This document shows, piece by piece, positions 1-64,000 of a stretch of 64,000 nucleotides of DNA. The number at the start of each line of letters is the position of its first letter. Within the stretch, counting starts at the first letter, position 1. The stretch spans positions 159,651-223,650 of the forward strand of contig JARVKI010000073.1 of the NCBI GenBank assembly GCA_036674765.1, written 5' to 3'. Origin of the DNA: Seiridium cupressi (taxonomy: Eukaryota > Ascomycota > Sordariomycetes > Amphisphaeriales > Sporocadaceae). The notes under the pieces are model-generated. The model was not told the origin of the DNA, searched no databases, and saw only the letters and a list, made by a program, of their open reading frames with translations. Both the position numbers and the translations under genes were made by a program.

Positions 1-1313
1 AGCAGAACGGCGAGTCGCCCAGCGTGTTGAGTAGGTCGCTAATCGGCCTGGCCGGCGCATTCGACTGACCCATAAAGATCGCGTCCGCCAGAGAGGTGTT
101 GCGACTAGGGGGGTTGTTGAATATCGTGATGGTTCCAGCAATGGTGTCAGCGATGTCGAGGTGCAGCGCCTGCCACAACCACCAGACGCGGTCCAGCATA
201 GAGTGGTGCAGCCAGAAGGCAGGATCTACGGGCGACGAGAACAGGTCACCGGCGTCACCACCGATGGAGAAGTGGCCTGCGGCGTGCAGCCCCAGGAAAC
301 CCTGGCTGAAGCGTCCTTGCAGCTCGTTCTGGAAAGTCTCAACGCTGGAGGCTGCACTGCCGAGGGTCAGGTTCAGGAGATTGGGGAGAGTGAGCCAGCT
401 CGAGGCTGTGTAGGCGCTCAGGTCGCGCTTCAGGCAGCGCGGGTTGTACTGGAAGGTTGAGTTTACTTTGGTCTGGCCGGCCATGGTTGGGGAGATGGGA
501 CCGAGGTTGGCGGTCATGCTATGCATTGGATTAGACATGATGAATTACATTGATGACATGTTACGCGTTGACTCACTTCTTGAAAGGACCGCTGGTAATG
601 CAGCCACCACCATTGCCTGAGGGCAAGTAGATGGTACCGGCGCCACCGACACTGCCATTATGGGAGACGTAAGATCCGTCTCCACTCATACTAGTGTCAC
701 TGCCATCAAAGATCGGCGATTTGGTGAGATCGTTTTGGTAGGAGAACCAGTTCCAGTACTATCATGGTCAATCACTGCCGGCAGCGGATGTCACCTTGAG
801 ACTTACAGGCTGGGTCCCAGTATAACCGCACTCTTCCCTCAAGGCCGTCTCGTAGGACCACACGTAATATCTGTGCCAACTCAAGAAGGAGCCAGTGCCA
901 TGGATGCTCAGCGTCTGGTTGATATGCTGAGCAACAAAGTCGTCATAACGGCTCTTGGCGCCAGGGACAACGGTAGGGTCATATTTGGACGGCAGTTTCA
1001 TCAGGCAGTTGACTGCAGATGTGTAAGATGTCCTTTCCTTGGCCGACAGAGTAGACCTGCGAAGCAAGTCAGTCAATATACAAATATGTATAGTCCAAAA
1101 ATGACAATGCACTTACCATTCCTTGCGGATCCTGGCATTAAAGATGTTGCAAGACTTCTTGGCCAAGCCATTGTCGGTGGCGTTCTGCAGGGCAGCTATA
1201 GCCTGATCTTGCAGATCTTGGAGGACATCGCGCTTCTGCACCGGGTTGACGGAGGCAAGCGCAGAGGCGGCGCATAGGCCAAACGCTACTAAGCCGCTGA
1301 AATGCATTGCCAA
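1..1313 (-). CDS. Tyrosinase-family copper oxidase (3' end beyond the window)
   Basis: Type-3 copper enzyme that oxidises phenols; close in style to fungal IvoB-like secreted tyrosinases, though the substrate is unknown. I read four exons: 1313-1117, 1056-807, 758-577 and 518 to the left edge, all with GT-AG introns that keep frame. The N-terminus (or the ATG two codons later, 1307) looks like a signal peptide ending near ALASV, followed by a KR site. CuA ligands appear as QH, SIHG and SWHRYY; the second exon ends at a Pro that splices to YWNW. CuB ligands appear in exon 4 as GLHAAGH and FWLHH. All six histidines are therefore present and no stop interrupts the frame, so the gene looks functional. 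The C-terminus lies outside the window. A TATA-like box lies about 165 bp upstream. Confidence 0.88.
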
Positions 1314-2958
1314 ATCGAATTATTCTTCCTAAGAGGTATCTCGGAAGGAAGGGCACGGGACAAGAAAACACGGGTGTGACAAAGGACAGTAACGAGCGCC
1401 AGATATGCAAGAGCCTACGGGGATGCCACGAAGAAACAAGCGAGGCAAAGGTGAACTCTTGTGCTTTGCAGGATCATCCTATATAATTGATACGGACCTG
1501 CTCTAGCTCATCCTAGACATTGATTGGGGACCCTGGCTCATTAGGGAGTTACCAGGGGCCCGGTTTTACAATGCGACCAGATAGCCATTGGCAAAGTAGA
1601 TGCGGCGGAATATGGGGCCCTTGCAGACCGGACCGTACGCGCAACACCATTGAGGATCTGCACCGGGAAGGAAATACATAGGAGAAGCTGTGAACTACTG
1701 GAGCAAGCGCAGCGGGTATTTTCATTGGAAGCTGGAGGGAACGTGGCTTGCAGATGTTGGGGGAGTGGCGGCTGTAGGTTTCGGTCGCAGACCTGCTGAA
1801 GTTGGTATAGGGCCTGCAGCTAGCCGGGGAACATGGGACGATGCGTGGAATGTGGCGGACTCACGGTTTACTGCAGAGGTCCGGAGTGGGATGGCCGCAC
1901 AAATCCCATAAGCATTTTTTTGAGATGGAGCATTTACTGACAGACCATGTGTATCGATGCTTGCCAGATTCCGGACGAGATCCGATCGAATCTCTCATCG
2001 TGGATCAAAGGATGGCGTACGAGCTCTTTGCCGTCTTTTCCAGCTTGGGTGAATTGATCGATGATCTTGCTGATCCGCAACTTTTCATGGAGACTCGGGT
2101 GATCTGATCTAAGTGCGTGGAGACGAGTTTATTTTGCGGCACAGCAGGCACAAATACTCCACCATACATCGTCAAAATAAACGCCATGGCCCGGTGTCGT
2201 ATATCATGCATTTCCGGCTCCGAGCCCCCCCTAGAGCCAGCATCTAGTTACTGGCGGACGAAGTCAGCTCCCGGAACAGCGATAGACTCGAGAACTTTGC
2301 TTCTTTCGACTTCGCTACCAACAAATTGGGAATCGCCCGTCCCACTGCACTTTCCACTGGTGATTTGCACATGCTGTGAGGATTCTCATCCTTGAAATCA
2401 CGCATGCGGGCTAGGCTTCTTCCATCGCATGTCCAGATGCACCACCAGGAGATCCCTAGTGGGCCGTCCTATACCAAGCAGCACTAGAGTAAGGTCACGA
2501 CTGGGGACCGTATCAGGGATCCCAGCGAGGGAACAGAAATGCAGAGATGCCTCGTTCTCGAGGGCCAGGAGCCTCTGCCAAAGGGCTCCATATCCCTGAA
2601 AGGCCCCTTGTTGGTCACTGCCCAAACTTGTATGAGAATGTAACCCGCCGACAGCCTAGATGCAACGGTGTGCAAGGGATCCGTTTGGACATCTTTCATC
2701 TCGACAAGTCGGAGCCTTGGGGCCAATCTGGCAGAATCGGCATGGAATAATGCATGGAATAAACCTAAAATTGCTGCATGAGCATGTTGGGGCCAAGAGA
2801 AGCCGGACCGACACATGCACTATCAAACCGTTGCAGAAAAGGAAGAGGGGCCCACCATTATTTCGGGGCCTTGACATATGATATCTGATACTCGTGGAGT
2901 GCACTCTCTATCCCTTCCCTCGGGTCTCCCGCCAAGATACGGAACGCCAACATCAGCG
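1314..2958. other. Intergenic region, divergent promoters
   Basis: About 1.6 kb between the divergently transcribed tyrosinase (minus) and the rhodopsin-like gene (plus). Open frames here are short, lack recognisable motifs and look random. Apart from the tyrosinase TATA-like box I see nothing to annotate. Confidence 0.6.
1479..1488 (-). promoter_or_regulatory. TATA-like box of the tyrosinase gene
   Basis: On the minus strand the sequence reads ATTATATAGG, about 165 bp upstream of the tyrosinase ATG. Position and composition fit a core promoter; no direct evidence of use. Confidence 0.35.
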
Positions 2959-4414
2959 ATGTCTACGACCACGATCGATCCCGCCCGGGAGGCGGAGAGC
3001 AACTTACCGTATATTCTGGGAGTCACAGGAGCTGTTCAAGGTATCGCCTTCATCGTGGCCTCGCTGCGTATATACTCCAGGGTGGTGATCCTCAAGGCGA
3101 CGGGTAAAGATGATATTGCTATGCTGGCATGTATTGTACGTCCACATCAGCCACGCTGACGAAACCTCCCTTCTGACCAGGCAGCTTTGTTCATTTGGCG
3201 GATTTCTCTGCTTTATCCTCCAAGGATATGTAGGATTAGGACGACACACAGACACGATACTACCAGCAGACATGGTGACATTCAACCATATCGCCTTCTT
3301 CCAGTCTTTGATTTCGGCCATGGGCGCGTTGGGTCTTCTCAAAATCTCGATAGGATTCTCGCTTCTGCGCCTCAGCACCAACAAGGTGTACACACGTGCT
3401 CTATGGGTTTTGATTGGTAAGGCATTCTGGCGAGTTTCTCTTCCATTTTCAATTATCGTCTAACGGTCTTGAAGGCTTCGTCTGCTGCTACACAGTACTA
3501 GCATGGCTGACTTTGCTCTGCATGTGTCAACCAATGGAAGGCTTCTGGAACAAGGCGAGCAACCCCAAGTGCTATGATATACTTCTCTTCATCAAGTTCG
3601 GTCTCGCCAACACTGGTAAGTCGGGTTGATGCCGCTACGCACCCATCATCTAGCTGACCTAAGCAGGACTCAATATCTTCACCGACGTCTGTTTTGCGAC
3701 TTTACCCATCCCGATCATCATAAACCTCCAATTGAAGCTTAGAGTGCGCATCTACCTGATCGCTATCTTGAGTCTGGGCTACTTGTAAGTTTCAATACTA
3801 CATTGAGAGTAGTAAATCCACAATATGTGCTAATTAGATTTAAAAGCGCCGTCGCCCTTGGTATCGTCAAGGCATACTACCAGATAGCATTTGCCACAGA
3901 CACCGACAAGACCTTCACTCAAAGCATCCAATTCTGGGGATTGTGAGTAAGGAGCTCTACCGTGGCCACTCGGCCCCATGATTGCGACTAACAGGAATGA
4001 TTCTCTAGCTTGCAACTAAACGTCGGAATCATCGCAGCTTGTGCCCCGACCCTGAAACCTCTCTTCGGCAAAGCCCTGAAGCTTTCGTCATACAGAAAAT
4101 ACGGGAACTACAACGACATCTCCCGGACAGGCGGCGTAGCAGCGCGCGGGACAGGACGGAGCGACGGCCAAAGCCGGAACCGTCCCGGCGATGCCGATAT
4201 CGACTTCGAGATGCAACGCCGACCCTTCGCGAGCACCGACGAGTCGTATCGGACGAGTATAAAAGGGGGCAAAGAGACGGTGGCGGCTGGGACTGTGTAT
4301 CCTTCCGCACTTGGGGATGGCGAAAGATCGGGAAGCGAGGAGTATATCCTTCAGGGCACGGATAAAAACAAGGGCGGCATTGTCAGAACGACGGAGATTA
4401 CAGTACAAAAATAG
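2959..4414 (+). CDS. Fungal rhodopsin-like 7-TM integral membrane protein (PF20684 type)
   Basis: Six exons give an uninterrupted 392-residue protein: 2959-3135, 3185-3416, 3475-3615, 3667-3784, 3838-3942 and 4009-4414, each bounded by GT/AG. I chose the ATG at 2959 because an in-frame ATG at 2878 adds residues without membrane character. The hydrophobic pattern fits seven helices: an N-terminal helix with the ILGVTGAVQG motif, then helices around FGGFLCFILQ, SLISAMGALGLLK, CCYTVLAWLTLLC, the NIFTDVCFATLPIPI segment (typical of this family), LIAILSLGY and NVGIIAACAPTLKPL. A hydrophilic C-terminal tail of about 110 residues follows. Members are plasma-membrane proteins of mostly unknown role; some sit in secondary-metabolite clusters, others resemble PTH11-type receptors but this one has no CFEM domain. 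It appears intact. Function cannot be given beyond membrane protein. Confidence 0.85.
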
Positions 4415-5388
4415 TTGGGAGCTGTGATTCTGCTCAGGTAGTCGGTTATTCATTTGGATATTGGGTCATTGGCTATTTTGATTTTCAAGCGAGCTCAACA
4501 AGATATCCCAGAGGCACAATTGATTTTTGCTTTAGGTGTGCATGCTTCAGGCATTTGGTGCTAACTGCCCGGATTGACACTGCTGTCTTCATGAACAATG
4601 ACTGGATCCATGCTACTTATCGAAATAGGAATGCGCTACTTTCTTCCTACACTTTTATGACTGATCAATCTTCAAAGAGTTCTCCAAGAATGGATTGTTT
4701 TCAGGAACCTCGGCCAGTTGGACCGCAGAGAAAGGAACCCCACGAGCAGACGAGCCTGGGCTTTGCATTTCTGCGGCAGTATCGGCTACCAGCAACCCGA
4801 CACCATTTCTCCTTGTCCAGATGCGTCTGGCATGTACAGCCAAGCGTCTAGCCATGCATTCGTTTTGTGTGGGAATGAATCGGTCCCTTCTTGCCGGGAT
4901 TACCTTATTAACGAGGCAAAGCGTTTCCAACTATTGACTGTAAAAAGGCCTCCATATACTCCACACTATTAGGCCCGCCCAGGGAGCAAGCGACGTCGAT
5001 TCAAAGCTAGGCGTAGGCGGGCTTGTTCGTCTGTGCCGCTATGCACATGGCACCTGAGATACATACGCGAGCGCCACATTCTGCAGCAGGGTTTCATCAG
5101 TGCCCGCAGCCATGCATTGCAGTCAGAGCCGGCTTGTCAGGACCACGCCATCCGACGGGCTTAACACGTCCTACAAGCAGTCTTATAATGCATCGTGTCG
5201 GTCTTATAATAGCAGTACATTGCTCGGCCTCACGAGATATGATACATCTTAGCTATCCTGAAATATTAGGAAATGGTGCAAAACTTCTCCCGCCGTTCGT
5301 CGTGATTGGCCATTGAATAAGACGTGCTCGTCAGTGCTGGATAATTATCCATCATATCTTGGTATATCCTCCAAGGACTTACACAGCC
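4415..5388. other. Intergenic, nothing recognised
   Basis: Nearly 1 kb between the convergent ends of the 7-TM gene and the minus-strand gene at 5389. Only short open frames without family resemblance are seen; no RNA gene or repeat was recognised. Confidence 0.6.
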
Positions 5389-6669
5389 ATCAGGTTACCT
5401 TCGCGCAAGTCCTTTACCGAAAACTCTGCGAGAGGGTCTTTATGATCGAAAGCGTACTTGGCACGCTCTGTTCTTGACATCCTCAGGATATTGTACTTAT
5501 CACCGCCGATTTTGCCACCGCTTCCATAATTCTTGGCGTGAGCCGTTACCTACATGACACCTGTTAGCGGAATTCACGGGATGCAGATGCGATGATGTAC
5601 GCACCGCTTTCTTCCAGCCCCATCTGTCCGCTTTACCATCGCCGGATAGCGGCGCAATCTCACCGTATATTTCTTCGAGCGTTTTGACATCACTATCGGA
5701 TCTAAACAACCCCGCCTCCTTGAAGTCGACTTTGGCCTTCTTGGCGTACGCGATGACCTTCCGCCACTTGAAGTTCTTGGTCTCTTCGATGGCGTAGTCG
5801 TCAAGGTCATGGGATCAGTAGAGACAGATGGCGATAACCAGGCCTAGATCTTTGATGGGGCCGTCGGCCTGGAGAAGACCGGCTAGGTCGAGCTCATTGA
5901 GAATGCTCAGGAATGCGCGGCCAATGAGGTTGGCTGTGGCGTTGACTTGCTCGCCGTCATCAGCGCCTATCCAGGGTCCATTTTCCGCCACGATCCAGTG
6001 GATCAGAGCTGCGGAAAGCGCCCACATTTGCTCGACGGATCGATCGCTGGATTTCTTCTTGAACTCATTGTCAATGGCGAGGAGTTGACGTCGGCCCATT
6101 AGCTAGCTAGTCCAGGAGACCAATGAGGTCTGGTGAGATGAGGTGTTTGAAGCTGAGACCCACTGCATTCTGAATACACTCGAGCACGCCATAACCATAA
6201 AAGTCGTTGTAAATATACATGCCAAACATATCGGGATTCGTATACGTCGCATGGATACGGTATTCATTACTCAGGCGTTGCGTCTCGTTCATGCCGATCC
6301 ACTTGTAGCCTGGGAACTCGGACTCGGGCTTACCCGCTTTGTCGACGCCGACTAGCTCCTCGAACTTGTCCTCGAGCTCATCTTCGTCGAGTTGCTCGTC
6401 TTCGGGCTTCTCATCGTTCTCGTTCTCTACGTCAAACATATGGCGTGGGATCACCACGTAGTCGTGGGGCTGGCGCACAACGTCTTCGGTGTTTGCCTGA
6501 TGGGAAAATAGTGTCAGTCTGAGAGACTGGTGCACCCCAGGATATCTATAGGAGCGCTGAATATCTGACTACCACTGCCCTCCCCATTTTCATGAGCCTC
6601 AGAATCATTGTTTTTACTTTTCTTCTGCTGGGCTGACGCCTGTGCATCCGACTTTCGCTTGGGTGGCAT
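5389..6669 (-). pseudogene. Interrupted gene of an uncharacterised conserved fungal family
   Basis: The reading begins at an ATG (6669) with a basic MPPKRKSD start that looks like a nuclear localisation signal. It is followed by an acidic stretch (DEKPEDEQLDEDELEDKFEE), then IGMNETQRLSNEYRIHATY, a tryptophan-rich helical part (QMWALSAALIHWIVAENGPW) and a lysine-rich C-terminus ending at 5389. A clean intron at 5604-5550 joins WGWKKA to VTAHAKNYG. The frame is broken twice. A TAG plus frame change lies near 6100-6108. An in-frame TGA lies at 5815-5817 between ICLY and SHDLDDYA, most simply a TGG-to-TGA change. The 5' splice around 6500-6580 does not keep frame in my reading either. I do not know the family's function. 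An alternative is a working gene with unusual extra introns. Confidence 0.5.
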
Positions 6670-7348
6670 GGTGCCGGGCGATTATTATGTTTGGGAGCGG
6701 TCTATATGAGACAAGCAACAGTCACTAGCTTTGACATACACCAACTGATACTGGAAGAACTCTTTCGACGAGAGGACAGAAGGAGGGGATGAGCTTTGGA
6801 GCCAGCGTGGAGTGTTGAGACACAGCTCTACCTAGTGCGATTCGAGGCAAGGAGACCCCTATGACACGAGCGCCAATCTATTTACAAGAGACGTCATTCC
6901 GCACTGAGCCAAACACGAGAATGGTACGCTAAAGCGCTGACCCAGTCCACCCCACACAACCCGTTGCATCCACTGCGGCTGCGCGCTCTAGCGCAGGCAC
7001 GGGAACTAGCGACCCGCAGCATCGAATCCACCACGTGCAACACTCACGGCGCAGATGAAGCTCCACGAATATGTAGTTTGGTTCGTGTTGCTCAAGAAAA
7101 CGGGCTCTACTATGATAAGTGAGACTTCTTACATCGGTCTCGCGTCTTAGACGAGAAACACTTGAAGATATCGATGTACAAAGCGCCACACCAGCATCCG
7201 GAGATTTGGTTATCTGATCGATGCGAGCGACAAGAAACCATGATTGGACAGAAACTCGAGATTGGATGATAACACAATCACCAGTATATTAAGATCCCCA
7301 TCGACCAACAGTCCCGAGATTGGATCTCTCTTCTGACCCAAGTCAACT
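6670..7348. other. Intergenic, nothing recognised
   Basis: About 680 bp between the 5' end of the interrupted gene at 6669 and the 3' end of the NLR pseudogene. No convincing coding, RNA or repeat signal. Confidence 0.55.
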
Positions 7349-10300
7349 TTACGCAACTTCTTGGCTAGTTAGAGCTGAAGCATGTTTACCAAGTATGAGT
7401 AGGGCTACGCACCTCATCAACTCCATAATCCGCGAAGGAGAAGTTGCCCACAAGTTGAGCATCCCTCGAAATGATGCCACACACAAATTGGAATTCTCCA
7501 ATTCTGCCACAGTACCAGCACGATACGCGTCTCTCAATGACGATCCTCGTTGAGCTCGAAAGTTGATTCGGCCGAGGACGCCACTGGTCTGTTGCCGTAT
7601 GCTCATAGCCCTCTTGGGCTGCAACAAATCCATCATCTCTTGATCTGCGAGGTCTCCCGTGATTTTGAGCACCTGCGATAACTCTAGATAGAAGATGTTT
7701 TTTGTGCCAGGAAACGACGAACTAAACTCCTTATAGGAATCAGTTTCCTTGAGGTCATGGCCCCACGTCGTGCCCGCAATAACAGCTAGTATCACGAGAT
7801 CTGTATCGGCGCCAGATTTGAGGTATTCCTTTAGTAGTACGTGGAGAGAAGTCTCACGAGTGCTAGAGGTGGTTTGGAGTGAATCCATCATATAGTATCG
7901 GAGAAACAGAATCCAAGCCGGCGCTTCGCCACTGGCCAGATAATCCTGGACGTCGGTGGCCGCTGGGTTGGAGGGAAGGCTAATCTGACAAGATTCGTTT
8001 GGTGACATGCCTTGGATGAAGAGATTTCGGATGAGGCTGCCGTCCCCGGAGATACTTGCTGTTGTAGGACTTTGTCTTCTTGGGGTAATAGGCTCTGCGC
8101 TCTGGTCCATTTTCTGAAACGCGTCGCAGGCATAGGATGAGAATTCTGTACTTATCGCCCAGTGAAGGACATCCATGTCGGTACTGTGGTTAACTAACCC
8201 AGGATATTTGTAAGCACAATAGATTGTGCACCGCCGAAGAGGTGGCCTGCGTTCCAAGGGAGAATTTTGCGACAACTCCCTGTACCGAGCGGAGATAATT
8301 ATCTAGCTGGTCCAATACGACACTTGTGCATCGAAGCGTATCGGAGTGTTCCAGCATAAGATCTGTAACGTCATCAAAGATGAGCCGTACCATATTATAG
8401 ATGGTCGAATATCTTAGTAGGTGGTCGCCGGCTGCGAATTGTGCCTCAGCAACGTGTAAGCGTAAATGGTCTCCAAGTGATACTGCGGCATGATCATTTT
8501 GCCAGTAGTCGCGGAGAAAGTCCCGAACACTGCGGTGCAAAAAGCCCATGTGAAATTTCCAGTAACGATGTTGCTTAAAGTAATCACCCCGATGGTTTGT
8601 CGTCGTTTTAATCTCGAGTAAGCCCCGAGTGAGGGAGTCTAATTGACGATGAACGGAAATCTGGCGCCTTTCTATCTTCGAGCCGACCAGGCCATCGCAA
8701 GGGCGATTGTATGGGTCGGAAAGCTCTTCTAGTCATGACTATACGAGAACGTTGCAATCGCTGTCAAAAGGGTTATTTAGAGCTAAAGATAGCATTTGGT
8801 CGGACCTTTTGCGAAGGCTAGGGTCTACCGGAGTCAGTATGCGTCGAAAAAACTCGTTGATATCTCGTGGAGTGCTATTTAATCTTTCCATAAGAGCTGT
8901 TGGAGAATCGTCGTAGGCCATGCCAATCAGTAAAGAGCGCACTACCAATTTCGCCCATAGGAATACCCCATCGGCCATCTCCACGATTCTCTCTGACACT
9001 TCCTCAAAAATGTTTGACAAGTTTGCGCTGGGAGAAACTGGCATCCGGGTGGAAAATTGTGCCCGCGCAAAGTAGCGTATGTCGCCTCGGGTAAGTTCGT
9101 GTAGATGGATGGCGCGATCGACTTGGTCAAATGTGTCTATGGACTCAGAGTGTGGCCGTGCTGAGCATATGACTTTGACGTTCGCTCGCTGTGACCATTC
9201 CTTGAGCATCCGTGCCAGTTCAAAATGTTCAAGATTATCCCCTTCATATTCGTCCAATCCATCGAGCATCAAGCATAATGATTGAGATGGAAGGTGTGTA
9301 TCTATCAGTTGTTGCATTGCAGACTTGAGGAAATCAAGAGAGTGCAGAGTATGCACATTTGTTATCAGGGGACGATTGTCTGCGGATGCCTCCCATATCT
9401 TTCGAAACACAACACGAATTAAAGCTGGGCATTGCCTGAGGATCTCAAATAGAAGTGACCGGTAAAATCCGACAAGCGACATCTGCAGCTGATCGCCGGA
9501 ATTCCAGAAAAAGAAGCGGGCAAAGAGTAATGCTTGATCACCAGCCCACTGCTTCAACTCATGTTCGAGAACGGAGTCATATCCAAGATATTTCATCAGT
9601 GTGGATTTTTCCGAACCTAGCCTGACGATCAGCTTCCTTTGTTGACGACTGCCAGCAAATGACCAGCATACTTTTCATAGACATCGAGGAAACAAGAACG
9701 TTTTAAAAGGGAGGCCACCTACCAGCTTTGCCAGAAATAAAGAATAATCCATTGCTATCCGCTAGAAATAATTGAAATGTTTCCGAAGCACGTGCCCGAG
9801 CCGACAACTGCGCAGCGTCGTCTGATAGTCCACCAGCAAAATGGAGGGATCCAGTGATTTCGGAATGGGAGTCGTTGTTGTGCAGAAAGTCGCTACTTGG
9901 GTTAGATGAGATGGGCACTTTTCCGTGTCCCAAAATATTGCCATGAGCAGGCACATCCGCGTCGGATTGAGCTCGAGCTTCTCTATATCCATCGCGGAAT
10001 GGTTGATGTTTCTGCAACTCGGCCCCAGATCGTGTTGAGTTGGCTGTGCGAAAAGACAAATCAGACGGTTGATGGGACAAGCTCGGGTGCTTATCGAGCA
10101 ACCCTTCAAAAGTGCCAGTCTCTGGGCCATTGATGGATTCTTCGCGGATGAACATTGCATCAAAATAAAGGTGCCCTAGGATCTGGTTCTCAATTGCAGC
10201 TTCTGCCGCTGCCCGGTTCCAGTCTCGAACTGCAGTGTGGAGCTCCTGTGAGGACGAAGAAGAGCCTTTGACTTGTAGGCGTTGGATGACATCCATAAGC

Positions 10301-10873
10301 TTACCGTACAGCAGTACGTTCTGTCCAGTAACTATCTTTCCAAGCTCGAGGTTTCTTTGATCCATCTCCCTCAGGTACGCTTGAAGTGAAGAGTTCTGCA
10401 CGCTGGCTGGTGTCAATACTCCATGTCACCTCTGGTATAAGTGGCACTCACCTCGTCATGAGATTCAGTCGTAGGATAATTTCAGAGCGGTACTCTCCAA
10501 GCCGCTTCTCGATAGAATTGATGATGTTTTGTTTGACGACACTCGTCCAAGCTACCTTCACGCTCTTCCATTTCCTATTCTTGCCTTTCACCAGTAATTT
10601 GTCAAGGATGGCAACCAGGTCGTCGGACAGCCGCAGACATTTTTCCGCCAAGTCTGATAGCGCCCTCTGATGCGGATCATCACAGTCCAATTCTTTCTTT
10701 GCAGAGAGCTCAATGCTGACTACCTGCAGGTCCTTGGTTATACTGCCAATGTGCGCGTTATTGTCGGTCGTGCCAGACTGGTACAGCTCGTAGGTACCCC
10801 GCACCAATGTCGCCGAGAAGTCTATGAAGTTGAGAATGCCAGCGGCAAACCCGATGGCACTGATTGGGTCCAT
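7349..10873 (-). pseudogene. NLR/STAND protein (fungal N-terminal STAND domain + NACHT), degraded
   Basis: NLR-type proteins act in fungal self/non-self recognition. Exon 1 (10873-10452) encodes the classic fungal STAND N-terminus, beginning MDPISAIGFAAGI and rich in amphipathic helices. Exon 2 (10402-9723) ends inside the P-loop (FFISGKAG). Exon 3 starts at 9616 (SEKSTLMKYLG). NACHT features follow: a Walker B-like LMLDGLDEYEGD, a sensor-like KVICSARPH and DGVFLWAKLVVRSL. The spliced P-loop reads GKAGSEKST, with Glu where the invariant Gly before Lys should be. In-frame TAG (8739-8741) and TGA (8733-8735) follow CNVLV, although the same frame carries on with LEELSDP and FLHRSVRDFL. A further frame change lies near 8190-8275 before the helical C-terminus ending at 7349. 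No ankyrin, WD40 or TPR repeats are visible. Both stops fit CpA-to-TpA change. Confidence 0.82.
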
Positions 10874-11421
10874 TTGCGGAGAGAATTTCTACCGCATCTT
10901 CCAATTACTGGAAAGCGAATGGTATTTGAGAGGTCAGAGTAGGTGCAAAGTCGATGCTCGTGCGGCGCAATCACCTCGCTGGAGTGCTGTCATGCGGCCT
11001 CCCACTGGCCATATATTGGTCCATAGCCACCCAGACCTGCAGCGCTGTGGCAGGACATACATGAACCGCGGCAGCACGGAGTGGGGGGTGGTGTCAGCAC
11101 CATAAAACATTCCCTTTGCTCATTCAAACATCAACGTCATGTTTTACTCGTGAAGTTGTGAAGCGTTCGGAAATTGATAAAAGTGGGTGTTGAGATTGAA
11201 AGAGGAAAAATTGAAATCCCACAACACCACGCGAGAAGAAGATAGCGCCCGAAAGCTCTGACTGGGGAAGATACGAATTGAAGCGACTCTGGCTGACCGC
11301 AGAGTTGCACCGGAACCTGAATAAACATTTCAAAGCGGCCGGACTTTCCACCGACTTGCAGTTGACATACACTGTGGCTACGCATCAGAAGGGGACACAT
11401 ATCTTGCGCAAGCCCGTAGAT
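10874..11421. other. Intergenic between divergent NLR and HET remnants
   Basis: About 550 bp between the divergent starts of the NLR pseudogene (minus) and the HET remnant (plus). It probably held both promoters. No further gene recognised. Confidence 0.5.
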
Positions 11422-11911
11422 ATGCGTCTTTTGAGTCGTCACGAGACCGTGGCTTTACCTGTAGCCAGTTCTACGGTGACTCCATCCCGCCATACGCAAT
11501 TCTCTCACACGTGGGAGGCGGAAGATGAAGAAGTCAGCTTCGAGGATCTGATGCGTGGCATAGAGCAAGACAAAAGCGGATACGACAAGGTCGTCTTCTA
11601 CGCCGACCGGATCGAGAAAGACAACGTGTCTTACTTCAGGATTGATACCTGCTGCATAAACAAGACAAGCAGCGCAGAACTGTCGGAGGCTATCAATTCC
11701 ATGTACCGGTAGTACAAGAACGCAGCCAAGTGCTACGTTTACCTGAAGGATATCCCGAAACTTCCTGCAGAACCTAAATATGATTTCTCATATGCGAAAT
11801 GGAGATCGACTTTCACGCAGAGTAGATGGTTTACCCGTGGCGTGATCTACCCGTGGCTGGACCTTGTAAGAGTCACTATCGTGGGCTTAGGAGGCAGGAG
11901 CTGGAGGGTCT
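11422..11911 (+). pseudogene. HET-domain (heterokaryon incompatibility) remnant, N-terminal part
   Basis: Starts MRLLSRHE, then has the hallmark blocks of a HET domain: FSHTWEAEDEEVSFEDL, YFRIDTCCINKTSSAELSEA and INSMYR. An in-frame TAG at 11710-11712 replaces the conserved Trp expected in the MYRWYK block, with the same frame continuing as YKNAAKCYVYLKDIP and then SRWFTRG. Beyond this the expected WTLQELIAP block is degraded (IYPWLDL). HET proteins trigger cell death when incompatible strains fuse. This copy cannot make a full domain and lacks its C-terminal half unless the fragment at 12630-12857 belongs to it. Confidence 0.75.
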
Positions 11912-12209
11912 GATTCTTGCCCCTGAACCAGCTAGAACAGTCCAATGAACCGCCCATTTACTCACGAGACTAATTTCCGCCCGCCAAGCTATCCAATTTA
12001 GGCTTAGCAAGGCTGTGCCGTTCCGGTCGGAGTCCAGCGACTACCAATAATTCTGTCAAAGTTAAAGTGATAACTGAAACCCTGCTGATATAAATACTAT
12101 ATGGGATAACATGAAGTAACTGTCGTGAACCCATTCGAACCAATAACCGAACACTAGCCGTACAGGCATTGATGATACACACGGGCAAATGCACTAAAGC
12201 GACGCACCT

Positions 12210-12440
12210 CGCACACAGTCCATGCTCGGTCCTCATGACCTTGTCCATATCCTCCCACCGCATGCGAGCGTACAGCTCCGTGATCACGGCCCGGTTTGCC
12301 TCCCATTCCCGGACGGACTGGCCCGTGGTCGAACCGCATTTTTGAGTTTGCCTCACAGCGGTTGCAGGGTCATCAGTGGCTTGGGACATTGTTCGAATCG
12401 GAACGAGGAGGCTGAAGCGAAGGGCGACACGTCTTGACAT
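12210..12440 (-). pseudogene. Clr5-domain fragment
   Basis: A minus-strand stretch contains REWEANRAVITELYARMRWED followed by MDKVMRTEHGLCAR. This matches the pattern of the fungal Clr5 domain (Trp-rich start, LY, then a short helix and HGF-like end), usually at the N-terminus of ankyrin or TPR proteins. A donor-like GTGCG follows, but no downstream domain is found, so I read this as an isolated 5' fragment. It lies between two HET-like pieces on the other strand. Confidence 0.45.
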
Positions 12441-12629
12441 GCATTTCCAGCGAGTTTTCGGGCCGCGAATGAACCTCCTAGCCGCCCCAGCAGATCGTCG
12501 GCTGAAGGTATTGGTTGTTCACAAAGGTAAGAAGGCGGCAGCCTCCTGAGGTCTCCCCTCCTCTGCGGACCCGCGCGCAGCACCCCTTCCACGTGATATG
12601 ACGGGCCGACCCAGTCCAGACTAGCAGCA

Positions 12630-12857
12630 GTGTCCATACAGTGTGGACACGAGGTCTGGACAATCTCCAGACCTCCATTCCCGTCCTGGTCCTGGGGCGA
12701 GACACCACAATATATTGAACGGGATTGTCATTGGAAGAACTCGAAAAGCCTTCTAGACCCGTGCAACTATCGCATTGATTGGAACGGCGAGGAAAGGAAT
12801 GGTGCAGCAGCACAACTAACTCGAGCCGAGGCACGTTTGATTTCGGCAGGTTCGTAA
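12630..12857 (+). pseudogene. Possible HET C-terminal fragment
   Basis: The translated stretch contains RPPFPSWSWGE, resembling the P-S-W-S-W-A block common downstream of HET domains. About 70 codons are open. The link to the HET remnant at 11422 is speculative because a Clr5 piece of opposite orientation lies between them. Confidence 0.22.
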
Positions 12858-13182
12858 CCCCATGCTCCTTGTTGACGGCCATCAGGGCACGCTTGTTTCA
12901 CGGACCGAAGACCGTTAAGCAGAACCCCTGGTATTCCAGATCATCTTTGATAAACAAGACACCATGCACGACGTGTCAAAGACTGTTGCTTTACCACACC
13001 CTTTACAAGCATTCACAACTGGATCTCGGGATGTGACACGCGAGAGATGAGTAAATTGATCTGTGGGAGGTAGCGGGTGGTCAGGTCACTACTAGGCCTG
13101 AAATACATGAATTATTGCACTGATAGAGAAGGTTAGTCCTAAGAGCGCACTACATTTCCCACAGAACAACATAATTCTCGCC

Positions 13183-14617
13183 TGGAAGTAGAGAAAAGGA
13201 TCGGCCCAATTGAATCCGCTTCAACATATCATCCCGAAGATAAAGTTCTCCAATTAATTTGTATTGGTATAGATGTCTGTTCTTTGGCCCTGACGGCCGT
13301 TTCTTCTCTGCTTCGAAAGTATAACATTGATCCCAAGTCTATTGGGCGTCTGGAAGTAGGCACCGAGTCCCTCATTGATAAGGCGAAGTCGTCAAGTCGG
13401 TTCTGACCTCACTGTTCGAGCCTAGCGGCAACACAAGTCTGGAGGGCATTGACACGATTCATGCCTGCTACGGGGGTACCAGTGCACTTTTCAACGCCGT
13501 CAACTGGGTACAGTCCCGTTCTTGGGACGGCCGTGATGCCGTTGTTGTTGCGTCTGATATCGCTCTTTACGATCAACCTGCTTCTCGTCCCACCGGCGGT
13601 GCCGGTTGCGTCGCAATGCTTATAGGCCCCAATGCGTCGCTTTCTTTGGACCCAAGCCTCAGAGGTGTTTACATGACCAACACTTACGACTTTTACAAAC
13701 CGGACCCCAACGTCGAATTCCCACTGGTCAATGGTCACGATTCAATCGTCTGCTACCAACAGGCTCTGGATGGTTGTCACAAAGACCTGCTTCGCCGTAG
13801 CAAGACTGCTGCTATGGACACCACTGAAGGTGGTCCCGCGATCAGCAAAGTCCTTGGTCTGTTCGACTACATGGCCTTCCATACCCCAAACTGCAAGTTG
13901 GTCAGCAAGTCATACGGCCGGCTCAAGTACAATGATATGCTCGTGTCAGCCGCGGAATCTGACTGGGAGGGAATGCCACCTGAGCTTCGTAAGCTAGGCT
14001 ATGAGGAGTCCTTAAGAGACAAGGATCTGGAAAAGGTCCTAGTTGCAGCGACCAAAGCTCGGTTCCAAGAGCAAGTCGAGCCGTGCATTGCCGCACCCTC
14101 ATTGTGTGGCAACATGTATACGGCAGTCTCTACCGCTCTCTGATCAGCTTGATCAGCAACATTGATATTTCGACTGCACAAGGCAAGACCATTGGAATGT
14201 TTAGTGTAAGTTGCTTAGTAGAACCTGGAATCAGAGCAATACTAACTTGGAGGTGAAAACTAGTACGGAAGTGGTGCAGCCAGTACCCTTTTCACCCTGC
14301 GAGTCACCGGCGACCTTTCCAGCATAGTTCAGAAGGTCGATTTGATGGGTCGTCTGCAAAAGCGACACATTAGGACTCCGGAGGAGTACGAACAGGTGAG
14401 CTCCCATTTTGCTTGGAAATAATAATCAAAGCAGCCCCCCTCCCCAATAATAGAGTTCTGACCCCGATGCACTAAGGCCTGCGCTCTCCGACTGAACGCC
14501 TACGGGGAAAGGAGCTACAAGCCTGTGGGTGACATCACCTCCCTCTTACCTGGGACCTACTACCTGGAGAGCATTGATGAAGAGTACCGCAGGACGTACC
14601 TCGTGAAGGCCGGATGA
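13183..14617 (+). pseudogene. HMG-CoA synthase (hydroxymethylglutaryl-CoA synthase) copy, 5'-truncated and frameshifted
   Basis: Family role: condenses acetyl-CoA and acetoacetyl-CoA in the mevalonate pathway. Visible blocks are LALTAVSSLLRKYNID, IGRLEVGTESLIDKAKS, a HACYGGT block with the catalytic Cys, SRPTGGAGCVAMLIGPNA, YDFYKPD, FHTPNCKLVSKSYGRL with the active-site His, GNMYTA, FSYGSGAAS and the C-terminal PGTYYLESIDEEYRRTY. Introns near 14206-14263 and 14396-14476 splice well. The 5' end (about 70-80 residues including the start) is missing. A one-base loss near 13385-13392 and another near 14121-14135 shift the frame. It is a paralogue, not a housekeeping gene. It lies beside an MFS exporter and an HR-PKS remnant, which suggests a former self-resistance gene. 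Confidence 0.88.
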
Positions 14618-15259
14618 ATCAGCGCGTCAGGAGTCTGCTGAAGCCCTACTTTGGTTCCTCGCAACGCTGCTTGTTTTTTGTGGCGAAGCCCTATGTGTAA
14701 CCGCCCCGTGCAGCACATACTGACCAGTATGGGTGAATTAATAAAAGGATTTAATCTTGAGATAGACAGAGAGTAAAGATTTAATTTATAGATAAAAGAA
14801 TGTAAGGCGTATGTCTGCAGAGTAGCTCTGTCGACCATATCTCTCAGGTTTGGATCTAAGCCTTGTGTGAGAATGGCTCAGTCATTGAAGGTTCGAATTT
14901 AGTTAGTCCATTGTACGAATTATTCTAACGGCGTAGTTGAAGTCAAGGTTGCGATCAATATCCCCTACATTTAATCCTCTCATTGCCGAGTAAGTTAATC
15001 AAGCTTCGCTGCCTTAGATGATGCCTCTGTAGGTCCCCCCAAACTCCCTTTGTCCTCAGTTCAATTGTGATGTAACCTGCACATCGTACACTTAGATATC
15101 ATAACCTGAAGATGATTTGTGAAGCAATATGGTTGCAAGTGCCTGTTTCTTCAATATGTTCGCCACACAAAAACCATTCGGTGCAATAAATAGCACCGTC
15201 ATGCTAGTCTATTGCATGTATTATCTTTGTTTCGTCTGGCGCATCTTGGTACATGAGGA
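14618..15259. other. Intergenic, nothing recognised
   Basis: About 640 bp between the convergent ends of the HMG-CoA synthase copy and the MFS remnant. No coding or RNA signal recognised. Confidence 0.5.
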
Positions 15260-16215
15260 TCATGCAACAAGGGGCTTTGGCTTCGCGCCAGTCTCTGCTC
15301 CAACTAACTTATTCGCATCTGCATGACGCAAATTCTTCCACTGCGCGAACAGACAAGCCAGGAATCCTACTCCAAGAAGAGCAATAGACCAAATCCATGC
15401 CGAGTGGAGTCCATTTACATATGCGTTCACGACGGTGCGAAGTTCATCAGGATTGCGAAAGTACTCACGCAATCCGGAGGAGCCTGCATCAAGAATCTTT
15501 GCAGGCGTGATGTTGGAATTATCGGTTGGCAACGATAAAAGCATGACATTTTCCATGATAGTAGTCGCAGCTGCAATGCCAATTGTAGCGCCGGTGAATT
15601 GGAAGACTAAGCCGTAGTGAATTAGTTGGCTACATCATAAGTATGGGAATTGGGAAGAGATAAACGGAGCAGAGAATAACCAATACAGTACTTACGAAGA
15701 ACCATGGAGACGGCGGTTGATATATCGCTTCGTTAGAATATCGATTGCGCTATAATAATTGGAACTTGAATAGTCAGGCCGGTGCCGATGCTGACCACAA
15801 TTTGATACCCGATATAATGGGCGGCTGTAGATTTGGTATCAAGGGTGTATATTAAGCCCTGACCGACAACGGAGAAGATGCTCCCAACCCAAAAGAAGGG
15901 TTGCCACCAGCCCACCTTGCCGATGAGTGCAGAGCCTACCAAGGTGAAAAGAGCTGTGGTAGAAAGTGATCAGTGGATTAGAATACTGTCGTTGATGGTT
16001 GATAACGATACATTTGGTCGAGCCGGCGGTATGCGCAGGCTTGCATACGGCAACGAGAAAGGGAGGCTTACAAGTTGCAAGCACCGAAGGCAGCGTGCGT
16101 ATGCCGGACTCGGACGGGGAAACTACCTGCACAGCCTGGAAATAGACCGGCAGGTTGTAGTTCCTTGCAAAACTCCCGCAGTGAATACAAAAGCAAAAGA
16201 TGAGAGCCGACGCGT
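15260..16215 (-). pseudogene. MFS drug-efflux-type transporter, C-terminal half
   Basis: Read on the minus strand, it holds the second half of a 14-TM drug:H+ antiporter: YNLPVYFQAVQ then SPSESGIRTLP (a very common motif in these exporters), GSALIGKVGWWQPFFWVGSI, GYQIVVSIGTGLTIQVPIIIAQSIF, STAVSMVL, FTGATIGIAAATTIMENVML and the last helix with SAWIWSIALLGVGFLACLF, ending at 15260. A TAA at 15730-15732 interrupts QSIF-RSDIS, consistent with CAA to TAA. Introns near 15660 and 16000 are plausible. The N-terminal half is absent: homology stops at about 16200, exactly where PKS homology starts on the other strand. Confidence 0.72.
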
Positions 16216-18385
16216 TGAAATGGCCTACCACTCTGGTAAGTTGAATTCTCGTATCTCTATTGCTTCCCGTTTCGACTGTGATTGCACTTTCTCGCACGCC
16301 GGGATTAATTGGCCGATAGCACATATGAAGGAAGTTGGCGAAAAGTATGAATCGTTGCTCGGGCCGTATATCACCAGCTCCAGTCCAAAAATTGCTTTCT
16401 ATTCGACAGTGTTGAAAAAGGTAGTCAAGGAAGAAAAGACCTTGAATGCAGCATACTGGCGCAAGAATCTCGAGTCCCCTGTGCTGTTCAACACTACCAT
16501 GGAAGCGCTCCTGATAGACCACAACTCCAACAATCTATTCCTCGAGATCGGGCCACATTATGCACTAGCTGGGCCATTACGACAGATATTCAAGCAGTGT
16601 CAGCCCGATGCACTTTACCTATCGACGCTTGCAAGAGGCAGTGATGACACGCTGAGTCTGTTGACTGCATTAGGTAATCTCTTCGTGAAAGGTGTTGCTG
16701 TGGACCTTAGCCCTATCAATCAGGGCGGCCAGGTCGTCACTGGTCTCCCAACATATCCTTGGAACCATGAGGAGAGCTTTTGGGATGAGGGTCGGATTTA
16801 CAGAGAATGGAGGATGCGCAAGTTCCCCCGCCATGATCTCCTCGGAACACTGGTTGTTGAAGGTAACGCTATGGAACCTACCTGGAGAAACGTGCTGTCC
16901 CTGGACGACGCTCTATGAATTCGTGACCACGTGGTCAACCAGGACATCGTGTTCCCGGGTGCGGGATATGTCGCTATGGCCGGAGAGGCGCTACGACAGG
17001 TGACGGGAGCAGAGGACTTTACAGTCCAGAACCTTTCAGTCCAAGCGGCCATGATACTGCACGAACATATCTCTACTGAGATCGTATCTTCTCTCCGTCC
17101 ACATCGCCTGGCCAATAGCTTGGACTCGACGTGGTATGACTTTGCTGTATACTCTCACAATGGTAGCCACTGGACGAAGCACTGTGCCGGCCAAGTTAAA
17201 CAAGGCGAAGCTGAGTCGAACGCCGTCTCCGCCGCTCCGCAAGTCGCGGATCTCCCACGAAAAATATCGAGTGCACGTTGGTACCAAGCACTGTCGAAAG
17301 TTGGTATTAACTACGGGCCAACATTTCGGGGTTTGCACAACCTATCCGCACATCCCGTCGACCATCTTGCGGTTGCTAAGGTTGACAACTACGTCAATCC
17401 AGGTGATTCGACTTACCAACAGCATCCAACCACAATGGATTTCGCTCTACAGCTCTCCAGTGTTGCGGCATATAGGGCTCAGCCTCGGGACTTTGTTAAA
17501 ATGCTCCTGCCTTCATACTTTGGAGAAATATATATGAAGCGCCCGAAGTCAAACGTGGGGTTGCAGCTATCTGCAGTTGTGTTTGTGACAGCCCGAAGTG
17601 CCGTACGCGGTGATGCCTTTGGTACCATTGGTGGTGAGGTTGTCATGAAGCTCCGCAACGTGCATTTCGTCCCGGCTGCTGATGATTCGGCTGCTGATAT
17701 CAATCCCCACGCCGGCGTGCGTCTTCAGTGGAAGCCCGACACCGCATATCTCGACTCGACCAACTTGATGAGAACGACGAGAAGCATCCAATCCAGTTTT
17801 TCCATCGTGCAACGACTACTGCTGCTTTGCTGTATTGACTCTGTTGATAGGCTAGTAGACCTACCTCCTAGTGCAACGTCGCACCTAAACAAGTACAGGA
17901 TGTGGCTTGCTGGTCATGTGCAACAAGCCAAGGCCGAGGGCTACGAAGCGGTAGACGATGCGAGTTCTCTTTTCGCCCTCTCGTCGGCTGAGAGGCATCA
18001 ACTCATCAAAACAACAGCCAAGGAAATCGAAAAGTCCGAATCAGCCCCTGTTAGCAAAGCCATCGTGCGAGTCTTCGAGAATACTGTAGATATATTCACA
18101 AGAAAAGCGGATGCGCTAGACTTACTGATGCAGGATGATATTCTAAAAAATATTTACGATCTGGTCGCCGAGTTCTAGGACTTCAGTGACTTTCTTAGGC
18201 TCCTGAGTCACAAGAAACCGAATCTCAAGATCCTAGAAATTAGTGCTAGAACCGGAGCAACGACCGCTTTGATTCTCGAAAGTCTAGTGTCCAGTTCTGG
18301 GGATCGGGCGTTCCAATCGTACACATATACCGATATATCTGCAGGGTTCTTCGTTCAGGCCAAAGAAAGATTCAAGAACGCTCCG
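16195..18385 (+). pseudogene. Highly reducing polyketide synthase fragment (AT end, DH, start of C-methyltransferase)
   Basis: Begins inside the acyltransferase domain: MAYHS splices over an intron (GTAAGT at about 16232 to TAG at about 16320) to AHMKEVGEKY. It ends AT with ARGSDDTLSLLTALGNLF and the linker LPTYPWNHEESFW. The dehydratase follows, with catalytic His in RDHVVNQDIVFPGAGY (the usual Gly of HxxxGxxxxP is Gln), YGPTFRGLHNLSA and HPTTMDFALQ. A methyltransferase start follows, NLKILEISARTGATTALILE, in which two Gly of the SAM loop have become Ser and Arg. In-frame stops are TGA at 16916-16918 (expected Trp) and TAG at 18176-18178. KS, the rest of MT, ER, KR and ACP are absent. It ends abruptly near 18385 in ankyrin sequence. 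Confidence 0.85.
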
Positions 18386-18818
18386 AGGCGACCTCCCGCG
18401 GAAGACGAAATTTGTCGAGTTCATCGTCGGAAGGGGTGCAAAGTTGGCGGCACGGTGTAATTTCAGGTCTAATCTGCCCGAAGCAACGGCCCTTCATCTA
18501 GCCGTCTTTAGAAGAAACAGGAGAATGGTAGAAACACTGCTCCAGCGCGGCGCTGATCTTTTGGCCCGCGATGGGAAGAACAGAACTGCAGAGGACCTGG
18601 CAAGGAAAACTGGACAGCACGCGCTGGCAGACTTGCTTGAGCGCCATCGTCGGTCTTCTTCTATCTTTGACATAGAAGAGAGGACCCACGGAAACGCTAT
18701 GTTGTTCAGTCCTGCCTCTACGGTGGACGAGGGATTCGATGAGTCCTATTCCGCTGAAATTATGTTTACGTTGGATTCCCTAAATAAACACCGTCGTAGT
18801 TACGGCCATTATTTTTGA
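18386..18818 (+). pseudogene. Ankyrin-repeat C-terminal fragment
   Basis: The frame reads KFVEFIVGRGAKLAARCNF, then ATALHLAVFRRNRRMVETLL, QRGADLLARDGKNRTAEDLA and GQHALADLLERH. That is about two to three ankyrin repeats followed by a charged tail ending at 18818. It is open without stops but has no start of its own; the first in-frame ATG (18444) falls inside a repeat. It abuts the PKS fragment, so it was probably brought here by rearrangement. The parent may have been a recognition-type ankyrin protein. Confidence 0.6.
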
Positions 18819-19048
18819 ACTTTACGAGACGTAGAGTCGAACTAACGTTACCTTGAATGGTGTCAATCTGATGGATGGAAATAAATTCCGAGTCGGAGTC
18901 AAGGCATGGATTTATTTTATTCGAGCTTTAGTAGCGTGGTATACCCATAAAAAAAACCTGAAAAAATCATAATCATTACACTGGGGTGTTTGTTCTATTC
19001 TTGAACAATTGCAATCCACATCTGTTCTAGCCTTTCATAAACGTCGGA

Positions 19049-20771
19049 TCAAAAATCCATACCTTCGTCTTCTCTTTCCCTCTTTACCCTCGGATCCCGC
19101 TCGTCCTTCATGAGCGTCATGACAAAGCCCCTGAAATAGTCTACGTATGGCTTGAGACTCGTCTTCTCCCAGTCCTGTACGCTCTTGCCAGATTCTTTCT
19201 TGACCTCAATATCATCTGCGTCCCCGCTCCAGCTGTCGATTTCGGATAGTAGACCCTGTATCGTTGGGACCTCCAATGGGTTGAAGTCCTCGAGGTATTT
19301 CGTGTCAATCGGTACACACACTCGGCCCGTTCCGGGGTGTACCACAAAAGGCGATTTGAGCAAATGGTTCAGCTTCTTCGAGACTTCGATATCCAGTCGC
19401 GGGTATGTATACTCGAGCACTATATCTTGCTTTGCGTCGCGCAGTTTCTCGCTGTCCTTGTTATTGTTTAACACATTCCTGGCCAAAGTATCGATGTCAG
19501 CCCATTTGGAGGAGCTGGGCCTGCCGGGCGAGGAATTCCATTTCTTTCGAAGTGCCTCGGCGAGCGTCTTGTTTTCGAGGAGAGTTAACAGATGTTGAGA
19601 TCGCGTGTCTGAGGCCCAGGGGTCTTGGGTTTCGAGAATATCATCTTGGAAGTGTGGTGCTAGAATGTCAATGGAGCGGCTGTTTCCCTTCACGTCAGCT
19701 CTCGCAATCGAGAAAAGGATGCCGACGGTGCAAATAGGTTTTGAAGGAGGGCATCGGAAAAGTCTCACCTTATATGTGGGTGCAGAGGTCTCCATAGGTT
19801 GACCTTCTTGCCGCCTTGACTACCACCCTTGATGACCTCCAGATACCCTGCGATCGCCCTGCGTTTCTGGTCGTCCATCGTTCGCGCCTTCTTGTCACAT
19901 ACCCATGCGTGCGCACCTCTTCGTCCAGAGTATACCCACATGATGTGCTTGAAGCCAAAGTCTTCCCTCAGCGCCGCATCGATTACCTTTATTGCCATGA
20001 CCATGAACCGCCAGCACTTGGTGCAGATATTCGCCTTGTCGCAGCATGTTCTGATCTCGTCGTAATCAGTCAAATCGATATCGAAACACAGTTCCTTGGC
20101 CAGCGGCTTGAAGGCGCTGCTATTCCTCAATGTCTTCCGGTCGCGTGGATTTGTGGTGTATACCGGGCCGATTTCGAAACGGGATGGCAGTAGTCTGAGA
20201 ACATCCTTGCGGAGAAGGTCGGCCGTGGGAAACGCCTGGTATCGGAGATATGCATCGTTGGAGAGTGTGAAGGCAAATTCACGATGTCCAAAGTCATTGG
20301 TGGGAGTCGGGGAGTGATTGAGCCATTGGAAGAGGTGCCGCCACGGGAACAGTCGCTGGTAGAATGTGCGCATAAGTTCGGGATCCGAGTTGGAAGATGG
20401 AGCACCATTATTTCTATGCGAGTGTTAAAATAACGGCCGTGATTGGGAGATTGACAAGAAGCGCAAAACGACGATACGTACATTGGTGATGATGGTGACT
20501 CGGGGGAACTGGACAGCTTATTCTCTTGCGGCCGGGAACTAGGAAATTCGTCGTCCGATTCCACGTCTGCAAAGAGGTCCTCGAGCTTTACTTCCTTCTT
20601 CTGCTGGACATTCGTGCCATTGGAAGCACTCGGTAGCGCATCTGGCTCAGCCATTGTGATGTCCTCGTCAAGGCTTGCTTGGCTGTCGCCATTCTGTAGC
20701 GTTGCATCGCTCATGGTCTGTTCGGCACCGGCGGGCGGCGTATTGGATTCAGCTGAAACCGAGTGTGGCAT
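19049..20771 (-). CDS. PRI1: DNA primase small (catalytic) subunit
   Basis: Makes the RNA primers for replication as part of the polymerase alpha-primase complex in the nucleus. Three exons, 20771-20482, 20413-19769 and 19679-19049, give 521 residues without interruption. I chose the start MPHSVSAES because an upstream in-frame ATG (20807) adds only 12 residues. A low-complexity acidic N-terminal extension of about 95 residues precedes the catalytic core. The core begins MRTFYQRLFPW and contains FDIDLTDYDE with the catalytic Asp pair, the zinc-binding CCDKANICTKCW and WVYSGRRGAHAWVCD. The second part has SIDILAPHFQDDIL, then KLNHLLKSPFVVHPGTGRVCVPID. This is an essential single-copy gene amid degraded sequence. 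The intact frame shows that the surrounding decay is selective, or that mutation targeted repeats. Confidence 0.93.
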
Positions 20772-21647
20772 CGTATCAACCTCGCAGAACTGAAAGAGTC
20801 GGCTCAAGTGTATTGGCGTGAGGGAGCAATGCTGATTGGCAAAAGTGAGGATACCTTTCGGACAGAGAGGGACTGTTTAATTGAAAGTCGAGTGGAAACG
20901 CGCCAGCAGACGCGTCCATAGCGCGTTGATTGATTTTGGGTGGACCCGCTGCCCCGCGTCCCCGTCACCGTCCCAGCCAATTGACTGACGGGTGGTCCCG
21001 GTGTAGAGCGAACGCACCATCTACAGGACTCATGACCAGAACTAATCCATCTTTGATACTACAATATCAGCAGAAAAAGACTTTGGAGAATCCCTCTCAG
21101 GTTTTATGTCGTGTTTTATTTTATCCTCGAAGCGCTCATTAGCTGCTGAAATAAAACTCCAAAAGTCCCGAACCCAAAGGGCCGTAGTCCATTTCGGCAG
21201 CATCATAGAAGCCTGGCGGTGCGATTCCGTAGAAGACCATCCGGTCACCTAATCTGTTCTTCTGCTTTTATTTTTCTATAAACCATAAAGCTAATAATAA
21301 ATGTCTACCACATCTACAATCACGCAAAAACCCTTGATGCACCGTTTTTGTCAAGGAAATTAACTCACAACAGGAGCCAACTGTGTATGGTCGTAAAAGT
21401 GCGACAACCAATTACGATTCACGGAGAAAATGGTCTGATGCGGAAGGGGACGATTCCGTGTGGGCCATGCGATTTGTTTGTGGGGCACAGGCAGCTCACT
21501 TTCTCCTGCTGAAATAGAACTAGAGTTGAGCTTTAAACGTTTAGACTGATGTTAACAACGTGAACGTCGACCATCTTGTTTTTCATTCCGGAGGAATCGC
21601 ATAAACGAGATTTTGCGACAAAATCCCATTTGAAAAAATCCTTCAAG
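20772..21647. other. Divergent intergenic region
   Basis: About 880 bp separate primase (minus) from the EBP-family gene (plus). It presumably carries both promoters. A pyrimidine-rich leader precedes ATG 21648; nothing else recognised. Confidence 0.5.
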
Positions 21648-22430
21648 ATGGTCGAACGTGCAACAGACGATCTGCCGCTCGAGGAACAACACTACCATCC
21701 TTACTACCCTCTCGGCCTGGTGTTGCCCGGATATGTTCCGAACGACATTTCCGTGCCCACCTTGATATCGTCATTCGCGGCTGCGAGCATCTACGTTTTC
21801 GTATTGACGGCCTTCGTCGCACGTCGTGTTCGACCTAGCATCACCAATGGCGAACTATTGACAGCTATGTGGTTCATGCTCTGCGGTTGCATCCACTTAT
21901 TCTTCGAAGGTATGGCCAATTGCATCTCGAGACGCGCCTGCGGTCCAGTGACTGAACCACGAACAGGGTTCTTTGCTTACAACAACGCGGATATGCCAGC
22001 ACGCGCCAGCCTTTTCGGCCAACTATGGAAGGAATACGCCCTGTCTGACCGCCGGTACCTCACACGAGACCCCTTCGTCGTGTGCATGGAGACTGTCACA
22101 GCCTTCTGTTGGGGCCCATTATCTTTTGTCGTCGGCTGGTATATCATCAAGAGAAACCCATTCCGGCATCCATTGCAGCTAGTCGTTAGCCTGGGTCAAC
22201 TCTACGGCGACGTCTTGTACTATGCCACATTCTTTTTCGAAGATTCAGTATTTGGAGAGGTCTTCTGTCGGCCCGAAAGATATTATTTTTGGGCATATTT
22301 CGTCATGCTTAACGGATTCTGGATTGGCATCCCACTTAAGCTGTGTGTGCAGAGTGTTTTGGAGACTGGCAGGGCTTTTGCCCAGTTGCAGGCCAACAAG
22401 GACCAATCGGAGGACAGGAAGACCGTATAA
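21648..22430 (+). CDS. EBP/EXPERA-family membrane protein (sterol delta8-delta7 isomerase-like)
   Basis: Family members isomerise sterol double bonds in the ER or bind related ligands. The intronless frame from ATG 21648 gives 260 residues, near the usual size. An in-frame ATG at 21576 is less likely because it adds a charged, non-conserved extension. Visible features are HPYYPLGLVLPGYVPND at the N-terminus, CGCIHLFFEG (His and Glu typical of the active site), WKEYALSDRRYLTRDPFVV, METVTAFCWGPLSF and YFWAYFVMLNGFWIGIP. Four hydrophobic helices are evident. Fungi often carry several divergent EBP homologues, some recruited to secondary metabolism, so a role in ergosterol synthesis is not certain. 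The frame is intact. Confidence 0.85.
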   Translation: MVERATDDLPLEEQHYHPYYPLGLVLPGYVPNDISVPTLISSFAAASIYVFVLTAFVARRVRPSITNGELLTAMWFMLCGCIHLFFEGMANCISRRACGPVTEPRTGFFAYNNADMPARASLFGQLWKEYALSDRRYLTRDPFVVCMETVTAFCWGPLSFVVGWYIIKRNPFRHPLQLVVSLGQLYGDVLYYATFFFEDSVFGEVFCRPERYYFWAYFVMLNGFWIGIPLKLCVQSVLETGRAFAQLQANKDQSEDRKTV

Positions 22431-22861
22431 TCATTATCATAAATCTCTAAGAGTAAAGATCTCGCTCAGACTAGAGAACCTTGGAAGCTAACCTTTTACT
22501 CCTGCTAGCGCAGGCTCTGTAGACCCTTGCCTCAAACCACCGCGGCATCAGGCTATGGTCTTAATTAGATTGGGCAGGTATAACAATTTTCTATAGTTGT
22601 AGCGCTGCCCAGTTTTCACGACACACAAATATCTGTAGAGTATTAAATATTGAGGCATCACTGGATTGTATAACATATAACTCAAATCTGATCAAGTTAT
22701 ATCCCTCTACATACCCTCCAATCCCAGTGAGGCCTCTTCGTTAACCAACTCAAATACATTCTCGACCCACCAATAGTTGATGCAGCCCCATTTCTAGTGT
22801 TCTCAGATGATTTGCCTGTTTATGGCGAGATTCGCGAGGAGCCGAATGCCTCTCCTTACAT
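22431..22861. other. Intergenic, nothing recognised
   Basis: About 430 bp between convergent genes; AT-biased, presumably 3' untranslated sequence and spacer. Confidence 0.5.
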
Positions 22862-23144
22862 CTAACAACTGCAAGTGACAATCAAATCACCCTGGCGGCA
22901 TGTTCCTCCGTCGCAAGCTGCTAGACAATCAGCTCGAGAATGATAGAGGCCCTTCGTGCAACTAATGAGTCATTCAATTAGTAAGCCTCTTTGGCAAAGC
23001 AACTTGTCTGCCATAGGAAACTCCAAGACGGGCTTCATATCTTACTCACCGAGATTGAAGTTCGGATTCCTGGGTTGGGGCTGCAAATGCCGTGTCAGAG
23101 ACCATGGCGAGAGCAACAGCGACCGCGACGTTGATGTACTTCAT
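22862..23144 (-). CDS. Small secreted cysteine-rich peptide, defensin-like (CS-alpha-beta)
   Basis: Two exons, 23144-23050 and 22961-22862, encode a 64-residue precursor. The 88-nt intron has donor GTGAGTAAG, a perfect TACTAAT branch site and acceptor ATTAG. Residues 1-21 form a signal peptide (MKYINVAVAVALAMV, ending AFA), residues 22-32 a short acidic propeptide ending in Arg. The remaining 32 residues carry six cysteines at 33, 44, 48, 53, 62 and 64, spaced C-x10-C-x3-C-x4-C-x8-C-x-C. CxxxC followed by CxC is the cysteine-stabilised alpha-beta signature, and GTC-x8-C fits the GXC gamma-core. Arthropod- and fungal-type defensins share this plan and act on membranes or cell-wall precursors. 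The target here is unknown. The leader before the ATG (TCAAG-ATG) is favourable. Both exons are too short to stand out as open frames, so the gene is easily missed. Confidence 0.72.
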
Positions 23145-24161
23145 CTTGAATGTTGATTTGGAAAGTTCGATTAGATGTTGCATTGGATTAAATGTTGAGT
23201 CAACACCCATACCCAAGCTTTGGCGACGGGGCCGGAGCGGCTTTTAATACGTGTTCGTCTGACGTTAGCATTCAATGGAGGCCTTAGTATGATTTCATTA
23301 GGTATTAGCGACTTAGACGAACCAGACTTGAAGGAGCGGCGAAGGATCCGAAGGACTAAAGGATTATGCGATAATCGATAGCATGCCAGGAATTCCAGGT
23401 AAATCGTGTTTCTGCAATTCCAGAGGATTACTAGACTCAAGTCACTAAGCGCTCGCCTGCAAGCCCTTCAAGTACATGTTACCGATCTACGTCTGTGATA
23501 CCTTCACGCGCATCATCCTATCCAGTCACAATAGACACACTACACTACAAGTCTGAGGAATTGAGACGTTCGCGTGATCTATTACATTCGAAGACAGCGC
23601 TGAAACACAATTGTACCTCGCAACAAGTGCGAGGTCCCATCGCATAGGGCATGGAGTGTTGATTCTACCAGACGAGATGAGGGCGCAAGTGCAAGTGGAG
23701 CAGGTCTTTCAAGGCGCATCAAGGACAAGTTTCCACGAATTGCAGGAGTCATGCACTCTTATACGACCCCAGCATTAGTTCGATTATTGGCTGAACATGA
23801 ACCCATACGATTGAAGCGTTCTCCGGACCGTGGTTTCAGGCGCATCAGGAAGGTGAATGCTAGATCCAGATCGGCTCATGCTAAAAGTACAGGACAATGG
23901 ATCTTCCATATCGCACCCTTGTCTATCGACAGCTCTAGATCTTAGCAGCAGCTTTGTAACCATGATAGAACTCGGAGTTTAACGTGTCCGTATAATCAAC
24001 CTCAATCTTCTCATCATGACACCTCACAGCTTGAATCAAAGCATTTAATGACAGCCCTCCAGGTCGTGCCCCAGGCCATTAAACTTAGGGTTGACTTATA
24101 AGTAGAATGACGCTAAGACTTCTGCCCCTCTAAGTAATCTGGATTCTGGCGTCACTATAAA
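23145..24161. other. Intergenic, upstream of the defensin-like gene
   Basis: About 1 kb. Apart from the TATA-like element near 23245 I see no gene, RNA or repeat. Short open frames lack family features. Confidence 0.5.
23241..23250 (-). promoter_or_regulatory. TATA-like element of the defensin-like gene
   Basis: Minus strand reads GTATTAAAAG about 97 bp upstream of the ATG at 23144, with a C/A-rich leader in between. This is a plausible core promoter; weak evidence only. Confidence 0.25.
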
Positions 24162-24700
24162 TTACATAGTGCTGTTCATCGGCTCGTTCTTGACGCGAGA
24201 TGCTGCCATATCGGCCTGGATATCCAGCAAAAACTTTTTCGTTGCCTAAGTGAGCTGCTTTATAGCAGCTAAGCTCAATTTCCCGCCTTCTTGAACTGCT
24301 GACATCCTCGCCGCCGAAAATACAATGTTGCGGATCTGCCGACCGTTGAGTCCGCTAACTTCTTCGCGTCCTTCTTCTTCCTTGATCCATGCATGGATTC
24401 TCTCTTTGTCAAGGACTGACTCCTCATCCAGCTAGTTGACGAAATGCAAGAAGATGTCACTCTTTCGATTGGGGCTGAGCTCGGGGTACTTGATGGCAAT
24501 GTTGAGCCTAGACATCACAGCATAATCGAACCTGCGTGTTGGTCGTGAGGATCAGCATTCCGTCGTAATACTCTAATATGCGTAGCAGCTCTGCGAAACG
24601 ATCATTATTGACACATATTCTTTGGCCGGTGTCTTCCCTTACCAGAAACAGAAGCGTTTCTCCCCAGACCTCACTAGGCCAAGGCTCTATGTACATTTTT
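24162..24700 (-). pseudogene. AAA-family ATPase, C-terminal fragment
   Basis: Minus-strand blocks in order: ETLLFLVREDTGQRICVNN, RILEYYDGMLILTTNTQ (the sensor-1 region of fungal AAA proteins), FDYAVMSRLNIAIKYPELSP (the arginine-finger/second region of homology block), NRKSDIFLHFVN and GLNGRQIRNIVFSAARMSA (sensor-2/lid), ending at 24162. The frame shifts by one around 24520. Two TAG stops follow HFVN and KQLT, each most simply CAG to TAG (CpA to TpA). Walker A and Walker B are absent, so only the last third of the gene remains. The function of the intact parent is not known. Confidence 0.7.
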
Positions 24701-24979
24701 GAAGAGGCACAGCTAGGCTAGTAGAGATGACAAAGGCAACAAGAAATGTCGGATCTATACTTTGGAAGAACACCTGGAGCCACTGTATTGGGGATGACAG
24801 GTGCGTCGAAAACTGCGAATCCATTGAATGTAGAGATTGACACATTGTTTGAGCAGCACTGCAATTGCGCCAGCAGATAGGGCCGTGGTAGAATATGAAA
24901 ACTTCTCAAAAATGCTCCGGGGTGCATCAAGGTATAGACAATTATGCCGCAACCGTGCAGGCGAGCTTGAGACACAGCG

Positions 24980-26499
24980 GCGATGAGCTTCGAAGCACCT
25001 TGCACCGGCATCTTGATGATGCGAACATTGCAAAGGGAAGCTTCGATAAGCGTGGTCAGTTTCGTTAGTATCCGCAGAAGACTGTCAAATTCCTGTCCAC
25101 ATTCAAAGCCTATCTTGATGCATATAGAGGCGTTGTTGAATCCATGTGCGCAGCTGGCGGTCAATACGGCGACGCTGCGTACAAGGCGGTCAACTTTTCT
25201 TGTTGGACGTCAATCGACATCCCAACCCTCCCTTGCTGTTTACTAACTCTATCCAGGTTGCCATAAACAAAGAGAAGTCAGATGACATGATCAGCGAAAT
25301 GCTCGAACAACTTCAAAAGCAACATGCCCACTTTAACATATTAGAAGAAATATGTACACCGAACCCCAGCGATGCAGAGTTGCATTGCAGAAGCGTACAA
25401 ACTGGGGATCGAAATTGCGCAATATGCGACGTTATATCATCTGAGGTCAAGTTTAGGTACATAGGGTCGCGTGTCTAAGGCGAGCGTACTTTGCTAGGTC
25501 GGCGGTGGAGCTCAATGGTAACTCAGCCAAAGGTTTTTTTTGAGGAGAACTTGGCGAATATAGTATCGGCGATGGAAGATATCAAAAACGAGTGCATAAT
25601 TCAAGATAACAAACGGCTTTACAACGTCGAGAGAACTTTGGAGGAGATGCGTATAGATATGGCAAAAATTGAAGATGAAAAGAAAGGTGAATTATTAGCC
25701 GAATATATCGACAAGCTTGGCTGACCGTTGCTACAGAGAAACAAAAGATATACTGGATTGACCGGCTAGAGAGCCTTAGAAACAATGTTCCACCTAATCA
25801 TCGATCTGAGACTCGGGCAACCAAGGCCTACCAACTCCATCTTGACGCCACGTTTAATGGCTATCAGCAGGACGCTGGCACAAGGCTATCTCAATTGCAG
25901 CGTCGTGAGTGGTACCAGAGCTGGAAGCGAGTTCTGGAATCATCTCCCCTGCTTCTCCGAGGTGAATCGAGGGACTTGACACACTTTTGCTGGATCTCAC
26001 CACTCATGCTTCGATTATTCGAGATGTTCAAAGAGCGGGTGGAGTCGTAGTGTTCCACTGCTGCCAGACCACTGATACCATTGACCGAGGCGATGAGCTC
26101 GTGGATATAGTGAGTCACCTTGCGATTCAAATTCTTAATGGCATGTCGCGAGGGCTAAACTCGGTAGCTACAAAGTCGATCTCATGGAAAATTGACAGCC
26201 CTGAGAGGGGCAGGAATGTACGATTGGGCTTGAAGGTTCTGGCAGAGATTCTTTCAAGCTTGGAGATAGTAACATTGATGATTGACCGTGCTGACCTAGT
26301 GCACGGCGATTGGGAAGCTTGTCTCTGCGAGCTCGCCTTGCTGGCAACCCCAGATTTGGTCGGGAGTTGTGTCAAGATTATTCTGATTGGAAGTTGTACT
26401 ATGAGCGACTGGATGACCGTGAAAGAAGGGCTACTTGACTTGGTAGACGAGGAGCAGGTATTGGAGTTGGAATGTGCAGAGTCAGATTGGGAGGCATAA
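24980..26499 (+). pseudogene. NLR-like / DUF7708-type P-loop protein, degraded
   Basis: Coding character moves between frames. One frame gives FLSTFKAYLDAYRGVVES, then AAGGQYGDAAYKAVNF, passing to NKEKSDDMISEMLEQLQKQ. That pattern (helices followed by Y-G, then a conserved asparagine/lysine block) resembles the DUF7708 segment that precedes the NTPase of some fungal NLR-like proteins. Next come a coiled coil (VERTLEEMRIDMAKIEDEKK) and a Gln/Arg-rich block (LSQLQRREWYQSWKRVLESS, WISP). A last segment, VVVFHCCQTTDTID then VLAEILSSLEIVTLMIDRADL, looks like an NTPase core with a Walker-B-like end. At least three frame changes and several stops occur and no start is visible. Domain assignment is from memory and tentative. 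Confidence 0.5.
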
Positions 26500-27655
26500 T
26501 ACTGGAAGGGCTACATGGATGGTGTATTATTTGAGGTATTTTGACTCTCGTGACTACCATGCAATGCAAAACTTCATTGGTTAACTAAATGTATAGTTAG
26601 CATTAGGGTGCTGTACTGTAGCATATGCGGTAGGGAACCGGAGAACCGGAACCATTTTGTAGCTGCATCCCGCAACTGTACCACCTCGTCAAGAGCAATA
26701 GCGCTGGAGATAAATGACTGCCTCCAATCACATGAAGCTGACGGGCAGTGAATACCCTTGCCCTGGATCCAGCTCCATGCCCACTACCTATCTTTTGCAA
26801 CACGTGGGCTGCGTGACGACCATTCCACCACTGGAGAACGTGGCTGCAGACACTAACCCAAGAGGCGCGACGCTCTCGATTGCGCCTCCACCTCCGACGG
26901 GTCTGGATGTCGACTAAAGTTGAGAAAGCGAACCATTAATTGCAGTTACAACAATCTGACTTGGGTTGATTGGAAGGCGGCACAGGGCTGAGCATAAGAT
27001 ATCCAAGATACCAAAGCGTACATAGGTAGATAAAGTAGCCACTAATTATTAATGCGGTCAGTATTACCAATCCTATACTGTCTCTTGGCACAGTAGCCGC
27101 TAGTAGCAAACTGGGACTGGGCTGGATCAGCTTTCCCAGAGACCCGACTATCGGCAAAAACTTGGTGAAATACCTGATAGATGTGCAACTACATTAGTTC
27201 AATCCTCCTCGCGACAAATTCGAGCTCCCGCTATACTGGATGCCAGCAACTTGGATCCCAGATAATAGGTGCTATTCCGCTACCAGCCTTGTACTGCAGG
27301 CCACTGAAGTACGTGCCTGGTTTCATAGAGTGGGAAGTGTTCTGACGTGCTTCTTGAATACTGTTAATGTGTTCCATGAACTTTGATGGCAAAAGAGTTC
27401 ATTCCGCGTGACGGCACTTTCTTTCGGATGACCCCTTCTGCCGGTGCCGCTTAGCCGTCACCAGATTTAGCTGCGAGTCAAAATAGCATCCCCCCAGTGC
27501 CGTGAATCCCGAGCAGCCTAACGTCAGATCTGACACTAATTGCTCCACATGACTTTTATTTTTGATTTTTCTAGAATACCTGGAGGCCTCGTGCAATCCT
27601 TCCCAGTCAGCTTTAATATCGAGGAACAGATTGCACGCAAGGATTACGCTTCGCA
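26500..27655. other. Intergenic; one short membrane-type frame
   Basis: About 1.2 kb upstream of the metacaspase. On the minus strand, 27157-26936 gives a 73-residue frame with one strong hydrophobic segment (IGLVILTALIISGYFIYL). It has no family resemblance and may be chance. Nothing else seen. Confidence 0.4.
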
Positions 27656-29035
27656 ATGGCTCACTATAATCAATGGCACGGCGGAGGAGGCCAAGAAGGT
27701 GGATACTACCGACCTGACAGCGGCTACGGTTACAGTGGACCACAGGGAGGATACAGCAGCTACCCGCCCCCACAACTGCCGCCGCGTCCACCTCAACGCC
27801 CGCAATGGCAAGAGTCGAGTTACGGCCCAGACGGGTTCGGACGTCACACACCACGTTACAATGGTCCGACTTATCAACCTTCACCATCGCCATTCCAACC
27901 TCCGCAAGGGTGCGGTTACTATGGGTACCCCGTGGGACAGGGAGGTCCGCCGATGCATGGATACAGGACGAACAGAAATGCCGCGCCTGTTCCCCATGCA
28001 CCGCAGCAATTTGGGCAGGGCGCACCACCAGGTTACACATTTCAATATTCGAACTGTGCCGGCGCACGCAAAGCACTCCTCATCGGTATCAACTATATCG
28101 GTCAAAAGAACCAATTACGCGGCTGTATCAATGATGTGAGGAATCTGGCGGCATTTCTGATCGAACGCTACAACTATAAGCTTGAGGACATGGTTATCCT
28201 GACCGACGACCAATCCGACCCCGTTAGGCAACCTACAAAAGCAAACATCATACGTGCAATGGGGTGGCTGGTCCAAGGAGCACGACCGAACGACTCTTTG
28301 TTTTTGCACTTCTCCGGTCACGGAGGGCAAACTGAGGATCTGGACGGCGATGAAGATGATGGCTATGATGAAGTCATCTACCCTGTCGACTTTAGAGTGG
28401 CTGGCCACATTGTTGACGACGATATCCATAATATGGTCGTGAAGCCTCTTGTTCAGGGTTGCAGGCTCACGGCTATCTTCGATTCATGCCATTCGGGTAC
28501 TGTCATGGATCTGCCTTACGTCTACTCGACTAAAGGAGTCTTGAAAGAGCCCAACCTCGCGGCCGAAGCTGGTCAGGGTGCCTTGAGTGCAATCTCAGCA
28601 TATGCGACTGGTGACATCGGCGGGGTGATATCATCGGTGATGGGGTTTGCCAACAAAGCATTACGGGGCAACGATGGTCACTACAGGACGATACAAACCA
28701 AGACCTCGCCAGCTGATGTAATCATGTTCTCCGGTTCTAAGGATGATCAAACTTCGGCAGATGCCATGATTGCCCAGCGAGCGACCGGCGCCATGAGCTG
28801 GGCCTTTATCACTGCGCTCAGACAGAATCCTCATCAGCAAAGCTACGTGCAATTACTGAATAGCATTCGCGATGTGCTTGCAACTAAATACTCTCAAAAA
28901 CCACAGCTGAGCTGTAGCCATCCGTTGGGTATGCCAAACAATTTTTCTGATGTCACCATAAATGCTAATTGGCCGCTTAGATACAAACATTTTGTTCGTG
29001 ATGTAGGGTTACCCTTGACACCTGACTGGTCTTAA
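27656..29035 (+). CDS. Type I metacaspase
   Basis: Arg/Lys-specific caspase-fold cysteine protease linked to stress ageing, proteostasis and programmed death in fungi. A single 459-residue frame, no introns, starts at [10 protein letters not shown]. Residues 1-130 form a Gly/Gln/Pro/Tyr-rich prion-like prodomain. The p20 region begins at [10 protein letters not shown], with the catalytic His near 222 (HFSGHGG) and catalytic Cys near 278 (DSCHSG). An acidic calcium-site-like segment, [13 protein letters not shown], lies between. A p10 region with [15 protein letters not shown] follows. The C-terminus has LSCSHPLGM and then a divergent tail. All key residues are intact. Absence of introns is a little unusual for the family and could point to a diverged or retro-copied paralogue. 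Confidence 0.93.
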
Positions 29036-30374
29036 AATATGGGTCATCTATATAACTAATGCACGGCCAACAGTGTGGCTTTATTCACAGAGCAACAAAG
29101 AAGGGCTCGTGCTTAACGACCTGCCTCCGTAGCAATTCCTACTTTTATAAAACACTTTAGTAAAAGACGGACATGATTGCCTATATTGGAAAATTAAATG
29201 TTAGATCCCAGCTATAAGAGCTTCCTGCCGCCGTAGAAAAAGTTTGGACGAACACAGCGTAGGAGCTAGCGCTGGAACGCGACCGATCGAGAAATTTACT
29301 TCACTGCATCTCTGATGTTCACATGGGCACATGGGACGATAAGACAATCTAGCCGTGCACGTCTCATATAATAGCAAGCAATTTATGGTCAAGATTGATG
29401 TCATATTATTAAATGAAATGTATGCTTGTTTAAATTGCACGCCAAGTGATCGCATGTTGAGCAGTACGATGCTTATAGGCCAGGGGTGAACAAGACAGAG
29501 ATAAAAGAGTATTTGTTCCCAAAAATACATGTCCTGCAAAGCCCTAACCGCCAAGGCCATGCAGGTTCCTAGAACAAGAGGCTAAAGGGATTAGCGAGCG
29601 GGCCTAAGTATGTAGCTATGCAAGACAAGTAGATGATTTTTGGGCTGTTAAGATCACGGTGTAGCGACTGAAAGTTTCAAGATCCATACAATACATACTT
29701 CATAATCGTGGCAATGCGCCGTATTACCCCGCTACTGAGGTAATGGGAAATTTGACTTCGTCCCCTCTGCCAGGAGCTACAGGGCACACGGGGTGCATCA
29801 AGGTCTACGCGTAGCCTCATGTAAAACTGTCATCTATATTCAATAGTCAACACCACAAAATCACAGTAGCCGTTGGTCTTTGGTGTTCTGATTACCTGGA
29901 GGACCCGTATTTAAATGTGGGACACCATGGACAGAAATGCATCACCATCGTCACTCTGAGCCGTTGGCGCTTTTGACTCCTTGAATTGACGGTGTCCACT
30001 AAAGCGCTACAAGGCCTGATGCATTAGTCGAGCCGCCTTAATGCACCGATTGCGCTTGTGCCTGGAGCTCTGCAGCAGCATTCGCCACTAATTAGATTAA
30101 TGGCTGTCAGAGAACAAAACAATGATACAGGAGACGCGGTCTCCATGCGTTTAGAGTTCTACAAAAACCGGTATTGCTTACCAGTCCCAATGACGTGGGA
30201 CTGACACACTGACCACAATCCCTGTTTGTCAATGGGTCAAGGATATAAAAAGACAGCCCCCGTCCGAACTGTGGCATTGGGACGCTGAAATCCGACTGCG
30301 ATATTGCAAGCTGTACGCCAAGACTACGTCATCGGATACTTCAATCTTAAAGATCCATTCAAATCTGCACCAAC
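29036..30374. other. Intergenic upstream of the LEA-like gene
   Basis: About 1.3 kb. It contains a TATA box near 30244 and otherwise AT-rich spacer. No coding or RNA signal recognised. Confidence 0.5.
30244..30250 (+). promoter_or_regulatory. TATA box of the LEA-like gene
   Basis: TATAAAA lies 125 bp upstream of the ATG at 30375 in a spacer with no other strong signal. Strong TATA boxes fit stress-inducible fungal genes, but induction is inference. Confidence 0.45.
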
Positions 30375-31353
30375 ATGGCATCCGAGCTACCATCGGGCGT
30401 TTTGGGCAACCTGGCAAGCTCGGTCAAGAGCATCGTGACCGGCCAGTCCAACGATGCGGACACAACCCACACCAAGATCCAGAAGACCACGACCAAGACG
30501 TCAGACACCATGGATGTGGATGAGGCTGTGGAAGCACACCATGATAGCACGACCATACACAAGGACAAGGTGGCAGCTGTTGTGCACGAGGACGTGAAGT
30601 CCCACGAGCACGAGAAGGTCGATACCGTGGTGGACAAGGAAGTGCACAAGGACCACTATCACACTACAATCCAGCCCGTCAAGGACACTAAGGTCCTCCC
30701 GACGAAACACGTCTACGAGGAGAACGAATCCGAACGGGAAATTGATCACCGCGATAACAAGGCGCAAAAGAAGGCCAAGCAAGAAGCTGCTCTAATCCAC
30801 GACGAGAAGAAGGTCGAGGGTACCACACACACGAAAGAGTTTGCGCCTACCAAGGAAGGCGAACACATCCACCAGTAAGTCACTGTTCACTCCATGAATT
30901 CAGTATGCCCAAGACTAAATCGTTCTCGCCAGTCACATCCACGAGACCATCCAACCGGTCATTGAGCGAGAGACGATCCAGGAAAAAGTCATCCACACCA
31001 CGAATCATATCCACGAGACCGAGCACCTGAAAGACGAGCACCACGCTGCGACCGTCGCCCCCGCTATCACCATGGCCGATTTTGAAAAGGGGCATGGGGA
31101 CCAGCCGAGGTCCAGCGTAACCAAGGTAGAATCGGGGAAGGGCCATCCCACGTCCCACTCGGCCAGCGTCACTAAGCAGGTCTCCATGTCTGATTTCAAG
31201 AAAGGCCAGACCGGAGAGGCTGTGGAATTCAAGAAGAGTGTGGAGTCTAAGAAGAGGGCGGCGCCGACGGAGGACGTTGATATCGATATCGATGCGGCGA
31301 CTAAAGTTGGTAAGCTAGACGCCACGGAGGCTAGCAATCCTCTCAGTCAATAA
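30375..31353 (+). CDS. Hydrophilic LEA-like / 'allergen' family stress protein
   Basis: Two exons, 30375-30874 and 30933-31353, give 306 residues. After a short N-terminal motif (LPSGVLGNLASSVKSIV) the protein is very rich in His, Lys, Glu, Asp and Thr, with degenerate repeats of the type HYHTTIQPVKD and HIHETIQPVIERE, typical of a fungal family often annotated as allergen or LEA-like. No membrane segments, signal peptide or catalytic motif are seen; the protein is probably disordered. Family members are usually induced by drying, heat or conidiation, and the strong TATA box agrees. It is intact and lies downstream of the metacaspase on the same strand, but 1.3 kb away, so no operon-like link is implied. 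Confidence 0.8.
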
Positions 31354-32790
31354 ACGAGACGAGATGATTGAGGACTTTACTAATACCATTTGACAGCGAA
31401 AAGGCAGAGAGGGTCATCTTGTACAGTAATCAACTGTAAATGTAGTTGTCACCATTGATAACCAACGGTTCTATGCACAGCGAAAACGTTCCGATTGCTG
31501 ATACCCAGGCTCCATAGAAATTAGCCCGTCATTTGCTGTTACCATATAACAGTTGTTTTCGTAATCAAGCGTTCTCAACTGTGCCGGCACGTTTAAGCAT
31601 AATATATATTCTGGCCAACAACATGAAACGCTGTCCATGATAATGAAGTCGATCGATACGCCCCGTTAGAACTTGTGAGATTGACCCGCGCCCTAGGTGG
31701 TCTTAATCGTCACGAATCTCATATTGTCCCTCAGCGAAGGTTCACGAATGGATCCCCCTCGGGGTTGATGGAGATCAATGTGTCAGAAACCCAAAATCTC
31801 CGTCCAGTCCATCCGTCTTGTGCCTAAGTCCGCGCCGATAACACCGTTCTGTTCCAGATATGGACGTATTAAGCCCGGGTGTATGACAAAGTAAAGCCGC
31901 GACATATTTCTCATCAATTACAACATCTAATGCGTCTATGGACTCATGACAGGGCGAGCATTGAGGGCTGATATTTCCAAGATATCCGGATGAGTCACGT
32001 TTCTCCCGAAGGATTTGGGCTCTCTTAGTTGAGCATAACCTAGAATAATGACGACGCGCCTATAAGAAATACTAAATCAGTATCCGAAAATTGAGCCGAC
32101 GCAAAACAACCTTGGTTCCCAGGCCTAGCGTATATGTCATACTAGATAATGGTAGTATAGTATTGCATTCTATCAGCCATTGCCCAGGGGTCCGGGGTCT
32201 TTCACGCAAAACGGCTACCATGCTCCCGTCGGTGTCTCTTCCTTTGCTCGCTTTAATAATAATTAAGTCAGCCATGCACTAGATATTTAATTCCGTAAAG
32301 CCGTTTCTTCTTCTCCTTAACATTTAGCCTGTTCATAAGGTAGCTAACATACCTCGAATGCCTAAAACGACAATGGTAAAACTTGATTTCACGGATTCAA
32401 AGTAATATAAGCCAAAGGTATTCGGATTCATGATGGCCAGCGTACGGTTATTGGGAAGAGAGAGTTATGAGATTTCTGATCGACCTGAGACACATCGGCC
32501 ATCCAACGGAGATCCCGACGACGTTGCCCCGAACGTTCGGCTTTTCAAAGCTCTGTGCTCCATGCCACAGGTAATCATCAGGATGATCTTGCCTCACAAT
32601 AGAGGACCCTAGCTGTATACAGGAATCGTTGGAGGTCCATTATGTTTGGGATTCATATATGCATGCACTACCTGTCAAGCACGAAAAACATAGTGCATAA
32701 GACAAGCCTGGAAACTTCAATTCAATCTGAAATAGAAAAAAGTTGCCAAACATGAGAATGATGTAAGACAGAAAGACAAAATTGCCCATA
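31354..32790. other. Intergenic, nothing recognised
   Basis: About 1.4 kb between convergent genes. Scattered short frames only. Confidence 0.5.
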
Positions 32791-34178
32791 TCAAGATTCA
32801 CCCATACCCAACAGCTTCGCCATATCACGCAACTGAGGCGACGGAACATGCGCCAACCAAGATGCAGGTACCAGTTTCTCGAGACGCTTGATCTGCATTG
32901 ACCGATATTTCTCCGATACAACGTGCATAGGTACAATATCTCCGATGCTCATGTGCGGTGCTGTGAGAACACTCTCGCGTCCGTTCAACGTGACGTGGTT
33001 GTTCCAGATATACATGTCTCCTGGTTTGAACTTGATTTTTAGTTGATGTGATGGACGTTGCATGATTTCCTGGTACTTCTGATATGTCTTGCGAGCTCTG
33101 GAGAACTTTTCAAATGGTGCCGTCAAGAATCCTGCTCTATGACAGTTCCATCGGATGTGCTTGACATGTTCGTTGTAGTCCAAAACCACCGCGGGTTCCG
33201 ATGTTGCTTGATACATCGAGGAGCTGGGTGTCTCAACCACATGTCCAATTACAGCTGGAATATCGGTCAAGAAATGCGCGTCCTCTGGGTCCTCATAGTT
33301 TAATGTATCCCAGGCAGCGATACCCGAGACGAATGTAATGAGGCTTTCCCCTTCGAGGCAGTAAAGACCCATGATCTGGGCTGGTTGCTTGATGAAGGAC
33401 TGTTAGCGACTTTCTCCGAAGGGCTCTGGTGAAGTTAACATACTTCGTATTGAGCCTGATCCACACGCGGCAGAATGACATGGTCGGCCCTGTAGCCCGG
33501 AGGAATCGATCCTTCTTGCATCCTATCTTCGCCACAGTTGTCTCTCAATTTCAAACTCGAATCAAGGGCTGGTTTAGGGCGTGTGAAAACATGGTCGAAA
33601 ATCTGTTTGAGCACCTGAGTCACGAAATTGTCCTTTCCTGCCTTCTCACATGTGATGTCCGGTTCAGGCGAGTTTGTAACCTTGATGATAGACTCTGAAG
33701 AGCTGTACAGCAGCAATTCAGCAATCTTAATCCTTACGTCGTCTTTCAGGCCACATGTAGGATCTTGAGGAGGAAAGATTATGTTCCAATCTAACTCCTG
33801 GATCTTGATTGTATCGGTCGTCCATCCAATTTTCTTAGTTTGGTATTGTCCCTTGGATTTCTCCAGTGGTCTAGCTACCAGTGGTGCGAAGACACGCACC
33901 CAGGCTGCTGGGAAGTCTGTGGCCGACCTATCTTCCCACTCGACGTGTAGGGTGGTGATTATTGTCTTTCAAAGAGTCGCCTTCCTTATACGGGCGTCAG
34001 TTTCGTCAATGCTGAAAGCTTGATCTACTGATCGCGAGGTACTTCGGTCTCCACGAGCATCATACAACCATTGTGAGTGGAATGCGTACTTGTTGTCGTG
34101 GAAGTGAACTTCGAGCCCATATCCATCCCAGAGGACAGAAACCCTGAGGATTGTTAGATTTCTGGAGGGAACGCTCAT
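32791..34178 (-). pseudogene. TauD/gamma-butyrobetaine-hydroxylase-like dioxygenase with lost iron ligands
   Basis: The reading starts MSVPSRNLTILRV with the small N-terminal domain seen in gamma-butyrobetaine hydroxylase-type enzymes (GLEVHFHDNKYAFHSQWLYD). A TGA at 33967-33969 stops it, yet the same frame resumes with TTLHVEWEDRSATDFPAAWV. An intron (33443-33400) joins QAQYE to SFIKQPAQIMGLYCLEGES. The C-terminal core has QRPSHQLKIKFKPGDMYIWNN and ends HVPSPQLRDMAKLLG. In family members iron is held by HxD and a distal His in LHGRE. Here they read RVD (ILPRVDQAQ) and LNGRE, so both histidines are replaced. With the stop this makes the enzyme dead. Neighbours include an SDR, another oxygenase and a prenyltransferase remnant. 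Confidence 0.75.
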
Positions 34179-35919
34179 AGTCGTTGACGTGTTGAAGTGA
34201 CTGTGGAGGGCCTAAAGATGCTGCTGTGGTTGGACGACGGAGGCCTAAACTCGAGGAAGTCAGTCAGTTATTAATGCAGTACTGTGACAATGTTTTTTTA
34301 AATCTTGCTCGCGGCTCAGAACATATTCGCACATCTGCACAGAAATCCATGTCCGTCGATACTGATTACGCAGTTCAGGATTATGAATACAGTCCCATGG
34401 TCACGTCAAGCAAGACCAAGACATGCACGTAACCGTTTATTTGTACCGCGCAAGCAGGTAGATGGACTAGATGCATGGGCTCCTCTGGGGACCTATCACT
34501 CAAAGTAAAGCATGATTAGTACTGTATGTGATAATGACCAGAGTTCTCCCTGCTGCGTACTCGAGCCTAGTCGTACCGGAGAGTTACAATTCGGTAGCGC
34601 GCAGGACTTCCTCCGGAACCTAAAAGCTGTTTGCGGACTTTGTGTAACAGACACGTCAGCCGTAAGTGTCGCGTGAGGGACATTTAAAGCATGCTCTCGG
34701 ACCACTGTGAGCATCGGAAGGGCCTAGAAAGCAATGAGTGGATGAACTCACAGATTGCACGGGCCGGGTGGCTACAATGACAATTGCCACGCTTGCGACC
34801 TCGCGGCTATGTGCATGCTGTATCTATATCGACGAAAACCGTTGTGAAATCTGACTATGTGCTGGTCGAACAACTGTAGATGTGACCTAGTACGACTTGA
34901 GGCACGAGGACTCTTGAGGAAATACACGAATGCAACATTCCATTCGTAAGGACATGTCGGTCGAACGTCGTTTGATACCAAAGCTGTCAAAGCGATAGAA
35001 GTTCATACTATTATTTTGCTAGTGTCAGAGTCTACACACGGATACCGAAGTCATTAAATGTCACATTTTGTACGGCCGGGTACATACCTGTGTGTGGCGT
35101 CAGCGCGTATCACTGGATAGGACGGGTACAGACATAGAACGGCTCGGTGTCAAGTCAAATGCACATCGAGCAGAGACCCATTCAGACTCGTTGCCCGAAA
35201 GCCGTAATCACCAGATTTTTATATATCAAGAATTGCCACATGTTCTGGGCCCAAGGCTATATCATATTCACGGAGCGCTACTGTGTGCAGTTCCTTGACG
35301 CTTCACAACCTACCTTGCATCACGTGCACAGTCCCTAGGTTGTGGATGGTGTTGGGCGATAATATATTGTTTCAACCCAATGTTTTCTTTTATCCCTGAA
35401 CCGCTAGCGTGTACTTTTCCTCGGTTCACAACCCGTCGTATATCTGACGAATGAAACCAGTGCCTACACATGGTCCGGGCTCCACAGAACTCATATCGTA
35501 CCAAATGGCTGCTGGAATCCTGTATTCGGAAACTGGATCGGTGAGTTATCCCTGAAAATGTCTGCCTCTGTCTTCTGGCTATCTATGTGACATCAGGTAT
35601 GCCGGATGAACTCACATCGAGTCGTTGTCTTGATTTCTGGGCCACGCATGTATCATAAACCCATACCACTTCATCCATTATGTCGCCAGTCATGCTATAG
35701 AACGGCAGAGCGGTGACCAGCAGGCAGCTATAACTCTGTAAAATGCGTCGACTCTACCCGCCTTCTGTCTACATATTTGCTCCCCCATCCCATACTAAAT
35801 GCTTCGTTTGCAGTGGCCGAAGAACCATCCAGAATATTCCCCGGGAAATTTACATATCTCATTATCTAAAGGACCCATATATCTTCGCCAGCTTATTAAG
35901 AGTACACGATAGACACGAT
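34179..35919. other. Divergent intergenic region, nothing recognised
   Basis: About 1.7 kb between the divergent TauD-like (minus) and SDR (plus) remnants. It probably held promoters of the former cluster. I recognise no gene, RNA or repeat. Confidence 0.5.
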
Positions 35920-36776
35920 ATGGAAGATCAGCCTATGATTTTCATTAGCGGCGTCAACAGAGGTAAGTCAAGTACATACTGCTGACTGTACCACGTATTA
36001 ACAATGTAGGTATTGGCAGCGCCTTGGCTCGCGCGCATCTTTCTAGGCCGAAATATGTAGTTTTTGGAAATGTTCGCAGCGACAATGCCCTAGAGGTTGC
36101 CGAGTTGAAGGCGTTCTCTAAGGGATCTGGTTCTAAGCTATTTCTGGTCAATATTGAGAGCTCCTCCATTACAGATCCGACAAAGGCCATTGAAGAGCTT
36201 GAGTCTGCAGGTATCAACCACATCAATGTCCTCATAGCCAACACTGCAGTCAGTCCGCCCCTCGGGCCACTTGAATCGACCAACACGAAAGAGATGGCTA
36301 GCGTATTTAGGATTAACACTCTTGGTCCTTTGGCTTTGTTCCAAGCCTGTCATCTGTTGCTTGCGGAGTCCACAAATGCCAGGTTCGTAACCATTAGTAG
36401 TGGAATTGGTTCCATTGGTAATACGGAAGCCTTCGGCTCTCACCTGGCACCGACGTATGGTGTTTCAAAGACTGCGTTACAATGGATGACCGTGTAAGAC
36501 ATGATACAGACTTAACACTGGAATGATGGCCGGCTAACAAAAATGTACAGTGCAGCACATTGTGGTAACAAATGGCTGACTGCGTTTGTCGTAGACCCGG
36601 GATGACCACCATTTCCTCAGCTCTCGTTGACTTTGCTAATATTGGCTAGCTTCCGTCAAACAAATATGGGTAGTATTGCTGTTGCGCATCTGGGACTAGA
36701 AAAGGCTCCCCACACTGCCGAAGAAGGCGCCGAGCGAATTATAAACCTCGTTAGTAGATCAGCCATACCCACGTAA
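35920..36776 (+). pseudogene. Short-chain dehydrogenase/reductase (norsolorinic-acid-ketoreductase-like), truncated by stop
   Basis: NAD(P)H-dependent oxidoreductase of the SDR type common in polyketide clusters. Exon 1 (35920-35962) carries IFISGVNRG; the intron 35963-36009 joins it to GIGSALARAHL, giving the full TGxxxGIG-type cofactor loop. Exon 2 has VLIANTAVSPPLGP, INTLGPLALFQACHLLL, the catalytic Ser region FVTISSG and YGVSKTALQW with Tyr and Lys. After an intron with donor GTAAGA near 36495, the frame reads WLTAFVVDPG and then TGA (36603-36605), where family members have a Trp. The 3' part, NMGSIAVAHLGLEKAPHTAEE, is still recognisable up to TAA 36776. One TGG-to-TGA change therefore seems to have killed an otherwise conserved gene. 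Confidence 0.75.
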
Positions 36777-37160
36777 TCATCATTACAGAGTTCTAATATA
36801 GTCAGATCGATAACTCCAGCCGTGAGAATAGCCCAGGAAGCTTTCTCGAAGCCTGGAGAGGTAATCAAATGGCATGGTAGCCATTTGGTTACTTGGGCGT
36901 CGTTGGACCTTTGCAGCAGGGTTTCTCAACGCAAACTCACTTGTCCGGCCGGGGCTAGAGGCTTGGCGAGTTCCAACGCAAACGCAAGGGCTTCGTCGGT
37001 AGGCGGGAAAGACTGCACGTTGTGTCACCATCACTTCGAGCCAGCCAGTTGCAGGCTTGTGCTAAAATTTGACATAGAGCCCTGATAGTGGCGATATTTT
37101 GTTTGACAAGATATGGTTGGAGCAATGATGAATAGTAAACAAATGCAAGGAATTCTTCGA

Positions 37161-37746
37161 CTAGAAACAAATGTTAAGCATGCTGGCCTTGAGCTTCAAC
37201 CCCAAGGACACGCTCCACCCCTTAGTCAGGACGGCATTCTGCTGTTGTTTCTCATGCGGGGCCGAGTGAACTTCATACTTCGTGTCGACAAAATCCTTAG
37301 CTGTCGTAAGGACCCCCTCGGTATCCTCAAATACAGCATCACTGTCTGGACGAAGCATATATGCGATGGAGTATCGGTGACCTTCGAGACTAGCCCGAGC
37401 TTCCCGAATCACACGATGTAGACATGAATAAAGTGTCTTGACCGTAAAAAAAGCGTAGCGTGTCACCAACATTGATGACGGCCTGGTCCAACCGAGGCTC
37501 GATCCATTCCCATTGAGTCATCTCCGGTGCAATGACTTGTAGACCCCATTGGTCGCTAAAAAGGACCGTGAGGAATCCCACGTCTGTGTGCTTTTGATGG
37601 GTTAGTTGTACCGGATAGCTGAGCAATGCGAGAATGGTGTCCGATGGCTTTTTGATGGCGGTGGTGATTTCCGAGGTGTCAGCCGGCGACGATCCTTGCA
37701 TCATGCTTTGGAAGGTGGCGGGGGAAGAAGGATCGCAGAAGTACAA
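37161..37746 (-). pseudogene. 2OG-Fe(II) oxygenase (isopenicillin N synthase-like), C-terminal part, frameshifted
   Basis: Contains the jelly-roll core: KHTDVGFLTVLFSDQWGLQV (HxD present), EWIEPRLDQAVINVGDTLRFF, then after a frame change CLHRVIREARA (distal His present) and RYSIAYMLRP (RxS for 2-oxoglutarate). The frameshift falls in a run of seven T on the coding strand near 37447; six T would restore frame, so a sequencing error is possible. The N-terminal half is not found upstream, where a WD40-NLR tail of opposite strand begins. All metal ligands are present. The loss of the 5' half is what makes it a pseudogene. Confidence 0.68.
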
Positions 37747-37856
37747 GCAAATGTCTGATCATCAAGTCTGCGAGTATATACGCGGCATGGCATGTCTCGG
37801 CTGACGGTAGCAAGGTCGTACTGATCTGTATCGACGGCACTGTAGCCATCTGCGAC

Positions 37857-38168
37857 CCTGACTTACCAGAGGATGAGCAGTGTCGTCTGGTGATAATGGA
37901 GAATTCTTATCCCGTCCCATTTAGGTCGATGCGATTCGAGACGGGCTACCAAGACGTGCTGCGAACGGAATTCGGCGCTTGTCGGTGCCACATGACCGCA
38001 GCGGTACTACAACAGGCGGTGTCGTCGTCATCAAACAGCACGTCACCTCTACAGCTCCGGCCAGAGGAGTTTCAGTTTGGTGTCAGCTATGAAGGAGAGT
38101 GGATCACTTGGAACAACCAGCAGCTGATATACTTACCAAAGCATATTGTGTGCAGAGTTACAGCGTAA
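37857..38168 (+). pseudogene. Possible NACHT-WD40 NLR C-terminal tail fragment
   Basis: An open stretch of about 100 codons ends ...FQFGVSYEGEWITWNNQQLIYLPKH. The block with W-I-T-W-N followed by hydrophobic-L-P resembles the tail after the WD40 propeller in HNWD-type fungal NLRs. No WD repeats or NACHT remain nearby. It sits head to tail beside the truncated 2OG oxygenase, another sign of rearrangement. Confidence 0.4.
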
Positions 38169-38657
38169 TAGTGGGTTGCCGGTCCGCCCAAGTTTTACAG
38201 TTCAGGTTCTCTGAGCATGCAGTGCTTGAGGCAATTATTTGATAATCATTCATGATGCTGAATCCTATCGCCACTGGTGATGGAGGTTAATTTTACGTGT
38301 TCTAGGTTTAGTTCATTCGTGCAACGTATTTTATGTGTTAGTGAAATGCTCAGGCGAAATGTTCTCCTACGAATTTTCGAAAACATTTCTCAACCAAGAG
38401 CGCTGAAGACATAATGGCGCATAATGTTTTGTACGATCCACTCCCCTTCTTGTTTATGCAATAGTCAAAGTCGAAACCAAGTATAGATGCATTGGTCAAT
38501 GTAACTGATGTTGGGGCGTTAATCCCGCCTCTAAGCTATCAATCGGCGTCGTACTTTTCTAGACACTTGGTACTAGTGGAGATAAATACGCCGTCATATA
38601 GACTCCCTGCTTAGCGGAAAAAACTGAAAGACACCCAGGTAGGATAGATTTCTAGCC
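38169..38657. other. Intergenic, nothing recognised
   Basis: About 490 bp of AT-biased spacer between the WD40 tail fragment and the prenyltransferase remnant. Confidence 0.5.
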
Positions 38658-39835
38658 CTATATAAATGTGGTTGTTCTCGCTACCTTCAACGTTAGCGAA
38701 ATAACACAGCCACTGTAAGCCATGGGAGGAAAGGGTGCCGCAACGTACGGATTATTAATCGTATCCCTATGATTGCCATCTGCACCCCAATTCCATTCAA
38801 ACATACTGTATATTTTCTCATAGTTCTCCACCATGGTCTGATTATCCTTGAAATGCTGCCACACAGGGACATAACCTTTCACGTCTGGTATTTCCTGTCT
38901 AGGCCTCATCTCCCAGTAGTACCCGACGGCTTCATAGCGACCGGTTGGATCCATGACCGGATCACTGAAAAGCTTCGAGATATTTTCATCTACCTTGGCT
39001 GGCTCGTTTAGAAGAAAGTGTTAGTTTCTGTGTAAGACTTGTAGCATTTTGTGTGTTGCCTCGTCTGTTCACTTTGCACCGTACTTGACGACATTTTCCA
39101 TCGAAGGAAAAGAGTTTGACTTGGTTTGGATGTACAGCTTTACCCGTGCCCCGAGGCTGGGGTCTACACAGTCTTTGGCGACCATCTCCATGGGAAGGGG
39201 CTCTGGGCTGATGCTAAAATATCCGCAGGGATCTAGGCTTTTGGTAGTGTCGATTGGACCTTTCAAGGCGCTCTGAGGCCCGTAAGTATAGACTTCGTGG
39301 TGAGGAAGAAGTACGCCTTCAGTGGTTTCGCTCCACCATACAAGTCCATCGCCAGGAAGCATTGAGGCAATTTTTGGCCAACAGCCGCTGTTTCTTCTTC
39401 TGAGAGGAACCATGACTTGGCAAAATGGCTGAGCCACCGCATGTCCGCCTGCAGAGCACTGGATATGCCTGGAAGAACAGAAAATAAATCTTCTTCAGGC
39501 AGAGGACCTGAGCCATGGCCTAACTGATCCCCAGGGAGATCAAAAGTGAAGCGCAGACAAGGCTCGCTACTGTCACTAAAATTGATGCTCAGTTCAAAGG
39601 CGGAACCATGGTATGTCAGTAGCGAGTTGGTATTAGGCTCTGGTCCAATAACTTGAGCAAAAGTACCACGGAAGAAGGGGGTATGAGACTCTTGTTCCTC
39701 TATCGTATATGATCCCGTGCCTCTAAATAAGGCGGAGAATGCCGGAAGACAGTATCGAGACCAAAGTTCGAAGCGATCGTCATTTCGAGCAACATCGGAA
39801 GACTGCCAATGGGCCTTGACGCCTATCGATTCTGG
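38658..39835 (-). pseudogene. DMATS-type aromatic prenyltransferase, degraded
   Basis: ABBA-fold enzymes attach a dimethylallyl group to indoles and related aromatics. In N- to C-terminal order on the minus strand are SRYCLPAFSALFRGTG, FFRGTFAQVIGPEPNTNSLL (typical first strand region), GSAFELSINFSDSSEPCLRF, CFLAMDLYG then PLKAYFF (classic LKAYF-P motif), EMVAKDCVDPSLGARVKLYI followed by SNSF, and the C-terminal MDPTGRYEAVGYYWEMRPR and DVKGYVPVWQHFKDN. These blocks fall in at least three frames: changes occur around 39240-39300 and after VVKYGAK near 39066. The N-terminus has no clear start. The gene is therefore broken. It closes a set with a TauD oxygenase, SDR and 2OG oxygenase that looks like a former prenylated-metabolite cluster. 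Confidence 0.72.
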
Positions 39836-40386
39836 ACATTTTCAGTCACCACATTAGCGTCATAGTCATACGGTTGAAAAAGGCCGAGCTGCAATGGTGC
39901 ACCATATAGTGGTGAGGTTAACTAGCGTGCTGAATAGCTTAGCTTACGCTTGTCAACATAAATTTTTGAGAAACTGCGAATTTCACTCGAGAGAAATACA
40001 CGGGTACTAGTATAAGACGTACTAAGGGACATATAATAAGACGCTCTGCTTCTCCTTTCAGGCAGCGTGCCGAGGTACAATCTAGGGTAGTGGTACGACC
40101 CATGACGTACGAAATAGCTTCTGACCCAGCAAACGTAATCTTCATGGAAGTGCTTGGATTGAATCAGGACTGCGATTGTTATACGGGGTGGTTACTGATG
40201 CTTCTTATTCTCTTCTAGTCGACCAGCAAATATATCATTTACATGTGGAAATGTTTATTGATATACGAGCACGGAATATTCATCAAACCCTCAAGTCACA
40301 TGGCTACAACCGTACACAGGAAGGTAAATATTCAAAAAAGATTTGTGGTTTGTAGACTAATTTTAATCATAAAACTCATTTCAGAT

Positions 40387-41888
40387 ATGCAGCAAACTTG
40401 CAATAGAAACGACGACACACAGCCTACAGAGTTCGCAATCCTTCCACCAGAAGCTGCCCCAACTAATCCCATCGCTATTGAACACCAATCCTTGGTGGAA
40501 ACAAGGCAGGAGCGGGCACCAGTCATGAAAACACCAGCGATTAACCAAGTCTCTGAAGATGTTTCAGCCGGAACTTCTGAATCATATCCCAATCAGCAAA
40601 CCAGCCAGTCGAATTTGATGGATAATGCAACCATGCAGCTAATGCGAGACAAGGAAGTATTACGCTATGTTGCAGAAATTAAGCAAGCGAACAAGGAGCT
40701 GAACGCTCACCTTATGAAAATGAACGAGGAAAAAACACAGCTGCTCAATTATATCGACAATCTTAAGCAGGCCTCCTATACCATGACAGCTCACGTCACT
40801 AAAACCCAAGAAGCGGCGGCGTCCACAGCAGATATGTATGCGTTGGCATGTGAGCAGAAAGCAGAAGCCAATACGGCCATTGAGGAGCTAGAGTCGTGGA
40901 TTTCCGAGTTAGATTCAGCTGTGAACAGCGAGCGCCAGAAGACTGAAACTGCTGAATCAGCAAAAAAAGCAGCGCAGGATGAGGTACAGAGAGTGAGGGA
41001 GCAACTGAATCAAGCCATTGCGACCGTGAAGAAGGAGCGGCAGTCTCGAGTTGAAGCACAAGAAGCTATGCGGCTTGAGAATGAGTGGGCCAAGAAGGCA
41101 GAACGTGAGAGGGTTGATATGGCCGAGCGTTTGAAGAATATGGGGAATGATAACCTCTGGGCTTTGGGTGTCGCGAGGCGAGCAAAAGAGAAGAGTATAG
41201 AGGCGAAGCAACGGGCGAAGACGGCTGAGAAAGCCCACCAGGTCTTGGCCACAGAAGTCGAGCAATTACAAGCCACAGTGAAGGGAGCAGCGGAACGGGT
41301 CGTTCAGAGCAAGCTGCTTGCTGTTGGCGAGATTGAAGTCGCAGTCGATGGGCCTGGCCAGCCTGAAAGGAAGCGAAAAGGTCTTCAGGAAGGGGAACCT
41401 CGGCCACCAGTGACGGCAAACGCCAAAAACAAAATTCTGCCGAGGCCGCGACGCGGAACAATCGACTGCAGAATTTGGCAGAGCAGTTGAAGTCGGTAGT
41501 TGAGTCCTGGGATATAACGGAGCCTGATAGGCACATAAGTTTCGAACTGGAGGATGATTCGATCAAAATCCAGCACATTAAAGAAGATGGCGACCCAACA
41601 CCTAACAGTATATTAATCAAATGTGTTTGGGAAGCAGGGCAGCAGACAGTAGCCATGTTCCACATCATGGCTATCGCGCGCATGTTGATCGGGAGGAAAC
41701 TAACCAATACTAAGTCATCTGTAGTCGAGGATATATTACGCAACTACTCTCTTCAAATGATCTCCAAGCGGCGCTCAGAACAGATATTCGGGGCTAGTAA
41801 AGACCAGGGCCGTGTTACGATTTTTCTTTGGAACGACCTCGAACGTATTATTACCACTATCTGGCGACTAGTGGGTGAGAACGAATAA
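40387..41888 (+). CDS. Coiled-coil orphan protein, apparent frameshift
   Basis: From ATG 40387 (an upstream in-frame ATG is at 40243, but a TTTCAG acceptor-like sequence at 40379-40384 suggests an intron boundary there) the frame gives a Gln/Thr/Ser-rich N-terminus. Long heptad-patterned helices rich in Glu, Lys, Ala and Gln follow, for example RDKEVLRYVAEIKQANKEL and AEKAHQVLATEVEQLQATV. Near 41390-41420 coding sense passes to another frame (NRLQNLAEQLKSVVESWDI) that continues to 41888 with a folded-looking C-terminus (FHIMAIARMLIGRKL, VTIFLWNDLERIITTIWRLV). Without a good intron there, I suspect a one-base frameshift. The sequence resembles no family I know. It could be a cytoskeletal or viral-like coiled coil; I give no function. 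Confidence 0.45.
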
Positions 41889-42370
41889 TTGTATTTTGCC
41901 GGGCTCTTTATGGGGGCAGGCGAATGGTCTCATAATCTCATTCCTTTTTACGTAATTCAAAGTTCTCATATCTACTTCGGCTGCTTTAGTAAGGCTTATT
42001 TTTATGCCTACTCTTATCCATTATCAATCATATGTGTAGCCAGAATGATAAGCGACCAGAAAAGTCCAGGCCCTACGACTTCATAACAATGGGAAGAGAC
42101 GGCCCGATATTGAAACTAGGAGATTAACCGTTCTATACTCAGTTCCGTAGGGCTTCAGACCTGGAAACTTCTGGCTGTGGTGTATTCGTGGCGGTAGCAA
42201 TCGGAAATTTTACCGAGTCTGCAGTACTACGCCCGGCGGTCTACATAAAGGGCTGACTTGTCAGACTTTCATTCATTCGGGATTTCTTCTTCACTTTAAC
42301 ACTTTAGCATTTCAACAAACATCTCATTATTTGACCTGTAATCCTTTCCACCAGGCTGGCCACCGCGTCA
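41889..42370. other. Intergenic, nothing recognised
   Basis: About 480 bp. A CATAAAG element near 42244 and a C/T-rich leader before 42371 may be the promoter of the next gene. Confidence 0.4.
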
Positions 42371-42850
42371 TGTCTTCCAACAATAAACGAGCCAAGTTTA
42401 AAGAACAACTTGAGGCTGAACCAGGACCCCGCACGGTCGCATCGCAGTATACCAGGCATTATGACACACTATTCGGAGTCCATACCGACGCAGATAGGGA
42501 GGCTATCTTCCGCAAAGTGGAGGATATCGGAAAGCCTCTGGGGTTTGAGCTCATACCTGCGAACTTGACATAGACTTTGAAGTTCATACGTGACCAAAGA
42601 AATAACGGAAAATTGCGAGCGGAGTGTCATGAGAAATATGAAACATTGCGTATGTGTCGAAAGTCAAGGCTGATTGATAGCTTATTAACGTTATTCAGAG
42701 CTGCTCATGTCACCTTCCGACGCCGACTTTGAGGCTTTCAAGAATGCTTTCCAACCATCCAAACTGGGAGGAGAGCCAAGCGCTTACCTGAAACAGCCCG
42801 TCAAATTTAATTCGAGTATTGGGCTGTCTTCTACTCTTGCTATCCGTATC
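42371..42850 (+). pseudogene. Orphan small gene with in-frame stop
   Basis: Starts MSSNNKRAKFKEQLEAEPG and reads to ELIPANLT, where TAG (42571-42573) stops it. The same frame carries on as TLKFIRDQRNNGKLRAECHE. After a probable intron ending near 42699 it continues ELLMSPSDADFEAFKNAFQ and stops near 42857. CAG to TAG explains the stop. Charged, helical, no membrane segment; family unknown. Confidence 0.4.
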
Positions 42851-42946
42851 GAAATGTGACCAGTCGATCATTGCTGCGAGAAGAGTTGTCTAGATCGACT
42901 CCAGACATAGCTGGTAGAGATAAGGATCAAAAATGCAAAGACATCG

Positions 42947-43390
42947 ATGAAAGATATGGGAGCCCATTTGGTAGATCAGAACTCTGAGCCGTGTAGTCAT
43001 TCAGACAGTTATAAGAGACGCCTGTCCCGACATAAATATTACAGAGTCCTATTCCTGTCCCACTACAGTCTCCGAAATCCGATCAAACTCAATATATTCT
43101 ACTTGCCAATGTATACAGCATCTAGCTCTCGATCGACCACTAAGCCGTCACTATCAATTGATAAAAGACGCCTCCTTGTTAAGAGGGTCTTTAAAGGAAA
43201 ACACTCTGAACTCCCTCGTACGATAACAGCTATCCCAATAGGCTGGCTACAAGAGTTCAAACACTTAAACCCGGCTGTCCACCAAAAGTTCATCGATGCC
43301 GGGCACGCCGATATCAACGAAACTGTCCAGGGTGGTTGGGGAAGCTTTTTGAATAAAACCGAGTACTATAAAAACCCGTGGCGGTCGTAG
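42947..43390 (+). CDS. Hypothetical small basic protein
   Basis: A 147-residue open frame; the likely coding part begins at the internal Met of MYTASSSRSTTKPSLSIDKR and contains PIGWLQEFKHLNPAVHQKFI and GGWGSFLNKTEYYKNPW. The Trp/Gly/Asn-rich C-terminus does not look random, but I recognise no family. It may be the 3' exon of the broken gene at 42371. Confidence 0.25.
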   Translation: MKDMGAHLVDQNSEPCSHSDSYKRRLSRHKYYRVLFLSHYSLRNPIKLNIFYLPMYTASSSRSTTKPSLSIDKRRLLVKRVFKGKHSELPRTITAIPIGWLQEFKHLNPAVHQKFIDAGHADINETVQGGWGSFLNKTEYYKNPWRS

Positions 43391-43938
43391 AGTACAGCTT
43401 GTGGGAGGAATACCTTCGAATCAGATATGTATGACTAGATATAGGATATGAGTATGGTTTGAAGTTGGTGTGCGACTGGCGATATCACGATGCACCTATA
43501 GGGGTGCACATATCTTGAAGGATTGGGCACTTAGAGTTTAAGGCATGTGGTCCAAGGGGCAGAGGGATGGCGGGATTGAGAGAATCTAGTTTGAAACTCA
43601 TTGAAGAGGAATTGTATCCTTTACTTGATCGCTGACAACAAACTTCTACGCCTCCAATCAAATCTTATCACTTGGGATCTGCTAGGGTGTGGTGAGCAGC
43701 ACTGCTACAGGCTGTACTGATATGCTACCTACCATGAGTTATTGCAATCTATTCCAGCTCGCTTCGCGAACGAACATAAATAGCTCGATGGGGAAAGGGT
43801 AGCATTTCTTTCATTCTTTCTTCTATTAAGTTTTCATCGTTACATTGCCTCTCAACTACGTTTATCTGTTTTTCAAATTAATTAACAACCACATACTTCA
43901 CCTTTGCAGCCAGGAAGACGTCTACAATACTCTCCAAA
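43391..43938. other. Intergenic, promoter of the phosphatase-like gene
   Basis: About 550 bp; pyrimidine-rich leader (TTTCATTCTTTCTTC) just upstream of ATG 43939 suggests this gene was once expressed. Confidence 0.4.
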
Positions 43939-44760
43939 ATGAGCCCCTTAGTAGAATCAACATGCGGAGAAGCCGAGATCTTGTTTATTCGCCATGCGAA
44001 ATCTGAATCAAACAGAGCTGGGAATATCGGCGTTCACGTTCTCGACCCAATACTACTCTCTAGGACCGAAAACAAAAAGAGCGGCTTCCAAGGAAGAATC
44101 TTCTGTCAAACCAGCATCTTGCCAACGCTCGTAGGCAAAAATATCACGCACATCGCTATATCCCCTCTATCACGAGCAATAAGTATAATAATTCAGTCAT
44201 TACCATTACATATACTCCTTCGTGCCAGAATTACGGTTATACCCCTGCTTATGGAACAGACGCACTGGTTCTCCGACCGTCCTCGACCAATCAAGCAGCT
44301 TCTGTCATTAATATGGAAAGAGCTTCAGGCTAAGGGAAAAGGCGCGGAGCTGCTATTTTCTAACCTACGTATTGATTTCAGCCTGCTCCTATAGTCCGAG
44401 CCTAACGATACCCGGACTACTTAGGAGCGATTTGAGCATATCGACAATCACCGAAAGTTGTACGAGCTCCGAAGAGAATATAGGTTCTTAGCTGGAATCG
44501 AAACACTAAACAAGCCTTGGCATACCAAGACTGGCTTATACAGTCCTGACCGAGTTATAAAGCGTGGTACGAAATGTTGTGTTAAGATCGCGTTATAGAC
44601 GAGAACCCCGACCAGTCTTGCCGTATTTGCCGTATTTGGATACGGCGGGTTCGTTAATTATCTTATTCAAAAAGTTGGAGATATCCGCCTATTCGACATA
44701 ATTCCGAAGCTTACCGATTAGAAGACGGGCGAGTGTCGACGGTATATCTTACCATAGAAG
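43939..44760 (+). pseudogene. Histidine-phosphatase (phosphoglycerate-mutase-like) remnant
   Basis: Starts MSPLVESTCGEAEILFIRHAKSESN, with the phosphohistidine RHA motif of the histidine phosphatase superfamily, followed by ITHIAISPLSRAISI. The frame ends at 44394; a one-frame-shifted continuation shows YELRREYRFLAGIETLN and later FGYGGFVNYLIQ. In family members this last block is HGGF: the second catalytic His is Tyr here, a CAC/CAT-to-TAC/TAT (C-to-T) change. Several stops and frame changes separate the blocks. It is a decayed gene, not an active phosphatase. Confidence 0.6.
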
Positions 44761-45659
44761 ATGGTTAACGGCGAGGTCCAATATAATTTATTTCGAGAGG
44801 CTAAAAAGGACCGTATAAAGCGATTAAGAATTAAAAACCCGAATTAATATATAATATACGATTTATATATAAAATAGGAAAGAGTAGTATAATAGGCATA
44901 AGCTATTATAAAGTTAGCTAGGGCAGATTTCGCAAACCTAAAGCTTAAACCACTCTACGAGGCAGCGAACACAGAGATCCCCGATACTATTAATAGCGCC
45001 GGCGAGGATTATATACACGTAGAAATTCCTTTAAAATTTCCCGAAACTATCGACGTGGTTAAAAATCTTCTTTTTAACAAGATTCAATCCAATAAGACGA
45101 GCAAATAACCGAGCTTAACTATGTAATTATAATATATAGTTGCAAGTTAGTATATGCTTGCACTTTAATCCGATAGATACGTGCGCGTTGCTAACGGCGG
45201 TATAGCTGACTGGCCAATTAAGCGCGGCTTTATTTTGACGGCAGAAGATGATCAGAGCTGTAATACACATGAGGACAAGGAGGAAATTCATGGTTTGGGG
45301 CAATCAAGATACGATTAACGGTCGACAATATGGCACTTTACACCCTTTGGGTTCTCTTTTATTATATTCGATCTCATCTGTTCTCCCATCTTCTCAGACC
45401 GCTTACTTTACTTACCATATTTAATTACATCACCTCGTTTATTGAGCTGTACCTAAAAGATGTGAAGCTTCGCAGCAGTGCTAGAGCCAGTATTTATCGT
45501 TTCTGATTCGGGTCGTGCATGTTGGTTAATATTATCATGCCCGAGCTAGCAAACAACGCCGTCGTTATCGGAGCTCTTCAAGCACTACTCAAACCCGAAG
45601 ATAAATTTGACCCAATTGTCCATTACTCAGCAGAATACTGGCCTTAGCATGCGACAGAG
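44761..45659. other. AT-rich degraded spacer
   Basis: About 900 bp. Parts are strongly AT-rich with TA steps (for example around 44830-44920), consistent with mild RIP. Short coding-like patches (IPLKFPETIDVVKNLLFNK) suggest a further dead gene that I cannot identify. Confidence 0.4.
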
Positions 45660-46299
45660 GGGTTGAAGGAAAGTGACCATATCGAACTCGAAGATCGGAT
45701 CAATCTGCTCTTCAATATCGACTATACGGAGCGATTCCTTAGTTAGATGGAAATATACGACCCAGACGGAAGGTATAGCCATAAAAATCACGATAGGGCG
45801 GGAGCATTATATTACACATCGCTATTTGGCTTTGAGAAGGCTGTGCATAATTCATAGGTGGATAAGTCTCAACTGTCAAAATATAAAGGGAGATACGGCA
45901 ATGCCCTGAATACGGCGGCGATATGTGGGAATATGGCCATTATTGGCTGGCTGATGCAAAAATGCAAAGGCTTAACAAAGTTTCTCGACCTAGTCAGGGT
46001 TGCTGGCTATATCCATACAAATGCAGGAGAATGCGTCAGTAAGATATGCGATAAAGCAAGTAACCTGGAGATTACGGAAGAGGCCGTCGAGGCTGCAGCG
46101 GGGAATAAGGGTAATAGTTAGGAAATGACAAAGCTGCTTCTGGACAGGAAAAGAGACGAGATCCAAATTACAGAGGAGGTCGTCAAAACCGCGGTAGAGA
46201 ATGATTATAACGGCCAAAAAGTGATGCAGCTACTTTTTGAGAGGAAGGGAGACGAGATTAAAATCACAAAAAGGGTTGTTAGTCTTATTGCGGGATGAT
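45660..46299 (+). pseudogene. Ankyrin/ITEEVV-type repeat fragment
   Basis: Reading across two or three stops gives HDRAGALYYTSLFGFEKAV, YGNALNTAAICGNMAIIGWL, then tandem units LEITEEAVEAAAGNKGNS, MTKLLLDRKRDEIQITEEVV and KVMQLLFERKGDEIKITKRV. These ITEEVV-AAA-N-G-MxLLLD-R-GDEI units are a repeat type found in the C-terminal halves of fungal NACHT/ankyrin proteins. Only about 200 residues remain, with a TAG after KGNS at 46120-46122. Confidence 0.55.
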
Positions 46300-46573
46300 T
46301 CAATATTTAGGGCAAACCACGCTTCCTAGAGCCATACATCGCAGGATTGTATCTATATCTATGTATATTCAGAACCGCTCACGTGCCTATTCAAGCTGTT
46401 GCAGTGCCGCATTGCACGGCTTCGGTTAGCATCTAACCACGATTCCGTCGGAAAACCCCTCTATTCTATGCTATTCATCCCGTGAGTCCCGCAGTTCTCC
46501 GATCTGCAGATCATACCAGGTAGCCGTCCTGATGCGCGACAAATTGTGGGTAAAGAGAAGTGTTTGGTTCCGC

Positions 46574-46609
46574 CGGCGGGAAAAACCACTGAGGTGGAAA
46601 AACCCGCCG
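46574..46609. repeat. Two-tier hairpin with symmetric A5 bulges
   Basis: A 7-bp GC stem (CGGCGGG / CCCGCCG) encloses AAAAA on both sides and a 4-bp inner stem (CCAC / GTGG) with a TGAG tetraloop. The arrangement 7-5-4-4-4-5-7 is exact over 36 nt. Function unknown. Confidence 0.45.
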
Positions 46610-46710
46610 TGTGAGGGAAGGGCTCATTGGCTACCGGGCTTTGCGGCGGAGCTGACGCCACTGCCAGTGTGCTTGTCGAAGACCAGCACAAGCCGGGTTA
46701 AGGACCGTAG

Positions 46711-46724
46711 CGGGATTCGAACCC
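46711..46724 (-). other. tRNA-type B-box relic
   Basis: The minus strand reads GGGTTCGAATCCCG, a perfect RNA polymerase III B box with T-arm pairing. No matching 5' acceptor strand or clear D and anticodon arms are found upstream, so a functional tRNA is unlikely; a tRNA relic or tRNA-derived SINE piece is possible. Confidence 0.3.
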
Positions 46725-47321
46725 AATTGCTCTCACCCTGCCACAAGCTGATTGAACCTTAGCTGGCAATAAAAGCCTCCAGCTCGCGAGCCGGAAATGG
46801 CCGCATCCGGGGTCGGGTGGCCGTCAATTACGACCACATCACATGTCAGCTGTCATCATTATTGGTTTAAATACGAGTGGCCAGGATCGATGGCCGATGC
46901 TCCACAGTAGCCTTGGACTGGATACTGTCATTCTCTAGAAAAGTCGGTAAGTATCCAAACGATGGAGTAGCACAATATGTTCTAACCACAACGACAATAT
47001 CATTAGCCTTAATGAAAGAATCGTGATCTTAATGCTTAGTCTTAATATCCATAAACACTCATAGTAAGGAGTATTAAACGAGAGCTCTTTATTTCCCATC
47101 TGAGGTATATTAGCGCTGGTACCAACTTGTGGATCTCTCTGGTGATTCGCTTTTGCAGAGTACGCTAAGCCTTAGCTGCAGCGCAGAACCCGTTTGGCGA
47201 AACGGTTCCTTAAAAGATCAAAGCACAAAATACTGTCTTATCCCGTTACACAACCGTTTTGACTGGTTTTGGGGCTCCCATTTTCAGCCTCCAAACCTCC
47301 CGAATTCGACCTCTACTAAAC

Positions 47322-48651
47322 CAGCGCGCCCGCATTTGAGCAAGAGCTTCTAGCGCCCGATCGGTCTATATTCTTCTCGCAGGATTGGGCTAAAATAGGC
47401 ACAAAGAAGTCTCTCTCTACGGAATTAGCGCTGATTACCGGCGTAGATCAGGCCTATCTTGCAAAGAGGAAAACGATATGGGAGGCCAGTATCGCAAAGA
47501 GAATGTCATGGGCATCGAGAAGAACCACGACCCGGAAGGAAGACAGGGCTTACAGCTTGCTCGGGATCTTCGACATCAACATGCCGTTACTTTATGGCGA
47601 AGGAGAAAAGGCCTTCTCCCGGCTTCAACAAGAAATCATGCGTGTATCGAATGACCAGACCTTGTTTTGTTGGACTTGGACCAGTTCTATCTCGACAGAT
47701 TGGTGCAGCATACTTGCGCCCTCGCCCGCTGCCTTCGCAAATTCGGCAAGATATGTCGAGACTCCTAGTTATGACTCGAATAAAGTCACCTCATATTCAA
47801 TGACTAATGCAGGCGTCCGCATGGAGCTTCGAACTGTTGTGGCCTGGTCCTTGGAGTTTATAATGCTGGACACTCGACTCGAGAATGAACACTCATCAGG
47901 TCAAACATGTATACCGGTGCATCACGCAATCGGAGTTAGAGGAGGGGCCATGCAGCGAAAGACTTGGCCCGCAGAGCCGATCTCTCTCCCTATCAGCTGG
48001 TCTAGGCCGGAAAAGGATCTTTACATTGAGGCAAGACCTAGACCAGGCCCAACCGTTACTCCGAAGCGTCCTTTGGCCCCGAAATTCAATTGCGCCTTCT
48101 TAGTCACCTTTGAAAATGTGCAGCGATACACCAGACTTGAAACATGGCCAAATGGCAAGTTTGACATTGAAAATAGCGTCTTAGTGGTCGACCCCGAGTC
48201 GGATTCGCACGATGGAATTTCGGCAGCCTTATTGCGTTTTGATCTGCCTGCCGCAAAAGCTGTCATGGTGTATCTTGCTAGGAAACGAATACATAGTTAT
48301 GCGTCACATTCACTTGTATTCGGGCAAATATTACCTGCAAAATACCGTACTTCGGACCGAGTTATTCTGGAAGACCTATTAAATGACCTTCAGCAACAAA
48401 CTCTACGGCGAAACCAGAGCGAAATGTCTCATGACTCAAAAGAGGATTCAATGTCGATAAGGGTCGAGGAAGTGAAAAGTTTGTCGACAAACTGCTGTCT
48501 GATTCCGGTCAATATACGGCCATATCAGGACGAGGATAAAAGACTGTCTGTCGGTGACCCTCCCGATATGGATGACACTGATAGTGACACCGCTTCAATT
48601 ACAGCGACTTTCACTGTATCCAAAGCCAGAAGGCGGCCATTCAAATTTTGA
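47322..48651 (+). pseudogene. HET-domain protein, 5'-truncated
   Basis: Open from after a TAA at about 47321: AFEQELLAPDRSIFFSQDW, then IAKRMSWASRRTTTRKEDRA, YSLLGIFDINMPLLYGEGEK and SNDQTLFCW. This is the classic second half of the HET domain and its YSLLGIFDV-MPLLYGEG linker. A 320-residue C-terminal region without known domain follows. The first half of the domain and the start are missing; the first ATG (47503) lies inside the domain. The 3' part is fully open, so decay may be recent. Role of intact members: incompatibility-triggered cell death. Confidence 0.75.
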
Positions 48652-48857
48652 GTTTCGATGAGTGGAATTAGCGGCAGACTTTCCCTACGATATAACAGTG
48701 AATAAATATTCAAATTATATGTATAGAAACCGAAGTTCGTATTCACAAGTTAATTTCTTCTAGACCATTATTGCAACACATGAATCGAGTATATAGACAT
48801 GAATAGCTAAAGATAACCCATATACCCTTCAATTTCAAACCATTATTATTTACCACC

Positions 48858-49126
48858 TGTTGGAATATCAGGTTGCGGTTCCGTACGATAGTCTATATAG
48901 ATAGATGGCGCCGGTTCTGCCAGACTACCAGGCTCGATACGGGTACGTGATCACCGGTGATCACGTGACCGTCGTCGGCAGCCGGGAGCCGTCCGCCAGG
49001 ACCGTGAACCTACGGTTTCGTACAAGGAGAAGACTCCTCTCTTCTCCTTCGTACGATACGCTGAATTAATATCATTTGTCGTCACCCCGTAAAAAGTTAT
49101 GAATTGAATGGAGAGACCATTCTACA
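48858..49126. mobile_element. Probable solo LTR of a retrotransposon
   Basis: A 269-bp segment begins TGTTGGAATATC and ends TTCTACA, matching the TG...CA ends of fungal LTRs, and is flanked by near-identical 5-mers (CCACC and CCACT). It contains a perfect palindrome and CGTACGATA repeats. No internal element is present. The call rests on ends and flanks only. Confidence 0.4.
48945..48966. repeat. 22-nt perfect palindrome
   Basis: The sequence is its own reverse complement over 22 nt, each half ACGTGATCACC. It lies inside the probable solo LTR and contains E-box-like CACGTG-related sequence at its edge; it could be a factor-binding site of the element. Confidence 0.6.
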
Positions 49127-49707
49127 CCACTATTAATATTGTCCATAAGACATTCTTTGATTGATATATTTATGTTCAATTAAGGTTATGTGTGGCTTAT
49201 CAGCGGATCGATTTGCGAAGCACTAGTACTAGTTAGTCCCACTATGACTCTCCGCAAAGCCTGACGGCCGCACATTGTCTTGGTAAAAAGCCTTTTGAAT
49301 TGGGCAGTGAGTTGAGTGACAGCGCACCTTAAGCCTCGGAGGTTCCTAGTCTAAGGCGCTAGCCTTTTGGCCCTTGGTCTGACAAAGTTGACACCGAACT
49401 CATCCCAGTCCAATAGACGAATCCTAACGCCCCAATGGAATCTACCGAGAGTCCTGAGGCCTAGATGCGCTCCTAAAAGCCATGTGTTCCATATTCCTGG
49501 AATCATATAGCCACAATTGAGCATTGCGGATTGTAACGTTGATCTCGCGATATACGTATGATTGACTTGTATAGATATCGCACATTTCCACCAAACACCG
49601 AGTCTTTCTCGACAGCCCAGTCAAGTAAAAGAAAGAAGAAATCAGCAAAATATAACTCATATTTCCATTAAACCTGTGGATTGATCTTCTTGATTCTCGA
49701 CAGCGCA

Positions 49708-50622
49708 ATGTTTCGAAAACAGTTAAACGGTATAGCATTTGCTGCCCTTTCGCTTTTTCAAATATCCTTTGGCGATGCTTGCAATTGCTGGAAGACAAAG
49801 GAAGATGGCTTAATCTTCACTAATTACAAAACACTTGACTTCCGCTCGTTGGCGAAATACGCTGGCCCTGTTCCCCCCATCATCAACGGATATAACGCCA
49901 ATGCACAGGCCAAGGCTACCAGCGCATATTTCAAGTCGTCGGCCTGGACCAACTTTTTCTCCCTACAGACCTGGGGCGACACAGAGAGCACCGTCAAGAT
50001 GATCAATTCTCCAAATAACGCCTACATCCAAAACAATACTGATGGCAGCACCTACCTGACCCTGCGAACGTACCGGACCAAGAATTTCCAGTCCGTCGCC
50101 GAAGCCGATTCTGTGGTGAATGACTACACCGCTGCATCACTGCGTATACGATCGCGGGTCCACGGCAGCCCGGGCGCCTGCGCTGGGGCCTTCACCTACA
50201 AAAATGACGATGACACGGGCGTCCAGCACGAGTCGGACATCGAAGTCCTTACCCAGGACTCGAAGAACATAATTCACTACACTACCCATCCGGAGTCTGA
50301 GAATCACGACTTCGACGGCACGTTCTCGATCGCGCAGAGGGATGGTCGCGGCTGGAACAGATGGCAGGAACACAGGCTGGACTGGACACAACCCCAGTCA
50401 ACCTGGTACCTCAATGGGAGGCAAAACGGTCAGCTCTCGCACGAGCTCGACCAAGTCCCCAGTAACCTCATCCTCAACATGTGGTCACGAGGCGATTCAG
50501 ATTGGGAAGGGACGATGGCCGTCGGTGGGTCGGCGTATTACGATATTCAGTATATCCAGGTTGCATACAACACGTCTACAGCAAGCAGCCGGGCTTGCAC
50601 TAGCACTTGTATTCTGCCGTAG
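49708..50622 (+). CDS. Secreted GH16-like glucanase/lectin-fold protein
   Basis: Family members hydrolyse or remodel beta-1,3/1,4-glucans. The intronless frame from ATG 49708 gives 304 residues. The N-terminus MFRKQLNGIAFAALSLFQISF then GDAC is a signal peptide. A jelly-roll region follows; HESDIEVL (Glu175-Asp177-Glu179) matches the GH16 ExDxE catalytic motif, and WQEHRLDWTQPQSTWYLNG is the usual GH16 strand block downstream. NLILNMWSRGDSDWEG is also typical. The C-terminus ends in a Ser/Thr/Cys tail without a GPI signal. Intact with no stops. It is a distant GH16 member, so substrate is open. Confidence 0.82.
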   Translation: MFRKQLNGIAFAALSLFQISFGDACNCWKTKEDGLIFTNYKTLDFRSLAKYAGPVPPIINGYNANAQAKATSAYFKSSAWTNFFSLQTWGDTESTVKMINSPNNAYIQNNTDGSTYLTLRTYRTKNFQSVAEADSVVNDYTAASLRIRSRVHGSPGACAGAFTYKNDDDTGVQHESDIEVLTQDSKNIIHYTTHPESENHDFDGTFSIAQRDGRGWNRWQEHRLDWTQPQSTWYLNGRQNGQLSHELDQVPSNLILNMWSRGDSDWEGTMAVGGSAYYDIQYIQVAYNTSTASSRACTSTCILP

Positions 50623-53600
50623 AGACATCCGCAACTGTCAGTCTTGGTAATTAATGTTTTGAATATTTATAAGCTATCCTCCATGCGCAATTCATCGACA
50701 TGGTCCCAGCCATCTGAAATTTGGGCTTCATACAGTAGTGGAGGTTTGCGTATGGTAATTTGTCGCCTGTTATTTAATATTTACATGTAACCAACAAATT
50801 AATATTAATTTTATTATATCTTCGTTCTCTCTTGGCACTGTTATAAGTTCAATTCGGAGTTTAGGCACGGTATATACCCATATAGTCTATTTAGAATATA
50901 TCGCGAGCACCGCGTTGGGTTAACCTTGCCGGTCTTTCATGATACGGTTCTGTTGGCCGACCAATGATCCGGCACTGGTGGTGCCTAGCTGATTTGGAAT
51001 GATAAGTCAGCTGAACTGAGACTGATTCTGTTAGGGCATCTCGAGCTCGCCCTATGTAACCAAATCAGCCAAGTCGTCATAGCCAATTCTTATGTAACAC
51101 GGACCAGAACTATCTGATACTAGAACTTTTGCTTAGTCCACTCCAATTGTATTGACTCTGATCCCTGGCCGTTGAAGAATCAAGGGTTGAAAAGACACCT
51201 TCAGCTTAGGATCAAGACATCGCTCAAAGGTTTGACGAACTGAAAATCTCCCATGTTAGGATGTAACTAGACCGCCAGCATAATCTCCTTTCGAACCGGA
51301 GTCCGTTGAATAGGATCCCTTTTCAGAGCTATAGAAGCTTCCAGTCCCAGCATTGAGTCTCGTGGGAGAGTTGTTGACCACTCGGCCAATTACGGCGATC
51401 GCCTGAGGGCTGTCTTGAGCAGTTGCTACAACTAAGGGGCATGCCTTGGATATAAGGATATGTTTTCCCTCCACACCTCAGTACGCTCAAAATACCATGA
51501 TGGCTACTGCAAGCTGTATCTCCAATCCCTTTTCTGCGTGGTGCTATTGACGAAAGCCTTTCGTACTAAAATATTAGAGCGAAATAACTGACAACTCGAT
51601 TAATGAAAATAGACTGCTTCTTCGAAAACCTAAAGGCATATCGAAATGCTGAGACGGAAGTCACCGGCACGTGAGTTACCAGCACCGATGAAATCCACCA
51701 TGTAAATCCAAAGTGCGCCATGTTCATCTCCCTGTCTCAGCAGACATCAGCTGGGAGCTTCTCGTGAGAATTATATGTCTGGAGCATATGTATTGTAGGT
51801 CACTAGTACATATTGGAGATTTATCTGTAGATGAGATGAAACAAAGGTTAATCGATTTCTTGGAGGAGCAAAGCTAGAAAGGCAGTTCTAGATGTGGCAA
51901 AACGGCGTTTGGGTATGGGGGCTGCGACCACGTGGCGTGTGCCAAACCTAATGCACACAGACGTACGGGAAGAACTGTTTCAGATTAGAGTTGTAGATGC
52001 GACGCTCTATTCTGTTACAGGCATGGGTGAAGTGGAGGCAAAGCTTATTAGGAACTAGATTAGGTCCAGGAACTACTCAATCAAAGTGGCTAATTGATAT
52101 TGCTAGGGATGTCACAATTGAGGCTCCAGCCACCTGGATTATCAGGCTTCTCAGCCACTACATATAGACTAGCTACCTCCTCCTGCCTCTGACACCCTTC
52201 TAATACTCAATTAATCACTCAATTCGCCTCATAACCTTTGTCCAATGAGAGAGACTCTCGAGCTAAGATCCGATGTCCGTCTGGTGCGTCGCGCTGTGAG
52301 AAAAAAACTGTACAATTTATGAGTGTTACCACAGAGGGAAATTCATTTCATTCAAGGGAATGCGTCGCGCCAAGGCCTGCTAAATTTGTGTCATAGGGCG
52401 GGACTTGGTTTAAAACTCCCTCATAGGCGAATCACTGGGTCTCTCTATATTTATATCCAATCTCTAGAGGACTAATAATTATGAATTTTAACTTAGGTTA
52501 TCACTGGAAGCCTTGAGATAGTTGTCGGATGTCAGTCAAACTTCGTAGTGATTCCTGCCTGTAGATATCTCTCATATCGGCCCGCGAGTGGGTGTCGTGA
52601 AATACCGAGACTTCAGCTAGGGTAAGCTGTTGTGCCAGTTCTTCTGACTGCATTGACACGCCTGTTAAGTAATCGATCAGCTGGAAAATATTGTGGCCAT
52701 CGCCAATGAGCGGCAAGGTGATTCCAGGCGTTCCTCTCCCATATTCTGGCCAAATTTAGAAAGTTCTGGGTTGTTAGGATATACTTCGTATAAATCCAGA
52801 ACAGTGGCCGAGTCAACGCGACGGTTGCGGCTGTACATGTTTGTATGGTATAAGAAGAGAGCAGGGAGAACAACGTGTTAAAGGGAAGGAGAGACACCTT
52901 TGATAGGGAAATCTGTCGGGGTATACAGTTATAATCTACTCTTGCTTTCTATAAAGCAGCACATCATTGCCAGGCGCATTAAGGGAAGTAAACTAGTTTA
53001 TTCTGTCTCACTAAAATTCAACTTTATCTCTGACTCACCTAACGATCTCATAAGCGCAAAGGTATGATGGGCTACTAGCTGCGAGGTCTAGATACTGAAT
53101 ACTATTGAAGACCCCTTACAGAGAGCCAATATTGGAGCTGCTTCCATCGTAGTTCAGGTGACAGTGTCGATAATCAATTCTCGTAACTCTGCAAAAGCTG
53201 AACCCTTATCCGCGGATGTGAGCAAAAGTTTGATTTGCAAAGAGTTGCCAACCGTATCGTCTGGTGTGGGTAGGATGGTAGCCGTGGAAGAGCACAACCA
53301 ATTTAATACTGGAGAATATTCCATCAAATTGATGCCGAGAGAAATGAATGAGGGATACTTACTAACGCTGGCGCAGTACAAAGGGTGGTGTGATCGTTGC
53401 ATTGCGTCTCATGGCCACCTGGGTCGCCACGACCACTGTTTCTCTCATCAAATACCTGCAGATCGGCATCCTGCATTCGTGGCGTGTTTTCACATTTAAT
53501 TGGCCCAGTTCCACAGCTAGATGCCCCTGTCGGTTCATCGCCTTTAAAATCCACTACCTTTCACGACTTGTTTGCCGTACGCCCCGAGACATAACAATGG

Positions 53601-54060
53601 CCAAGAGTTTATCACGTAGAATTTCTGGCCCCACTGTCCTATAATTTCCAGAAAGCTCGAGGCGGTTTCTGAAGAACCGATCCATTCTATGACGGCTATA
53701 TGCTGAAAACAATAAACAGATCAGCTGTGCATGCGCGATGCAAACTACAACACATTCAGGATTCCAATAAGGATACCCTTGCTTGCTTGATCATTATGAC
53801 CAAGAAAGTGACTCCAAATAGTCTGCTGTCGCATCGTCCCTGAGTGGCCACTGTAGTTGGTTGTTGGAAACATGAATTGTCCCCACTTTTGTGCCAAGCG
53901 CCGCCTGCTTGCGGTTGTAGCTGCCTCCCACTTTCCCTCCGGCACAGCAGCTGTGATTCTCGTGCCGCAGTATCGAATCTTAACAACGAACCATCATATC
54001 CAGTCTTCGTATAGCCTCTTGTTACTATAACGCATCGAAGTCATTCATCAGTCATCCATT
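50623..54060. other. 3.4 kb without a recognised gene
   Basis: Several short frames occur, for example minus 51474-51256, minus 52716-52501 and plus 53158-53499. The last contains an orderly stretch (GEYSIKLMPREMNEGYLLTL), and around 51870-52050 a stretch reads AKRRLGMGAATTWRVPNLMH. These may be remnants of dead genes, but I identify none of them. No RNA gene or clear repeat seen. Confidence 0.4.
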
Positions 54061-55845
54061 ATGCCCGGATTTCTCGATTTGCCTCTCTCTGCGCGCCAAC
54101 GCATCTACGCCGGTGCAGGCCTTGTCCTAGGCTCCGAGCTTCACCTTGATCGGGTAGCGAACACACGACTTCTCAAGAAACAGAACACGGAGCGGTCCAG
54201 AGCCCGGGGCTTTTGCGACTCTGCATCTGTCGGCGCGGCCTTACTTCACTTAATGCTGACATGTCGAAATGTCCACGATGAGATTATTCATTTGCTGTTT
54301 TCTACAAATCAGCTCCATCTTTCAGACGTGCAACGATTACGGGGGCTTTCTCCTTTGGCACTGTCTTCACTTAGATCTCTATCGTTGACGTTGAACGCTT
54401 GCACGAATCCGAAGCACATGAGAAGTACCAACTACTGCAAATACTGCCAACGGCCTGGCGACCCTAGCAAAGATCAACTCTTGAATGCATCGATTCCAAA
54501 AGACCAAGACATGCTGCTGGATTGGGCAGATGCAGCCCAAAGGATTGGACCTTACATCACACCCTCAAGCCTCAACCTACGCCTTGTATCCGATGTCATC
54601 GACGAAGAGACTGCTAGACTTGTTGTTCAGCCGTTCCTCCATCTACCCGTCCTTTTTAGCTGCGAATTACGGCTCGGACACAAGAGCGAACAATTACAGG
54701 AACTAGCCAAACTATGCGCTTCTCGGGCTACGAGAAATGCACTGGACAGCCAAACTAGATTTCCCTTCTTGAAACTTTCAACTGAACTTCGGTTGAAGAT
54801 ACTCGAGTTAACCGACTTGGTGACACCACTCAGTCGCGTTGAGTGGAGTGCAGAGAATGGCTATTATATCCTTGATCTGTCCTGTGACTATGCTTGCGAG
54901 CCACCCTACGATGGATGCCGTCCTGACGCTCATAAGGAATGCGTTAGCAAGATCGAGTGTAAGATCTGCGCTCATGAGTCCCCCGCCAGAAACAAAGAGC
55001 GTGGGTGGTCCAAATGCTTTGAATGCGGACATTACGGTTGTCAGTTTTGTCTATGTAGACAAAAGGCCAGGGGCACAGAAGTGCTGGCCATGTGTTTTTG
55101 TCATCGCTGGCATTCCTCCTATTCAGCATCCTGCCGCTGTTGGCAGCCTCCGACACCTCTGTTTGTCGTCTGCAAGAGCATCCCCCAGGACGCCCGTGCC
55201 GTCTTCTTCTCTAAAAACCAGTTCATTGTCGGGTTTACAGACTATCTGTGGGATCACTTCAGCCCGGTCCACTTCTTTAGCGATGCTGCGCCCAACGGCT
55301 TACTCCGACATATTCGCTCTTTGCAACTGTACTTTCGCAACCCTGATCAGTATGAACCGTGGTCATCTGTTGTTGGTCGCATTACAAAAGGTCTCATTGG
55401 CCTGAGGAATTTGAGAATCGATATCCTCTGCGAAGAATCGGTCATGCCAAGCTGCGCGGAATTTCCATACCGACAAACCCTGCCGTGGTCTTCTTTTTCC
55501 GAAACAGCGGCTATTGATATTGTGAAGAAGACTGTTGACCAGTTTTGGCCAATAGGCGACCTGGAGCGTATGCCCCGCTTGAGCCTTTTCCTTGCGAAAA
55601 TTTGTCTCTTCGAGGATGACGATGATCTCGAAAGATTTATCTTTTATCGTCGATGGTGCGACGAGCCTTTGCCAAGAAATGAACGCAATTGGAGTCAAGA
55701 TGTTTCCCTTATGACACACTTTCAACGGCCCATTTGGAGGAGCGGAGGGAGTGACATGGGGCTGTCAATAACCGAGCATATTGAAAATGTCCATTGGATG
55801 GAAGGCATGGCCCTGGAACAGGCGCTCCAATATTCTTTTGGGTAA
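54061..55845 (+). CDS. F-box-like fungal protein
   Basis: An intronless 594-residue frame. It begins MPGFLDLPLSARQRIYAGAG, an F-box-like start (P-L-x-x-R-x-x-I-Y). A second one occurs in the middle, FPFLKLSTELRLKILELTDL, a repeated F-box-like feature of a large ascomycete family. A cysteine-rich stretch follows (CKICAHESPARNKERGWSKC, then CGHYGCQFCLC), reminiscent of a zinc-binding module. The C-terminus has IRSLQLYF and LRNLRIDIL, as in leucine-rich F-box proteins. F-box proteins usually select substrates for SCF ubiquitin ligase; that role is inferred only. Intact, no signal peptide. Confidence 0.75.
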   Translation: MPGFLDLPLSARQRIYAGAGLVLGSELHLDRVANTRLLKKQNTERSRARGFCDSASVGAALLHLMLTCRNVHDEIIHLLFSTNQLHLSDVQRLRGLSPLALSSLRSLSLTLNACTNPKHMRSTNYCKYCQRPGDPSKDQLLNASIPKDQDMLLDWADAAQRIGPYITPSSLNLRLVSDVIDEETARLVVQPFLHLPVLFSCELRLGHKSEQLQELAKLCASRATRNALDSQTRFPFLKLSTELRLKILELTDLVTPLSRVEWSAENGYYILDLSCDYACEPPYDGCRPDAHKECVSKIECKICAHESPARNKERGWSKCFECGHYGCQFCLCRQKARGTEVLAMCFCHRWHSSYSASCRCWQPPTPLFVVCKSIPQDARAVFFSKNQFIVGFTDYLWDHFSPVHFFSDAAPNGLLRHIRSLQLYFRNPDQYEPWSSVVGRITKGLIGLRNLRIDILCEESVMPSCAEFPYRQTLPWSSFSETAAIDIVKKTVDQFWPIGDLERMPRLSLFLAKICLFEDDDDLERFIFYRRWCDEPLPRNERNWSQDVSLMTHFQRPIWRSGGSDMGLSITEHIENVHWMEGMALEQALQYSFG

Positions 55846-56861
55846 GACGTATACTAAAACTCCCAAGGTAGCCACCTAGGAACAATTACCGCAATTCATA
55901 GAGGCAATTCATAACGCGTGATGCCAAGTCTACACCTGGTGGCAAGTGCAGTAGGGTTCAGCATGCCAACCTTAATGTTATGTCTGACGTTGGCTTTGCG
56001 AAGCTTCTCAAAGTCAGATTGAACTTAGGGCTTGTTTGAATAACTTGAAATCCACCGCGTCCTTGTTTGAAATTATGCGAGCAAAACCTTCAAAGGTTGA
56101 TTATTTCCAACGATGAGATGAGTGTATGCCCTGTGTGGATGGAGATGAGACAGACGAACACATCGAAATGAGAAGTTAATGGCGCCGGGAATGCTACGCC
56201 GAAGATAGCTGATATCCTACCTTCAATCGTGCTCTGCTAGATCGAAGTTTGGACGGCATAGATGACAGGAGGTGGATGTTTACCGCAAGGTGAACTAGGA
56301 AACAACTCTATAAGGATAACGTTCAACGTATATTGATGGATATCCCACACAGCCTGGCAGTACTCTGCCACCATAAGTATGGGTCACCCAGTAGTAGATA
56401 GGTTTACCTCCAGCTCCAGGTTCTCCAGCTCCAGCTTCTCATCCATCGAGGATCACCCAATGTACGTGTTTCCACTTATATCGCGTGCCCACGATATATT
56501 GTTTTTAAATTGAAAGGAATTTATTGCTTTTTTGATACGATTTATCCGGGTCGAATAGGCTTAGCTGCCCCCAGAAGTTGTGTAAATTACAAAAGCTGGG
56601 GTTGAAGGTAAACTCCAAAGCTCATACTGAATACTCAAATCCATCAGCTGGGGGAGCTATTCCACAGCTGTGCCAGTTCGCGACATTCTTCCTTTTAAAC
56701 TTATTATGGGCAAACTGATATACTATAGATTTACGTTGCGAATCAAAGTGTTTTTATTTCACTTCCCACTAATCAGTAAATTGTATGCTCTTAAGGCTGA
56801 CGGATACACCATGAACGAGTTGCGGTCGCTCTATGTGCGCATTTAAAATATCCGGTGAGCG
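55846..56861. other. Intergenic, contains repeat copy 1
   Basis: About 1 kb of convergent spacer. The repeat at 56334-56490 is described separately; nothing else recognised. Confidence 0.5.
56334..56490 (+). repeat. Dispersed repeat, copy 1 (not mutated)
   Basis: The first 82 bp (TGATGGATATCCCACAC... to TACCTCCAGCT at 56415) match 62712-62786 closely. The next ~75 bp can be aligned base by base to 62787-62860 if C-to-T and G-to-A changes are allowed. It is likely the end of a transposable element or a duplicated spacer. No ORF within. Confidence 0.65.
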
Positions 56862-59314
56862 TCATATTGGCGTCCTAGTTGGGAACATCTCCGGCATCTG
56901 TGCCGTGTCCCTGTATCCAGGAAACCAGCTAGTGATATCCGTTGCGAGCAGATCCATTGCAGTTGGTGAAGGAGACTTGGTAGTGTCGATCCCTCTGAAT
57001 ACAGCAGATAGTTCTGGATCCTCTTGAATTAACAGCTCAAAATGTTGAGGGTAGATACCAAGCTCCTGACCAGCGCTTGTACTTGCCATATGGCTTGAGG
57101 ACTGCATTTGGGATGATGGGTTTTTGTGCGCTTGGCTCGAGCTGATATACAGTACAGCGACATTGTGAAGTGTTTGACTGAGATGGTGCAGCCGATGGAG
57201 TTGATTAGAGATTCCTTTCCAGGGTTCCAAAGACTTTTGAAATTGTTCGAGCCAGGAAAGGTCTGACGTGTCCAGCCTTTCGATGACATGACAGAACAAT
57301 GTGACAAAAGGTACGAACGGAGAGAAGAGCAAAGTCCTACGCATAAGTAAGCCACATGTCTCGAGTTAGATGGAGTCCAAGCGTAGTAAGAAGTATACAA
57401 GGCTCGACGTTCTCTCTTACCAATGCAGATATATAGCAGCCAACTTAGGATTGGAGACCACTAATTTTGCGCAATTGACATGCGCTTGAATTGCTTTTCT
57501 GGCAACATCAGTGCATTCCTGGCAAAATGTGGACGACGGTTTCAATGACGGTGCTACCCTGACTGGTGGTATTGCTCGATACACTAGCGTCAAGGTGGAT
57601 AGAGTAGCCACTTTGTCCCCCAGAAGCAGAATACCATTGACCTCATCTCTAGGTTCCTCTGCTGACTGCTGTAGTTCCTGTGACAGTTCCACGAGCTTGA
57701 GTTGAAGAGTGCTAATGCAGTCGAATGCGGTCCGGAGACGTTTCTCTGCAGACCCCGACAAGGCCGTCGGACTATACAAGTCTTCGTACACTCGTCCTTG
57801 GACCTGGGCATGTATGAGCCAGTTCTGTAATGTTTGCCGCTGATTGTCAAACTGCTCAAAGGGCTCAAGAGTACGGGACAGGGTGATTTTCGAGTCCTGA
57901 AGGACAGCACTCCGACCAAGCCTCAAACTAAGGCTCTTGTCCAAGGCATAGGCGACCCAGAAAAGCACAGCTCTCTTTTTGTTGACGTCTTCTGTCTCGT
58001 TCAGGTCGATGGACTGTCTATGATAACCCAGCTTGAGACAGAGTTGGCAAGCTAAAGAACTGAGCTGCCATGCGAGGGTAAGTTGAGCACTCTCGATGGC
58101 GTAATTGACACCCATCAATAAGGCTTGAATATTCTCTTTCGCCGTGGTCATAAATACTGTCAGATTTACCAACGCTGTTTCCAAATTGTCTCGGCATGTA
58201 TTGGATAGCGCCTGATAATGTGCCGCGGTTACATTGTCAGTGGCTTGGAAAGATAAAACTGCTTTCTCTTGCAAGATATGTAGCAGGCCAGCATTCACAA
58301 TTACATACGCTGCGGGGGTGAACTCCTCGGTGGCAAAGAACACCTCCCTGCACTTTGTAGTGAAATATTCCGCACTCTCGAGAACGCAGATCAAAGTGAA
58401 CGTCATGAAAGGTTCATCCTTGAGTTCGCGAAGAAGATTGACGACAATGTCTAGCGGGGGGAGAGGGCGCCCTCGCAGTGGCCCATAACAAGTTTGCTGC
58501 TCATGTGAATGTGTTGGCTCACTGGAGTTCCATTTTTCTGATTGGGGGCCCACAAGCTGTTGCAACGAGGCCAATGCTGCGTGCATCGGAAGACGAGCAC
58601 TCTGTCGGAGATTGAAATCGACGTTCTGCCGAAGAATGTCGCGGGCAAGAGTGACATCGGCCGTCATGGTACTATCACTTGAGGGCAGTAACTCATCCCC
58701 GTCGCCCCCGGTTTGGGATGCTGAACTGTTTGGTCTAGCCCAAGTTTGCCCGGCCGCGTTCTGTGACGCGATAGTAGGATTTTGCGCTAGAGCATGTGCT
58801 TCGAGTCGCTGTTGGGAGCTGGCCATTCCTTGGAGTACCTCTTCTAGCCTGCCGAGCCGCTCTTCGATCGAATCGATCTTTCTCTCACTGTCACGATTTG
58901 TTTCGGTCAGTCCCCACACACAATCGAGCAGGAGTGGTGGTATCATCATACTATTGCGATGATATAAGAATTCGTTGCCGCGAGTCCTTGGACTTTTGGT
59001 TCACACCTATGGATGAGCAGTGCTGGCCAACAGTCGTGCAATTGGAGCAAGGAAATTGCTTGTCGCAACGAATCTATGAAACCCACCGTCAACCAAATGG
59101 CACACCACGACAATGACATGAGAACTTACTTTCCTCACACGACATTGATCGCACTACAACACAATGCAATACGTTAACATCAGTGATATAGCGAGGCTGG
59201 ATGAATGAGCTGCGACAGTGCACTCCCGACACAGCGCATTGTTGTAGATTGAAAAGTTCCACGTGAAGGACTCACCGCACGCCTGAAGACCTCCGTAGCA
59301 TCATTCGCGTTCAT
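56862..59314 (-). CDS. Zn2Cys6 transcription factor
   Basis: Five exons, 59314-59276, 59153-59130, 59073-58952, 58887-57421 and 57336-56862, give a continuous 708-residue protein. The first exons encode only MNANDATEVFRRA and CDQCRVRK, so the DNA-binding domain is spread over three exons: Cys14, 17, 24, 30, 33 and 40 with exact C-x2-C-x6-C-x5-C-x2-C-x6-C spacing, then a basic linker (KSKDSRQRILISSQ) and a heptad coiled coil (ERKIDSIEERLGRLEEVLQ) for dimerisation. The middle is a fungal-specific transcription factor domain (SAQLTLAWQLSSLACQLCLK then LGYHRQ, LFWVAYALDKSLSLRLGRS). Intact. It is divergent from the oxygenase at 60835; control of that gene is a reasonable guess. The N-terminal micro-exons mean a simple ORF call would miss the zinc cluster. 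Confidence 0.88.
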
Positions 59315-60834
59315 GGTGACGTGCCTCTCAAAAGCCGCATATTTCTTATCCAGAAACTCATATATGCAAGCTTCAATTCAGATCACAACGATTAAGCTAA
59401 TTTCCCCTCATTCGGCTTATCTGGGATATCCTGCAGAACGTTAGCAGGGGTCTCAGAAAGATATGCACAGTGAGAATTGCCACTTTTGCACTGTCGACAG
59501 ACATGCCGCGGTGCGCTGACCTCGACATGTCAAAGCCACGAAATTCGTTGGCATAGTGGCCGCTTGGCTCCCTCAAGAAAGTCAGAAGACCAGCTTGAAT
59601 AAGTACTATATCCAGTTCATTAATTGGAGCAAAGGTAATGTTACTATTTAGCAGCTAGCTAGAGTATTTGCCTTAGGTAAGTTTAGTTTTCTTATCCAAG
59701 ATCTTCTCCGATCCATCATTCAAAGTGACAGAAGAAAGACATTTTAATCATACTCTTTCATTTGTCAAGAGGAATACGTATTATCATAGCTAGCGCGCAC
59801 TCATCCCACAAGTTCACGTGATGGGGCCTTACTTCACCACCCAGATATCTTCATATAATCAGACATGTTAACCCAATCGTTGGGAAGGATTCGTCTCCAG
59901 AGGTATGTTATAACCGCTGATGAGTTTCAAATCAACAAGGGTCAATGCTTATCGTTATAAGGCTTATCATGGGTGCAGATGTCTCGACCTTTGCTTAATA
60001 CTAGAAGGTCCGAGCATGGTTTCCGGCATACAGGAAGTACCGAAAGTAACACCAGGGAATAGAATCTCACTAGGAAGCCCACGGCGAGGATGATGAGATG
60101 GTTTATCCAGAAAAGTGATATAACGTTTGACATTTAGGCTCTTGGTTGAGCTGCATTACTGTTTTCAATGACTGACGTAATGTCGTTGATGTAGATAGAT
60201 ACTGATCTTGTTCATCGTGTAGAGCCGACGTAACCAGGAGCTCATTGTCACTTCAGAACTCATATCACCGACAGCAAATCTAGTTCCTAGTGTCATTATC
60301 ACCTCCATGGAAGCTTTGTAGTCGTGGGCTTTCTTGTCCTTGCTTGTCAACACTACCTACCCATTCCTGTCCTATCCACTGCTTCGGACTTAACTGTATC
60401 AAGGCACCCTGTGGGTCACGAATATGAGTGGCCAGAATTAGGAATAACCCCCACTGTCTCCACTGATCGCGAGCTGACCTAGAATTGCGGGGTCCGAGAC
60501 TTCAGTCCCAGTTGGTGTCCTTGATTCGCGTCGACTGGAATTTCCGCGGACATTTTCGAAGGCCCACATGCTGTAAGATCCTGGTTCACTGCTCCGCGGA
60601 GCACCGCCCCACTGCGGATGAAGAGTCGATTAGGAAGGATCTTGCCGAAGTCTGGTTGATGCCGTGATGGGCCTTAGGAACCGACGGATGACAATCTCAG
60701 GTAGCATCATCTGGAAAATGGATGAGCGGAGATTGTACTGCAACCCTACACTACAAATGCACTAACAAGCACAAATCTTTAATGTGAGCATCACACAATT
60801 CTGGTTTAGGAACGGTTGTGGCGACTGTGTTGAT
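59315..60834. other. Divergent intergenic region between regulator and oxygenase
   Basis: About 1.5 kb shared by the divergent Zn2Cys6 regulator and 2OG oxygenase. It holds the two CCGCGG motifs listed separately. Short frames are not convincing. Confidence 0.5.
60544..60602. promoter_or_regulatory. Paired CCGCGG palindromes (candidate Zn2Cys6 sites)
   Basis: CCGCGG occurs at 60544-60549 and, inside the larger palindrome GCTCCGCGGAGC, at 60591-60602, exactly 50 bp apart and about 235-290 bp upstream of the oxygenase ATG. Zn2Cys6 dimers bind paired CGG triplets, so these are candidate binding sites. Binding is inference. Confidence 0.3.
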
Positions 60835-62032
60835 ATGGCCTCCACCCTACCGATCATTGACTTTGGCCCCTTCATCGCCCCGGATGCCACTTGGCAAGAA
60901 AGGCGCAATGTTGCTGCAGCACTCGATAAGGCCTGTCGTGAAGTGGGTTTCTTTTACCTAAAAAACCACGGCGTTCCCTCAGAGTTAATGAATGGGATCC
61001 TCGATGGAGCAAGAGCCTTCTTCGAAACGGCAACCCGTGATGATAAGAAGAAAATTGCGCTGAGAAGATTGGAAGAAGGAGGGGACAATGCGAGGGGATG
61101 GCTAGAGATTCGTAGCGAAAAGGGTGGCTCTCACGAGGTATGACGGTTTCTTTCTTTCGTTACAGCGGTCTCTTCACTGACGAGACAGGCGGTCGACATG
61201 TATCGCCCTGTTGACCTAGGTGAACCACCTTATACTACAGGTCAAGGGCCGAATCAGTGGCCGAAGTCGCCTACCAGTTTTAGGCCTACGGCTGAGGATT
61301 ACATTGATCGTGTCACAAATCTTGGCATTCAAGTCATGAAGGCACTGGCCATGGGTTTAGACGTAGACGAGGAAATATTTCTGAGTCGCGTGAATGAACC
61401 ATTCTGGAATCTGCGCATCTTGGGCTACGAAGGAAGGCAAAACAAGAAGGAAAGCAATGCGGGCATCGGCCAGCACACTGGCAAGTTCCCGTCCCAGAAT
61501 TGCGGCCTCACAATCTTCTAACAGAACGTGTTACATAGACTTTGGAATCCTTACATTCCTACTTACTGACTCAACGAAGAACTCCCTCCAGGTGCTTGAC
61601 AAGACTGGAGAATGGACATGGGTCGATCCTATTGAGGTAAGGGAGAATTCCATGAGCGCAATATGGGAGAGATGCATTGCAAACTGACCTGGTCCGCCTA
61701 TTTAGGGCTGCTATGTTTGTAATATCGGAGATATGCTGGCAGAGTGGACTCGTGGCGTTTACAAGTCTACTTTACACCGTGTGTGTCACAACAACGACTC
61801 ACTGCGTGTCTCAATTCCTTTCTTCTTCGATCCAAACTGGGAAGCCTATATCTCGCCCGTTCTGAAGGCGAGCGGCGCCGAAGAGGAAGACCAGTACAAG
61901 GGCATACGATACGCAGATAAATTTGTGAGGTCAATAGACGTCCCTCTATGGCGAGATCCCTTGGTATCGACCGCAAAGCCCCAAATGAGCTCCACGGAGC
62001 AAGTAGCCGGTGGTACACCTGTTAAGGCGTGA
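60835..62032 (+). CDS. 2OG-Fe(II) dioxygenase, isopenicillin N synthase-like
   Basis: Oxidises a small molecule using iron and 2-oxoglutarate. Four exons, 60835-61137, 61189-61480, 61539-61636 and 61706-62032, give 339 residues without stops. N-terminal DIOX-N block: LPIIDFGPF, then ACREVGFFYLKNHGVP. The core has NAGIGQHT|DFGILTFLLTD with iron ligands His197 and Asp199, LQVLDKTGEWTWVDPI, NIGDMLAEWTRG, STLHRV with the distal His255, and RVS (Arg265, Ser267) binding 2-oxoglutarate. Intron 2 (61481-61538) has a GC donor (CACTG|GCAAGT) and splits the HxD motif. If it were retained, HxD would be destroyed and a stop reached at once. Substrate unknown. Divergent from a Zn2Cys6 regulator; an AKR remnant follows. 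Confidence 0.88.
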
Positions 62033-62181
62033 ATATTTCGGGGGGGCAAAGTAAGGTGCTAGGCTACCCGAGAACAGAAGCATAATGAAATCCGATGGGG
62101 ATACTTGGTAGACGAACTGAGCTATCTAGCCATGCCTTGCATCCCCGCTCAGTCATTGCTAACTCCGTGATAATCAGCCAT

Positions 62182-62745
<564 letters not shown>

Positions 62746-62789
62746 CTAAACCAAGTCACCCAGTAATAAATAGGTTTACCTCCAGCTTT

Positions 62790-64000
62790 AACTCTTTTAA
62801 TTAAAGCTTTTTATTTATTAAAATTATTAATATACGTATTTTTATTTACATTACCTTTTATTAAGTTATAAGTTTTTTTTTAAAATTATTATTATTATTA
62901 TTTTTATAATTTTTATTATATTTTTATAAATTAATAATATTTATTTATAAATTATTAATTAATATTTTAATATTTATTAATTATCGGGTTTTTAAATTAA
63001 ATAATTTTAAAAATATTAAATATTATATTTAATTATTAATTTCGATTTAATTTAAAACCTTTTTGTAATTATTAATTTAATTAATAATATATAAATTATT
63101 AAAGTTTAACTTTTTATATTATTAAAACGTTAAATTTAATAAAAAATTTATTTTTAATTATTTTAATTAATTTAAAAATTTATAATTTTTAAAATTTTAT
63201 TTATAATTTAAATAATTACTTTTAAAAATAATTATTATAATTAACTTTTTTATTATATAAATTTTATTATTATTATATTAATTTAATTTTAAAACTTTTT
63301 TTATTAATTTAATTTTAAAATAAACCATTTTAAATAATTTTTTTTAAAAATTTTATTTTTCGATTTATTTTTTAATTTATAAAAAAGAAAGTTTTTAACG
63401 AATAAAAATTTACCTTTTTTAAATAATTAAAATAATTCGATTTAAAAAAATATATTATTATCGTAATATAATTACTTTTAAATATTATTATTAAAAAAAA
63501 GAAAAAGATTTACCGTTATAATTATTTAAAAATTTATATATTAATCGTTAATTTTATATAATTTATTTATAAAATTTTTATTAATTATAATTAAAATTAT
63601 TATAATAAAAGAAATTTAAAAATATTATTTAACTTTATTATTAAAATAATTTTTAAAATTATAATTTTATTTAAAATTAATAAAAAATTATTATTAATTT
63701 AAAAAATTACTTTTTTTATATTATTAAAATTAAAAAACGTTTAATAAATTTTAATTATATTATTAATAATAAAATAATAATTTTTATTATTTTTAATTTA
63801 TTAAAATTAATTAATAATATATAATAAATAAATTTTTATTATAATTTTAAAATTAATAAATTTAATTAAATATTTTTTATTATATAAATTTAAATTAAAA
63901 TAAATTAAATTATAAACGGTTTATTATTTATAATTATTAATAATATTTTTTTAATATTAATAAATCCGAGGTTTATTTATAAAATTAATTTAATTTCGAT
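62790..64000. repeat. AT-rich, RIP-like degraded block at the right edge
   Basis: About 1.2 kb with very few G or C, long runs of TTTAATTA-type sequence and no open frame. Surviving C/G are mostly in CG pairs (for example ACG, TCG), as left by RIP, which spares CpG relative to CpA. It continues beyond the window. Probably a former transposable element; its type cannot be told. Confidence 0.8.

Follow-up and report, generated by a model that had tools for sequence, protein, structure and literature searches.

Within the 64,000-nucleotide stretch of DNA analysed here (the window), Seiridium cupressi carries a small two-exon gene on the minus strand whose product is best read as a divergent fungal CS-alpha-beta defensin-like peptide. 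Defensin-type secreted peptides are known from many fungi, and the gene very likely encodes a further one. The existence of the two-exon gene and the secreted CS-alpha-beta type of its product are well supported by the gene anatomy, the controls for chance and a fold predicted from the single sequence, and we consider it highly probable that the gene is real and, jointly, that its predicted product has the CS-alpha-beta fold. In full, we propose that S. cupressi, or a species very close to it, has here a genuine and probably unannotated gene, of which a single copy was found and whose secreted defensin-like product would most likely act on competing microbes; we assign this reading a probability of about 0.5.

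The joined frame of 195 nt encodes 64 amino acids followed by a stop codon, with the reading frame kept across the splice. A first-pass annotation had described a hidden two-exon gene at 22862-23144, and its coordinates, splice signals and translation were all reproduced. Under fixed criteria exactly one spliced model was obtained for the gene; its splice and branch signals are strong, and its features are as follows.

23050..23144, minus strand: exon 1 (95 nt), with the start codon, the signal peptide and most of the propeptide, ending in phase 2
23082..23144, minus strand: predicted signal peptide, residues 1-21, cleavage after Ala-Phe-Ala
23050..23081, minus strand: propeptide, residues 22-32 (11 amino acids), with a single Arg at its end
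22962..23049, minus strand: intron (88 nt), phase 2, GTGAGT donor and TTAG acceptor
22977..22983, minus strand: branch-site-like TACTAAT, read from the sequence
22862..22961, minus strand: exon 2, with the last base of the Arg codon, the mature peptide and the stop codon TAG
22865..22960, minus strand: mature six-cysteine peptide of 32 residues (33-64), C-x10-C-x3-C-x4-C-x8-C-x-C with Gly-x-Cys4

The signal peptide was called by a home-made hydropathy measure combined with the -3/-1 rule, which returned 21 residues with Ala-Phe-Ala before the cut. The propeptide had been described as acidic, which it is, but only mildly so (net charge of about -1.2). The Arg codon that precedes Cys1 is split by the intron and completed by base 22961, and retention of the intron leads to an immediate stop in the frame (CGG TGA).

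The cysteines lie at positions 1, 12, 16, 21, 30 and 32 of the mature peptide, in the spacing and with the Gly-x-Cys4 that had been claimed for a 32-residue cysteine-rich part, and form the CS-alpha-beta framework Cys1...Cys2-X3-Cys3...Cys4...Cys5-X1-Cys6. In the sections of PMC5234102 drawn on here, the superfamily is defined by C...CX3C...C...CXC, with Gly at -2 of Cys4 in most members; the latter is present as Gly-Thr-Cys. The idea that the spacing itself defines CS-alpha-beta defensins goes too far: this general framework is shared, but the x10, x4 and x8 intervals are not (PMC5234102, same sections). The peptide had also been credited with a short N-terminal loop, which is wrong because Cys1 and Cys2 are separated by 10 residues; the short and unusual part is the four-residue link between Cys3 and Cys4. 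When the mature part was folded alone from its single sequence, the predicted order was strand-helix-strand-strand (E4-6 H9-15 E20-23 E28-31). The best model has a pLDDT of 86, with 31 of the 32 residues at 70 or above, and includes the helix followed by a two-stranded sheet that the CS-alpha-beta fold requires. A poorer model of the whole precursor has the same helix and two strands. Comparison of the model with solved structures by Foldseek and VIA-align 2 gave no significant match.

Plectasin has a Cys3-Cys4 spacing of 10, unlike the spacing of 4 in the present peptide. In precursor plan and cysteine framework the gene resembles the fungal defensin-like peptides (fDLPs) plectasin, micasin and eurocin and the families fDEF1-fDEF8. 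A signal peptide, an acidic propeptide with a basic end and then the defensin is, according to the text of PMC4165938 considered here, the plan of part of the known fDLPs, and the present precursor shares both this signal-pro-mature plan and, with part of the families, a propeptide that ends in a basic residue. It also shares with them C...CX3C...C...CXC and Gly at -2 of Cys4 (PMC5234102, in part). Unlike fDLPs, the peptide is unmatched by the Pfam Defensin_2 profile and its predicted mature form starts directly at Cys1. The introns of fDLP genes are placed in the helix, the c-loop or the signal peptide, at variable positions (PMC4165938, as far as drawn on), and some of the genes are intronless (PMC4165938 and PMC5234102, likewise). 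In contrast to the genes described in those portions of PMC4165938, the sole intron here is a phase-2 intron at the junction of the pro and mature parts, within the Arg codon before Cys1. The zytrisins of Zymoseptoria, a large family of fDLPs from a plant pathogen, likewise have low similarity to other peptides beyond the six cysteines (PMC5234102, sections drawn on). Their genes are interrupted twice, by a phase-0 intron where the signal peptide ends and by a phase-2 intron within the codon for Cys4, and over 70% of zytrisins are neutral or negative according to the main text, although the note to Table 1 reverses the percentages (PMC5234102, same sections). In the present case, unlike the zytrisins, a single gene was found, with a single intron that interrupts the codon preceding Cys1. 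It is conceivable but doubtful that the peptide represents a new family of fungal defensins, confined to Seiridium or near relatives and marked by a minimal CS-alpha-beta peptide of 32 residues that begins at Cys1 and has a four-residue Cys3-Cys4 link, by an intron placed exactly between the pro and mature parts, and by a target that is not lipid II.

As to function, a role in microbial competition is the likeliest, held at roughly even odds on the strength of the peptide class and of the precedent of VdAMP3 (PMC9438471 and PMC9632046, in the parts consulted). VdAMP3 of Verticillium dahliae is a CS-alpha-beta peptide deployed by a plant-infecting fungus against fungal competitors (PMC9438471, in part), and the present product is likewise a predicted secreted CS-alpha-beta peptide of a plant-infecting ascomycete with a possible role in competition. 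The gene is presumed to be expressed. The precursor would enter the secretory pathway by way of a cleaved signal peptide, and a Kex2-type or related protease would probably cut behind the lone Arg that precedes Cys1. The 32-residue peptide would then fold in the order strand-helix-strand-strand, presumably closed by disulfides Cys1-Cys4, Cys2-Cys5 and Cys3-Cys6, and would most likely work extracellularly against microbial competitors in bark or in host tissue that is decaying. The lipid II contact residues of Py4 and plectasin are given, in the part of PMC8877149 drawn on, as the N-terminus, Phe-2, Gly-3, Cys-4, His-18 and Cys-37. With the exception of the cysteines, the plectasin-type residues (Phe-2 and Gly-3 before Cys-4, and His-18) are absent from the present peptide, given its predicted mature start at Cys1. 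His-18 of plectasin stands just before Cys3; in the present peptide Cys3 is preceded by Ala. Contact with the target would then be of a kind other than that of plectasin with lipid II; the gamma-core loop, from Cys4 to Cys6, might for instance bind membranes or the cell wall. The mature peptide is near neutral: basic and acidic residues number three each, alongside one His. With a cut before Cys1, its calculated mass is about 3322 Da in the reduced form and 6 Da lower in the oxidized form. Because of this charge and the missing lipid II residues, the antimicrobial role of the predicted peptide is plausible but unproven. Of the first-pass interpretation, the gene for a secreted CS-alpha-beta-type product is well supported, whereas its function as an antimicrobial or effector peptide is a suggestion.

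Two serious rivals to the competition role accept the same gene and fold. Seiridium is a plant-infecting genus of tree-canker fungi, and a small, secreted, cysteine-rich peptide from such a genus could be aimed at the host plant, working in the apoplast as an effector that either suppresses or elicits host responses. The near-neutral charge and the lack of plectasin-type lipid II residues would suit such a role, as would the view, in the portion of PMC9438471 considered, that small cysteine-rich effectors are likely to be defensin-like in fold even where they lack such activity. However, the gene has no host-specific feature that we could see, and the characterized fungal members of the fold class act mostly on microbes in the literature covered; a host-directed role is rather unlikely. 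Less probable again is a peptide with a signalling role in the growth or fitness of the fungus itself, comparable to anisin-1 of Aspergillus nidulans. Anisin-1 and pechrysin have lost antibacterial activity and the anisin-1 gene is linked to fitness (PMC5234102, sections drawn on), and the single copy and neutral charge of the present peptide would fit.

Relatives of the predicted microbial-competition peptide were sought in genomes, proteins, structures and the literature. In the S. cupressi genome (45.36 Mb in 228 contigs, with the window at the end of its contig) the mature part as query found one copy at E values up to 10, a count that comes from a search tool whose first look scored merely one or two candidates. 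A Pfam scan of the product returned no family at E up to 10, Defensin_2 and Gamma-thionin included, with HMMER filters that discard most matches above E of about 0.1; the profile search against defensin families that the first-pass annotation had called for thus does not recognize the gene. A PDB sequence search at E up to 10 returned no defensin, just two talin entries with E of about 0.9. Among 5.8 billion proteins, compared where their length was 0.55 to 1.75 times that of the 64-mer, no candidate had three five-residue words in common with it, and none of 64 pattern stretches in prokaryote genome contigs was confirmed as a relative. When the profiles were run against the S. cupressi genome, Defensin_2 gave six matches at E up to 10 and Gamma-thionin two at E up to 1, none above the cut-off; in the 14 control genomes they gave matches in three and four genomes, respectively, again none above the cut-off. 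One of the eight loci from these genome searches, L010, has the CX3C...CXC arrangement: at 1501-1623 of contig C17 of the same genome, a frame combines it with Gly-x-Cys at a Gamma-thionin E of 0.02, below the cut-off. This candidate paralogue was dropped as a probable chance match because the sequence upstream yielded no spliced signal-peptide model. The gene is probably unannotated, since the protein collection includes at least one protein encoded on this S. cupressi contig yet none like the 64-mer, although a longer or different gene model may exist there. In the literature, a search on fungal defensins with Pestalotiopsis gave nothing on point among titles and abstract starts, and one on the S. 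cupressi genome or effectors gave nothing on this gene by title among the matches listed.

Chance is a poor explanation of the gene. Across all six frames of the window, a relaxed CS-alpha-beta core with a stop no more than 10 residues beyond it turned up once, at this gene, against once in total over 150 shuffles of the full window that preserved dinucleotides; when Gly at -2 of Cys4 was also required, the figures were one and 0/150. Random anchors in the window gained a comparable upstream spliced signal-peptide exon in 12 of 20,000 cases, and an unspliced one in 310 of 20,000. These shuffle and anchor figures are approximate, as the criteria were fixed after the gene was known, but a joint chance hit is improbable because the cysteine core and the spliced signal exon, both rare, coincide here. 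Codon usage speaks neither for nor against the gene, as its score of 0.096 bits per codon is equalled or exceeded by 22% of 3,000 random open 64-codon pieces. The least probable reading, a non-expressed chance assembly of splice-like signals or a disused copy, would fit the missing homologues and the uninformative codon usage, but is opposed by the rarity of the core and of the spliced signal exon in these controls, by a frame without stop or break and by a fairly confident fold predicted without an alignment.

The neighbourhood was surveyed by comparing 40 stop-to-stop pieces of the window with Pfam, which placed the following among others.

15863-18178: polyketide synthase (PKS) pieces (acyltransferase, dehydratase)
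19049-20424: DNA primase small subunit, two pieces
21564-22430, plus strand: EBP-type protein, tail to tail with the defensin-like gene
27617-29035: metacaspase

The two frames closest to the gene, 23174-23467 and 23604-23942, matched no Pfam family. The region had been described as dominated by competition and recognition genes; PKS, NPHP3_N (NLR-type) and prenyltransferase pieces are indeed present, but so are the DNA primase, EBP and metacaspase pieces, and the region is better called mixed. Among the best 120 of 5227 matches, the metacaspase frame (27617-29032) has 100% identity over 67% of the query to a protein labelled Seiridium cupressi, a species of the Sporocadaceae (Amphisphaeriales, Sordariomycetes), and 95% over 93% to a protein of S. 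cardinale. A second copy of HMG-CoA synthase (13382-14608), with a stronger match on contig C7, adjoins the PKS pieces on the same strand. Extra HMG-CoA synthases in fungal clusters serve as self-protection against an inhibitor of this enzyme. One match in this region contains an internal TAG, and the HMG-CoA synthase/PKS locus may be a relic or contain introns; the few neighbouring pieces scanned held no further PKS domain. NPHP3_N and DUF7791 pieces on the minus strand (8190-9674) are probably parts of one NLR-type fungal gene, and a Clr5 piece lies at 11970-12518, just under the cut-off. Pieces of a tryptophan dimethylallyltransferase (39263-39841), a TauD-type dioxygenase (32791-33402) and a short-chain dehydrogenase (35967-36497) are possible further secondary-metabolite genes. 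The contig end (63700-64000) is extremely A+T-rich, as is typical of mutated repeat blocks in fungal genomes.

Short spliced genes for cysteine-rich peptides are easily overlooked in annotation, and the cysteine framework together with gene anatomy can indicate one even in a case where our family searches came back empty. If expressed, the gene would contribute a compact scaffold of the defensin-like kind from a tree-canker genus, and would provide a testable candidate for how these fungi defend tissue from competitors.
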